Below, one piece after another: positions 1 through 50,298 of a DNA stretch of 50,298 bases. This DNA comes from Pedobacter sp. (GTDB taxonomy: Bacteria > Bacteroidota > Bacteroidia > Sphingobacteriales > Sphingobacteriaceae). The notes beneath the pieces were generated by a model. The model searched no databases. It was given only the letters and a program-made list of their open reading frames with translations, and was not told the DNA's origin. The number at the start of each line of letters is the position of its first letter. Positions within the stretch are counted from its first letter, which is position 1. The stretch is from positions 1 to 50,298 of the forward strand of contig JACMND010000065.1 of the NCBI GenBank assembly GCA_014378705.1. Direction: 5' to 3'. The translations under genes and the position numbers were made by a program.

Positions 1-5
1 CCTCC

Positions 6-95
6 GGAGAGGTGTCAGAGTGGTCGAATGAGCCAGCTTGGAAAGCTGGTGTACTGGCAACGGTACCGAGGGTTCGAATCCCTCCTTCTCCGCCA
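6..95 (+). tRNA. tRNA-Ser (anticodon GGA)
   Basis: Class II tRNA of 90 nt including an encoded CCA end. The acceptor stem pairs GGAGAGG (6-12) with CTTCTCC (85-91) with one G-U pair, followed by discriminator G and CCA at 93-95. The anticodon arm has a CCAGC/GCTGG stem around the loop TTGGAAA, giving anticodon GGA, which reads UCC and UCU. The T arm carries GGTTCGAATCC. The long variable arm between the anticodon and T arms is the hallmark of serine tRNAs. A terminator follows closely. Confidence 0.97.
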
Positions 96-110
96 TGACA
101 AGAGTTTATA

Positions 111-140
111 CCCTATTCTAAGCAAGAGAATAGGGTTTTT
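111..140 (+). terminator. Rho-independent terminator after tRNA-Ser
   Basis: A perfect 9-bp stem (111-119 with 127-135, CCCTATTCT/AGAATAGGG) encloses a 7-nt loop and is followed directly by TTTTT at 136-140. It sits 15 nt after the CCA end of the tRNA and should end the tRNA transcript. From here to 286 I see no gene or other structure. Confidence 0.85.
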
Positions 141-286
141 GCTTGTCAAAAAGTCAATGAGGATATCGAAATGTATTTTAATTTGGGAATTAGTAATATC
201 TTTTGTTTCCCTTTTGTCGCCATCAGGATAAAGTTAATCTGTGAGACTCTATTTAAAATTTTAGATATTTTTAAGGAGATTGCCAA

Positions 287-970
287 TCAAAACTTCCCAA
301 ATAAATTAAGATTTTCAGCATAAGCTTCGCTAACTGGGATTTTAAAACCTCCTATTGTTAACTGATGCCGCTCAATTTTATTGATCTTATCCGCAGCGGC
401 AATATAGGAACGATGAATACGGATAAACTTCCCTGCTGGAAGCAGGTTTGCAGCTTCGCTAAAAGTCATTCTGGATAAGATATTCTTGTCATTTAAAGCA
501 AAAGTTACGTAATTTCCAGCAGCCTCCAGGTACCTAATCTCATTGAAAAAAACTTTGATCTGTTCAAAGCCTGTCTTAATAAATAAATGGTCTTTTGTTG
601 CATCAGAATTACGGTAATTATATAATTCATATGCTTTATTGCAGGCTTTAACAAAACGAGCCAGGGAAAACGGTTTAAGCAGATAATCAACCGCGTCAAG
701 TTCAAAACTGGTTACCGCATGTTCTGAATAGGCAGTAGTAAATATGACCAATGGCTTTCTGTTTAAACTGTTAAAAAAATCTATACCTGAAATATCCGGC
801 ATTTTAATATCCAGAAAAATCAGGTCAACAGGTTCTTTCTGCAGAAAATCAAGAGCTTTAAAAGCATTTGTAAAATCTTCTTTCAGGCTTATAAAAGGCA
901 CTTTAGCAGCATGTGACCTAACGATATTTAAGGCAATTGGTTCATCGTCAATGGCTATGGCCTTTATCAT
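287..970 (-). CDS. LytTR-family two-component response regulator
   Basis: A 227-residue LytT/AlgR-type regulator. The receiver domain (about 1-120) shows the acidic pair D8/D9 in AIDDEP, the phosphoacceptor D54 in FLDIKMPD, T78/T79 and the conserved K99 in LLKPF. The C-terminal LytTR DNA-binding domain (about 130-227) includes the typical segment FIRIHRSYI. It lies 24 nt downstream of a LytS-like histidine kinase on the same strand, so the two form a kinase-regulator pair. Target genes are unknown. The nearest candidates are the polysaccharide-precursor genes upstream, but nothing in the sequence proves this. Start ATG at 970. Confidence 0.93.
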   Translation of the reverse strand: MIKAIAIDDEPIALNIVRSHAAKVPFISLKEDFTNAFKALDFLQKEPVDLIFLDIKMPDISGIDFFNSLNRKPLVIFTTAYSEHAVTSFELDAVDYLLKPFSLARFVKACNKAYELYNYRNSDATKDHLFIKTGFEQIKVFFNEIRYLEAAGNYVTFALNDKNILSRMTFSEAANLLPAGKFIRIHRSYIAAADKINKIERHQLTIGGFKIPVSEAYAENLNLFGKF

Positions 971-994
971 ATAAAATTTTAGTTATAAACTGGT

Positions 995-2527
995 TTACTT
1001 TAACTGAAGGGTGAGATGAATAAAAAATTCTTTCCCGGTTTCCCGGATAATCAGCTCATGTTTATGGCGGTATTGCAAATTTAAACGCTGTTTTACATTA
1101 TCCAGCCCGATCCCGTTTGTATTTTTTTCAGGATCATTTTCGGGTCGGGCATGGATGCTGTTATGAACATCAAAGTACAAAGTATTTTCTTTGGTTTGCA
1201 GTGTTATTTTAATGTGGGATGGCTCTCTCATACTAATTCCATGTTTAAAAGCATTTTCAACAAAAGGGATGAGCATCATTGGTGAGATTTGCAGGTTACC
1301 TACCTGTTCTTCAATCTCTGCCTGTATAATAATGTCGGGGGATATATCGGTGCGAAGCCTTTGCAAACTAATGTAATTGTTCAAATATTCTGCTTCCCGG
1401 TTAAGGGAAATCCTATCCTGAACATTTTCCTGCAACATAAAGCGCATCATATCCCCTAATTTTTGAATTCCTTCACCGGTTCGGTCGGCACTTTCCTGTA
1501 ATGCCGTTCCGTAAAGTGTGTTAAGTGCGTTAAACAAGAAATGCGGGTTTATTTGTGATCTGAGAAAATCAAAATTCGCGTTTGAACGCCCCAGTTCTGA
1601 CTTTAACATATATAGTTCCTGGTCATTAGCTATTCTGCGTTTATAAACCACCCAGGATAACGGGGCGGTTATCAGCAACTGAAAACCTACATTGAAAAGA
1701 TTGACTATTACACCTGCCTTGTCATCTTGAAATGTAAGAAGGGCGATAAATGTAATTGGTAAAATAGCCAGGACAGCGATAAACAAAACACGGCTTAAGT
1801 AATGAATAAAAGGTCTTTTCTTTTTTAAAGCATCCGGAATCAGTTCATAAAATGAATACCAGTAAATACCTATTCCAACCACAATAATAACGGACCAGAT
1901 CGCAACTATTTCTCTATCGGAATTATTAATAAGCAGTAAAAAGGTACTAATCATCCAGAGAACAAACGCGATAAGCCCTTCACGGGAAACAATTTGGTAC
2001 TTAGATTGGATAAGTTCTGAATTGACCAGTAAATACTGTCCGACAAACTTGATTACGGAGTACAAAATAAACATGAAAAACAGCCAGAGTGTATAAGCGA
2101 AGCTATTTTGAAAGATTTGCTCATACCCTTCATCTAATGTTTTGTATTTGATAAGAAGGAAGGCATTTAAATACGTCTCGGATGTTCCCCACACTAACCC
2201 AAATATTATGATAGATACTACAATCAGAAAGATACTTTTGATAACTGCCTGCCTTTTTATAATGCGTGGTGTGATATAAAAATTTAAAAACAGAAAGCTT
2301 CCGTAAAGAATAATAATCCTGCTTACCTGTGGGAAAAAGTAATTGATGTAAAAAGAGTATGGTGTTTTAAATTCTTCAAAGCCCCATTTATTGGTTGTCC
2401 ACTGGCCATCAATATTGGCATCTCCTGCTTTGGCTACTAAAGAAAATATAGCAAAGACAAACATCGTGGTTACAGCCCAAAATTCAATCTTATTTAAATT
2501 AAGCGGGTTTTTAATAAAATCTTTCAT
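995..2527 (-). CDS. LytS-like membrane sensor histidine kinase
   Basis: A 510-residue kinase. Roughly eight hydrophobic segments fill residues 15-290, followed by a short linker. The His_kinase domain has QINPHFLFNALN with the phosphoacceptor H329. A GHKL ATPase end follows, with the N-box-like PFVENAFKHG and GIGLDNVKQRL. This architecture is typical of Bacteroidota LytS-type sensors whose signal is sensed in or near the membrane. I chose the ATG at 2527. An in-frame TTG seven codons upstream (2548) is possible but less likely. Translationally linked to the LytTR regulator 24 nt downstream. The 155 nt upstream, to the phosphatase gene, contain no obvious gene. Confidence 0.92.
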   Translation of the reverse strand: MKDFIKNPLNLNKIEFWAVTTMFVFAIFSLVAKAGDANIDGQWTTNKWGFEEFKTPYSFYINYFFPQVSRIIILYGSFLFLNFYITPRIIKRQAVIKSIFLIVVSIIIFGLVWGTSETYLNAFLLIKYKTLDEGYEQIFQNSFAYTLWLFFMFILYSVIKFVGQYLLVNSELIQSKYQIVSREGLIAFVLWMISTFLLLINNSDREIVAIWSVIIVVGIGIYWYSFYELIPDALKKKRPFIHYLSRVLFIAVLAILPITFIALLTFQDDKAGVIVNLFNVGFQLLITAPLSWVVYKRRIANDQELYMLKSELGRSNANFDFLRSQINPHFLFNALNTLYGTALQESADRTGEGIQKLGDMMRFMLQENVQDRISLNREAEYLNNYISLQRLRTDISPDIIIQAEIEEQVGNLQISPMMLIPFVENAFKHGISMREPSHIKITLQTKENTLYFDVHNSIHARPENDPEKNTNGIGLDNVKQRLNLQYRHKHELIIRETGKEFFIHLTLQLK

Positions 2528-2682
2528 TATCTGTTGTTTAGAAAACAATGATAGCTTAACAAATCTTTTACAACCATTAAATGTGACGGGATGCCTAAAA
2601 TTTGTGACGGATAAATACTTTAAAATGTATTTAAAAATTATGTATCACAATTTTATGCTGGCGCAAGCATGCTGCTGGCTAA

Positions 2683-3420
2683 TTACAAAAGTATATTCTG
2701 CAACTGGTAATCTGTGAGTAGTTTATGAACGTATGGAAGATTTAATGATTTTTTTAATGCAATCGCATGGTTTACATGGTGCATATCACTTCCTATAAAA
2801 TCAATCATCTGGTGATCAATTAATTCTTCGGCTATTTTTTTTGAGTTTTTACCATAATGGCCAGTTAAAGAAATAGTATTTAATTGAAAATAACAGCCAG
2901 TTTCTTTAATTGAATGGTAACGCTCAACAGACTCAAAAAGATAGGGATAACGTTCTGGATGTGCCAAAATAGGTTTATAGCCTTTGTCCTGAATCTTTTT
3001 AATCATATCGGTTAGATTATGCGGATAATTCACGAAGGAAATTTCAAAAAGCAAAAATTCTCCGTTAAGCGTAAGCATATTTCCTTTGTCAAGCTTTGTT
3101 TCAAAGGTTTCATCAAGATAATACTCGGCCGCGGCTTCAACCTCAAAACTGATATTTTGATTTATAAGTGTTTTACGAAGTTCATTTAGGCCGTGGGTTA
3201 TAATTTCCGGAGTATTACGATAATAATCAGCCATAATATGTGGGGTGGTTATTATTTTGCGAAAACCCATGTCCATAAAGGCATGTATTAAAGCGATTGA
3301 ATGGCCCATGTTTTGAGCCCCGTCATCAATACCCGGTATTACATGCGAATGCATATCCACCCCGATACCAGAGAAATTTAGTGCCGGTTCCTGGCTTCCC
3401 TTTTTAAATAAATTAAACAT
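2683..3420 (-). CDS. cpsB: CpsB/YwqE-type protein-tyrosine phosphatase (PHP family)
   Basis: A 245-residue PHP-fold metallophosphatase. Metal-ligand motifs visible are DMHSHVIPGIDDG (D22, H24, H26, D32/D33), TTPH, AHPERYP and GSDMHH, the standard pattern of CpsB/YwqE enzymes that dephosphorylate bacterial tyrosine kinases controlling capsule or exopolysaccharide assembly. It is the last gene of the nucleotide-sugar operon: its ATG abuts the rfbB stop codon with no gap. No Wzc/CpsD kinase is in the window, so its substrate must be encoded elsewhere. The exact substrate is inference; the family call is strong. Confidence 0.9.
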   Translation of the reverse strand: MFNLFKKGSQEPALNFSGIGVDMHSHVIPGIDDGAQNMGHSIALIHAFMDMGFRKIITTPHIMADYYRNTPEIITHGLNELRKTLINQNISFEVEAAAEYYLDETFETKLDKGNMLTLNGEFLLFEISFVNYPHNLTDMIKKIQDKGYKPILAHPERYPYLFESVERYHSIKETGCYFQLNTISLTGHYGKNSKKIAEELIDHQMIDFIGSDMHHVNHAIALKKSLNLPYVHKLLTDYQLQNILL

Positions 3421-4473
3421 CTAACGATCAGAATATTGCTCTTGGTAATAAAATTGATAATTACCTGATGTAACGTTGTTTAGCCAATCCGTATTCGCCA
3501 AATACCAGTCCACAGTTTTTCCAAGGCCTTCTTCAAACTGCAAGCTTGGTGCCCATCCCAACTCCTTTTGTAATTTATTAGAATCAATCGCGTACCGCAA
3601 ATCATGGCCTGCACGGTCGGTAACGTAGGTTATCAGCTTTTCAGAGCTTCCTTCCGGGCGGTTCAGTTTTAAATCCATAATGTGGCACAACAACCTGATG
3701 AGGTCAATATTTGTCCATTCATTATGGCCGCCAACATTGAAAGTGCTTCCGGCTTTAGCCTGATGAAAGATGACATCAATTGCCCGTGCATGATCTTCTA
3801 CCCATAACCAATCGCGGATATTTTCACCTTTTCCATAAACCGGGATTGGATTATTCTGTCGTATATTATTAATCGCCAATGGAATTAACTTTTCCGGGAA
3901 ATGATGAGACCCATAATTATTTGAGCAATTTGAAATCACGGTATTTAAACCGTAAGTATCCTGATACGACCTCACAAAATGATCTGAACTAGCTTTGGAG
4001 GCTGAATAGGGACTGTGGGGGTCATATGCCGAGGTTTCTGTAAACAAGCCTTTCTCGCCTAAAGATCCGTAAACTTCATCCGTGGAAACGTGGTAAAAGC
4101 GGTGTTCTCCATAAGCACCCTTCCAGTTTTTAAGAGATGCGTTAAGCAAGTTAACGGTTCCGACTACATTGGTCATCACAAAATCAAGCGGATTACTGAT
4201 TGAACGGTCCACATGAGATTCGGCAGCCAAATGAATAACGGAATCAAATTTTTCTGTTTTAAAAAGTTGATCTATAAACGCCGCGTCAACTATATCACCC
4301 TTTATAAAACGGTAATTTGGCTTGTGCTCAACATCTTTCAAATTCAACAAATTTCCCGCATAAGTAAGTTTGTCTAAATTTACGATATGGTATTCAGGAT
4401 GTGAAGTTATAAAGCGCCTCACCACATGTGAACCGATAAAGCCGGCCCCTCCGGTGATCAGTATTTTTTTCAT
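3421..4473 (-). CDS. rfbB: dTDP-glucose 4,6-dehydratase
   Basis: A 350-residue extended short-chain dehydrogenase, close to the usual RfbB length. N-terminal NAD-binding ITGGAGFIGSHVV, the catalytic VSTDEVYG (Thr-Asp-Glu, specific for 4,6-dehydratases), and YSASKASSDH holding the YxxxK pair. Makes dTDP-4-keto-6-deoxyglucose for 6-deoxyhexoses such as rhamnose. The companion genes rfbA, rfbC and rfbD are not present here. Lies between galE (83 nt upstream) and cpsB (abutting). Confidence 0.95.
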   Translation of the reverse strand: MKKILITGGAGFIGSHVVRRFITSHPEYHIVNLDKLTYAGNLLNLKDVEHKPNYRFIKGDIVDAAFIDQLFKTEKFDSVIHLAAESHVDRSISNPLDFVMTNVVGTVNLLNASLKNWKGAYGEHRFYHVSTDEVYGSLGEKGLFTETSAYDPHSPYSASKASSDHFVRSYQDTYGLNTVISNCSNNYGSHHFPEKLIPLAINNIRQNNPIPVYGKGENIRDWLWVEDHARAIDVIFHQAKAGSTFNVGGHNEWTNIDLIRLLCHIMDLKLNRPEGSSEKLITYVTDRAGHDLRYAIDSNKLQKELGWAPSLQFEEGLGKTVDWYLANTDWLNNVTSGNYQFYYQEQYSDR

Positions 4474-4556
4474 TGATTTTTAAGTAATAAAAACTTACTT
4501 CCAGAAGCAAGCTTATTTATATTATTAAGATACGATGAAGAATTTAAAAGGATGAA

Positions 4557-5588
4557 CTACAGAGAATGCTCTTTAATATATTTTTCCCATTCCCAACCGG
4601 ATCGCATCATTTCATTTAAATCTAACTCTGATTTCCATCCAAGCTCTACTGCTGATTTTGTAACATCACCGTAAATTTTTTCAATATCTCCGGAACGACG
4701 GGCTCCAATCTTATAATCTAACTTTACACCTGTAGCCTTCTCAAAAGCATTAATAACTTCTAAAACCGTACTTCCCTTGCCTGTTCCGATATTAAAAACA
4801 TTGTAAGATTTCTCAGATTTACCATTCTCCATGTAATTTAACGCCGCCACATGTGCCTTCGCCAAATCTACTACATGAATGTAATCCCTGATGCAACTTC
4901 CATCGGGCGTATCATAATCATTTCCATAAACCGTAACAAAACCCCGTTTGCCAATCGCAGATTGAGTGATAAAAGGAACCAGATTTTGAGGTACTCCAAT
5001 TGGTAACTCGCCAATTAACGCGGATTTATGGGCGCCAACCGGGTTAAAATATCTTAAAGCTGTAACGCGTAAATTCTTGTTAACCACCGCAACTTCAGCC
5101 AATATCTCCTCTGCTATCTGCTTCGTATTTCCGTAGGGTGATTCCGCTCGTTTTACAGGGGCATTCTCAGTTACCGGCAAAGCATCCGGTTGACCGTATA
5201 CTGTACAACTTGAAGAAAACACAAAATTTATTTTCTTGTTGCTAAACGCTTCAAGTAGATTTATAAGTGAGTAAAAGTTGTTATGGTAATATTTTAGTGG
5301 TTTTTCCACCGATTCTCCAACCGCTTTATATGCGGCGAAATGAATTACGCCGGTTATGTCAGGATGCTGGTTAACAAAATTAGTTGTTGCTTTTTCATCA
5401 CACAGATCAAAATCAAAATTTAGAGGTCTGATACCGGTAATCGCTTCAAGCTGATCGAGTATCTTAGGTGAAGAATTAGAAAAATTATCAACAATTAAAG
5501 GCTGATATCCAGCATTTATTAATTCTACAACTGTATGAGAACCAATGTAACCTGTGCCGCCGGTTACCAATATTTTTTTATCTGACAT
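4557..5588 (-). CDS. galE: UDP-glucose 4-epimerase
   Basis: A 343-residue extended SDR with VTGGTGYIGSHTV at the N terminus, the SSSCTVYG serine region and SPYGNTK with the catalytic YxxxK. The C-terminal half has the GalE-like segment NIGTGKGSTVLEV. Interconverts UDP-glucose and UDP-galactose in the cytoplasm. It starts 2 nt after the stop of the UDP-xylose synthase gene, so it is cotranscribed, and it feeds the same activated-sugar pool. Could also act on UDP-GlcNAc; sequence alone does not settle this. Confidence 0.94.
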   Translation of the reverse strand: MSDKKILVTGGTGYIGSHTVVELINAGYQPLIVDNFSNSSPKILDQLEAITGIRPLNFDFDLCDEKATTNFVNQHPDITGVIHFAAYKAVGESVEKPLKYYHNNFYSLINLLEAFSNKKINFVFSSSCTVYGQPDALPVTENAPVKRAESPYGNTKQIAEEILAEVAVVNKNLRVTALRYFNPVGAHKSALIGELPIGVPQNLVPFITQSAIGKRGFVTVYGNDYDTPDGSCIRDYIHVVDLAKAHVAALNYMENGKSEKSYNVFNIGTGKGSTVLEVINAFEKATGVKLDYKIGARRSGDIEKIYGDVTKSAVELGWKSELDLNEMMRSGWEWEKYIKEHSL

Positions 5589-5590
5589 TT

Positions 5591-6574
5591 TTACTTATTG
5601 TAATATTTAAAGTCTTTATGCATGATTTCCTGTTCAGGTAAAGATTTAAAATAGTCGTATGTAATTTTCAATCCCTCTGCCCTGCTTACTTTCGGTTCCC
5701 AGTTTAATATAGCTTTGGCCTTGCTTATGTCCGGCTGCCGTTGCTTCGGATCGTCTGTTGGCAGCTCTGTATAAATAATCTTTTGATTGGTTCCGGTAAG
5801 TTTTATAATTTCTTCACAAAATTCTTTAATAGTTATTTTATCCGGATTACCAATGTTGACAGGTTGTGCGTAGTCAGAAAATAAGAGCCTGTATATTCCT
5901 TCAACCAAGTCGTCTACATAGCAAAATGAACGTGTCTGCGATCCGTCACCAAATACCGTTAAATCTTCTCCCCGAATAGCCTGACCTATAAATGCGGGCA
6001 AAACCCTTCCGTCATTTAATCGCATCCTTGGCCCATAGGTATTAAATATTCTTACAATACGGGTTTCCAGGCCATGAAAAGTGTGGTAAGCCATTGTAAT
6101 TGCTTCCTGAAAACGTTTGGCTTCATCATAAACCCCACGCGGGCCAACCGGATTTACATTGCCCCAATATTCTTCAGGTTGCGGGTTAACTGTCGGATCA
6201 CCATAAACTTCAGAGGTTGAAGCAATTAATAACCTTGATTTTTTTGCCCTGGCCAACCCAAGCAGGTTATGTATTCCCAATGAACCAACCTTTAAAGTTT
6301 GAATGGGAATTTTTAAATAATCAATCGGGCTCGCTGGCGATGCGAAGTGCAAAATATAATCCAAATCACCAGAAACGTAAACATATTTAGAAACATCATG
6401 GTTATAAAACTCAAAATTTTCTAGCTTAAAAAGATGTTCAATGTTTCTGAGATCCCCGGTTATCAGGTTATCCATAGCTATCACATGGAAGTCTTCTTTA
6501 ATAAAACGATCACATAAATGCGACCCTAAGAATCCTGCTGCACCTGTAATTAATATTCGTTTCCGTGAAGTCAT
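5591..6574 (-). CDS. UDP-glucuronate decarboxylase (UDP-xylose synthase)
   Basis: A 327-residue extended SDR of the UXS type. Visible are [16 protein letters not shown], a SSDR-like catalytic region [19 protein letters not shown] with the YxxxK pair, and the UXS-typical [10 protein letters not shown] and FVDDLVEG-like CYVDDLVEG. Converts UDP-glucuronate, the product of the upstream ugd gene, to UDP-xylose with NAD recycling. Gene order ugd-uxs matches the reaction order. Spacing is 66 nt from ugd and 2 nt to galE. Confidence 0.92.
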
Positions 6575-6640
6575 TTAAATTAACATGTTAAGCCTACAAA
6601 CTAACACCTTTGTTAGATTAGATGGGGCTGGTTCTAGATT

Positions 6641-7954
6641 CTAATTCGCAATTACTTTTCGGCCAATACTGTTGTAATAATAACCACAATCAATCATTTT
6701 TTGCAGATCATAAAGATTTCGTCCATCAAAAATTACTTTTTGCTTTAATAAGGTTTCCATGCGATCAAAATCCGGGGTTCTGAAAACAGACCACTCTGTA
6801 ACGATAATTAATGCGTCCGCATCCTGTAAAGCATCGTATTGATTAGCTGCATAACTAATTTTATCGCCAACAACTTTCTTTACGTTATCCATTGCTTCCG
6901 GATCAAACGCCACAATCGTCGCCCCATCTTTCAACAGTTCATCAATAATATATAGAGCGGGCGCTTCGCGGATGTCATCTGTGGCAGGCTTAAATGCCAG
7001 CCCCCAAATAGCGAATTTTTTACCGGTTAGGTTGCCGTTATAATATTTACGCATTTTTTCAACTAAAACTTTCTTTTGGATGGTGTTCACATCCATAACA
7101 GCGTTTAAAATTTTAAAGTCATATTGGTGCTCATTTGCTGACTTAGCCAAGGCTTGAACATCTTTGGGAAAACAACTTCCTCCGTAACCTACTCCCGGAA
7201 ATAAGAAACGCTTCCCAATGCGGTCGTCTGAACCGATACCTCTTCTTACCGCATCTACATCTGCCCCAACCAATTCGCAAAGGTTGGCAATCTCGTTCAT
7301 GAAAGAAATTTTAGTTGCCAGAAATGAATTAGCTGCATATTTTGTTAATTCAGATGAGCGCTCATCCATATAAATAATGGGGTTCCCCTGGCGCACATAA
7401 GGGCCATATAATTCTGTAATCAGTTTTTGCGCTCTTACACTTTTAGTCCCAACTACAACCCGGTCAGGTTTCATGAAGTCATCTACCGCGACTCCTTCCC
7501 GCAAAAATTCAGGATTGGAAACTACATCAACTTCCACGGAAGTATTTTCTTTAAACACCTTAATCACTTTATCTGCTGTTCCAACCGGAACAGTTGATTT
7601 TGTGATCACAACTTTATAATCCGTGATGATATTGGCAATATCTTTTGCCGCTCCCAAAACGTAGCTTAAATCTGCGGCCCCGTCCTCGCCGGGAGGCGTA
7701 GGTAAGGCCAGAAAAATTATTTTAGCGTCGGCAACTGCTTCTTTCAAGTTTTTCGTAAAGGTCAGCCGGCCTTCTTCAATGTTTCTATGAAATAAAACAT
7801 CCAGACCGGGTTCGTAAATAGGAACTTTCCCATCACGCATCATCTGAATTTTTTCGTCGTTAATATCAACGCAAATTACTGAATTCCCAGTTTCGGCAAG
7901 ACAGGTACCGGTTACTAAACCTACGTATCCAGTGCCAATAACAGCTATTTTCAT
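6641..7954 (-). CDS. ugd: UDP-glucose 6-dehydrogenase
   Basis: A 437-residue member of the UDP-glucose/GDP-mannose dehydrogenase family. GTGYVGLVTGTCLAETG forms the Rossmann NAD site, SNPEFLREG and the catalytic cysteine in GYGGSCFPKDVQAL are intact, and the C-terminal UDP-binding domain has WGLAFKPATDDIREAP. Oxidises UDP-glucose to UDP-glucuronate. It is the first gene of the minus-strand sugar operon and is divergent from waaA, with 63 nt between the start codons. Confidence 0.96.
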   Translation of the reverse strand: MKIAVIGTGYVGLVTGTCLAETGNSVICVDINDEKIQMMRDGKVPIYEPGLDVLFHRNIEEGRLTFTKNLKEAVADAKIIFLALPTPPGEDGAADLSYVLGAAKDIANIITDYKVVITKSTVPVGTADKVIKVFKENTSVEVDVVSNPEFLREGVAVDDFMKPDRVVVGTKSVRAQKLITELYGPYVRQGNPIIYMDERSSELTKYAANSFLATKISFMNEIANLCELVGADVDAVRRGIGSDDRIGKRFLFPGVGYGGSCFPKDVQALAKSANEHQYDFKILNAVMDVNTIQKKVLVEKMRKYYNGNLTGKKFAIWGLAFKPATDDIREAPALYIIDELLKDGATIVAFDPEAMDNVKKVVGDKISYAANQYDALQDADALIIVTEWSVFRTPDFDRMETLLKQKVIFDGRNLYDLQKMIDCGYYYNSIGRKVIAN

Positions 7955-8017
7955 TGTTATGGTAAATTAAATTAAGAGATTAAAGTTTAACTTGGCCGAA
8001 GATAAGAAAATATTTAA

Positions 8018-9244
8018 ATGCTTTTTTTGTACAATCTTGGCATCTGGCTTTACTCATTATTTATACAAATTGCATCCTTAAAAAGTTCAAAGGCAAAAGC
8101 CTGGTTAAACGGAAGGTTACATATTTTTTCAAGAATAGAAAAGGAAGTTGACCTCAATTTTTCCCATATCTGGTTCCACTTCGCATCATTAGGGGAGTTT
8201 GAACAAGGACGTACAGTTTTAGAACAAATCCGTAAACTAAAGCCGGAAAGCAGGATCGTAATCACTTTTTTTTCGCCATCAGGCTATGAAATTCAAAAGA
8301 ATTATCCGCTTGCGAATCACATTTTTTACCTTCCACTTGATACTGAAAAAAATGCGGAAAAATTTATCAGCCTGATAAACCCGGAGATGGCTATTTTCAC
8401 AAAGTATGAATACTGGTACCATTATTTCAACGAGTTAAGAAAGAAACAGGTCCCGTTATATATTATCTCTGGTATATTCAGAAAAACCCAGCCTTTTTTT
8501 AAATGGTACGGCGGTTTGCACCGGAAGATGTTAAATTGTGTGAATTACTTTTTTGTACAAAATGAAGAAAGCAGAAACCTGCTTCAGAAAATAAATTTTT
8601 ATAATGTTACGGTAAGCGGCGATACCCGTTTCGACCGGGTTTTTGAAAATGCAAAAAACCCAAAACAATTAAAAGAGATAGCGGAATTTTGCGGAGACGA
8701 ACTGGTTTTAATTGCTGGAAGCACCTGGTTAGCGGATGAACAATTTTTATCGGCTTTGCCGGATAGATTTCCGGAATGGAAATTTATCATCGTACCTCAT
8801 GAAATTGACCAAAACCGTATTGACGAGGTTAAATTGCTATTTGCAAACTGTATCCTGTTTTCTAACCTTCAAACTGCAACCTCCAACCGTCAAACTCTGA
8901 TTATTGATAACATCGGGATGCTTTCTTCATTGTACCAATATGGAAATGTAGCTTACATTGGTGGAGGTTTTGGAGTAGGAATTCACAATACATTAGAGGC
9001 CGCGGCTTTTGGCTTGCCGCTAATTTTCGGGCCCAGGTTTCAAAAATTTAAAGAAGCTGTTGATCTGGTTAAAATGAAAGCTGCTTGCACAATATCCAAC
9101 ATTGAAAAGTTAAATATTGTTGCAGATAAATTGCAGGATGCGGAATTCAGGCAGAAATACGGAAATAAAGCCAGAGATTATGTTGAGATGAACGTTGGAG
9201 CAACGAATATGATTCTTAAACATATCACAAACTCAAAAAAGTAA
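8018..9244 (+). CDS. waaA: 3-deoxy-D-manno-octulosonic acid (Kdo) transferase
   Basis: A 408-residue GT30 enzyme. It has an N-terminal membrane anchor (about 4-20), the acidic active-site segment FHFASLGEFEQGR, and the C-terminal family motif YIGGGFGVGIHNTLEAAAFG. Adds Kdo to lipid IVA at the inner face of the cytoplasmic membrane, the first sugar step of LPS core synthesis. Divergent from ugd, in keeping with an envelope-polysaccharide neighbourhood. Whether it adds one or two Kdo units cannot be read from the sequence. Confidence 0.94.
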   Translation: MLFLYNLGIWLYSLFIQIASLKSSKAKAWLNGRLHIFSRIEKEVDLNFSHIWFHFASLGEFEQGRTVLEQIRKLKPESRIVITFFSPSGYEIQKNYPLANHIFYLPLDTEKNAEKFISLINPEMAIFTKYEYWYHYFNELRKKQVPLYIISGIFRKTQPFFKWYGGLHRKMLNCVNYFFVQNEESRNLLQKINFYNVTVSGDTRFDRVFENAKNPKQLKEIAEFCGDELVLIAGSTWLADEQFLSALPDRFPEWKFIIVPHEIDQNRIDEVKLLFANCILFSNLQTATSNRQTLIIDNIGMLSSLYQYGNVAYIGGGFGVGIHNTLEAAAFGLPLIFGPRFQKFKEAVDLVKMKAACTISNIEKLNIVADKLQDAEFRQKYGNKARDYVEMNVGATNMILKHITNSKK

Positions 9245-9285
9245 ATTAGAATTTTTTACCCTTGTCAAATACTACGATCAACAAT

Positions 9286-10299
9286 TTACCTCACCAACTC
9301 CTCCATTGCCTCTATCCACAACGGATGATCGTTCAAGCTTTCTACCAATTGAACGCGTTCACCGCCCAGGTGCTTAAACTCATCGCCGTATTCAACAGAT
9401 ACTTCATAAACTGTTTCAAGGCAATCGGCAACAAAAGCCGGGCAAAATACAAGCAGTCTTTTTACATTTTTGGCTGCAAGTTCTTTAATTACTTCACTGG
9501 TATAAGGTTTTACCCAAGGGTCTTTTCCCAATCGCGACTGAAAACAAACAGTATATTTTTCTTTAGAAATTTGAAGCCTTTCAGCGATTAAATACGCTGT
9601 ATGATGACATTGGGCGGAATAGCAAAACTTATTATTTTCGTTAAGTGAAGAGCAACAATCTGCAACTTTTAAACAATGTAGACCAGAATGGTCTGATTTT
9701 ACGAGCTGCCGCTGAGGCAATCCGTGAAAACTAAATAAGATATGATCAAAGTTTTCGGGCTTATGCTTATCTCCGTTTTGAGCGAAAACCTCAATCATTT
9801 TTGGGTTGTCATGAAAAGAATTGACAAAAGAAACATTCGGGATAGTGAGCCATTTACTAACTAATAGCATTACTTTTTCCAGAACAGAACCGGAGCTTGC
9901 CGAAGCATAATGTGGAAATAGCGGTAGCACACGGATGCTATCCACTTGTGCATTTTTCAATTTATCAAGCGCTGACTCTATGCTTGGACTTTGATAACGC
10001 ATGGCAAGTTCCACATGATACTCCTCTCCTAATCTTAGCTTAAGTAGCTCCAGCTGTTTTAAACTATAATGCATTAACGGAGAGCCGGTTTCATCTGACC
10101 ATATTTCACGATAAAGCTTTGCTGATTTTGGCCCGCGAAATGGAACAATAATGCCTTTAACTAAAGCGGCACGCAAAACAGGATTGACATCAATCACTCT
10201 TCCATCCATTAAAAATTCGTCGAGATATTTTCTTACATCCGCTGTTGAAGGACTATCAGGTGTACCTAAGTTGACTAATAAAACTCCTTTTTTACCCAT
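9286..10299 (-). CDS. hemH: Ferrochelatase
   Basis: A 337-residue ferrochelatase that inserts Fe(II) into protoporphyrin IX. The catalytic His is H192 in FSFHGLPQRQ and the conserved acidic site is ETVYEVSVEY around E295. A cysteine-rich stretch lies between these: C209, C215, C216, C226 and C231. Some bacterial ferrochelatases bind a [2Fe-2S] cluster using internal cysteines, so this may be one of them, but that is inference. Its start is 2 nt after the TonB-receptor stop codon, indicating a shared transcript. Confidence 0.95.
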   Translation of the reverse strand: MGKKGVLLVNLGTPDSPSTADVRKYLDEFLMDGRVIDVNPVLRAALVKGIIVPFRGPKSAKLYREIWSDETGSPLMHYSLKQLELLKLRLGEEYHVELAMRYQSPSIESALDKLKNAQVDSIRVLPLFPHYASASSGSVLEKVMLLVSKWLTIPNVSFVNSFHDNPKMIEVFAQNGDKHKPENFDHILFSFHGLPQRQLVKSDHSGLHCLKVADCCSSLNENNKFCYSAQCHHTAYLIAERLQISKEKYTVCFQSRLGKDPWVKPYTSEVIKELAAKNVKRLLVFCPAFVADCLETVYEVSVEYGDEFKHLGGERVQLVESLNDHPLWIEAMEELVR

Positions 10300-10301
10300 A
10301 A

Positions 10302-12686
10302 CTATAATTCGATAATGACACCTAATGACGGAAGAATGTTACCATTCTCATTGTTTAACAACTTGGTTTTAAAACGGGCCTGATCGGCAGGATCATCTTG
10401 TGGAAGCCCGGTTTCTGTTCTGTCCAATAAAAGTATCGGTTGCAATTGGTACTTGTTATAAGTAAGATTCTGAATATCCATGTAAATGTTGAGGCTAAAC
10501 TTTCTGAACGGATATTTTTTATCAACCCTTAAGTCAAGTTGGTAAAAATCTTTTAGCCGCCCTTCATTTAACCTGTCATAATCCTGGATTCCCTGTGGGT
10601 AAACAGAATAATTGGTTTTTAACGATGAAGAAGCAATGTTGTAAGGCGTAAACGGACTTCCACCAGTTAGCCTGAACTTGGCACCAATTTCCCAATTCCT
10701 TTTAAACAACTTTCCGCCCGTCATGCTTATAATGTACCGGCTATCCCATGAGGATGGAACATATTGTTGATTTTTGTCTTGAAACTCACTCTTAAATAAA
10801 GTCAAAGCAAATATCCCATAAAAACCCTTATTTAAACGTTGTTGTGCTAAAAACTCCGCACCATAAGCACGACCAACCGTAAATCCAGTAACAGGCCTGT
10901 TTCCTACAACACCAAAATCAGCACCCAAATTAGCTAAAGGAATGTTGTTCCCTAAAATATTAATGATGGGATACTGGTTATAATACTTGTAAAAGCTCTC
11001 TATTGTGAAGCGGGAATTTTTTAACGTATTATATTCTATACCCAAAACCAACTGGCTTGATCGGATATAATCTACATTTTTGTTAAGTAAAGGTGTCGAA
11101 GTTTGGGCACGGTATCCCAATATAGTGTAAGCCGGAAGCTGATAATAAATACCGGTATTAAAGTTTAAACTAAATTTATCAGTAAAATTATAAGATGCCG
11201 ATAAACGCGGTGAAATAGTTTTACTTAGGTTGTTCATTTTACCGGAATATGTATTGGCATCTGCACGTAAGCCGCCTGAAAGTCGTAAACGATCTGAGAA
11301 AAAAGAGCGGCCCAATTGGGCAAAAAATCCATACTTCAAAAATTCTATACTTGATGAATATTCAGAAGTACCAAAAGGGATTACATTCAATGTATTGGTG
11401 CTGTAAAAGCCTGATTCAACTGAAGCACCATAATTTAATTTATACTCACCTTCCTGGCTGTTATTTTCAAACCTGAATTTATTTTCGATCTCTTTTGAAG
11501 AATAATCAAGAGTCTTTAGTTTACTTCTATCATTATCCTGAAATTTTATAGCCTTCGTGTTTAAGTAATTCCTGCTTAATATGAGCGTTGAAAAGCCTTT
11601 GGACCGATAGTTTTTGTAGTTGGCTCCAATCGTATAATTGTCCTGACTATTTACAGGAATATTAGCAAGGGCGTATAAATTTTGTTCAGTAGGTTTGGTA
11701 CCAAAGTTTAATTGAAACCGGTCTGTAGCGCCGAGGCCCAGAAGTGTCAATTCATTTTTTGTATTAAACCGTGTTTTAACTTTAAACTGATAATCCTGAT
11801 AAGATGGTAAAAAAGCCAGCCCAATTATTTTAAACAAACCCTGTAAGTATGAATAACGGTAAGAAGCAATGAAGGTAGTTTTTTTGTTCAGCGGACCTTC
11901 CATGGTTGCGGCCACGTCGCTGAAACCAGCGGTTAACGAAGCGGCGAGTTTTTCTTTATTTCCGTCCTTTTGCTTAAATTCAAATACAGAACTTAAGCTG
12001 TTGCCCCGATTTGCCGGAAAAGCTCCGGAGTAAAAATCTACTTCCTTAATAAAATCTACATTAATCAATCCTACCGGCCCACCTGAGGACCCCTGGGTAG
12101 AAAAATGGTTTATATTGGGGATTTCTACACCGTCTATAAAAAATCTGTTTTCATTTGGCGCTCCTCCACGGATAATAATATCATTTCTAAAACTTACCGG
12201 TGCGGAAACTCCGGGCAACGACTGAATGACACGGGAAATATCACGGTTGCCTCCTGGATTTCGCTTAATTTCGGTAGAACCGATTGTGCGTAATGACACC
12301 GGACTCTCCACCGGTTTAATAAATGCAGGTGTTCTAATATTTACAACTTCTAATGACGCCGCTTCAGATTCTAAGTCGGTATCAACAATAGCTGGCCGGG
12401 CATTGCTGATCTGGATGTCAAAAATAGCTTTTGGTTTATAGCCTATAAAAGAAAAACGAATGTTGTAAACCCCTGGTTTTAAATCTGTAAGACTATAGTT
12501 ACCCAGAGAATCCGTTACAGTTCCCTTGTTTATCCCAGGCAAAAAAACGGTAACACCTTGCAAATTTTGATTGCTTAACGCATCAGTAACTTTTCCATTG
12601 ATAATACCAGTAGACAGATTACTAATCTGCCCATAAACCGTAAAATAACTTGAAAATAAAAATAAAAGAAGTATAGTCCTTTTCAT
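10302..12686 (-). CDS. TonB-dependent receptor with carboxypeptidase-like regulatory domain
   Basis: About 794 residues. A signal peptide (MKRTILLLFLFSSYFTVYGQ) is followed by a CarboxypepD_reg-like beta-sandwich (about 25-105, GKVTDALSNQ...GTVTDSLGNYSL). A plug domain comes next (about 115-225, with IRGGAPNENRFFIDGVEI), then a long 22-strand-type outer-membrane barrel. Imports a large ligand at the outer membrane using TonB energy. The linked ferrochelatase hints at iron or porphyrin, but no haem-specific motif is visible, so the substrate is unknown. I chose the ATG at 12686 over an in-frame TTG at 12704, because a TATTTTTG promoter element overlaps the TTG. Confidence 0.92.
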   Translation of the reverse strand: MKRTILLLFLFSSYFTVYGQISNLSTGIINGKVTDALSNQNLQGVTVFLPGINKGTVTDSLGNYSLTDLKPGVYNIRFSFIGYKPKAIFDIQISNARPAIVDTDLESEAASLEVVNIRTPAFIKPVESPVSLRTIGSTEIKRNPGGNRDISRVIQSLPGVSAPVSFRNDIIIRGGAPNENRFFIDGVEIPNINHFSTQGSSGGPVGLINVDFIKEVDFYSGAFPANRGNSLSSVFEFKQKDGNKEKLAASLTAGFSDVAATMEGPLNKKTTFIASYRYSYLQGLFKIIGLAFLPSYQDYQFKVKTRFNTKNELTLLGLGATDRFQLNFGTKPTEQNLYALANIPVNSQDNYTIGANYKNYRSKGFSTLILSRNYLNTKAIKFQDNDRSKLKTLDYSSKEIENKFRFENNSQEGEYKLNYGASVESGFYSTNTLNVIPFGTSEYSSSIEFLKYGFFAQLGRSFFSDRLRLSGGLRADANTYSGKMNNLSKTISPRLSASYNFTDKFSLNFNTGIYYQLPAYTILGYRAQTSTPLLNKNVDYIRSSQLVLGIEYNTLKNSRFTIESFYKYYNQYPIINILGNNIPLANLGADFGVVGNRPVTGFTVGRAYGAEFLAQQRLNKGFYGIFALTLFKSEFQDKNQQYVPSSWDSRYIISMTGGKLFKRNWEIGAKFRLTGGSPFTPYNIASSSLKTNYSVYPQGIQDYDRLNEGRLKDFYQLDLRVDKKYPFRKFSLNIYMDIQNLTYNKYQLQPILLLDRTETGLPQDDPADQARFKTKLLNNENGNILPSLGVIIEL

Positions 12687-12701
12687 CGAGATGCGTTGTT
12701 T

Positions 12702-12709
12702 CAAAAATA
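12702..12709 (-). promoter_or_regulatory. Candidate Bacteroidota -7 element upstream of the TonB receptor
   Basis: The minus strand reads TATTTTTG, matching the Bacteroidota sigma-factor -7 consensus TANNTTTG, and ends 15 nt before the ATG at 12686. No clear -33 TTTG is found at the usual distance. This supports ATG 12686 as the start and predicts a leader of about 10 nt. Confidence 0.4.
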
Positions 12710-12773
12710 CATCAAACCGTTTCTGACCTTGGATATAAAATAGAAAGAGAGATTATTTTTTACCAATACATGA

Positions 12774-13442
12774 CTATTTTAAGGTCCATAATTTCCACCA
12801 CGGAGTTCCGGGGGAATCATGGTGTTCAAAATGGTAGCCAAAAAAGTAACAAGACAAGAATGCCAGAACATGGTTTCGTTTTTGGGTGCGGGATTGATGG
12901 ACATTTTCCGGCTCTCCATGGTGAGGAAGCCAGGTACCAAAATAAAAGAGTTGCAGCGTACTAAGCAACGAAGGTAAGACCCAAAATAACAGAAGATTAA
13001 CTTCGGCAAACCAAATTTTTAAAATATTGAACAAGATTGCCATAATTAAAATCTGCTGCCAGGTAATGTACTCTCGCATAAATTTAAAATACCAGCTCCA
13101 AAAATTTCCGTTGTGATAATCAGGATCGATTTCTGTATGAACATGACGGTGATGGTCATGATGTTTTTTATATAAATTTTTGTATAAAAAGGCAGCAAAC
13201 AAAGCGGTGCAAATTTGGCCAATCACGTTATTTAAAGTTTTGTGTGGCGAAACTGTTCCATGCATCGAATCATGAGCGGTAATAAATAAACCTGTATACA
13301 AAAACATTTGCAAAACGATAAACAGATAGATAAACGGATCCTGAAATCGGACACGATATATAATCAGGAAGGACAAACTTACTGACCAGCAAACGATTAT
13401 TATAACGGCGATTAGTACTCCGGGAGTTATAGCTGATTTCAT
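12774..13442 (-). CDS. crtW: Beta-carotene ketolase, CrtW type
   Basis: A 222-residue membrane di-iron oxygenase of the fatty-acid-hydroxylase/desaturase superfamily. All three histidine boxes are present: HDSMHG (H57, H61), KHHDHHRHVH (about 94-102) and GYHFEHH (H204-H208). The segments GLFITAHDSMHGTV and LQLFYFGTWLPH are characteristic of CrtW rather than of fatty-acid desaturases or CrtZ. Adds 4-keto groups to beta-ionone rings. I chose the ATG at 13442, 29 nt after the ispH stop. An upstream TTG (13538) would overlap ispH by 67 nt and is less likely. No crtZ or cyclase gene is in the window. Confidence 0.88.
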   Translation of the reverse strand: MKSAITPGVLIAVIIIVCWSVSLSFLIIYRVRFQDPFIYLFIVLQMFLYTGLFITAHDSMHGTVSPHKTLNNVIGQICTALFAAFLYKNLYKKHHDHHRHVHTEIDPDYHNGNFWSWYFKFMREYITWQQILIMAILFNILKIWFAEVNLLLFWVLPSLLSTLQLFYFGTWLPHHGEPENVHQSRTQKRNHVLAFLSCYFFGYHFEHHDSPGTPWWKLWTLK

Positions 13443-13471
13443 TACAAAATTATAACCGGTTATTAAATTAT

Positions 13472-14320
13472 TTAAAACGTTTCTAAAACGGCTTTTATTT
13501 TTTGCATTAACCACATCGGTGTTGATGTAGCTCCGCAAATACCAATTTTATCATTTGCATTAAACATGCTTATATCCAGGTCATTTTCATTTGTAACAAA
13601 ATAGGTATTGGGGTTATATTGCTTGCATACATCAAAAAGTACTTTACCATTTGAAGATTTTAATCCGGAGACGAAAACAATTTTATCAAATTCCTTCACA
13701 AATTTGTGGAGTTCATCATACCTGTTTGAAACTTGCCGACAAATGGTATCGTTCGCTTTGACGTCATGTCCGCGACTGATCAATTCATCTTTAATCTGAT
13801 AAAATTTGTCCGTGCTTTTAGTTGTCTGACTGTACAATGTAAATTTATGTGGAAGTTCAACGTCTTCTAATTCAGCGATGTCTTTAAAAACAAGAGCCTC
13901 ATTGTTAGTTTGACCGGATAAACCAATCACTTCAGCATGACCGTGTTTTCCAAAAATTAAGATCTTCTCCTTAGCGTCATAAGAAGTTTTTATGCGATTT
14001 TGAAGTTTTAATACTACAGGGCAGGAAGCATCTATTAAAGTAATATTATTTTTTAAAGCTAGTTTATAGGTTTCCGGTGCTTCGCCGTGAGCACGGATCA
14101 ATACCTTTTCGTTTTTAAGGTCTTTAAGTTCTTCATGAGAAATTATACGCAGACCCTTAGCGGTTAGACGCAGCACTTCTTCGTCGTTATGAACAATATC
14201 GCCAAGGCAATATAAATAGCCCTCATTATCCAAAATATCTTCCGCCATATCAATAGCGTAAACCACGCCAAAACAAAAACCCGAATCGCTGTCTATTGTT
14301 ACCTGAAGGTTAAAACTCAT
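13472..14320 (-). CDS. ispH: 4-hydroxy-3-methylbut-2-enyl diphosphate reductase
   Basis: A 282-residue IspH, the last step of the MEP isoprenoid pathway, making IPP and DMAPP. The three cysteines that hold the iron-sulfur cluster are visible: C16 (SGFCFGV), C100 (DASCPVV) and C194 (DTICRQ). Also present are the family segments RAHGE and GKHGHAEV. It sits inside the carotenoid gene cluster, so precursor supply and carotenoid tailoring are physically linked. A possible promoter of its own lies 20-27 nt upstream. Confidence 0.95.
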   Translation of the reverse strand: MSFNLQVTIDSDSGFCFGVVYAIDMAEDILDNEGYLYCLGDIVHNDEEVLRLTAKGLRIISHEELKDLKNEKVLIRAHGEAPETYKLALKNNITLIDASCPVVLKLQNRIKTSYDAKEKILIFGKHGHAEVIGLSGQTNNEALVFKDIAELEDVELPHKFTLYSQTTKSTDKFYQIKDELISRGHDVKANDTICRQVSNRYDELHKFVKEFDKIVFVSGLKSSNGKVLFDVCKQYNPNTYFVTNENDLDISMFNANDKIGICGATSTPMWLMQKIKAVLETF

Positions 14321-14339
14321 AAATCTAACTACTTATATA

Positions 14340-14347
14340 CAAAAATA
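14340..14347 (-). promoter_or_regulatory. Candidate -7 element upstream of ispH
   Basis: The minus strand reads TATTTTTG (TANNTTTG consensus) 19 nt before the ispH ATG, inside the 38-nt gap after cruF. A TTG that could serve as a -33 element lies about 16 nt further upstream (14364-14366). It suggests ispH can be transcribed independently of the upstream carotenoid genes. Confidence 0.4.
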
Positions 14348-14358
14348 CGCATTGTTTT

Positions 14359-14997
14359 TTAGGCAAGCCAATTCAGTATCAAGAAAAACACTGTTTGCGA
14401 AACAAGCATGATAATAGCAGCAGGATTGTTTTTTCTGAATTTACGTGCGAAGAAGAACATAAGCATACAAAATGAAAACACGAACCAGGCTACATAGTTT
14501 TGAAAAGGAATATTCATCCCATCCCAACTCCAGTAATTGAATCGGATAGCAACTGGTTCAATTAAGATATCAAGAATTACTAAAAACAGCGAACCCAGAG
14601 TTGCTCTCACCAAGTGATTTCTGATCTTAAGGTACTTAATAGAAATACCTGTACAGTAAATTAAGATGATCCAGTTTACCCCAATCATAAGAGGAACATC
14701 GGCTAATTTAATGCCAAGGGTTTCTCCGTAAGTGTAAACACCGAAAATAAAACCAGTGCTCACGCCCAAAACCTCAATAAAAAAACCTGCGAAATACGTT
14801 ACAAGCAGAAATAACCCAAACTCCTTATTTTTATTATGATGCGATATGATTAACAGGGCAACCATTAACAGCAAATGAAACGGAACGAGTTTTAAAAAAA
14901 GGGGAGTAAAAGAGGATTGCCAAAAACCAAATAAACCAACTAAATGAAACAGCACAATCACAAAACAAATAATAGTATTCCTGGTCAAATTTTTCAT
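14359..14997 (-). CDS. cruF: CruF-like carotenoid 1,2-hydratase
   Basis: A 212-residue polytopic membrane protein of the CruF family (formerly DUF422), with about seven hydrophobic segments. The conserved region reads GVNWIILIYCTG, then DILIEPVAIRFNYWSW and IPFQNYVAWF, all typical of CruF. The family adds water to the 1,2 double bond of psi-end groups in monocyclic or acyclic carotenoids. I chose the ATG at 14997, which overlaps the upstream glycosyltransferase stop as ATGA (4 nt). A GTG at 15021 is the alternative. The ATGA overlap implies translational coupling with the glycosyltransferase, the same cruF-cruG pairing known from carotenoid-glycoside pathways. Confidence 0.85.
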   Translation of the reverse strand: MKNLTRNTIICFVIVLFHLVGLFGFWQSSFTPLFLKLVPFHLLLMVALLIISHHNKNKEFGLFLLVTYFAGFFIEVLGVSTGFIFGVYTYGETLGIKLADVPLMIGVNWIILIYCTGISIKYLKIRNHLVRATLGSLFLVILDILIEPVAIRFNYWSWDGMNIPFQNYVAWFVFSFCMLMFFFARKFRKNNPAAIIMLVSQTVFFLILNWLA

Positions 14998-16085
14998 GTA
15001 TGAATCGTTCTTCCTTTCCACTTTATAGTTTTGGAAAAATATTTTTTGACAGATAAAAATGATAATATGAGTAAAAAAAACATTTGAAAGGGATGAAGCA
15101 AAATATTGATAAATGGATTTTGGCCTGCAGATACTGAGATCATAATCCGGCTTAAAATAATCAGACTAACGGCAAATGAAAAAAGTTGGATATTTAAATA
15201 ATATCCTATCGCGACAGGACCCATCATAATCAGAAAAATATAACTAAAGATTCCGGGCAGGCTATAATTAAAACCTGCAAGCATATTTTTGCTGAAACCA
15301 TCCATAGCCTGATTTAAATTACGATACATACGACATTTTATGTATCCGTTGGCCAGCAAAGCTTCTGCACGGAACTTAAAACTTTTTACAAGTTTCATAA
15401 TTTCAATATCCTCAACCACTTTGTCTTTAACCATGGTATGCCATTTATATTGTTGATAATTTCTGGCTTCAAAAAGCATAAATTGGCCGCTTGCCGCGGA
15501 AAAAGCAGGGTTGCCAGACAGCCTGACCAATCTTAGTGGTAGCAAATTTAAAAGTAGAAAATGCATTAAGGGCACAACCAGTTTCTCACCCAGAGTTACC
15601 ATAACCTGGTTAGTAAAAAGGCTCAATAAAGTTAACCGATTAGTTTTCATACGATGAACTGCGTTATTTATCAATCCGTTTTCTACAATTTCATCGGCAT
15701 CCAGAAACAGTAAATATTCACCCGAAGCTATTTCCGCCATTTGGCAGCACGCATAATTTTTTCCGAGCCAACCATCGGGTAAGGCACTTCCTTTTAAGGC
15801 TATAAAACGCAGATCCTTGTTCGCATATCCCTGGCAAATTTTATAAGTTTCATCTTCAGAATGATCATCCAGTACAATTACCTCAATGTTTTGGTAATTC
15901 TGCAAATACACAGAAGAAAGTAAAGCTTCAATATTATGCGCTTCATTCCTTGCAGGAATCAGTATAGAGACTTTATCATTATACTGCTTGCCTGAACTGG
16001 TAAGTTGCGGGTTTGAGATAAAATTGAACAACGTTACAGTAAAGCGTAAAATTAAAAAGAAGAATACAAGATATATGAGAATCAT
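14994..16085 (-). CDS. CruG-like family 2 glycosyltransferase
   Basis: A 363-residue membrane GT2. An N-terminal membrane segment (about 2-18) precedes the GT-A domain with VSILIPARNEAHNI, the DDHSED region, the LFLDADE metal-binding DxD and the VVEDIEI catalytic acid segment. Three to four hydrophobic segments follow at the C terminus (about 265-350). This layout and the coupling to cruF match CruG, the carotenoid 2-O-glycosyltransferase, so it probably glycosylates the hydroxylated psi end. The acceptor assignment rests on context. The gap to the upstream acyltransferase gene is only 1 nt. Confidence 0.8.
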   Translation of the reverse strand: MILIYLVFFFLILRFTVTLFNFISNPQLTSSGKQYNDKVSILIPARNEAHNIEALLSSVYLQNYQNIEVIVLDDHSEDETYKICQGYANKDLRFIALKGSALPDGWLGKNYACCQMAEIASGEYLLFLDADEIVENGLINNAVHRMKTNRLTLLSLFTNQVMVTLGEKLVVPLMHFLLLNLLPLRLVRLSGNPAFSAASGQFMLFEARNYQQYKWHTMVKDKVVEDIEIMKLVKSFKFRAEALLANGYIKCRMYRNLNQAMDGFSKNMLAGFNYSLPGIFSYIFLIMMGPVAIGYYLNIQLFSFAVSLIILSRIMISVSAGQNPFINILLHPFQMFFLLILSFLSVKKYFSKTIKWKGRTIHT

Positions 16086-16086
16086 A

Positions 16087-16710
16087 TTAGACCGTTATCT
16101 GGCTTTGTTGCTGCCGCGATGATTCATAATGTTTATTAAAAGTGTTTTTAATAAGTTGTAAACTGATAAATTCTTCAGCTTCCCATTTGTGTAAATAGCA
16201 AAATATGGATGGTTTCCTGTTCTGAAAAAAATCAGATAAAATAACGGCGAAAATGTATTGAAACTTTTTGTTGGATGAGTTAATCAAATTCATAAGCCCT
16301 TTTTCAAAAGTTATATTTTCTAAATGGTTTGAATGGAGCTTTCCCTGAGGAAAGATTAAAACCAGATTATCGGGATTGTTTAAAAGCTCCCCTGAATAAT
16401 TAAGCGATTCGATCATGCTTCGGGAATTTTTTTTAACAGAAAAGCAACCAAGATATTTCAAAAACCATACTTTTCTATAGTTCTCCTCGGTTATCATCAC
16501 ATGAAAATTCTTTTTAAAATAAAGCCGGTTTATATTTAAAATAAAAAATCCATCCCACCAGGAAAAGTGATTGCATAAAATTAATATAGAACGATTAGGA
16601 TCAAAAACTACTTTATCAAATACAAAATTTTTAAAATCTGTGCCAATGATCCTTGCTATATACCATTCAAATATTTTATAAATAACTTTATTATATCGTG
16701 GTTTGAGCAT
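16087..16710 (-). CDS. PlsC-like acyltransferase, probably carotenoid-glycoside acylation
   Basis: A 207-residue lysophospholipid-acyltransferase-family protein. The NHx4D motif is NHFSWWD (H48, D53). The third motif reads FPQGKLHS where PlsC proteins normally have FPEGTxS, so the Glu is replaced by Gln. It lies 1 nt upstream of the CruG-like glycosyltransferase and downstream of crtD. By position it may attach a fatty acyl group to the carotenoid glycoside, but a role in phospholipid synthesis cannot be excluded. A TATGTTTG promoter element precedes it. Confidence 0.75.
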   Translation of the reverse strand: MLKPRYNKVIYKIFEWYIARIIGTDFKNFVFDKVVFDPNRSILILCNHFSWWDGFFILNINRLYFKKNFHVMITEENYRKVWFLKYLGCFSVKKNSRSMIESLNYSGELLNNPDNLVLIFPQGKLHSNHLENITFEKGLMNLINSSNKKFQYIFAVILSDFFQNRKPSIFCYLHKWEAEEFISLQLIKNTFNKHYESSRQQQSQITV

Positions 16711-16730
16711 TTAAGGTAAATATAGAAAAT

Positions 16731-16738
16731 CAAACATA
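16731..16738 (-). promoter_or_regulatory. Candidate -7 element upstream of the carotenoid acyltransferase
   Basis: The minus strand reads TATGTTTG (TANNTTTG consensus) 20 nt before the acyltransferase ATG, within the 56-nt gap after crtD. No convincing -33 element is visible. If active, the acyltransferase-glycosyltransferase-cruF group has its own promoter. Confidence 0.38.
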
Positions 16739-16766
16739 TTAATACTTATTCGAAGCACAGGCTTTG

Positions 16767-18239
16767 CTATTTTTGATTTTTTGGCAATAATCCATCTACA
16801 ATTTTAGCCGAAAGTAAAGCAAGCGGAATGCCACCGCCAGGATGAACACTGCCTCCCACAAAAAATAGATTTTTAATTTTATTAGAGAAATTAGAATGAC
16901 GTAAAAAAGCCGCAAAACGATTGTTTGAACTCGTGCCGTATATTGATCCGCGGTAAGATGAAGTTTTGCTTTCGATCTTGCGTGGATCTAAAATTTCTTC
17001 AAATACAATTAGTTCACTAATATCATGACCTATCTTTTCTGAAAGTTTTCTAAGTATGTTTTTTCTTGCTTCCGCGACAAGCGTATTCCAGTCCTGGCCT
17101 TCATTGGCCGGAACATTAATCATTACAAACCAGTTTTCTGAACCTTTGGGAGCATCATCTGGCTTATATTTTGAACTAATATTTAAGTAGATGGTTGGAT
17201 CTGAACAGATATCTTTTTCTTTCCAGATATGCCGGAACTCTTCCCGGTAATTCTCGCTAAAAAATATATTATGAAGGTGCAACTCTTTAAACTTCTTACT
17301 TATCCCCCAATAAAATATAAGTGCGGAGCTGCTCCTTTCCTGAACTAAAATACGTTTAGGCATACTAAGGTTGGGCAATAGCTTTTTATAAGTAAACCAG
17401 ATATCCATATTAGAGACAACCACTTCTGCGTGGACAAATTTATTTTTTATCCTTAAACCTTTAACCTTTCCTCTTTCCACTACAACTTCTTCTACCAGAG
17501 AGTTGTAATGAAATTTAACACCTAATTCTTCTGCAAGCTTAACGAGTGCTGTAGTGATAGAATACATCCCGTTTACCGGAAAAAAAGCTCCGTAATGATG
17601 CTCCAAATGTGAAATAACATTTAATGTTGCAGGGGCCTGAAAAGGGTCAGATCCGTTGTAAGTTGCGTACCTGTTAAATAATTGAATGGTCTTATTATCC
17701 CGAAAGAAACCTTGGTTTGCTGAGTTCATGGTACGAAAAGGATCTATACTTAAAAAACTGAGTACGGACTTGAGTATATTAAAATTCAAGTAACTTGAAA
17801 CAAGGTTTAAAGATTTTTCAAGAAAAATATGATGCGTGATCTTGTAAATCAACCTGCTTTTATTTAAAAAAATTCTAACAGATTTTGCCGTATCAGATGT
17901 TTTCGCCTCTATTTCAGATGCGAACTTTTCCTGATCTGCCCAGGCATTTATAATTGTTCCGTCCTGGTAAAAGTACTTACAAACTAAATCCAGTTTTTGG
18001 GCATTAAAACTAAGCTTAGGATCTTTTCCGGCTAATTCAAATAGTTCATTTACGTATTGAGGCATTGTAAATAAACTGGGCCCGGCATCAAAACGAAAAC
18101 CCTGGCCTTCTATATTTGAAAGTTTTCCGCCGGGATAGCTATTGGATTCATAAACATTAACGTTAAAACCTTTTACGGAGAGCCTGATAGCGGAAGCTAT
18201 TCCGGCAATACCGGCACCTACAACAACGGCATTTGTCAT
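16767..18239 (-). CDS. crtD: Carotenoid 3,4-desaturase (CrtD-like) of the phytoene-desaturase family
   Basis: A 490-residue FAD-dependent amine-oxidase-type desaturase. Visible are the N-terminal dinucleotide site VVVGAGIAGIASAIRL, FDAGPSLFTMP, and the C-terminal FVGGSVHPGGGIPLALLSAK. The segment SSYRGSIYGTSSNNRFAAF resembles the Bacteroidota 1-hydroxycarotenoid 3,4-desaturases (CrtD) more than CrtI. The linked hydratase gene supports CrtD, since that enzyme acts on 1-hydroxylated carotenoids. I chose the ATG at 18239; an in-frame ATG at 18266 would add nine residues that abut the upstream terminator. CrtI cannot be fully excluded without a phylogeny. Confidence 0.82.
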   Translation of the reverse strand: MTNAVVVGAGIAGIASAIRLSVKGFNVNVYESNSYPGGKLSNIEGQGFRFDAGPSLFTMPQYVNELFELAGKDPKLSFNAQKLDLVCKYFYQDGTIINAWADQEKFASEIEAKTSDTAKSVRIFLNKSRLIYKITHHIFLEKSLNLVSSYLNFNILKSVLSFLSIDPFRTMNSANQGFFRDNKTIQLFNRYATYNGSDPFQAPATLNVISHLEHHYGAFFPVNGMYSITTALVKLAEELGVKFHYNSLVEEVVVERGKVKGLRIKNKFVHAEVVVSNMDIWFTYKKLLPNLSMPKRILVQERSSSALIFYWGISKKFKELHLHNIFFSENYREEFRHIWKEKDICSDPTIYLNISSKYKPDDAPKGSENWFVMINVPANEGQDWNTLVAEARKNILRKLSEKIGHDISELIVFEEILDPRKIESKTSSYRGSIYGTSSNNRFAAFLRHSNFSNKIKNLFFVGGSVHPGGGIPLALLSAKIVDGLLPKNQK

Positions 18240-18266
18240 GATGCGAAAATAAAAAGTATAAAGCAT

Positions 18267-18298
18267 AAAAAAAACGATATCCGCATACCGCTTTTTTT
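18267..18298 (-). terminator. Terminator between doxX and crtD
   Basis: On the minus strand a run of seven A is followed by a short stem, CGGTAT with ATATCG (one G-U pair), around a GCGG loop, then eight T. The A and T runs can extend the stem. It follows the doxX stop by 12 nt, so it should separate doxX transcription from the carotenoid cluster. Confidence 0.55.
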
Positions 18299-18310
18299 AT
18301 GACCTTTAAA

Positions 18311-18760
18311 CTATTTCGATTTATTCTCCTTCATCCAGTGATCAACAGAATACGGACCAGAACCGGCAACCCAGAAAAGAACAAGTAGCATTAATACAAT
18401 TACCGATAACCATAATTCTGAATTTAGCGGCGAAAAGCCTTTTGATATATTAACAAAAAACACGGCACCTAATACTATGGGTATTTGAATGACAACGGCA
18501 AATCGGGTAACTAAACCCAGAGTAATCAGTATGCCGCCAACAAGGTGAACAAAAGCTATTATATGCGTTAAAGCCATGGCCATTAAGCCTGAAAAACCGT
18601 ACACCCGGTTTTGAAGAAACAAATTTTTTAACGCGTCTGTATCAGAAACAAACGCAATTCCTTTTACCAGAATTACTGCACCCAACACAATGCGAAGGAT
18701 ATCCAACCATTTGGCATGATGTAGATCACCCCAGTGCTCAATTTTTTGTACGGTGTTCAT
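18311..18760 (-). CDS. DoxX-family membrane protein
   Basis: A 149-residue protein with four hydrophobic segments (about 20-40, 58-80, 86-106 and 116-134), the DoxX/MauE-like layout. Visible are LRIVLGAVILVKGI, VHLVGGILITLGLVTRFA and a C-terminal SVDHWM. DoxX-family proteins are linked to quinone or thiol redox in the membrane, but no activity can be assigned here. Lies 87 nt downstream of the carboxypeptidase gene, and a terminator follows. Confidence 0.85.
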   Translation of the reverse strand: MNTVQKIEHWGDLHHAKWLDILRIVLGAVILVKGIAFVSDTDALKNLFLQNRVYGFSGLMAMALTHIIAFVHLVGGILITLGLVTRFAVVIQIPIVLGAVFFVNISKGFSPLNSELWLSVIVLMLLVLFWVAGSGPYSVDHWMKENKSK

Positions 18761-18847
18761 AATTGTTCTTTTTTTAAAAACGTGTAAAAACTATTACATG
18801 AATTTACTAAAATTTGAATAATAAATAATGCGGCCAGACTGTTTATT

Positions 18848-20260
18848 TTACTTTAGTAGATTTAAAATTTTAAACATTTTTTGCCTGACATCAGAACTGC
18901 TGCCGTTATAGTTATTTACTATGAAAGAAAATACAAATGGCGCTCCCGATGAATTGGTTTGATATCCGGCGTAAGCCAAAACACCATTTATGGTCCCGCT
19001 TTTCATTTTCATATCGTTGTAAACCGGAAAACTTTCCAAATATGTTTTAAACCAGAGTTCATTTTTTACTGACAAAAGAATTTTAGCCATCGCCTTGGTT
19101 GTTACGCGGTTGCCAGGAGATAATCCGCTGCCATCTATAATGTTTAACGCGTTTGGATCTATATTCAGTTTCGACTTCCAAAAATCTTTCACAATTTCTG
19201 CACCTTCACTAGTATCCGTGTTTTTACCCTGCACAAGGGCAATTGTTTTTAAAAAGTGCTCGCCATACAGGTTGATGCTTTTCTGGTTAAACCAATAAAT
19301 AATTTGACTTAACACGGGAGATGTATGTACAGAAATTATGTTCGCTAAAGATAGATTAGTTTGCTTTTCAGCGATTAGTTGACGCCTGGTTGTTGCGGGC
19401 AGCGTAAAAAAGATGCCTAAGCTTTTTAATGTATCCTGTAAATGGTTAACCAATTCCTGAGCAGGATCGGGCATGGAAGCAGAAATGGTTTTCTTTAAAT
19501 CGATACCATAAGTTCCACGCAAATAAACAATATTAGAATATGGCGATGAATACGCATACACATTATCTCCACTACCTGAAGCGCCTGTTTTAACTTCATT
19601 AATAATGTTTAAAGCTGGCATTTCTGACGAGGTGCTTAAAAGTACGGTTGGCTTTTCCACATTTAAACCGGGCTTAAAGTTTAAATCAAATTGATTTTCC
19701 CGCCAGGTAAGTGAATTCGGACCTGCGCCGTAGTAATTTCCGATATCCTGCCAAATCCAACCTACGGGAAGTGTTTGACTGCCAAATAAAGTATCATCCG
19801 CAACCAGTCTTCCTGTAATTTTTTTTATCCCATTTTCTTTAATAGCCTGTACCCACTTTTTCATCAATAGTTCTGGCTTGGTTCCGCTGTAACGCCAGCT
19901 TCCAAGGGTTGGATCGCCACCGCCGGTTAAAATTAGATTTCCGTTCAGCATTCCTTCTGAAGAAACAACCCCTGAATATCCTAAAGTGGTTTTCCATGTA
20001 TAATCCGCACCTAATATTTGCAAAACTGTAGCTGCAGTAATGGTTTTTAAAGTTGATGCAGGCGCTAAACCGGTATTTTCATTTTTTGAGAATACAACAA
20101 CACCACTTGAAGCATCGAGTATGGTTAATGATGAAGTCGCGTATTTTAATTGCGGGTCATTTTCAAATGCTTTGTATGCATTTTCAACCTTTTGAATAAA
20201 AGTTTGTGAATAACAATTAAATACGAAAAATGAATAAATGAAAGTTAAGGCTAATCTCAT
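18848..20260 (-). CDS. dacB: PBP4-type D-alanyl-D-alanine carboxypeptidase/endopeptidase
   Basis: A 470-residue S13 peptidase with an N-terminal signal peptide (about 1-19). The penicillin-binding motifs are SxxK at S69-K72 (STLK), SxN at S328-N330 (SIN) and KSG at 420-422, which replaces the usual KTG. The DGSGLSPGN region typical of PBP4 is also present. Trims or cleaves peptidoglycan cross-links in the periplasm. The length fits the DacB family. Start ATG at 20260. Confidence 0.94.
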   Translation of the reverse strand: MRLALTFIYSFFVFNCYSQTFIQKVENAYKAFENDPQLKYATSSLTILDASSGVVVFSKNENTGLAPASTLKTITAATVLQILGADYTWKTTLGYSGVVSSEGMLNGNLILTGGGDPTLGSWRYSGTKPELLMKKWVQAIKENGIKKITGRLVADDTLFGSQTLPVGWIWQDIGNYYGAGPNSLTWRENQFDLNFKPGLNVEKPTVLLSTSSEMPALNIINEVKTGASGSGDNVYAYSSPYSNIVYLRGTYGIDLKKTISASMPDPAQELVNHLQDTLKSLGIFFTLPATTRRQLIAEKQTNLSLANIISVHTSPVLSQIIYWFNQKSINLYGEHFLKTIALVQGKNTDTSEGAEIVKDFWKSKLNIDPNALNIIDGSGLSPGNRVTTKAMAKILLSVKNELWFKTYLESFPVYNDMKMKSGTINGVLAYAGYQTNSSGAPFVFSFIVNNYNGSSSDVRQKMFKILNLLK

Positions 20261-20422
20261 CCGGTAAAAGTAGAAAATTGATTTGAATGGAATTTTAGGG
20301 TTAATCTGAAGTCAGATAGATGATCCCATTCTAATTTAAATATAAATTACAAACCATAAAAATTTGTACATTAAAAAAATTTAATTAGAGATTTAATAAC
20401 AGGCATTTTAAATAACCAGATT

Positions 20423-21934
20423 ATGAGAAGTATTTCCATCCTTATCTTTAAAGCAACGTTCGGCTTTTTAACTATCATGCTTAGTTCTGCCCAAACATTC
20501 GCTCAAAAATCCATTGGAGATTTTCAGGTCAGCACAGACATTGGTAAAGTAAAACACCCTGGAAGTGCATCTTACAACCAGATAAAACAACAGTACGAAT
20601 TGAGCGGCTCAGGTAAGAATATCTGGGGAACACATGATGAATTTCATTTTTTATACAAGCAAATTAAAGGTGATTTTATTCTGCATGCCCGTGGTACTTT
20701 TATCGGCAAAGGCACAGACCCGCACCGCAAATTCGGATGGATGCTTCGTTCAACACTGGATACCGGCTCAGCAATGGTAATCGCGACCGTACACGGAGAT
20801 GGTTTAACTTCCTTGCAATACAGAAACACTAATAATGCGGAAGCCATGGAAAATAAATCAGAGATTGTGGGGCCTGATGTGGTTCAACTGGAAAGAAGGG
20901 GAAACTTGTATATCATGTCTGTCGCAAAATTTGGTGATCCTTTCGTAGCTAAAGAAATTACTTTAGAGGGATTTGGCGACGATTTGTATGTCGGGTTATT
21001 TATAAGTTCCCACAACGCTGAAGTGGTTGAGAAAGTAACATTCGATAATGTCCGGATTACCGTTCCGGTCAAAGCCGGGCAGGTTCCTTATCGCGATTAC
21101 CTCGGAAGCCGTTTAGAAACCATGGATGTTCAAACCGGCAATCGACAAGTTATTCATACCGACACCGGCTCTATACAAGCCCCAAACTGGACTAATGACA
21201 ACAAAACGTTAATTTACAACAAAGACGGGCTGATTTATTTCTTTGACTTAAAATCTAAAAAGTCTAAAGTTTTAAATACTGATTTTGTGAAGGAAAATAA
21301 TAATGATCATGTCCTTTCTTTCGACGGCAAAATGCTCGGACTAAGCAGCTCAAGCGGTGATAAGAAATATGGCTCTTTAATATATACGGTGCCGATTGCA
21401 GGCGGCAAACCCAAACTAATTACTCCTATCGGTCCAAGTTACTTACATGGTTGGTCGCCGGATGGCAAATACCTTACTTTTACCGGTCAGCGGAATGATG
21501 ATTATGATATCTATAAAATCCCCTCTAACGGCGGGCCGGAAATTAGGCTTACTAACACGCCCGGTTTAGATGATGGTTCTGAATATAGCCCGGATGGGAA
21601 GTACATTTATTTTAATTCCGTCCGTACAGGTTTTATGCAGTTATGGCGAATGAAAGAAGATGGAACAGAGCACACCCAACTTACTTTTGATGAGTATAAC
21701 AACTGGTTTCCACATATTTCACCGGATGGTAAAATGATTGTCTTTTTAACTTTTAATAAGGATGTGCCTGCGGGCGATCATCCTTTTTACAAGCATGTTT
21801 ATTTACGGTCAATACCAATTACTGGTGGCAAGCCAAAAGTTGTTGCTTATCTGTATGGCGGCCAAGGTTCAATTAACACGCCATCATGGTCGCCTGACAG
21901 CAAAAAAATTGCGTTTATCAGTAATACGGATTAA
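20423..21934 (+). CDS. Exported TolB-like beta-propeller protein with N-terminal lectin-like domain
   Basis: A 503-residue exported protein. A signal peptide (about 1-27, ending TFAQ) is followed by a jelly-roll-like segment (about 30-220) that looks like a concanavalin/DUF1349-type fold. A TolB/WD40-like propeller (about 235-503) then has repeated blade motifs such as WSPDGKYLTF, YSPDGKYIYF, ISPDGKMIVF and WSPDSKKIAF. Propellers of this type bind proteins or carbohydrates. No catalytic residues can be assigned. It is not the Tol-Pal TolB itself, as no tol or pal genes are nearby. Confidence 0.82.
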   Translation: MRSISILIFKATFGFLTIMLSSAQTFAQKSIGDFQVSTDIGKVKHPGSASYNQIKQQYELSGSGKNIWGTHDEFHFLYKQIKGDFILHARGTFIGKGTDPHRKFGWMLRSTLDTGSAMVIATVHGDGLTSLQYRNTNNAEAMENKSEIVGPDVVQLERRGNLYIMSVAKFGDPFVAKEITLEGFGDDLYVGLFISSHNAEVVEKVTFDNVRITVPVKAGQVPYRDYLGSRLETMDVQTGNRQVIHTDTGSIQAPNWTNDNKTLIYNKDGLIYFFDLKSKKSKVLNTDFVKENNNDHVLSFDGKMLGLSSSSGDKKYGSLIYTVPIAGGKPKLITPIGPSYLHGWSPDGKYLTFTGQRNDDYDIYKIPSNGGPEIRLTNTPGLDDGSEYSPDGKYIYFNSVRTGFMQLWRMKEDGTEHTQLTFDEYNNWFPHISPDGKMIVFLTFNKDVPAGDHPFYKHVYLRSIPITGGKPKVVAYLYGGQGSINTPSWSPDSKKIAFISNTD

Positions 21935-22032
21935 GTAATGAGATAACCTATTTTAAACAGAATGAGAAGGTATTATCACTTATTTTTTATCAAGTCGTTT
22001 AAATTGATCTGTAAAGAAAGTTAACTTTTTAG

Positions 22033-24024
22033 TTATTTTAAATATTTTCCATACCAGTCCAGATACCGTTTTAACCGATCAGCCTGATAGCTTAGAACAC
22101 TAATGCCATGATATTGAGTAGGATAAATAACTAATTCTGTAGGAACGTTTAAAGTTTTTAAAGCCGCATACATCTGCTCACTTCCAACAGAGGGAACATT
22201 GAAATCATTTTCACCAACCATAAATAAGGTAGGCGTTTTTATGCGGTCTGCATGAGTAAACGGATAAGAAAGCTTCATATACTTTTCCAAATCTTTTGCA
22301 ACCCAGGGAAGTCCTATTTCTTCGTTCCACTGCAATAAATACTGATCTACGCCATACATGGACAATTGCATGGCGCTTCCGGCACCACTACAGGCAGCCT
22401 TAAACCGCTGATCTGTGGCAATGGTATAATCCGTAAGAATACCGCCGTAGCTCCAGCCGCCAATTCCCAAATTATTTCCGTCAACCAAACCCTGCTTTAC
22501 CAAATAATCTGTAGCACCAAGAAGATCCGAAACCTCAAGGTTTCCCCAATCGCTATAAATTGCTTTACTAAATTCCTTTCCACGGCCATTACTTCCACGG
22601 TAGTTTACCGCAGCTACGGCATAGTCTCTTGCTGCCAGAACCTGGCGTGTAAAATCAAAAGAATAATCATCCTGGGCAACCGGACCACCATGAATGAACA
22701 CGATTAAGGGCAGTTTTTTTGTACCCGCATCAGATGGTTTCCACAATAACCCTGAAACTTTAGTACCGTCTTTACTTTGCGATATGAAACCAGTTACAGT
22801 TGCAAGATCAATTCCGCTTAGCCATTTTTCGTTTACTTCCGTAATCTGTTTTAAAATTCCCCTGCTTAAAGTAAATAAATTTTCTGGATGCTGCGGATCG
22901 CTCATCATGGTTAAATAAGAACCTGATGGATGAACTTCCAGATTTGAGAAACTTCGGTCACCACCAATTACTTTTAAAATTTTTCCGCTGACGATGTTTA
23001 CCGAAGATATATAAGATTGACGATCATCATCTGTTACAAAAACGATCGATTTATTGTCTTTACTCCATTTTTGATTTGAAACAGGCCTATCTAATTCTTT
23101 GGTTAAAAGTTTATTTTCAGAACCATCCGAATTCATAACGGCGAGTATACCCTGATCATAATTTAAATAAGTATCATCATAGGTAGAACGTAAATAAGAA
23201 ATGTACTTTCCGTCTTTGTTCCATTTTGGGCTTCCATCCTTTCCTTTCCAGGTTGTAAGTTGTTTTGCCACGCTTCCTTTTTTGGCTTCTATCACAAAAA
23301 TATCTTCATTATTATTTCTGTCAGGTTCTTCTGTTGTGTTGCTTACAAAAACGATCTTCGTACCATCCGGAGACCATGATGGAGAGGATTCATCCTTTTT
23401 GCCTGTTGTTAACTGCTCAATATTACCGCTGGTTACATCAAGGAGGTATAAATGTGTAGTTCGATTACTTACATAGCCTTCAATATCCTCCTTAAAGTGA
23501 TAGCGATCAACCACTATCGGAGGCTTAATTTTTGGCTTTTTACGTTCAGACTCATCTTCGTCTTTAATAACTAAAACCATTCTTCTTCCGTCAGGAGCCC
23601 ATTCATACCCTTTTACATCTCCTTTAATTTTTGTAAATTGTTTTGCTTCGCCTCCCCGCCTGTCCATCAGCCATACCTGCGAATTTTCTGTACTGTCTTC
23701 TTTTTTTGATGATAAGAAGGAAATGTACTTCCCATCCGGACTAAAACGTGCGTCAGATTCACCCTCTTCAGAAACTGTTAGTTGCACTTTTTCCTTACCG
23801 TCCCAACTAACCATGTGCAAATCACTTATTTTTTTATTTTTTGCAGAATCCGGTGTAGCTAAATTGTACAAAACCCATTTCCCTTCCGGTGAGATTTGAG
23901 GATCTGAAACAGTTTGCAAATGATAAACATCATTCGGATTTAATTTTCTTTTAGCGGTTTGCGCATTCACAAATTCTATAAAGAGAAAAGAGAAGACAAA
24001 AACTAATTTAAAACTGATTTTCAT
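22033..24024 (-). CDS. Exported S9-family prolyl oligopeptidase-like peptidase
   Basis: A 663-residue serine peptidase. The signal peptide (about 1-21, FVNAQ) is followed by an N-terminal propeller with PDGK-type blades (about 30-400) and a C-terminal alpha/beta-hydrolase domain. The catalytic triad is visible as the Ser in GGWSYGG, the Asp in VGENDFNVP and the His in YHGIS. The layout matches DPP4/acylaminoacyl-peptidase-like enzymes that cut dipeptides or acyl-amino acids from peptides in the periplasm. It is convergent with the TolB-like gene. Substrate preference cannot be read. Confidence 0.92.
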   Translation of the reverse strand: MKISFKLVFVFSFLFIEFVNAQTAKRKLNPNDVYHLQTVSDPQISPEGKWVLYNLATPDSAKNKKISDLHMVSWDGKEKVQLTVSEEGESDARFSPDGKYISFLSSKKEDSTENSQVWLMDRRGGEAKQFTKIKGDVKGYEWAPDGRRMVLVIKDEDESERKKPKIKPPIVVDRYHFKEDIEGYVSNRTTHLYLLDVTSGNIEQLTTGKKDESSPSWSPDGTKIVFVSNTTEEPDRNNNEDIFVIEAKKGSVAKQLTTWKGKDGSPKWNKDGKYISYLRSTYDDTYLNYDQGILAVMNSDGSENKLLTKELDRPVSNQKWSKDNKSIVFVTDDDRQSYISSVNIVSGKILKVIGGDRSFSNLEVHPSGSYLTMMSDPQHPENLFTLSRGILKQITEVNEKWLSGIDLATVTGFISQSKDGTKVSGLLWKPSDAGTKKLPLIVFIHGGPVAQDDYSFDFTRQVLAARDYAVAAVNYRGSNGRGKEFSKAIYSDWGNLEVSDLLGATDYLVKQGLVDGNNLGIGGWSYGGILTDYTIATDQRFKAACSGAGSAMQLSMYGVDQYLLQWNEEIGLPWVAKDLEKYMKLSYPFTHADRIKTPTLFMVGENDFNVPSVGSEQMYAALKTLNVPTELVIYPTQYHGISVLSYQADRLKRYLDWYGKYLK

Positions 24025-24188
24025 AAATGTATTTTTAAATATATCTTTTGGATAATTACTTAAATTATACTGAAAAGATTTTTTATTTCAGGAAAGATAA
24101 GTAATACTGCAATTATTACTAACAATCAGACGAGCATAATTTTAAATAATTTTTTCGAAATTGCTAAAAAATTCAGAAGTCTCAGCAA

Positions 24189-25523
24189 ATGATCTCCACT
24201 CTAATTAAATCGGCAACTATAGTAAATGAAGGCCAAAAATTTATCTCTGATATTTTTATTTCTAATGGCTGCATTCAAACTATAGCTCCTCAACTAAATG
24301 TTAAAGCAGATCATGAAATAAATGCCGAAGGTTTACATGTTTTTCCGGGATGCATTGACGATCAGGTACATTTCCGCGAACCCGGCCTAACTCACAAAGG
24401 CGATATTTATACAGAAAGCCGGGCTGCTGTTGCTGGTGGGATCACCTCTTACATGGAAATGCCTAATACCATTCCCAATACTTTAACTCAAAAATTGCTT
24501 GAAGATAAATATCAGATAGCCTCTAAAAACTCACTTGCTAATTATTCCTTTTATATGGGTGCCGGCAATGATAATTTAAACGAAGTTTTAAAAACAAATC
24601 CCAGGAATGTTTGCGGAATTAAAGTGTTTATGGGATCATCAACAGGGAATATGCTGGTTGATAACGAAAAAACGCTTGAAGGAATATTTGCCAATGCCCC
24701 AATATTAGTCGCCACGCATTGCGAAGATGAAGCGACGATTAAGTCCAATTTAGAAAAATTCAAAGCTTTATATGGTAGTCATCTAACCGTGGCAATGCAT
24801 CCGCTTATCCGTAATGCGGAAGCCTGTTATAAATCCTCCTCTTTCGCTATTGATCTGGCCAGAAGGTACAATACAAGGTTGCATATTTTACATATTTCTT
24901 CGGCGATTGAAACTGGCTTGTTCGATAATGAGTTGCCATTAGATCAAAAAAGAATCACCTCTGAAGCTTGTATCCATCATCTTTGGTTTTCGGATGAAGA
25001 CTATAAAAACAAGGGTAATTTAATAAAATGGAATCCTGCGATTAAAACCGCCGCTGATCGTTCCGCCATATTAGAAGCCGTTTTAAATGATCGTATTGAT
25101 GTAATCGCAACGGATCACGCCCCTCATACTTTGCAGGAAAAAAACCAATCTTATTTGCAATCTCCTTCCGGAGGTCCATTGGTACAACATGCTTTAATAG
25201 CCATGCTTGAACTTTATTATCTTAATAAAATTAGTCTGGAAAAGATAGTAGAGAAAATGGCGCATAGCCCGGCTATTTGTTTCCAGTTAGAAAATCGGGG
25301 TTTTATACGCGAAGGGTATTACGCTGATCTGGTTTTAATTAATCTAAATAAGTTAACGGAAGTTAAAGAAGAAAACGTGTTATCTAAATGCGGATGGAGC
25401 CCTTTTATGGGTGAAATTTTTCATAGTGAAATAACACACACGTTTGTATCCGGCCATTTAGCATATGAAAACGGAAAATTAAACGACAATCTCTTAGGGA
25501 AAAGACTAAGCTTTAATCGATGA
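24189..25523 (+). CDS. pyrC: Dihydroorotase
   Basis: A 444-residue amidohydrolase of the class I dihydroorotase group, catalysing ring closure of carbamoyl-aspartate in pyrimidine synthesis. Visible are FPGCIDDQVHFREPG, MEMPNT, the lysine in GIKVFMGS (about K145, normally carbamylated), THCED, LHILHIS and ATDHAPH. The usual HxH metal pair reads Q59-V-H61, so the first His is Gln. The rest of the active site is intact. The 3' end overlaps the convergent dinB-like gene by 18 nt. Confidence 0.92.
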   Translation: MISTLIKSATIVNEGQKFISDIFISNGCIQTIAPQLNVKADHEINAEGLHVFPGCIDDQVHFREPGLTHKGDIYTESRAAVAGGITSYMEMPNTIPNTLTQKLLEDKYQIASKNSLANYSFYMGAGNDNLNEVLKTNPRNVCGIKVFMGSSTGNMLVDNEKTLEGIFANAPILVATHCEDEATIKSNLEKFKALYGSHLTVAMHPLIRNAEACYKSSSFAIDLARRYNTRLHILHISSAIETGLFDNELPLDQKRITSEACIHHLWFSDEDYKNKGNLIKWNPAIKTAADRSAILEAVLNDRIDVIATDHAPHTLQEKNQSYLQSPSGGPLVQHALIAMLELYYLNKISLEKIVEKMAHSPAICFQLENRGFIREGYYADLVLINLNKLTEVKEENVLSKCGWSPFMGEIFHSEITHTFVSGHLAYENGKLNDNLLGKRLSFNR

Positions 25524-26021
25524 AGATGGTTCCCTTTCTCTTAAAAACATAATGAAATCACTCGCTGACTGATCTGTATACCCAACATTACGCAGCATGT
25601 TTATTATCTGTCCGCGATGGAAGGTTGAATGATTCATACAGTGTAAAATAATTTCGGCGTTGTTCTGGGTAAAAGATTTCCCTTTTAAGTTGATGTATTC
25701 TGTATTCGCGTTAAAAAAAGAATCACTTTTGTGCTCAATAAAATCTATAAACGCCGCAGAGTTATTTAATATTAACTCACATATTCCGCTAAATGAGCCC
25801 TGTAAATCCATGTTGTGCATGTGCGGGATATTTTCACCATTTAAACGGGATAGCCACGTCTGCTCTCCATCGGCGATGTGTAAAATCACTTTTTTAATAG
25901 TGACATATAAGCTTTCTTTATTGGGATTTTCTACGGGATTTTCAATGGAAGATAAGTACTTGCACATTTTCTGGTTCGCCCAATGATTGTATTTTAAATA
26001 ATTTATCAGCAGAGGCTTCAT
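25506..26021 (-). CDS. DinB-family protein
   Basis: A 171-residue four-helix-bundle DinB/YfiT-like protein. The three metal-binding histidines are placed as expected: H48 in HIADGEQTW, and the pair in HCMNHSTFHRGQ near residues 130-138. Members are putative metal-dependent enzymes, some of them thiol transferases, but the function here is unknown. Start ATG at 26021. Its last codons overlap the end of pyrC in the opposite direction. Confidence 0.85.
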   Translation of the reverse strand: MKPLLINYLKYNHWANQKMCKYLSSIENPVENPNKESLYVTIKKVILHIADGEQTWLSRLNGENIPHMHNMDLQGSFSGICELILNNSAAFIDFIEHKSDSFFNANTEYINLKGKSFTQNNAEIILHCMNHSTFHRGQIINMLRNVGYTDQSASDFIMFLREREPSSSIKA

Positions 26022-26223
26022 ATGCTATTATTTAATGTAAACAAGTGTTTAAATGCTTTTAAAAAAAGTGGTTAATATTTACTTGATGCTTACGCAAGAT
26101 AAGCAACTGCTACCTTAACTAGCTATTTAAAAATCCTAAATATTTAAGTGTTTGCCCCTTAATCTGAAATATCATTACTATGTTAATACTTTTCTATTCA
26201 ATCAATAATCATTCTAATCTATG

Positions 26224-26231
26224 TAAATTTG
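26224..26231 (+). promoter_or_regulatory. Candidate -7 element upstream of hscA
   Basis: The sequence TAAATTTG matches the Bacteroidota TANNTTTG -7 consensus and ends 18 nt before the ATG at 26250, giving a predicted leader of about 13 nt. No clear -33 TTTG is seen. Confidence 0.38.
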
Positions 26232-26249
26232 AAACTTTAAGAACATTTT

Positions 26250-28106
26250 ATGGCCAAAATTTCTATTAATCTCAGCACCGGATCTGTACAAAAAGAAGAT
26301 ATTATCGTGGGGATAGACCTTGGTACAACCAATAGTTTAATAGCTTTTATAAACCCCGAAGGAAATCCGCAGGTTATAAATGATACCGGTAAAGGTGTTC
26401 TTGTTCCTTCCATCATTCATTTTCATCCGGATGGAAGCCTCGTAGTAGGAAACGAAGCAAAAGGTTTTTTAGTTGCAGACCCACAAAATACCGTCTTTTC
26501 TGTAAAAAGACTTTTAGGAAGGTCATATCATGATGTAGAACCACACAAAGATTACTTTTCTTACAAAATAATCGATAACGATACAGAGAGTCTTGTTAAA
26601 ATTAAAGTCGGCGACGCATTTTATACGCCAATTGAACTTTCTGGTTTAATACTTAAAGAGTTAAAAGAGCGTGCGGAACATGCATTAAAAACCTCCGTTA
26701 ACCGGGCTGTAATAACTGTTCCAGCTTATTTTAACGATAGCCAAAGACAGGCAACACGTGATGCGGGTAAACTTGCCGGACTAGATGTTTTACGGATAGT
26801 TAATGAGCCAACAGCAGCAAGTTTAGCGTATGGCATCGGGTTAAACCCAGACGAAGAAAAAACTATTGCGGTATATGATCTTGGCGGAGGTACGTTTGAT
26901 GTTTCTATCCTTAAAATACAAAATGGAATTTTTGAGGTTTTAGCAACTAACGGAGATACTTTTTTGGGTGGTGATGATTTTGATCAGGCCATTCTTAATT
27001 ATTGGATCGATGAAAATAAACTTGACCGCAACCTGATTTTCAAAGACCAGAAGCTTTTCCAGGCAATACGTCTTAAAGCCGAGGAGGCCAAAATCGCATT
27101 AAGCTCACAAAATATTTTCAATGATTTTGTTAACGACATTCCATGTGCCATTACTAAATTAAAATTTGAAGAACTGATTGCTAACAAAGTGAAACAAACA
27201 ATAATGTGCTGCCAAAATGCTTTGCAGGATGCCTCAATCACAACTTCAGAGATTCAGGAAGTGGTGATGGTTGGGGGGTCAACCCGTACGCCTCTTGTAA
27301 AAAAAGAAGTTTCAGCTTTTTTTAACAGAACCGCCCATGATCAGATTAACCCGGATGAAGTTGTTGCCCTGGGTGCTGCCCTCCAGGCAGATATTCTTGC
27401 CGGAAACCGCAAAGATATATTGTTACTGGATGTTACTCCACTCTCATTAGGTATTGAAACCATGGGCGGTCTGATGGATGTAATCATCCCGAGGAATGCA
27501 AAGGTTCCCTCAAAAGCCGGGCGGCAGTATACTACCTCAATTGACGGTCAGGTTAACATGAAAATTTCGGTTTACCAGGGTGAAAGGGATCTGGTTAAAG
27601 AAAATCGGAAGCTCGCGGAATTTGATCTAAAAGGAATTCCATCTATGCCTGCTGGTTACCCGAAAGTAGATATAAATTTTATTTTAAATGCGGATGGGAT
27701 ATTGAAAATTGAAGCAGTAGAATTACGTTCGGGGGTTAAACAGGAAGTGCAAGTTAAACCTACATATGGTTTAACTGATCAGGAAGTAGAACAAATGCTT
27801 TTAGATAGTATAGAAAATGCGAAGGAAGATGTCAGTCAGCGGATGTTAATAGAAGCCCGAACTGAAGGGGAACAAATGGTTTACACCGTTGAGCGTTTTC
27901 TGGAAAAAAATTCAAAATATGTATCTCCCAGGGAGACAAACGATGCGATGACCCACTTAGAGGAACTTAAACAGACTTTAAAAACCGGTGATAAAGATCA
28001 AATTTTAAAAAGTATAGATTTTGTAAACGAGTTTACACGCCCCTTTGCCGAAAGATTGATGGATATGGCAATTTCTACTTCCATGAGAGGGAAAACGATT
28101 GAATAA
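26250..28106 (+). CDS. hscA: HscA-like Hsp70 chaperone
   Basis: A 618-residue Hsp70. A short extension of about 18 residues precedes VGIDLGTTNS, as in HscA but not DnaK. The ATPase domain holds VYDLGGGTFDVSIL and VGGSTRTPLV. The substrate-binding domain starts near LLLDVTPLSLGIETMGG, and the lid region has the HscA-like LTDQEVEQML...AKEDV. The length is close to that of known HscA. HscA proteins hand iron-sulfur clusters from the scaffold IscU to targets with the co-chaperone HscB, but neither iscU nor hscB is in the window, so the client is uncertain. A DnaK paralogue is the alternative. Confidence 0.85.
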   Translation: MAKISINLSTGSVQKEDIIVGIDLGTTNSLIAFINPEGNPQVINDTGKGVLVPSIIHFHPDGSLVVGNEAKGFLVADPQNTVFSVKRLLGRSYHDVEPHKDYFSYKIIDNDTESLVKIKVGDAFYTPIELSGLILKELKERAEHALKTSVNRAVITVPAYFNDSQRQATRDAGKLAGLDVLRIVNEPTAASLAYGIGLNPDEEKTIAVYDLGGGTFDVSILKIQNGIFEVLATNGDTFLGGDDFDQAILNYWIDENKLDRNLIFKDQKLFQAIRLKAEEAKIALSSQNIFNDFVNDIPCAITKLKFEELIANKVKQTIMCCQNALQDASITTSEIQEVVMVGGSTRTPLVKKEVSAFFNRTAHDQINPDEVVALGAALQADILAGNRKDILLLDVTPLSLGIETMGGLMDVIIPRNAKVPSKAGRQYTTSIDGQVNMKISVYQGERDLVKENRKLAEFDLKGIPSMPAGYPKVDINFILNADGILKIEAVELRSGVKQEVQVKPTYGLTDQEVEQMLLDSIENAKEDVSQRMLIEARTEGEQMVYTVERFLEKNSKYVSPRETNDAMTHLEELKQTLKTGDKDQILKSIDFVNEFTRPFAERLMDMAISTSMRGKTIE

Positions 28107-28107
28107 T

Positions 28108-28164
28108 TAAAATTATGAATTAAGAATTAAGAATTATTGATTTCGTTCTTAATTCATAATTTTA
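28108..28164. repeat. AT-rich 19-bp inverted repeat, possible bidirectional terminator
   Basis: Arms 28108-28126 and 28146-28164 are perfectly complementary over 19 bp and enclose a 19-nt loop. The sequence is built of ATTATGAATTAAGAATT-like units. It lies between the convergent ends of hscA and the small coiled-coil gene and could terminate both transcripts, though it lacks G/C pairs. It may also be a copy of a dispersed genomic repeat. Confidence 0.6.
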
Positions 28165-28172
28165 GTTTGGAA

Positions 28173-28481
28173 TTATTTTGCTCCTTCTGTTGCTTCGCGG
28201 ATGGCTTCCTGTTCCCTTAACGCATCAACATTATTCTTCTTTCCAAAGTCGTCTTTGCTTTCCTCAAAGCTGCTAAGTATTTCAGCAATCTTATCTAAAT
28301 TATCAGCAACGTTCTGATGTACATCCGGAAGTATCCGCTCCAACGTTTTATTCTCTAGTTCAATATTGTCTACTTCTATTTTGCCAATCTTCTGAACAAT
28401 AGCAGTTTGACTATTTTTTAAATCTTCAAGCTCACGGGTTATTTTTTCCATTAGCTCGAACTTTTTTAATTTATTATCCAT
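28173..28481 (-). CDS. Small coiled-coil protein of unknown function
   Basis: A 102-residue, highly charged, all-helical protein with heptad-like spacing of Leu and Ile over about residues 8-75 and no signal peptide or cysteine. It is therefore likely a soluble cytoplasmic coiled coil. Its ATG at 28481 is 87 nt downstream of the riboflavin synthase gene on the same strand. I do not recognise a family. Being bracketed by a real gene and a transcription-end structure supports its being a gene. Confidence 0.7.
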   Translation of the reverse strand: MDNKLKKFELMEKITRELEDLKNSQTAIVQKIGKIEVDNIELENKTLERILPDVHQNVADNLDKIAEILSSFEESKDDFGKKNNVDALREQEAIREATEGAK

Positions 28482-28568
28482 AATTCTATTTTAAACTTTC
28501 TATGTAAAGGAAATTAACAATAATCCCGCCAAGGAGGTTTTTATTATTACAAGAAAAATTAATCAAAT

Positions 28569-29162
28569 TTAGCTTTTTGATCTTCCCATTAATCTGCTTA
28601 CATATTTGCCGATGATATCAAACTCCAGGTTTACAATTGAGTTAATTTCCAGATTCTGAAAACTGGTGTGCTCGTAAGTGTATGGAATAATAGCTACAGA
28701 AAAGCTGTTTTCAAGAGAATTTACCACCGTTAAACTAACCCCGTTTATACAAACCGAACCTTTTTCAACGGTGATATTTCCTGCTGCCGGATCATACTCG
28801 AATGAATATTCCCAGCTTCCGTTATTTTCTTTAAAATGAGTACAAATAGCTGTCTGATCTACATGGCCCTGAACAATATGCCCATCCAAGCGCCCGTTTA
28901 TTTGCATACATCTTTCCAGGTTTATAAAATCTCCAATTTTTAGTTCCTGAAGATTAGTTTTAGATAGAGTTTCATCTATCGCGGTTACGGCATGTATGCC
29001 CGATTGTAAATTAACAACTGTTAAACAGACTCCATTGTGTGCAACACTTTGGTCAATCTTTAACTCATCAGAAATGGCTGAAGATATGCTTATGTTGAGA
29101 TTATTTTGATCTTTGTTGAGAGCAGTAACCTGGCCTAGAGTTTCAATTATTCCGGTGAACAT
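28569..29162 (-). CDS. ribE: Riboflavin synthase, alpha subunit
   Basis: A 197-residue protein made of two lumazine-binding repeats. It starts with the invariant MFTGIIE, and the two repeats carry the paired segments HNGVCLTVVN and INGVSLTVVN. GHIVQGHVDQ marks the junction. Converts two 6,7-dimethyl-8-ribityllumazine molecules into riboflavin. Standard length. Lies 80 nt downstream of accC; other rib genes are elsewhere. Confidence 0.95.
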   Translation of the reverse strand: MFTGIIETLGQVTALNKDQNNLNISISSAISDELKIDQSVAHNGVCLTVVNLQSGIHAVTAIDETLSKTNLQELKIGDFINLERCMQINGRLDGHIVQGHVDQTAICTHFKENNGSWEYSFEYDPAAGNITVEKGSVCINGVSLTVVNSLENSFSVAIIPYTYEHTSFQNLEINSIVNLEFDIIGKYVSRLMGRSKS

Positions 29163-29242
29163 AAAAGTATAGCGTAGTTGATATTGAGTCCTGAGATTTT
29201 GTAAGAATTAATGGGATAATTGTTTATTAGTTCATTGATTAA

Positions 29243-30724
29243 TTAATTCTTCCGGTTCTTTCTCCAGTTCGAATTCACATTTATGCTTTCGGCAGGCCTC
29301 ACATTTTTGTTTTGTTGACTAAAAATTTGTTCGGCTAACACGGCTGCAACCAATGCTTCATCTTCTTCAGATTCTTCTAAAAATTCTGGCCTAAAATGCT
29401 TTTCAACAAAATGAGTATTAAAATCGCCTGAAATAAATGCGGGATGTTGCATGACGAATTTTCCGAAACCAAGCGTGGTTTGTATTCCTGTAATCTGATA
29501 TTCGTCAATGGCTCTCACCATTCGTTCAATTGCTTCTGTACGATTTTTTCCATAAGTGATCAGTTTGGCGATCATCGGATCATAATAAATGGGAATTTCC
29601 ATACCTTGCTCAAAACCATCATCAACCCGCACACCGGGTCCTTTTGGAGTCTGGTATGTTTTAAGTGTTCCTATATCCGGAAGAAAATAATTTTTTGGAT
29701 CTTCCGCATACACCCTCACTTCAATAGCATGCCCATTAATGTGCAAATCCTCCTGCTTAAAATCTAATTTCTCACCCATTGCAACTTTAATCTGTTCTTT
29801 AACGAGGTCAATCCCGGTAATCATTTCCGTTACCGGATGCTCTACCTGCAACCGGGTATTCATCTCCAAAAAATAAAAATCAAGGTTTTCATCCATAATA
29901 AACTCTACGGTACCCGCACCGGTGTAACTACAGGATCGGGCCACATCTACCGCACATTTCCCCATTTTCATCCGGATCTCAGGTGTTAAAATAGCGGAAG
30001 GTGCTTCTTCAACTACTTTCTGATGACGGCGTTGAACAGAACAATCCCGCTCAAAGAGATGCACGATATTCCCATAATTATCTCCCAAAACCTGTATTTC
30101 TATATGTCTCGGAGAAGAAACATATCTTTCGATAAATACAGAACCATCTCCAAACGCAGATGCAGCTTCGGAAACAGCCAGGTCCATTTGTTCGGTAAAA
30201 TCTTCAACCCTATTTACTATACGCATGCCCTTACCGCCACCGCCGGCAGCAGCTTTAATCAATATTGGAAAACCAACTTCAACCGCACGATTTATTGCTT
30301 GATGAATATCAGTAATTGCTTCTTCCGTTCCGGGCACCATTGGGATGTTAAATTTAAGCGCTGCTGCTTTCGCGGATAACTTATTACCCATAATTTCCAT
30401 CGCTTCCGGGGAAGGACCAATAAGAGTTAATCCAGCTTGTAGAACCTGCCTGGCGAATTCGGCATTTTCAGACAAAAAACCATAACCAGGATGTATGGCT
30501 TCTGCACCCGTTATCCTGCAGGCTTCAAGAATATTTTCAATTACCAGATAAGACTGATTGGAGGGTGCAGGACCAATACAAATACTTTCATCGGCATACC
30601 GAACATGCAAGGCGTTACGATCAGCTTCTGAGTAAACACCCACCGTTTTAATACCCATTTCCCGGGCAGAGCGCATTATTCGAAGTGCGATCTCACCCCG
30701 GTTGGCAACCAGGATTTTTTTCAT
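29243..30724 (-). CDS. accC: Biotin carboxylase subunit of acetyl-CoA (or propionyl-CoA) carboxylase
   Basis: A 493-residue biotin carboxylase. Visible are the N-terminal KILVANRGEIALRIMR, the ATP-grasp glycine loop KAAAGGGGKGMR, the HLFERDCSVQRRHQK region, the catalytic EMNTRLQVEHPVTE and the C-terminal EVRVYAEDP. About 45 residues beyond the usual 449 form a charged, low-complexity tail. Carboxylates biotin on the carrier protein AccB. No accB or carboxyltransferase gene is adjacent, so the acyl-CoA substrate is not settled by context. Confidence 0.94.
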   Translation of the reverse strand: MKKILVANRGEIALRIMRSAREMGIKTVGVYSEADRNALHVRYADESICIGPAPSNQSYLVIENILEACRITGAEAIHPGYGFLSENAEFARQVLQAGLTLIGPSPEAMEIMGNKLSAKAAALKFNIPMVPGTEEAITDIHQAINRAVEVGFPILIKAAAGGGGKGMRIVNRVEDFTEQMDLAVSEAASAFGDGSVFIERYVSSPRHIEIQVLGDNYGNIVHLFERDCSVQRRHQKVVEEAPSAILTPEIRMKMGKCAVDVARSCSYTGAGTVEFIMDENLDFYFLEMNTRLQVEHPVTEMITGIDLVKEQIKVAMGEKLDFKQEDLHINGHAIEVRVYAEDPKNYFLPDIGTLKTYQTPKGPGVRVDDGFEQGMEIPIYYDPMIAKLITYGKNRTEAIERMVRAIDEYQITGIQTTLGFGKFVMQHPAFISGDFNTHFVEKHFRPEFLEESEEDEALVAAVLAEQIFSQQNKNVRPAESINVNSNWRKNRKN

Positions 30725-30729
30725 CTTAG

Positions 30730-30737
30730 CAAATGTA
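30730..30737 (-). promoter_or_regulatory. Candidate -7 element just upstream of accC
   Basis: The minus strand reads TACATTTG (TANNTTTG consensus) and ends only 5 nt before the ATG at 30724. If it is used, the accC transcript would be nearly leaderless. The 295-nt gap to the divergent amidohydrolase gene holds nothing else I can identify. Confidence 0.33.
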
Positions 30738-31019
30738 GAATTTTTATAATACGCTAAACTGTAAGCATCTTTGTTAATAAATAATTTAAAACTTTTTGTT
30801 CCCGCTTAAATGTACCATAGTTAACTAAATGGAAAAATAAATTTCTTAAGTACAAACGTCAGGCGTATTAATCTATAATGCCGGATGATTAATTTTATGT
30901 TTTCGAATGACAAACATTTATAATGAAAGCATCTTTAATTTGTTTTGTTGTAAAGAACCATAAGATCCTTGATGCAAAAAATAAACACTTATAAAAGTCA
31001 AATTATCTCTAAAATTTAA

Positions 31020-32276
31020 ATGAAAACTATCTTCCTCCTTGTACTCTTTAGTTTAGCTATAAAAAATGCTGACGCCCAAACGTCTTACCTCCTTAAAGCC
31101 GACCGTGTATTTGATGGCGTGATCATGCATGATCAGTGGGTGGTACTTGTTTCGGGAGAACAGATTGAAGCTATCGGTCCGGTTGGCAAAATTAAAGTCG
31201 GCGTATCAACAAAAATTATTGAACTGAAAGGCCAGACGCTTCTTCCAGGTTTAATTGAAGGACATTCACATGTGCTTTTGCATCCATACAATGAAACCTC
31301 ATGGGATGACCAGGTATTGAAAGAAAGCCGGGTTGAACGTACGGTAAGGGCGACGAGCCATTTACAGAAAACGCTGATGGCTGGCTTTACAACCATTCGC
31401 GATCTGGGTACAGAAGGTGCAGGTTATGATGATGTTGGATTGAAACAAAGTATAGAGAAAGGTTTAATTTCAGGCCCCAGAATGTTAGTGGCGGGGCCTG
31501 CAATTGTGGCTACAGGATCCTACGGCCCGAAAAGCAATGTAACTGCAATAAAATTGATTAACGGTGCGGAAGAAGCGGATGACCAAAATATAGTAAAAGT
31601 TGTTCGTGATCAGATAGGTCATGGAGTTGATATGGTAAAAATTTATGCGGATTACGGCTGGGGAATTAATGATTCTATTCAGCCTACTTTTCTTGAAGAG
31701 GAGATCAGAAAAGCGGTATTAACAGCCAAAAGCAGCGGTCGCGGTGTGGTTGCTCATGCAAGTTCAGTGGAAGGAATGCGCAGGGCGATACTGGCTGGAG
31801 TAGAAACCATAGAACATGGCGACAATGGAACACTGGAGATTTTTAAATTAATGAAGGAAAAAAATGTGGCCTTTTGCCCTACACTTGCAGCAGGTGATGC
31901 CGTGTTACAGTACAAAGGTTGGAAAAAAGGAACTGAGCCTGAACCGCAACGGATAATTGAAAAGAGAGCGTCTTTTAAACTGGCTTTAAAAGCTGAGGTA
32001 ACCATTTGTATGGGTGGAGATGTGGGGGTTTTTTCTCATGGTGATAATGCAAAAGAAATGGAAATGATGGTTGATTATGGCATGAAACCTATTGACGTTT
32101 TGCGCTCGGCCACTTCTGTAAACGCAGATGTCTTTCATATCGCAAAACAGGTTGGCCGCATCAAAACAAACCTGATTGCAGATCTTATAGCCGTGAATGG
32201 AAACCCTGCAGAAAACATGTCAGCAATAAGGCAGGTAACAATGGTTATAAAGAGTGGTAAAATTGTAAAAGAGTAG
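31020..32276 (+). CDS. Exported metal-dependent amidohydrolase
   Basis: A 418-residue amidohydrolase related to imidazolonepropionase and Xaa-Pro dipeptidase-like enzymes. A signal peptide (about 1-19, NADAQ) suggests a periplasmic location. Metal-binding motifs visible are GHSHVLLHP (HxH), a carboxylated-lysine region DMVKIYADYGWG, VAHASS, ETIEHGDNG and the aspartate in MGGDVGVFSHG. Hydrolyses an amide or peptide-like bond; the substrate is unknown. Its stop codon is 1 nt from that of the convergent ltaE. Confidence 0.88.
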   Translation: MKTIFLLVLFSLAIKNADAQTSYLLKADRVFDGVIMHDQWVVLVSGEQIEAIGPVGKIKVGVSTKIIELKGQTLLPGLIEGHSHVLLHPYNETSWDDQVLKESRVERTVRATSHLQKTLMAGFTTIRDLGTEGAGYDDVGLKQSIEKGLISGPRMLVAGPAIVATGSYGPKSNVTAIKLINGAEEADDQNIVKVVRDQIGHGVDMVKIYADYGWGINDSIQPTFLEEEIRKAVLTAKSSGRGVVAHASSVEGMRRAILAGVETIEHGDNGTLEIFKLMKEKNVAFCPTLAAGDAVLQYKGWKKGTEPEPQRIIEKRASFKLALKAEVTICMGGDVGVFSHGDNAKEMEMMVDYGMKPIDVLRSATSVNADVFHIAKQVGRIKTNLIADLIAVNGNPAENMSAIRQVTMVIKSGKIVKE

Positions 32277-32277
32277 T

Positions 32278-33297
32278 TCAATGCAGCTTTTTCAATTGAT
32301 CCAAAGTGTATTGAACCATATCCTCACTCACATCTAAATGCGTTACAAAACGAATCTTTTGCTTCCCAAAAGTGTTGCATTTTATGCCAAGATCCTTCAG
32401 CTTTTCTACAAAATGAGATGCATCATACCGATCATCCAGTTCAAAAATTACGATGTTGGTTTCAACAGGTAATACTTTTTTAATAAATGGCAAACTGTTT
32501 AAAGAGGTTTCAAGCAGGGCTGCGTGATCGTGGTCATTCTGCATCCGGTTAACGTGATTATCCAGGGCGTAAATTCCGGCTGCCGCCAAAAAACCTGCCT
32601 GGCGCATCCCACCTCCCAAAACTTTTCTTATCCGTTTTGCTTTTGCGATGGTTTCTTCGCTGGCAAGTAAAACAGATCCAACCGGAGCCCCAAGACCTTT
32701 AGAAAGACAAATGGAAATTCCATCAAACATAGCTCCATACCCGGAAGCCTTATCACCTGTTTTAATCAAGGCATTGAATAACCTGGCACCATCAAGATGA
32801 AGTTTTAGATTTTTTAATCTGCATAAATGATAAATCGGTTCAATTTGCTCAAGGGTATAACAACTTCCGCCTCCCCGGTTTACTGTGTTTTCTAATACCA
32901 CTAAACTAGATTTGGGGTAGTGTAAATCAACAGGATTTATTTCCGCTTCAATTAATTCTGGGGTTAGCCTTCCCCTGTCGCCGTAAAGTAAGCGTACAGA
33001 AGATGCCGAATTAAACGCAATACCACCACCCTCATACCGATAAACATGCGCAGTTTCATCACAAATCACCTCATCCATGGGCTGAGTAAAGCACTTAATG
33101 GCAATTTGGTTGGTCATGGTTCCTGAAGGGCAAAAAAGCCCAGCCTCCATATTAAACATCAAGGCTAATTTTCGCTCCAGTTCATGAACGGTTTCATCCT
33201 CATCTAAAACATCATCGCCCACCCGGGCATTTATCATGGCTTCCAGCATTTCCTTTCCGGGCCTGGTTACCGTATCGCTCCTTAAATCAACAATCAT
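32278..33297 (-). CDS. ltaE: Low-specificity L-threonine aldolase
   Basis: A 339-residue PLP enzyme of the beta-eliminating lyase/threonine aldolase family. N-terminal DLRSDTVTRPGKEML is diagnostic. The PLP lysine lies in CLSKGLGAPVGS, and the LHLDGARLFNA aspartate contacts the pyridine ring. Splits L-threonine or allo-threonine into glycine and acetaldehyde. Start ATG at 33297, just downstream of a TAATTTTG promoter-like element. Confidence 0.93.
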   Translation of the reverse strand: MIVDLRSDTVTRPGKEMLEAMINARVGDDVLDEDETVHELERKLALMFNMEAGLFCPSGTMTNQIAIKCFTQPMDEVICDETAHVYRYEGGGIAFNSASSVRLLYGDRGRLTPELIEAEINPVDLHYPKSSLVVLENTVNRGGGSCYTLEQIEPIYHLCRLKNLKLHLDGARLFNALIKTGDKASGYGAMFDGISICLSKGLGAPVGSVLLASEETIAKAKRIRKVLGGGMRQAGFLAAAGIYALDNHVNRMQNDHDHAALLETSLNSLPFIKKVLPVETNIVIFELDDRYDASHFVEKLKDLGIKCNTFGKQKIRFVTHLDVSEDMVQYTLDQLKKLH

Positions 33298-33309
33298 AGT
33301 CTTTAATTA

Positions 33310-33317
33310 CAAAATTA
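33310..33317 (-). promoter_or_regulatory. Candidate -7 element upstream of ltaE
   Basis: The minus strand reads TAATTTTG (TANNTTTG consensus), ending 12 nt before the ATG at 33297. No -33 element is clear. The rest of the 287-nt divergent gap is very AT-rich without other structure that I can recognise. Confidence 0.33.
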
Positions 33318-33584
33318 AATGTAAAAATCTTACTTAAAATTCTCTTTAGACAAGTATTTATATAAATTTTTATTCTATGTTAAATTATTCGCTTGTTTCT
33401 GTTGTTTTCTACTCTAAAATTAGTAACATCGCAAACTAAATAATTGCATTTAAGTTCATTAAGAATCTGGGTTTTAATAATTGAATTTGGTTTACCCGCA
33501 AAAATTCTGTGTGAATTTTTAATTAAATGATAATTTTATAATCATTTAATATTTATAATTTTAAACTCCAATAATATTAAAGCT

Positions 33585-34439
33585 ATGATCATTATTGCCG
33601 ATGGAGGCTCAACTAAAACCAATTGGTGCTTATTAAACGAAGAAGGTGAAAAAATTTATTTCAACACTGAAGGGTATAATCCTTATTTTTCTGACTCTGA
33701 GTACATCATAAATTCCCTTAAAAAAACCCTTCCTCAAGACCTAAATATTAGCAATATTGATAAAGTTTATTATTATGGTGCTGGTGTACACAACCAAGAA
33801 AAGGCGGACATTGTAAAAAAAGCATTAAAAATGCAATTTACTGAAGCTGATGTTTATGTAGGTCATGATTTGCTGGCAGCCGCCAGGGCATTACTGGGAA
33901 ACAACGTTGGTTTTGCAGCCATATTAGGTACAGGAACAAACACCTGTATTTACGATGGAAAGGAAATTTCCTCTAATATTGATTCGCTGGCTTACATCTT
34001 AGGTGATGAAGGAAGTGGTTGCTACATCGGCAAAAAACTTTTGTCTGATTATTTAAGAGGCTATATGCCTTTAGAAGTAAGTGAAGTATTTTACAATACG
34101 TACAAACTAAGCCATGATGAGATCATGGATAACATTTATAGTAAACCACTGCCCAATCGTTTTTGTGCAAGTTTTAGCAAGTTTGTATACGATAATCCGG
34201 TAAATATTGAATATTCCAGAAACATTGTAAAAAGTTCGTTTATAGATTTTTTTGAGAATTTAGTAGTTCATTATCCCGATTATAAAAACTATTCTTTTAA
34301 TTGTATCGGCTCTGTAGGCTATAATTTTAGAAACGTTTTAGAAGAACTTGCTATTCAATACGGGATGAAAATCGGGCGTATTATGCGTTCGCCGATTGAT
34401 GATCTGGTTAAATATCATCAAGACAACTTAAACGGTTAA
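33585..34439 (+). CDS. BadF/BadG-type ATPase, N-acetylglucosamine kinase-like
   Basis: A 284-residue actin-fold ATPase. The phosphate-1 loop is IIADGGSTKTNW, phosphate-2 is AILGTGTNTC and the GDEGSGCYIGKK segment is typical of the BadF/BadG/BcrA/BcrD group in Bacteroidota, often annotated as N-acetylglucosamine kinase. Likely phosphorylates an amino sugar in the cytoplasm, possibly one recycled from cell wall. No other amino-sugar gene is adjacent, so the substrate is inferred from the family. Confidence 0.85.
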   Translation: MIIIADGGSTKTNWCLLNEEGEKIYFNTEGYNPYFSDSEYIINSLKKTLPQDLNISNIDKVYYYGAGVHNQEKADIVKKALKMQFTEADVYVGHDLLAAARALLGNNVGFAAILGTGTNTCIYDGKEISSNIDSLAYILGDEGSGCYIGKKLLSDYLRGYMPLEVSEVFYNTYKLSHDEIMDNIYSKPLPNRFCASFSKFVYDNPVNIEYSRNIVKSSFIDFFENLVVHYPDYKNYSFNCIGSVGYNFRNVLEELAIQYGMKIGRIMRSPIDDLVKYHQDNLNG

Positions 34440-34488
34440 GCACTGTTTTAGATCCAACGTTTAGATGTCTTCAGAATCCGTGATAAAA

Positions 34489-35281
34489 TCAGGACTGTAA
34501 ATTAGGTAACTCACCAATTAATTCTTCTGTTTCATCAAATAGAGATTTGTTGGTTTTAATAAATAACACCACTATCACCGCAATAACAATTAAAACCTCT
34601 GCAAAGTAAATAGCATTTTCGGCGTGTGAATTAAGAAGATGATTGTAAAAAAACAAAAAGCTAAGGTTTGTAAAAGTATGGGCTAAAGAATAAACACAAC
34701 CCATGTAAAACCCTGTTTTGTGAGGCGGGATGCTTCCCCCAAGAAATACATACGGCGGTTTCATCATACTTCTCCAGCCAATACCAAAGCTGATCGTTGG
34801 AAAAAATTAAACATTTGTTATTATAAAGGGTATGCGCATCAGCCTGATACCAGCCACCAGCAGATTTCTGAAATGAGCACTTTTCGTTTTAACTTTTTTT
34901 ACGAAAAAGATCAACTTATATCCAGAGCAATCCTGCAGCCTTCCAAATAAACTGCCAATTAACTGCCAAAAGGCATTGCGATTTAACATAACCTAAAAAT
35001 AATGGGGTCTTCTAAAAATGGGATCTTCTTCTGCAATAAGGGCTAAAGTACCATTGCTCATTGGGCACAATAGCAGGCAGAATAATTATATTAATCATTG
35101 GCCCGACAAGACATAAAAAGGAAAGTATTGCTTCGTCAGCATCTTGATACGAATAAATAGGACCCATATTTGTTTGCTGAAGTCAGAAGCTGTACTGGAT
35201 TCGGGAAAATCTAAAATTCAAATTTAATATCTGACTGAACTTTAATGATGATTTGGTATCAATGAGATTTTTAATTTCCAC
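34489..35281 (-). pseudogene. Decayed sugar transporter of the major facilitator superfamily
   Basis: Reading the minus strand from GTG at 35281 gives a degraded N-terminal half of a sugar MFS protein. It has QILNLNF, RIQYSF, an in-frame TGA (35183-35185), LQQTNMGPIYSY and LVGPMINIIILP. The GRRRP-like CRRRSHF loop is then followed by TAG (35012-35014), and AAGLLWI by TAA (34916-34918). A different frame resumes near 34870 with LLVAGIRLMRIPF and a TAA (34807-34809). SFGIGW, GGSIPPHKTGFYMG and a last hydrophobic helix follow, ending at 34489. About 265 codons remain of an expected 430-480, so roughly 200 central residues are deleted. The pattern resembles the GPH/SLC45-like sugar transporters of Bacteroidota, from memory of those families. 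The neighbouring trehalose genes suggest it once carried a disaccharide. From 35282 to 35432 I see nothing else. Confidence 0.78.
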
Positions 35282-35432
35282 AAAAAAAAACTATACTTAA
35301 GTGCAGCCAGATTATTTTATCGAAAAAGCAAACAACTACTTTAGATTGAGATGATATATATAATTAATGAGTTTAATGATTTATGCCATTTCTAGGTATC
35401 CTACACCAATCTAATGAAAGTTTTAACCACCT

Positions 35433-37616
35433 ATGAGTAAAACAATTATTGTATCGAACAGGCTACCTGTAAAAATTACCGATGACAATGGGGAGTTAAC
35501 TTTGTCTGCCAGCGAAGGTGGACTGGCAACCGGGCTGGGATCAATCTACCAACAAGGTGAAAATGTTTGGATTGGTTGGCCAGGCATGGATATTACAGAA
35601 CCGGAGCAGCAAAAGGAGGTAACAGAAAAGCTTAAAGCTATAAAGCTTATTCCTGTTTTTTTAAATCAGGAAGAAATAAGCGAGTACTATGAAGGATTCT
35701 CAAATGAAATACTCTGGCCTATTTTCCACTACTATGCCTCAACATTTACCAACTACCGGCAGTCTAACTGGGATTTTTATCAATTGGTGAATACCAAATT
35801 TAAAGAAGCTGTGGTAAGTATCGCTGAACCGGGGGATACTTTATGGATCCATGATTACCAATTGTTATTATTACCCGGGATGTTAAGAAAAGCACTTCCT
35901 GGTCTCAAAATTGGTTTTTTTCTGCATATACCATTTCCCTCTTACGAAATGTTCAGGCTGATTCCGTGGCGGGCGCAACTTTTAGAAGGAATGCTTGGTG
36001 CAGACCTAATAGGATTCCATACCTATGATGACGTTCAACATTTTATCGATGCAGTAGCCAGAATTCTTCCCTATAACTCCTCTTCAAATATCATATCAGT
36101 AAGAGACCGACCTGTAGTTGCCGAAGCGTTCCCGATGGGAATTGACGATAAGAAATACGCTGCTTTAACTGAGAAAGATGAAGTGAAAGAACAAATTGCA
36201 TTACTAAATCAAAATTTTAAAGACATCAAAATTATCCTTTCAATAGACCGCCTGGACTACAGCAAAGGGATTTTGCAAAGATTAGAAGCATTTGAACTTT
36301 TATTGAATCAATATCCGCAATATTTAGAAAAAATGGTTTTGTACATGATCGTTGTTCCTTCAAGGGACACCGTACCTCAGTACAAAGAACTTAGGGATGA
36401 GATTGATAAGCGTGTAGGAAATATTAATTCATTGTACAGAACTATTGAATGGACGCCAATATTATATTTTTACCGTTCATTTCCAATTGAAACACTATCC
36501 GCACTTTATTATATCGCGGATGTAGGTTTGGTTACGCCTATGCGGGATGGAATGAACCTGGTTAGTAAAGAATATGTTGCCAGCCGAACCCAGAATAACG
36601 GGGTGCTCATCCTTAGTGAAATGGCGGGAGCTTCTAAAGAGTTAATTGACGCCTTGATCGTAAATCCCAATAATATTGGTGATATAATGCAAGCCATAGT
36701 GAAAGCCCTAAACATGTCTGAAAGTGAACAAAAAACCAGAATGGAATCTATGAGGGAGGTTGTTTCTAAATTCAATGTGTTCCATTGGGTGAAAATTTAT
36801 ATGGACAAATTAAATGAAGTAAAAGAACTGCAACGCTCAAGAGAATCAAGGCACATTGATAACCATATAGGTTTAAAAATTAAGGAAGCTTTCAGAGCAG
36901 CGAAAAAACGTATTCTGTTTTTAGACTACGATGGGACTCTGGTGCAATTTCAAAATAATATCCAACAAGCAAACCCTGATGCCGCACTTTACCAACTTAT
37001 AACGCAAATGGTTTCTGACGAAGCCAATGAGGTTGTTTTGATTAGCGGCCGGGATTACCGTAACATGGAAGACTGGTTCGGACAAACCGGTGTAGACCTC
37101 ATCTCTGAGCATGGCGCCTGGCAAAAACTTAGAGACGGGGAATGGGAAAGTATAATTGGTTTAAATGATATCTGGAAGGTGGACATTATGCCAATATTAA
37201 AAGCTTACGTAGACCGCACCCCGGGCTCGTTTATAGAGGAAAAAAGTTTTTCGCTGGTATGGCATTACCGGAAATCACCGGAAGGTTTAGGTGAACTAAG
37301 ATCTAATGAACTTATTAATAACCTCACTTATCTTATTAAAGACAAAGGTTTGCAATTGTTGCCGGGAAACAAAGTAATTGAAATAAAAAACCTGGAAGTT
37401 AATAAAGGTAAAGCTGCTTTAAGCAGATTGTACCAGCGGAAATATGATTTTATTTTGGCTATCGGAGATGATCACACGGATGAGGATATTTTTAATACAA
37501 TACCCGATACCGCATTTACTATTAAAGTAGGAAGTATGATGTCGGCAGCACGTTTTTATCTCCGCCATACGGAAGAGGTGAGGGAGTTTTTAACTGACCT
37601 GACTAAACCGGTTTAA
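35433..37616 (+). CDS. otsAB: Fused trehalose-6-phosphate synthase/phosphatase
   Basis: A 727-residue bifunctional enzyme. The GT20 synthase domain (about 1-470) has [37 protein letters not shown] and the donor-binding [14 protein letters not shown]. The HAD-type phosphatase domain (about 485-727) has [11 protein letters not shown] with the nucleophile Asp, [12 protein letters not shown], and [10 protein letters not shown]. It makes trehalose from UDP-glucose and glucose-6-phosphate in one polypeptide, a stress and osmotic protectant. It is convergent with the GH15 gene, with a strong shared terminator. UDP-glucose is also the substrate of ugd and galE elsewhere in the window. Confidence 0.96.
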
Positions 37617-37676
37617 AAAAAAAGAGATAGTTATTTGATGACGATACCAAATCAATCATAGGGAAACTGCCATGTT

Positions 37677-37739
37677 TAAAATTTGCCCTTTATTTAAAAA
37701 AGCACGGGTTGTGCTTTTTTAAATAAAGGGCAAATTTTA
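37677..37739. terminator. Bidirectional terminator with 29-bp perfect arms
   Basis: Arms 37677-37705 and 37711-37739 are perfectly complementary over 29 bp around the 5-nt loop GGGTT. The core AAAAAAGCAC/GTGCTTTTTT gives A and T runs for termination in both directions, and the base contains a GCCC/GGGC clamp. It lies between the convergent otsAB and GH15 genes and touches the GH15 stop codon at 37740. Confidence 0.85.
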
Positions 37740-39521
37740 TTACAAAAAAACCGGCCGATCCAATTTTATGGCAATCCGGTAAGCCGCATTCATTAAACCA
37801 ACATGGCTGTAAGCCTGAGGGAAATTGCCCCACTGACTGCCTGTTTCCTCGTCCACATCTTCGCTAAACAATAACAAATGATTTGAGTACTGCATCAGGT
37901 TTTCAAATTCGCGTAAAGCATCATCCATTCGCCCAACACAGGCTAAAGCCTCTACATACCAAAAAGCACAAATCAAAAAAGTGGTTTTTGGCTTGCCGAA
38001 ATCGTCAGAATGCAGATAACGGTAAAATAACCCACCCGGAGTTTTTAATTCTTTTTCTAAAGCCATTAAATGATCTTTCGCACGCTCTGAGGCTGGATCC
38101 AGGTAGTTCATCATGATCAGTTGCAATGTACTGGCATCCAGATGCGGACTACCGACCGCATGGGTATAAACTTTTCTGACCGGGTCGTAACAACTTTCTA
38201 TATGCTGTGCCGCCCGGTTTTTTAACAAAATGGCTTTGCTCATCAACTCCCTATCATCTATTGCCAAGGCCATTTTTTCGGCGGCAGAACACCCGGCCCA
38301 CTGAAAAAGGTTACTGTAACAATGAACGTTCGCTATGTTTCTGAATTCCCAAATCCCAGCATCTTTTTCATCAATGGTCCGCTCTACTTTAGAAAGCAGG
38401 TAGTTAATCCATCTGGCAGAGTCTTTACGTTCTTTAAACACAAAACGGTGATCTATATACAAAGGAAGCATTGAGATAAGCACTTGACCATAAATATCAT
38501 TCTGGATGTGTTCATAAGCTTGGTTACCCACACGTACGGGCTTGTTGCCAAGATATCCGTGTAGGTGATCCAGGATTATTTCGGTCAGAACCTTTTCTCC
38601 CGTAATTCCATATAATGGCTGATATCTAAAATCTTCTGAAACCGAAATGTTGCTTAAATAATTAAAATACAACTCCATTTCTTCAAAGTGTCCAATATAA
38701 TTTAAGGAATTGATCACATAAAAACTATCGCGAAGCCAGCAATAACGATAATCCCAGTTACGGCCGCTTTCTGGAAATTCTGAAAGACTGGTTGTGCTTG
38801 CCGCGATAATTGCACCTGTATCCTCATATTGATGGATTTTTAATGCCAGCGCAGACCGAATAACCTGCGGCTGATAGAACGAGGCAATAGATGAATGCTT
38901 AATCCAGGTTCTCCAATAGGTCTTGGTTTCCCGTAGAAACTCTTCAGAGGTACTTACAAGAGGCGCCTCTAGCGGAGTACCAAAAGTTAACACCAGATAT
39001 CTTGCCTCGTTTAACACATTAAGCTGTTCGTCAAGCACGTAATTTATCGGGATATTCGTGGTCAGCCGGATGTTTTCTTCAGCACCTCTATAGTCGATAT
39101 GACTGCTTCCGCGGTGTGTTTGGAGCTCTTTTAATCCGTAATCGTAGGTAGGTTTACACTTTACTTTTATCCTCGGACTGCCCTCTAACACTTCAACTTT
39201 CCTGATGAGCATCAATGGCTTAAAAAATCTTTCATACTTATGAAAACGCGGGGCAAAATCAGTTATTCGATATTTGCCTTCCTGACAAGTAATTTCGGTA
39301 CAGAGTACGTTGGTGTTCTCAAGATAATATTGATTAGAAGTATATTCGCCGGCCGGAAGAATGGTAAATGAACCGCCTTTCTGATTGTCAAGCAATCCTC
39401 CGAACACAAATGAGCTGTCAAAACGGGGCCAGCAAAGCCACTCAATATTTGTATTGATATGCACATGCGCCAGATAGCCACAATTGCCAATTATTCCTGT
39501 TTGATAGGTGTGTTTTACCAT
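37740..39521 (-). CDS. Glycoside hydrolase family 15 protein (glucoamylase/trehalase-like)
   Basis: A 593-residue GH15 enzyme without a signal peptide, so cytoplasmic. The N-terminal beta-sandwich begins with GIIGNCGYLAHV and IEWLCWPRFDSS. The (alpha/alpha)6 barrel has the signature RNWDYRYCWLRDS, and a late QWGNFPQAYSHVGL segment is typical of the family. Known members hydrolyse alpha-glucans or, in mycobacteria, trehalose. Being convergent to otsAB suggests an alpha-glucoside role, perhaps degrading the trehalose made next door. The substrate is inferred, not seen. Confidence 0.9.
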   Translation of the reverse strand: MVKHTYQTGIIGNCGYLAHVHINTNIEWLCWPRFDSSFVFGGLLDNQKGGSFTILPAGEYTSNQYYLENTNVLCTEITCQEGKYRITDFAPRFHKYERFFKPLMLIRKVEVLEGSPRIKVKCKPTYDYGLKELQTHRGSSHIDYRGAEENIRLTTNIPINYVLDEQLNVLNEARYLVLTFGTPLEAPLVSTSEEFLRETKTYWRTWIKHSSIASFYQPQVIRSALALKIHQYEDTGAIIAASTTSLSEFPESGRNWDYRYCWLRDSFYVINSLNYIGHFEEMELYFNYLSNISVSEDFRYQPLYGITGEKVLTEIILDHLHGYLGNKPVRVGNQAYEHIQNDIYGQVLISMLPLYIDHRFVFKERKDSARWINYLLSKVERTIDEKDAGIWEFRNIANVHCYSNLFQWAGCSAAEKMALAIDDRELMSKAILLKNRAAQHIESCYDPVRKVYTHAVGSPHLDASTLQLIMMNYLDPASERAKDHLMALEKELKTPGGLFYRYLHSDDFGKPKTTFLICAFWYVEALACVGRMDDALREFENLMQYSNHLLLFSEDVDEETGSQWGNFPQAYSHVGLMNAAYRIAIKLDRPVFL

Positions 39522-39585
39522 CTAAATTGTTTTGGGTATTGCGTATTATGAAATTAAATAACTCAAATCAGTCCTTGATCAAAAA

Positions 39586-40668
39586 TCACAATCCTTTGTT
39601 CTTGATTCCTCCTTCAATTTCAGCTCTTGTTTTAGGCAAACAACCTGGGTGATTATTTTGAATGAAACCGATCAACCCTTCCCGAATCTGACAGCGGAGA
39701 TCAAACACATCCGAAGAATTTCTGCCACTAACCAAAGCCCTGATTTCTATACTGTCACTTTTTGTTTCGGTTACCTGCAAGGCCATCACTTTCTCATCCC
39801 ACAACGCATTCGATTGAAGTAAACGACTTAACTCTTCCCTCAATTTTTGAATTGGGGCGGTGTAATCCAAATAAAGAAAAACCGAACCAATAAGTTCTGC
39901 CGAAACACGAGTCCAATTTTGAAAAGGTTGTTCGATAAAATAGTTAATGGGAAGTATTAATCTTCTTTGGTCCCAAATGTTTAAAACCACATAAGTCATA
40001 TTAATTTCTTCAACCCTGCCCCATTCGCCTTCCACTACCAATACATCATCAATACGGATCGGTTGCGTAAAGGCGATTTGAAAACCAGCCAGAAGATTCC
40101 CCAATGACTTCTGTGCGGCAAAACCGATGATAATACTCCCTACGCCCACACCTGTTAACAAACCTGCCCCTATCTTTCTCATGCTTTCAAAACTCAGCAA
40201 AATAATACCGGCAGTAATGATCACAATTAAAGCAACGCTTATTTTGCGTACAAACTGAAGCTGTGTTCTTAATTTCCGTTCCCGCAAATTGTTTTCTTTA
40301 CGAAAATCATACCGGTGATAATAATAATCTTCAAGAATTTTTATTATTTGAATGATTAAGAAGGCAAATACAAGGGTGAAAAAAATTTCAATAACCCTAC
40401 CTAATGGCAAAAAAGTTGATTTACCCATTTGCATAGACGGTAGAGCAATGCTAAGCATAAGCAGTGGCAGGAAAAAGGTCATCGTCTTTTTGAGATGCCT
40501 GATAATTGATTTTACCAGATAATAATCGGTAATCCTTGCATAGTAGTTAAAAGACTGGCTTAAGATAAATTTTAGGAGAAGACCGGCAGAGATCGCAGTT
40601 AGGGCAATAAGAATGTTCAAAAGCAGATCCGGATACTTTCCAAACAAGTCATTGATTTGATCTGACAT
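39586..40668 (-). CDS. MscS-family mechanosensitive ion channel
   Basis: A 360-residue membrane protein with four hydrophobic segments (about 15-35, 55-75, 90-110 and 140-165). The MscS pore helix and beta domain follow: LLTGVGVGSIIIGFAAQKSLG, FTQPIRIDDVLVVEGEWGRVEEI, and LPINYFIEQPFQNWTR. It opens on membrane tension during hypo-osmotic shock and releases small solutes. It lies 64 nt upstream of the GH15 gene and between two trehalose-related genes, so it may release trehalose or other osmolytes after osmotic downshift. That link is inference. Confidence 0.9.
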   Translation of the reverse strand: MSDQINDLFGKYPDLLLNILIALTAISAGLLLKFILSQSFNYYARITDYYLVKSIIRHLKKTMTFFLPLLMLSIALPSMQMGKSTFLPLGRVIEIFFTLVFAFLIIQIIKILEDYYYHRYDFRKENNLRERKLRTQLQFVRKISVALIVIITAGIILLSFESMRKIGAGLLTGVGVGSIIIGFAAQKSLGNLLAGFQIAFTQPIRIDDVLVVEGEWGRVEEINMTYVVLNIWDQRRLILPINYFIEQPFQNWTRVSAELIGSVFLYLDYTAPIQKLREELSRLLQSNALWDEKVMALQVTETKSDSIEIRALVSGRNSSDVFDLRCQIREGLIGFIQNNHPGCLPKTRAEIEGGIKNKGL

Positions 40669-40794
40669 AAAAAGCCTAACAATCTAATTGCTTATAAGTT
40701 ATCTTCAATAAAAACTAATCAATATTAAAAAAGATTTTTAATAAAATATTCTTAGGATAATTGGATAAATAACTCTGTAAATAACAGCAATCTT

Positions 40795-42360
40795 TTAGTC
40801 CTCAATTTTATATTTATTCATCAGTTTTATCAGTACGCCGTTTGTCCAGCCAAAACCATCTTGTGAAGGATACTCACCACCACCTGCTTCTAAGTTTGTA
40901 TCGGTAACATTATACTTTTCCATTAATTTTCCTGTACGATGAAAAATCTTGATGTTTAGAGTGATCCAGCGTTCGGCAATTAACCTGGCCAAATCATGCT
41001 GACGGTAGTTTTCTAATCCATGTACAGCCATCCATTGTAAAGGTGCCCAGCCATTCGGTGCATCCCATTGCTGCCCGGTATTATTTAATGTTGTAGTTAA
41101 GCCTCCAGACTTTAAGAATTTAGACTTAATATTTTCTGCTATTTTTTTGGATTGATTTGCAGTGCTCATTTTAAAAAACAGCGGATATACTGTTGCCAGG
41201 GAAGGGATTTTTACTTGTTTTTTTGTCTGAAAGTTATAATCGTAATACAAACCATCATTTTCATTCCAGCAATATTGATTTAAAAAATTTATTCTTTTTT
41301 CTGAACCGGCTTGATAAAAGGCAGCCCTTTCGTTATCACCCATAAGCTTATACGTTTTAGCAAGTGTTTGCTCTAATCCATATAATAAGCTATTCAAATC
41401 AACCGGTATAATATCTGTGGTTTTAATAGATTGAATGTTTTTACCATCGGCAAACCAACGGCTACTAAAATCCCAGCCGCTTGCAGCGCCTGAACGGAGA
41501 TGCCTGTATATTTCTTTGCTATTTCTATTTGAATTTAAAGCGGTTAAAGAATCCTCACGAAAGCTTTCCTGCCGTGGGGTTTCCCTATCGTCCCAGTACC
41601 GGTTCATGGTAAAGCCCTTTATTGAAACTACACAACGGTCAGCGGATACCAGTTTTAGTTTAGACTGATCTGCCTGCATCCAATAGCTATATTCCTTTTC
41701 CATCGCCGGAAGATACGATCGGTAAATGCTGTCGCCTTTAACTTCTGCGAGCAAACCAACCATTAATGAGAAGAATGGAGGCTGCGAACGGCTTAAATAG
41801 TACGAGCGGTTTCCGTTGGGAATATGTCCGTAAGCTTCAATCAGGTAAGCAAAGTTCTTAACCATATTCTCCATTAAAGCGGTTTCTTTACTTTCCTGAA
41901 GCCCGAGCATCGTAAAATAAGAGTCCCAATAATAAATTTCGCGAAAACGCCCTCCTGGTACCAGGTAAGGATTTGGCAGCGGAAGTAAAGAACTACCTTC
42001 TACTACCAAATCAGGTTTGCGTTGTAATGCTTGCCATAATTTTTCTATATGAAGTTTAACGCTTTTTGAAGTATCCGATTGGTATGAACTTACAAAATTA
42101 CCAGGCACAAAGAAATTACTATCAATAAAAGATTTGAGCGAGAAGCCTTGTTTGTTCCTATTCAATCTGTAATCCGTTAATATTACCCCCGGGCTTTTTT
42201 TAGGCACACAGTCAACAAACGTTTTACCATCTGCAAAAACTTTCTCCATTTGCACAGATGTAAACAGTTCTTTGAAAATTTCATCAGGGGTTTTAACCTG
42301 TTGAGAAAAAACCTGAAAGGAAACAGATACGAAGAAAATTAAGGAACAGAATCTGATCAT
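40795..42360 (-). CDS. treA: Exported GH37 trehalase
   Basis: A 521-residue GH37 trehalase. The signal peptide (about 1-20, MIRFCSLIFFVSVSFQVFSQ) predicts the periplasm. Both family signatures are visible: PGGRFREIYYWDSYF and QWDAPNGWAPLQW. A C-terminal GGEYPSQDGFGWTNGV is also family-typical. Hydrolyses trehalose to two glucose. I chose the ATG at 42360 because it begins a good signal peptide. Upstream in-frame codons to 42525 run into the hairpin of the preceding gene and are not a credible N terminus. Confidence 0.94.
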   Translation of the reverse strand: MIRFCSLIFFVSVSFQVFSQQVKTPDEIFKELFTSVQMEKVFADGKTFVDCVPKKSPGVILTDYRLNRNKQGFSLKSFIDSNFFVPGNFVSSYQSDTSKSVKLHIEKLWQALQRKPDLVVEGSSLLPLPNPYLVPGGRFREIYYWDSYFTMLGLQESKETALMENMVKNFAYLIEAYGHIPNGNRSYYLSRSQPPFFSLMVGLLAEVKGDSIYRSYLPAMEKEYSYWMQADQSKLKLVSADRCVVSIKGFTMNRYWDDRETPRQESFREDSLTALNSNRNSKEIYRHLRSGAASGWDFSSRWFADGKNIQSIKTTDIIPVDLNSLLYGLEQTLAKTYKLMGDNERAAFYQAGSEKRINFLNQYCWNENDGLYYDYNFQTKKQVKIPSLATVYPLFFKMSTANQSKKIAENIKSKFLKSGGLTTTLNNTGQQWDAPNGWAPLQWMAVHGLENYRQHDLARLIAERWITLNIKIFHRTGKLMEKYNVTDTNLEAGGGEYPSQDGFGWTNGVLIKLMNKYKIED

Positions 42361-42524
42361 AAAAGCGAAATTACAATGTCTGGAAAGATAATAAATTTGC
42401 TGATTATGTGTTTCAAGACTTTGATAAAAGCTGATTGCCAAAGCAGCTAAACCAGACAGAAACGGTAGCCCAGTGAGGCTTGAATGGGCTAAAGTGTATA
42501 GCCGGGTTATCCTTAATATAAACA

Positions 42525-42572
42525 TAGAAACCTGCTTTCCTAATCCCCATGAGATTGAAAAGCAGGTTTCTA
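42525..42572 (-). terminator. Inverted repeat after the haloperoxidase gene, possible terminator
   Basis: A perfect 14-bp stem (42525-42538 with 42559-42572, TAGAAACCTGCTTT and its complement) with a 20-nt loop, 9 nt after the stop at 42582. There is no strong T run after it, so it may be a 3'-end stabilising hairpin and not an efficient terminator. It separates the haloperoxidase gene from treA. Confidence 0.5.
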
Positions 42573-42581
42573 AATAACAGT

Positions 42582-44123
42582 TTAGTTTGCACCATCAGTT
42601 TGGGCCCGGCTAATAGCCAGATCACCTACCTTTTTGCCTGTAACAAGCCCTTGCTGACAATCTGAACGGAAATGGATGCCTCCAAACATTCTGGAGTTAG
42701 ACGCTTCTAAAGCCATTGCAGTAAAATCAGCAGCCTTTTGAGGAACTAAATGACCAAGAATTGTAGCAGCCGCCGCACTAAAAGTTGAGTGGCCGGAAAT
42801 ATACGCCGGAAAATTTGGCACCCCGGTAAGGGTCTTAATGTTGGGATCCAATTGGCAGGGACGGGCATTTAAGTAAAAATATTTTGTATCCCAACACACA
42901 ATCGCCGCATCCATCAAAGCTGAGTTTAACAATGCGTAATTCCGTGCCCAACGAATCTCGCTAAACTGGCCTTTTATAAATTCATTGGTAGCAATGGCGT
43001 TCCAATGACCCGGAGGAGTATACGTACCAACACCGTCAGCCCAAAAATTAACAATTCGCATATTTTCTCTGGTTGCGTTTTGGGTAAATTTTAATACTTC
43101 ATTTGTTTCCGTCCGCATTTGATCGCTATTTGTTGGAGGAGGGGGAATGGCACGAAGTGAAGCAACCTCGGCCTGTGCGAAAAGTAAAGGTTTTACTTTA
43201 CCGAACAAGGCAAGCATCGGAGGCCTTTTAGGAGATTCTAAGGATATCCAGGGAGTTTCTCCTCTTGCGATGCAATCAGATTCCAGTTTGGCCCAAATTG
43301 CGGGGTTCCCTCCTGCTGTAGCCATCCCGTCTGTTTTAGCACGCTGAACAACCTGACGAGCTACCCAACGACCTAAAGAATCACCAGCCGCAAGATCACT
43401 TTGAACATTGGCTCCGCTCCATAACCGGTAATTTTTTTCCTGCTCAGCCATTTTCTTGATGTACTCTATATCAGCGGGGAAAAGTAACTTCATTATTTCT
43501 AAGGATGCCCCTGAAATTACCGCATCTTCTGATGGATATGAAGGAAGATCAGTTTTGGGAACAGAAACTGACAGGGTTAGATCCGTTTTATAAGGTGCCG
43601 GCCTATTGTGCAAGGTTTTATATTTCCATGCCATAATTAGTGCATCATATTGCGCAAGACTTAAATAAGCGTAGGCCCTCGCTGCATAAGGCGGGTTTGA
43701 AAAAGGAAAAACCGGATAAGAAAAAGGGTTTGCGGCACTCGGGGCTGGATACGTGTTGTCTTCTTTTTGATAAGGAGGAATGTTGTGCTTCGCTACAAGT
43801 TCACGCATGATTTCGTTCCAGCGCAGCACACTTCCTGCTTTCCAATAATCTATAGCCTTCTTTTGTTCTGCTGAAAGGTTGGAACTGAGCACTTTCAATT
43901 CTTTTAATTCTTCCTGGTAAGACGAAGAACTAATCGGCAGAGGATCTGGAAAAAGATTTCCACTAAGTGATGCCACTATAAACGGTTTCCAGGTTCCTCC
44001 GTTAAGATCTTGTGTTGCTGGATTTAAAGATTGATAATCTGCATTAGATTCAACGACATCTTTATTACAGGAAAGAACAAGCATTGCTAATCCAAATATT
44101 GATAAAGTAAGATTTTTTTTCAT
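42582..44123 (-). CDS. Vanadium-dependent haloperoxidase/PAP2 lipoprotein with duplicated active-site region
   Basis: A 513-residue lipoprotein (signal peptide with LVLSC, Cys19). The C-terminal PAP2/vanadium haloperoxidase domain has all signature residues: K414-x6-R421-P422, S443-G444-H445, and S477-R478-x5-H484-x3-D488. An internal repeat is visible. Residues 147-266 align with 393-511, sharing AR-x-YA near the start and RA(K/Q)TDG at the end. The N-terminal copy keeps K167-x6-R174-P175, has PSED for PSGH, and R233-x5-N239-x3-D243 for the His motif. It is likely a catalytically dead lobe. Located in the periplasm or outer membrane. Whether the enzyme oxidises halides or is an acid phosphatase cannot be decided by eye. 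Confidence 0.87.
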   Translation of the reverse strand: MKKNLTLSIFGLAMLVLSCNKDVVESNADYQSLNPATQDLNGGTWKPFIVASLSGNLFPDPLPISSSSYQEELKELKVLSSNLSAEQKKAIDYWKAGSVLRWNEIMRELVAKHNIPPYQKEDNTYPAPSAANPFSYPVFPFSNPPYAARAYAYLSLAQYDALIMAWKYKTLHNRPAPYKTDLTLSVSVPKTDLPSYPSEDAVISGASLEIMKLLFPADIEYIKKMAEQEKNYRLWSGANVQSDLAAGDSLGRWVARQVVQRAKTDGMATAGGNPAIWAKLESDCIARGETPWISLESPKRPPMLALFGKVKPLLFAQAEVASLRAIPPPPTNSDQMRTETNEVLKFTQNATRENMRIVNFWADGVGTYTPPGHWNAIATNEFIKGQFSEIRWARNYALLNSALMDAAIVCWDTKYFYLNARPCQLDPNIKTLTGVPNFPAYISGHSTFSAAAATILGHLVPQKAADFTAMALEASNSRMFGGIHFRSDCQQGLVTGKKVGDLAISRAQTDGAN

Positions 44124-44198
44124 CTGAGTATTTTATTACTAATTGTGCCGAAAATCAAATGATAAACCAATTTGTTTACCGGCAGTTAAGATTAAATT

Positions 44199-45134
44199 TT
44201 ATTTCTTTGAATTTTTAAAAGGAAAATCGAGTATGTAATCTATACCTGTTAAAAAACCCGCGGCCTGACCAACATTTCTGCCGGCTATTGTATTCCATAC
44301 ATTGGCATGAAACCCAAGGGAAGGGAGCGATTTCAAATAATATTTCCCCTCAAGGCCAATTTTTGAGCTGTTCATTCGATTGCTGATAAAAGGCATGTCG
44401 TTCTTACGGATATCAAATCCGCCGAAAGTAGTCATGTTGTCAACAAAAACCTCTGCGAAACCTCTGGTATTTCTATATCCTGTTCGAAATTGAAAACTGC
44501 CCGCATCAGGCATTCTCACCGATGATGAGTTAATCTGATGATCCGTATAATAAGCAGACCTGTCTATAGAAACATTTCCACGGTGCATATATCCGGCAGA
44601 GATTGTTGCAAAAATCTTGTTGAATTTGTAATCTGCCGTTAGTCGGCCGTTTAAAACACGGCTTCCCATACCAATGGTCATTGGCATAAAATCCACATTA
44701 TAATTATTGCTTGGTGTAGAATATCCGGCTACTGCAAAAAGTGAAAGAAATTGTTTACCAAACTGCTTTTTAACTGGTCGCCATTTTACAAAGAAAGACA
44801 CATCCTGAAAACCTTTCAAGCCACTTAATGTGCCCTGACTGGCTACAGTGGACATATAAGGTAAAGTAGCCATTATATTCAGGTTTTTTCTCAAACCATA
44901 ATTTAACATTAAAGCGGCTGTTCGTGTTGACAACACACCGATGTTCGCGTTATTGCGCTTAAATTCTCCCTCCCAGTAATTTTCCCAGCTATTGTAAGCA
45001 TAGGTTCCAGCAATACATAAACGTTTTTCTCCCATCATTAAGCCGTCCTGCTCGGTCTGGGCTTTCGCAACTATGGGCAATGTAAAGAGCATTATAAAAC
45101 ATAGTTTAACTATACGTTCTAAGTATTTTTTCAT
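44199..45134 (-). CDS. Outer-membrane beta-barrel protein, MetA/transporter-like
   Basis: A 311-residue exported protein. The signal peptide (about 1-25, VAKAQ) is followed by alternating amphipathic strands rich in aromatic residues, for example AALMLNYGLRKNLNIMATLPYMS and GFAEVFVDN. It resembles the outer-membrane barrels annotated as phenol-degradation meta-pathway or transporter-type proteins. A ligand cannot be assigned. It lies 5 nt downstream of one PAP2 lipoprotein gene and 75 nt upstream of the other, so the three are probably one transcription unit. Confidence 0.72.
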   Translation of the reverse strand: MKKYLERIVKLCFIMLFTLPIVAKAQTEQDGLMMGEKRLCIAGTYAYNSWENYWEGEFKRNNANIGVLSTRTAALMLNYGLRKNLNIMATLPYMSTVASQGTLSGLKGFQDVSFFVKWRPVKKQFGKQFLSLFAVAGYSTPSNNYNVDFMPMTIGMGSRVLNGRLTADYKFNKIFATISAGYMHRGNVSIDRSAYYTDHQINSSSVRMPDAGSFQFRTGYRNTRGFAEVFVDNMTTFGGFDIRKNDMPFISNRMNSSKIGLEGKYYLKSLPSLGFHANVWNTIAGRNVGQAAGFLTGIDYILDFPFKNSKK

Positions 45135-45139
45135 AGATT

Positions 45140-46489
45140 CTAATTTTTTGAAGTTAATTTGGAATTTGATTTGCGCAACTTTAATCGGTTAGTTACTAAC
45201 TGGCCAATCTGTATGCCTTGTAAAGTTCCTACTTTACAAGAATTTGTATAATGAATTCCTCCATATACACGTGATCTGCTTGCTTCCTGAGCTGCTTTAC
45301 GAAAAGACTCAAATGTCCTCTGCGGTAATCCAAATTCTGTTCCCGAAGTATCTCGAAAACCGACATTATCTCCATATACATCTGTCAACACTTCGGCGGT
45401 AGCTGCAGAAATTACCGCATGACCGCTTGTATATTCTGGAAACGGAGGAGTTTGTAAGTATGGCCGCCACTCCGGGTTAATATGTCGCTTGATAACCGTT
45501 TCCGGCCGCACATAATTTGTTTTAAACTTTGCTTCCCAGCAGCTTATGAAGGCATCAAAAAGTGCGATAGATGAAAGCGCATAAGTGCTTACCGTTGTAT
45601 TGAAGTCATCTTTGTTGTTTTCGCTGGCTATGCCTACAATATTTAACCAATGACCGCCGGGAGAAAACTTTTTAGTAGCAAAGCTGACATGACCAACCAC
45701 ATTTAGTTTAAAAGGGTTATCGTCCCAAAAATCGGCAATTTGTTTTTGCTCATCAGTTAAACTGTCCACAATCAATTTCACTTCAATTAAGTTTTTATAG
45801 AAGTCGCCTTGCTTGTTTTTTATATTGTAAACCGGCGGGGCAGGGTAAGAAATTTCTGAAGCTGAGTCTAAAACCATAGGCCTGATCTCGCACCAGTGCG
45901 GCTCAAGTGCCTGAGCATACATGGGTGGCGTTGGAAGCCAGCGTCCATCCTCATCCTTTACGGTAAATTTGCTTGCAGAACGGAGCTTTAAATAATTATC
46001 ATTTTTGCTCCAAAGCAGGATATGTTTTGCCACTTTGTCCGCGTAATTTATTGAAGCATCCATAACCTCTCCCGGCATACCTGCATCATCCGCCTTTTGC
46101 TTTAATTCATCCACATATTCGTCCATGCTTCCTTCCGGGAAGGTTACTGCATTACCAACGGTACAAAAGGCAAGCAATGAGGCAAAGTGAAAGTCAACAT
46201 TCTGATCATCAGGCTTGGGCACCGTACGTAAATGCTTAATTTGCCCTGCAAGTGACCGATAATTATTTGTATCGCCGGCGGCAATTACTTCATAAGCCGC
46301 TATGTTTGCATAAGCGTAATTTCTAGACGCAATTACAGGTGGAAAATTATTTTCAAGCACAATATTATTGAGCCTTTTAACCGTCTGGCGATACAGAGCG
46401 GGGTCATGCACAACTTTTTTATAATCAGATTGCTTGCAAGAGGTGATTAGCAGAAATATTCCCGCCGTCAAAAATGAAATACGATTCAT
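45140..46489 (-). CDS. Second vanadium-dependent haloperoxidase/PAP2 lipoprotein
   Basis: A 449-residue lipoprotein from the ATG at 46489 (signal with LLITSC, Cys18). An upstream TTG at 46510 is less likely. Signature residues: K321-x6-R328-P329, S355-G356-H357, and S406-R407-x5-H413. The position of the usual Asp, three residues after H413, is Ser417. The N-terminal half contains no recognisable second copy of the motif, unlike its neighbour. Anchored in the outer membrane or periplasm. It oxidises halides or removes phosphate; the D-to-S change makes activity uncertain. The gap to the downstream barrel gene is 5 nt. Confidence 0.86.
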   Translation of the reverse strand: MNRISFLTAGIFLLITSCKQSDYKKVVHDPALYRQTVKRLNNIVLENNFPPVIASRNYAYANIAAYEVIAAGDTNNYRSLAGQIKHLRTVPKPDDQNVDFHFASLLAFCTVGNAVTFPEGSMDEYVDELKQKADDAGMPGEVMDASINYADKVAKHILLWSKNDNYLKLRSASKFTVKDEDGRWLPTPPMYAQALEPHWCEIRPMVLDSASEISYPAPPVYNIKNKQGDFYKNLIEVKLIVDSLTDEQKQIADFWDDNPFKLNVVGHVSFATKKFSPGGHWLNIVGIASENNKDDFNTTVSTYALSSIALFDAFISCWEAKFKTNYVRPETVIKRHINPEWRPYLQTPPFPEYTSGHAVISAATAEVLTDVYGDNVGFRDTSGTEFGLPQRTFESFRKAAQEASRSRVYGGIHYTNSCKVGTLQGIQIGQLVTNRLKLRKSNSKLTSKN

Positions 46490-46539
46490 AGTAAGCTTTA
46501 AGTTAGACAATACATTTTTTTAAAGCCGTTGGCTTTATA

Positions 46540-47094
46540 CTAGGATGTATGAACTCTGGGCGGCATTTTAAGCTTCTGAGAAAAGCCTTTGTGTATCTCT
46601 AAAGTGTAAAGAAAACGGTCCTGCCTTATATTGATTATGATTGGCAAAGATGAGAGAAGATTTTTTACTTCCTGATAATAATCGGTTTTAGCTTGTTTCA
46701 GAACTGGTTTTTTATTTGTTTCTGAAGTCAGATCATTTACTTTTTTGTAGTAATCAGCGCTATTTTGTTCTATCTGATATTTTTCGGTATGATCAATACA
46801 TAATAATATTAGGGTGTCCCGCAACACTTTGCGCTTAACATATTTGTAAGTTTTACCTTTAAAATTCATTTCACCGTCTATAGATTCAAATTCACGCCAA
46901 TCTGTTTGATACGGTAAGTTGATTGGGATTTTAACAGTTATTAAACGCTTGTCAAGCTCGTTAAGGGATTGGATTGTAGACGCAATGCGAATGTCTGCCT
47001 GCTGCTCCAAATAGAAAAAAAACGCTTTGTAACCTATTATATTAAACAGGAACACAAAGAGTAAAAATATGGATGCGGTCTTTTTCAAAATCAA
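46540..47094 (-). CDS. Membrane-anchored protein of unknown function
   Basis: A 184-residue protein with one N-terminal hydrophobic segment (about 5-25, SIFLLFVFLFNIIGY) followed by a charged extracytoplasmic domain. There is no cysteine motif or known domain that I recognise. No ATG exists before residue 76, so the start is most likely TTG at 47094, overlapping the GH65 stop as TTGA (4 nt), or the second TTG two codons on. The overlap implies translational coupling to the GH65 gene. The next gene is a PAP2 lipoprotein 50 nt downstream. Function unknown. Confidence 0.72.
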   Translation of the reverse strand: MILKKTASIFLLFVFLFNIIGYKAFFFYLEQQADIRIASTIQSLNELDKRLITVKIPINLPYQTDWREFESIDGEMNFKGKTYKYVKRKVLRDTLILLCIDHTEKYQIEQNSADYYKKVNDLTSETNKKPVLKQAKTDYYQEVKNLLSSLPIIINIRQDRFLYTLEIHKGFSQKLKMPPRVHTS

Positions 47095-49133
47095 TGAACA
47101 AGATACGTTTTTTTCTCAATTCCGACACCTGTCATTTTAAGTGATTTCCAGCCCGGCGGAAGTGTAGATTTTAATTGAACGATGCCTTTATCTGTAATAT
47201 CCAAACCGCCAAATCCCATTAATAAAGACTGTATTATGCCCCCTGCACCTGTCGCGAAATAAGGATTGGTTCCACCTTTAGTTTCGGCGATAACCCGAAA
47301 AGGAGGATTTAGATTTGGTACATAAGAATCTTTAAAAAAAGCATGGGCTTTTTTCCCATCACCTAAGCGGGCATATAAAAGGCTGAAAATAGCTTGTGTC
47401 ATAGCCGGTGTTCCTTCATCCGGCACTCGTGTTTCATAATATTCAAGGTCCTTCCGGATCTGGTCTGGGTCTGTAATCTCTTTTAAAGGATACGGAAGCA
47501 GGTTAACATCACCCTGTTTAATTCCTTCGCCTTTGTAAGTAGCGTGCTCCCTTGTTACCCCGTTTTCCATTTTTAAAATTGGAATGTTGTTCGATACCAG
47601 CATCCAATCCGGATCGGCTTTTACACCTAACAATTTAGCAGCAGCAGTCGCGTTTTGCAAATTTGCTTTAGCCGCAGCATTGGTAAACGCGTTGTTGTCT
47701 ACATTTTCAGCCCATTCATCAGCAGCTACTACATTTTTTATATCGTATTTTCCAGGCCCGTTCCGTTCTACCCTGCTTGCCCAAAAATCTGCGGTGGATG
47801 ATAAGATAGGCCAGCCTTTTTCACGCAGCCATTCTTTATCCTGGGTTACGCTATAATAATTCCATGCAGCTAACGCGACACAGGCAGTTATGTGATGTTC
47901 AAATGGCCCGCTTAAAGCCCAAACAGGGGTTTCCTCTACACCTGTATCCGCACTTTCCCATGGAAACATCGCACCGTTATAACCATGAGAAAACGCATTT
48001 TTTCGGGCTGCATCCAATCTTTGATATCGGTATTCAACCAGTGATTTTGCGATTTCAGGCTGCAAGACCAACAATGCAGGAAACATCCAAATTTCTGTAT
48101 CCCAAAAAACATGACCATTGTAACCTAAGCCTGAAAGGCCCATTGGGGAAAGTGAAAATCCTGACCCAGCCCTGGAAAATGAATACAAATGATACAACAT
48201 GCTGTGTACATCCTGCTGAGCTTGCGCATCACCTTCAATTTGTATGTCGCTTTCCCAAAGTTTATCCCAGGCTTGATTATGGAATTTTATTAGTCGGTCA
48301 CGCCCTTCTAATTTCGCGAAAATGGTCAAACGCTCAGCTTCATTTAACGGATCAGGATGATGAGCGGAGGTGATAGATGAACCAACAATTGAAAATTTAT
48401 ACGTTTGACCGGCTTTCAGATTTTTTCTGAACTTGGTTAAGTGCATGTTATTATCCCACATTTCGTGGATAAGCTTCGGTTCCTGACCATGCGCTTCATT
48501 AAACATAAATGTAGTAGATGCACATAACTGGAGTTTCCCGGTTGGGCTTTTTGCCGATGACGTTAACAGGGCAATATTTACATGCGGACGATCTATCTCA
48601 TTGTAATAGTTCTGTACATCTTTTAGGGCATCCGGGGCTTCCATTACGCTGGAAGGAGAAATAACAAGATCTTTTTTGGCGATGATGGATACATCCATTA
48701 AAACGGTAAATGGCAACTGGCGAAGGGAATAATAAGTATAGGTTACCACAGCCTTATCCTGATAATCAAAACTGCCTGTGAAAGAGGCATGACGCATATC
48801 TAACTCTTGTTTAAGGTTTTTAGCAGCTTTAGCATCCAATCTCACACCATCGATATCCAGGTTCATGTTAAGCAGGTTAAAACTATTTAGAAAATTACTG
48901 ACCCTTCCCCGCCCGTATTGATCATATGCACCCGCCAATACCACATTTTTTACCTTAAAGGGCTCAGGAGAGGATACTACTCCGATCATTCCGTTGGCTA
49001 CGGATATGCCGTAATAATTGGAAGGGTCGATTTTGTTTACTGAAATTTTCCATGAATCAGGTTTTGATTGGGAAAATGAGTATTTCGATGGAAGTAGAAA
49101 AAAGAGTATAATTGCCAGCCTTAAAAATCGCAT
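47091..49133 (-). CDS. Exported GH65 enzyme, likely an alpha-glucoside hydrolase (trehalose/kojibiose-type)
   Basis: A 680-residue GH65 protein with a signal peptide (about 1-22, SKYSFSQ). The family (alpha/alpha)6 barrel has WDTEIWMFPALL and the catalytic acid region ADEWAENVDNNAFTN, close to the DExxE-VDNNAYTN of GH65. Near the C terminus ETKGGTNPYFATGAGG stands where phosphorylases have a serine-rich phosphate-binding loop, which favours hydrolysis over phosphorolysis. Kojibiose hydrolases in GH65 have been reported from Bacteroidota, and acid trehalases also belong here. Which substrate it uses is not decided by the sequence. It is first in the exported gene group and coupled to the next gene by overlap. 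Confidence 0.86.
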   Translation of the reverse strand: MRFLRLAIILFFLLPSKYSFSQSKPDSWKISVNKIDPSNYYGISVANGMIGVVSSPEPFKVKNVVLAGAYDQYGRGRVSNFLNSFNLLNMNLDIDGVRLDAKAAKNLKQELDMRHASFTGSFDYQDKAVVTYTYYSLRQLPFTVLMDVSIIAKKDLVISPSSVMEAPDALKDVQNYYNEIDRPHVNIALLTSSAKSPTGKLQLCASTTFMFNEAHGQEPKLIHEMWDNNMHLTKFRKNLKAGQTYKFSIVGSSITSAHHPDPLNEAERLTIFAKLEGRDRLIKFHNQAWDKLWESDIQIEGDAQAQQDVHSMLYHLYSFSRAGSGFSLSPMGLSGLGYNGHVFWDTEIWMFPALLVLQPEIAKSLVEYRYQRLDAARKNAFSHGYNGAMFPWESADTGVEETPVWALSGPFEHHITACVALAAWNYYSVTQDKEWLREKGWPILSSTADFWASRVERNGPGKYDIKNVVAADEWAENVDNNAFTNAAAKANLQNATAAAKLLGVKADPDWMLVSNNIPILKMENGVTREHATYKGEGIKQGDVNLLPYPLKEITDPDQIRKDLEYYETRVPDEGTPAMTQAIFSLLYARLGDGKKAHAFFKDSYVPNLNPPFRVIAETKGGTNPYFATGAGGIIQSLLMGFGGLDITDKGIVQLKSTLPPGWKSLKMTGVGIEKKTYLVH

Positions 49134-49204
49134 ACCAAATAATTTTGTTCTAAAATAAAAAATTTATTAGACGCAATTTATTTTTTACTCAGCTAAATTA
49201 TAAA

Positions 49205-50146
49205 ATGAAGAAAATATTTTATGGATTGCTTATTCTATGCATCGTAAGCTTAGGCGGGGTATATCTTTTTATTCCCGCTCAGATAATTGTGTCAAAGGCT
49301 GAACGGGTAGAATCAAGTGAGCGGATAATTACACAGTACGTATCCAACTACCAATATCGTAATAGATGGTGGCCGGAAAAATATAAGGTTGCGGAACAGG
49401 ATACGCAGACAAATAATTTGAAAGGTTTTTTGTATAAATTCTCAACAGGGAACTTAAATTATAAATCAATTTTGATTAAAAAAGGTAATTTCCAAAACCA
49501 AAGCTTACTTAACTGGCAAATTGTGTCAAAAAATACCTACGAGATCAGTTGGAGAATGGTCATAAAAGCAAGCAATAATCCCTTAGAAAGGTTTTTACAA
49601 TACCAAAAAGCCCGTTTGATTAAGAATAACATGGATTTAATTTTTGAGAAACTCTTAAGTTATGTGGTTAGCAGCAAAAACATTTATGGATATGATATTA
49701 AAAGGAGTATGGTAAAAGATACCATTCTAGCAACATATACCATAACCAGTCCAATCTTTCCGGAGACAAAAAAGGTATATGATTTAATTGGTATAGTTAA
49801 AAAATTTGCAGACAAAAATGAAGTTAAGCAGGTAAATAAACCGATGCTCAATGTATCCCAGATTTCTGAAAGTGAATATCAAGCAACCGTTGCCATTCCT
49901 ATCAATAAAGATGTTGTAACTAAATCTGAGGTTAAGATAAGAAAGATGATACCCGGGAATATTTTGGAGTTGACAGTAACAGGCGGGCCTAGACATATTG
50001 AAAACGGCTTTAAGCAGTTGAGGCTTTACATAAACGATTTTCAGCTAACATCCCCGGCAATGCCTTTTGAGCTGCTAATAACAGATAGAGTGCAGCAACC
50101 GGATACGTCTAAATGGGTAACAAAAATCTACTACCCTATATTTTAA
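49205..50146 (+). CDS. Membrane-anchored protein with possible SRPBCC and GyrI-like domains
   Basis: A 313-residue protein. An N-terminal signal anchor (about 4-25) is followed by a segment (about 30-160) that looks like a polyketide cyclase/START-like (SRPBCC) fold, with VSNYQYRNRWWPE resembling the start of such domains. A C-terminal half (about 160-313) could be a GyrI-like ligand-binding domain. I cannot assign a ligand. It is divergent from the GH65 gene (71 nt between starts) and ends convergently with the partial gene at the right edge, the two stop codons overlapping by 2 nt. Confidence 0.65.
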   Translation: MKKIFYGLLILCIVSLGGVYLFIPAQIIVSKAERVESSERIITQYVSNYQYRNRWWPEKYKVAEQDTQTNNLKGFLYKFSTGNLNYKSILIKKGNFQNQSLLNWQIVSKNTYEISWRMVIKASNNPLERFLQYQKARLIKNNMDLIFEKLLSYVVSSKNIYGYDIKRSMVKDTILATYTITSPIFPETKKVYDLIGIVKKFADKNEVKQVNKPMLNVSQISESEYQATVAIPINKDVVTKSEVKIRKMIPGNILELTVTGGPRHIENGFKQLRLYINDFQLTSPAMPFELLITDRVQQPDTSKWVTKIYYPIF

Positions 50147-50298
50147 TCTGTCTTTGTTGCATAGAGGGTTTTGTTTTCAGCGGTTGAAACACTCAACAAT
50201 TTTCCTTCACTTGTTAGAACTATCCACCGGCAAGCACCTTTGTCATTCAATTTTGTAATAAAACTGAGCTCATTAAAATTAAAAAGAGAATTGACCCA
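50143..50298 (-). CDS. C-terminal end of a gene running off the window
   Basis: The minus strand is open from the window edge (codon TGG at 50298) to a TAA at 50143-50145, giving 51 residues including RWIVLTSEGKLLSVST. The lack of stops over 51 codons and the tight convergence with the previous gene suggest the tail of a real protein. No family recognised. Confidence 0.5.
   Translation of the reverse strand, partial: WVNSLFNFNELSFITKLNDKGACRWIVLTSEGKLLSVSTAENKTLYATKTD

Follow-up and report, generated by a model that had tools for sequence, protein, structure and literature searches.

When one of two copies of a catalytic domain within the same polypeptide has lost its active site, is the dead copy withering away or is it being kept? 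This question is raised by a gene on the minus strand of the window (i.e. the whole 50,298-nucleotide stretch of Pedobacter DNA that was analysed), which is located at 42582..44123 and encodes a two-lobe PAP2/haloperoxidase-type lipoprotein of 513 aa. The original prediction concerned positions 42591-43685 (minus), corresponding to residues 147-511 of this open reading frame. It held that residues 147-266 and 393-511 are copies of one active-site region, that the N-terminal copy is a product of duplication and decay, and that this copy might serve as a regulatory or second oxyanion site.

Very probably, the protein is a fused live/dead pair of tandem PAP2 domains, in effect a fused dimer, in which the dead lobe is conserved. 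In this two-lobe family, the duplication is legible in sequence and several of its states have living representatives. The family hints at how two-part enzymes of the haloperoxidase kind may have arisen, and it makes it possible to ask directly why a lobe with a dead site stays as strictly conserved as its live twin.

Two homologous lobes with the same predicted fold

Residues 1-19 (44067..44123, minus) comprise a predicted signal peptide and lipobox, with C19, invariant in both the 27-row and the 80-row alignment, being read as the lipobox cysteine. A Pfam search with the whole protein placed PAP2 (PF01569) at residues 401-496 with 53.3 bits (cut-off 27.2), i.e. in the C-terminal half, and no Pfam family reached its cut-off in the N-terminal half, where the single row was DUF6851 (12.4 bits, cut-off 27). 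The N lobe submitted alone had no Pfam match at E values up to 1, and VCPO_2nd (PF22778) stayed below its cut-off for the two-lobe protein (17.8 bits versus 27). The product is described here as a putative lipoprotein of the PAP2/vanadium-haloperoxidase superfamily, its enzymatic class being putative as well.

Residues 147-266 and 392-511 can be superimposed without a single gap at an offset of 245, yielding 36/120 identical and 54/120 positive positions and a BLOSUM62 score of 133. Ungapped controls scored far lower, with -47 for the runner-up of 128 offsets and -12 for the maximum of 10,000 shuffles. The predicted full-length alignment of the two segments is thereby borne out, apart from the start of the second one, which lies at 392 and not at 393. 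Smith-Waterman alignment with gaps led to the same picture, both for the two segments (140 versus a shuffle maximum of 49, n=2,000) and for the two halves, residues 43-266 and 308-511 (158 versus 57, n=2,000). Upstream of residue 147, a pairwise comparison restricted to that part yields no more than weak similarity (score 54; 5/2,000 shuffles scored at least as high).

Profile-profile comparison, using lobe profiles built from 49 sequences, aligned the N and C lobes over 199 columns, 43-268 with 308-513, at a probability of 99.9 and an E value of 5.2e-32 (for one pair). The repeat that had been proposed is thus real but was drawn too narrowly, as it takes in the whole lobes. Accordingly, we define an N lobe (residues 43-266; 43326..43997, minus), in which the PAP2 domain is catalytically dead, and a catalytic C lobe (residues 308-511; 42591..43202, minus). 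The interlobe stretch (residues 267-307; 43203..43325, minus) falls outside the profile-profile alignment except for residues 267-268, leaving residues 269-307 outside the repeat. Mean entropy is 1.80 at residues 267-291, compared with 1.19 at 43-266 and 1.16 at 292-511. Two pairs of tryptophans, W94/W361 and W102/W374, correspond across the lobes.

An AlphaFold2 model of the whole protein (80 sequences; pLDDT 90, pTM 0.90) contains eight helices per lobe in matching order, and different folds for the two segments were not seen. In the N and C lobes, respectively, these helices span residues 67-81/334-348, 85-94/352-361, 98-112/370-385, 144-172/389-417, 177-180/422-425, 199-214/444-459, 216-235/461-480 and 241-263/486-509. 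Folded alone (residues 40-270), the N lobe reached a pLDDT of 87.7, and its top match in the PDB was the catalytic half of 4cit (195-444; Z 18.7, rmsd 2.1, 201 aligned residues). Within 1 Z of this match were the haloperoxidases 3w35 (18.4), 3w36 (18.0) and 8cxl (17.8) as well as the acid phosphatases 7f17 (Z 18.1) and 8yc1 (Z 17.9); the catalytic half of the Curvularia chloroperoxidase (223-570) followed with Z 16.8. The whole model matched 4cit with Z 33.9 (rmsd 2.5, 355 aligned residues, ~22-23% identity) and the Curvularia chloroperoxidase with Z about 25 (1vnc 24.9), both with ranges that span the two lobes, a range here being defined by the first and last aligned residue only. Of the single-lobe acid phosphatases, 7f17 aligned with the N lobe (Z 16.3; range 46-270) and 1eoi aligned with the C lobe (Z 15.8; range 309-513). 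The predicted model thus has the two-bundle fold of bacterial and fungal vanadium haloperoxidases. Taken together, the two lobes are homologous and share the same predicted fold. Sequence, profile and predicted structure all support a duplication after which the N copy lost catalytic residues.

How does this architecture compare with known systems? The closest structural relative is the Zobellia galactanivorans vanadium iodoperoxidase (4cit, 4usz); Zobellia is named together with a vanadium iodoperoxidase in a title cited by PMC11871015. Like the window protein, this enzyme has two lobes and the same fold across both, and its C-lobe signature is complete up to the second histidine; unlike in the window protein, the first part of the AR helix is recognisable in profile alignment of its N lobe, but not the Lys-Arg and YPSED remnants. 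The chloroperoxidase of Curvularia inaequalis (1vnc, 1idq) is likewise made of two helical bundles, and its W350, F397 and D292 align with W411, F438 and D363 of the window protein. In its N-terminal bundle, the profile meets the AR helix only (43-65; 2.0 bits, which is not significant by itself). Class A acid phosphatases (7f17, 1eoi) have the fold found in each of the lobes; however, they consist of a single lobe, which sets them apart from the window protein with its two lobes in sequence and predicted structure, and 7f17 lacks the Trp and Phe at the W411 and F438 slots.

The two-bundle architecture of haloperoxidases as such is already known at the structure level. In PASS2 (PMC3779223), the reason given for the outlier status of the chloroperoxidase d1vnsa_ is 'Duplication of secondary structures', and a review (PMC9144378) describes the algal bromoperoxidase as having one bundle per monomer, with the dimer making the two-bundle core. 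The Ascophyllum bromoperoxidase thus uses two chains where the window protein uses one chain with one dead copy. Among the passages and listings obtained from the open-licence literature, we found no description of the conserved dead N-lobe site, of the single-lobe and intermediate relatives, or of the residue correspondence.

Live and dead sites residue by residue

To compare the two sites, residues were counted in 128 different sequences, comprising the window protein, 48 further sequences and 79 from the best 80 of 563 loci; close relatives are over-represented in this set, and a species may appear twice across its two parts. Orthologs were defined by phmmer scores >300 bits, with L033, L034 and L035 (partial) and L001 and L004 (the window itself) being excluded, and the 80-row alignment omits L078 (in-frame stop).

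As judged from sequence, no residue of a vanadate/phosphate site is missing from the C lobe, and each of them is present in 128/128. These are K414 (42882..42884), R421 (42861..42863), S443-G444-H445 (42789..42797), R478 (42690..42692), H484 (42672..42674) and D488 (42660..42662; all minus), which together give the vanadium haloperoxidase signature K-x6-RP, SGH and SR-x5-H-x3-D. In the Curvularia chloroperoxidase, they align with K353, R360, S402-G403-H404, R490, H496 and D500, respectively. H496 of this enzyme is the ligand of vanadate, and the glycine backbone of SGH contacts the oxyanion. His496, Lys353, Arg360 and Arg490 are termed active-site residues in a title listed among the references of PMC11871015. 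The C copy is complete, just as predicted.

The N lobe presents a different picture. The counterpart of K414 is K169 (43617..43619, minus), with Lys in 127/128 and Arg in the remaining one. The original prediction had named K167 as the conserved lysine; position 167 holds Lys in just 14/128. The SGH motif is matched by S198-E199-D200 (43524..43532, minus), where position 198 is Ser in 124, Asn in 2 and Cys in 2 sequences, the Gly slot at 199 is Glu in 124 and Asp in 4, and the first His slot at 200 is Asp in 113, Ala in 9, Gly in 4, Gln in 1 and His in 1. The counterpart of R478 is R233 (43425..43427, minus; Arg in 110/128), and that of D488 is D243 (43395..43397, minus; Asp in 107 and Glu in 21 of 128). 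In the second His slot, N239 (43407..43409, minus) is Asn in 110, Ala in 15, Cys in 2 and Phe in 1, i.e. His in 0/128. The loss of both histidines from the N copy, with D200 and N239 in their slots, is thus confirmed. Seven other N lobes with a readable motif were examined beyond the 128. In all 135/135, an acid occupies the Gly slot and the second His is gone, the first His being kept in 5.

The arginine of the RP motif needs a separate look. R174 (43602..43604, minus), which is invariant in 128/128, had been proposed to form with P175 the counterpart of R421-P422, and a gapped pairwise alignment does pair them. This assignment was rejected on the grounds of the gap-free register, the helix boundaries (177-180/422-425) and relatives that have both arginines (at K+5 and K+7). 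The gap-free register instead gives A176-P177, where position 176 is Ala in 123, Ser in 3, Pro in 1 and Met in 1 of the 128 sequences and never Arg. Since A176-P177 fills the slot of the vanadate Arg-Pro, the N copy has lost the RP arginine too; it is still there in the six N lobes that belong to either the alphaproteobacterial or the L155-L157 type. This mends which residues of the dead copy match which catalytic ones. With catalytic residues lost across the family and the predicted fold kept, the N lobe can be regarded as a putative pseudoenzyme.

What, then, is R174? In the lobe set, an arginine at K+5 is found in 22/22 N lobes, 3/29 C lobes, 0/3 single lobes and the Rhizobium acid-phosphatase outgroup, and 7f17 has it in the alignment likewise. 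An earlier reading of R174 as specific to N lobes was withdrawn because the outgroup and the 3/29 C lobes share the arginine. R174 is probably an old feature retained by the N lobe and not the mark of a newly built latch.

Selection on the dead lobe and readings of its pocket

Purifying selection acts on the N lobe much as it does on the C lobe, and the N-lobe pocket is frozen at K169, R174, Y196, S198 and E199. Median dN/dS is 0.056 in the N lobe and 0.064 in the C lobe, as calculated with our own Nei-Gojobori script from 27 pairs that are 80-99% identical, have dS <1.5 and are not independent of each other. Mean pairwise identity is similarly close (0.609 versus 0.629; 2,000 random pairs). 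For nine N-pocket positions, picked after viewing the alignment and including R174 instead of A176, mean entropy is 0.50, whereas sets drawn at random from that segment give 1.16, with 0.4% of 10,000 such sets being as low; for K169, R174, S198 and E199, chosen in the same way, it is 0.12, matched by 1 in 10,000 random sets. The idea that the N copy is still decaying is not upheld by these data, which place the dead pocket among the most conserved parts of the N lobe.

If the protein is indeed a fused live/dead pair, the C lobe would perform the chemistry, be it that of a haloperoxidase or a phosphatase, and the N lobe would be retained as the second helical bundle, which may pack against the catalytic bundle and shape its entrance. 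As for the dead pocket, we tentatively suggest from the residues present that it is filled by the protein itself, with E199 facing K169 and R174. Such a built-in carboxylate, together with the two positive residues, could replace the bound oxyanion and hold the loop together. What weakens this reading is that the arginine of R174 has counterparts outside N lobes. More doubtful still is a general rule by which a carboxylate enters the Gly slot whenever a PAP2 site dies and pairs with the leftover positive residues. The dead lobe would then be a selected latch and oxyanion mimic, and canonical vanadium haloperoxidases would descend from such a live/dead fusion, in which the plugged site later disappeared altogether. 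Two observations weigh on the latch and reduced its probability, namely the presence of the K+5 arginine outside N lobes and a leucine in the Gly slot of one canonical protein.

Alternatively, the N pocket might have become a new functional site in which E199, D200, N239 and D243 bind a cation or another ligand, regulating the enzyme or its partners. Its conservation beyond that of random positions from the same segment (0.4%, or 1 in 10,000 for the four-residue set) would fit such a role, as would its acidic character at 199 and mostly also at 200 and 243. However, replacement of D200 by Ala, Gly, Gln or His in 15/128 and of N239 by Ala, Cys or Phe in 18/128 is loose for a metal site, and two to three positive residues share the pocket, which makes this an unlikely reading.

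It is quite improbable that the N lobe is a second oxyanion site that binds phosphate or vanadate without catalysis, as had originally been considered. Retention of Lys169 (127/128), R233 (110/128) and S198 (124/128) speaks for it, but the glycine has turned into an acid in 128/128 and in 7/7 others, the ligand histidine is found in 0/135, and the RP arginine is lost in the window family (Ala176 in 123/128, never Arg). A pocket filled by the protein itself would likewise disfavour an oxyanion there.

Plain neutral decay, in which what is left of the motif merely awaits its loss and has no meaning, would account for the missing histidines and RP arginine; it is very hard to reconcile with nearly equal identities in the two lobes (0.609/0.629), with an omega of ~0.06 in both and with R149, D160, R174, Y196, P216, G247 and D265 being kept in 128/128. 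Finally, convergence of helical bundles without any duplication can practically be dismissed. In its favour, both lobes are helical and middling structural Z scores are common among such bundles; against it stand 30% gap-free identity over 120 residues and a profile E value of 5.2e-32.

Relatives, lobe trees and gene neighbours

The fused live/dead pair can be placed in a series of relatives ranging from single-lobe proteins with a live site over two-lobe proteins with one N-lobe histidine and the window family to canonical haloperoxidases whose N pocket is unreadable. Outside Bacteroidota, sampling covered plasmid records only. At one end are single-lobe proteins of ~237 aa with an intact site (PSAH; R-x5-H-x3-D) on plasmids of Priestia and Pseudalkalibacillus. 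The Priestia protein, a 'vanadium-dependent haloperoxidase' (WP_237894396), is homologous to both lobes of the window protein and matches each half separately with 84.3 and 69.3 bits; it differs in having one lobe of 237 aa, with K-x6-RP, PSAH and R-x5-H-x3-D all intact. A Hymenobacter plasmid protein of 217 aa (L148) was discarded as a further single-lobe candidate, as a 218-aa gene lies just upstream and the two may be a split two-lobe gene.

Intermediates with one N-lobe histidine include plasmid proteins of Phyllobacterium and Rhizobium (PSEH; second His replaced by Gln), L155 and L156 from Bacteroidota (PCEH; Val and Gln, respectively, in the second His slot) and L052 (PSEH; Asn in that slot). 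In the N lobes of L157 and Microvirga, the first histidine is lost as well. At E values up to 1, PAP2 matches two stretches each in L144, in the Phyllobacterium and Microvirga proteins (P0004, P0005) and in L052. The Pfam family VCPO_N was tried as an identifier of the N lobe and rejected, since nothing was listed for the two-lobe protein at E up to 1. Below the cut-off, VCPO_N matched the N lobe of the Phyllobacterium protein (E 9e-4), the N lobe of L052 (0.007) and the C lobe of L144 (0.011); such weak matches in either lobe agree with the lobes being copies but are no proof of it.

At the other end of the series are canonical haloperoxidases, including the neighbouring gene product P0002, in which the lobe profile recovers the C lobe and just pieces of the N lobe. 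In L149, L146 and L145 (plasmid), what the lobe profile found was the AR helix, the helix that follows the former motif or the end with LG..VA..I..DG, in each case without the Lys-Arg and YPSED residues; the leucine aligned at the Gly slot of a canonical N lobe belongs to L149.

Lobe trees were calculated from hand-picked rows, 19/49 for the first tree and 15 of those plus others for the second. In the first tree (53 lobes, acid-phosphatase outgroup), N lobes from Bacteroidota group with those from Alphaproteobacteria in one clade (97/89), and the C lobes of the two-lobe family join those of canonical haloperoxidases (96/78). Three alphaproteobacterial C lobes grouped with the N side, and a single C clade was neither recovered nor rejected (p-AU 0.39). 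The second tree (54 lobes) contained more intermediates and two extra canonical C lobes, with the outgroup and four lobe pairs removed. Here, 29 C lobes fall on one side of a branch (98/89) and 22 N lobes on one side of another, the support of the latter (87/62) not being strong, with the single-lobe proteins in between. The trees would fit a single old duplication that canonical haloperoxidases share, which we favour; the single-lobe proteins of Bacilli, which sit on a long branch, could instead reflect secondary loss of a lobe.

A single duplication in a single-lobe PAP2 ancestor would thus have given rise to the two-lobe line, canonical vanadium haloperoxidases included. The N site may have died early, losing the ligand histidine and exchanging Gly for Glu before the N lobes diverged, and the acid/base histidine would have been lost later. 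In the lobe-tree set, the Gly slot is acidic in 22/22 N lobes and in 1/29 C lobes. The latter is a dead C lobe, encoded in the genome of L154 by a paralog in tandem with a complete two-lobe gene. In this C lobe, SGH has become SDQ, R478 Glu and H484 Ser, making the Gly slot acidic once more. A second death of this kind matches the expectation from a rule by which dead pockets are filled, though one event is little. The examples of a latch would be E199 opposite K169 and R174 in the N lobes and SDQ in this paralog.

The neighbourhood of the gene was compared across 80 loci (the best 80 of 563), with all counts being lower bounds as some loci lie near contig ends. Directly upstream, a beta-barrel-like gene (44199..45134, minus) has a homolog in the same place and on the same strand in 79/80 loci; in the remaining one, L070, the contig starts just before the two-lobe gene. 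The beta-barrel-like protein of the window matched no Pfam family, and a relative showed a weak DUF5777 match below the cut-off. Next to it lies the second haloperoxidase-like gene, P0002 (45140..46510, minus; 456 aa), which is of the canonical type, with VCPO_2nd at 27.1 bits (cut-off 27) and PAP2 at 26.9 bits, just short of its cut-off of 27.2. Operon content across the 80 loci gives no pointer to the substrate. A homolog of the canonical haloperoxidase is found upstream in 39/80 loci, with a cut piece located downstream in L114, and relatives of a 184-aa gene, a kojibiose-hydrolase-type GH65 gene and a trehalase gene are present in 52/80, 25/80 (once on the opposite strand) and 17/80 loci, respectively.

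Genes around the two-lobe gene

Directly upstream of the two-lobe gene lies a beta-barrel-like gene (window 44199-45134), which is linked to it in 79 of the 80 relatives' loci compared for neighbouring genes. Upstream too, at window 45140-46510, is a canonical haloperoxidase-like gene, i.e. one of the type whose N-lobe pocket motif is unreadable. The surroundings (window 35433-49133) contain disaccharide metabolism genes, namely a fused trehalose-phosphate synthase/phosphatase, GH15, trehalase and a kojibiose hydrolase (GH65), together with an MscS-like channel gene. The same genome carries two more haloperoxidase-like genes (L002 and L003, on contigs C41 and C180), whose open frames of 472 and 455 amino acids are of canonical length.

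Possible intermediates

In the two-lobe proteins of loci L164 and L159, the family profile of one PAP2 lobe meets the N lobe in only two pieces, which flank an absent active-site stretch. These N lobes are possible steps on the way to the canonical N bundle.

Altered and interrupted lobes

At locus L154, two tandem paralogs of the two-lobe type lie on the minus strand (ORFs at offsets 822 and 3496): one has an intact C-lobe site, the other is dead in both lobes, its C lobe carrying SDQ in the SGH slot, Glu for R478 and Ser for H484. The two-lobe protein encoded on a Microvirga ossetica plasmid (L141, 3001-4287) has PSNA in its C lobe, such that the first histidine is absent from both lobes, and retains the second histidine in the C lobe. 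Finally, the Flavobacterium hibisci ortholog (L078) is split into pieces of 189 and 354 amino acids by a single in-frame stop inside the N lobe, at residue 163 of the match.
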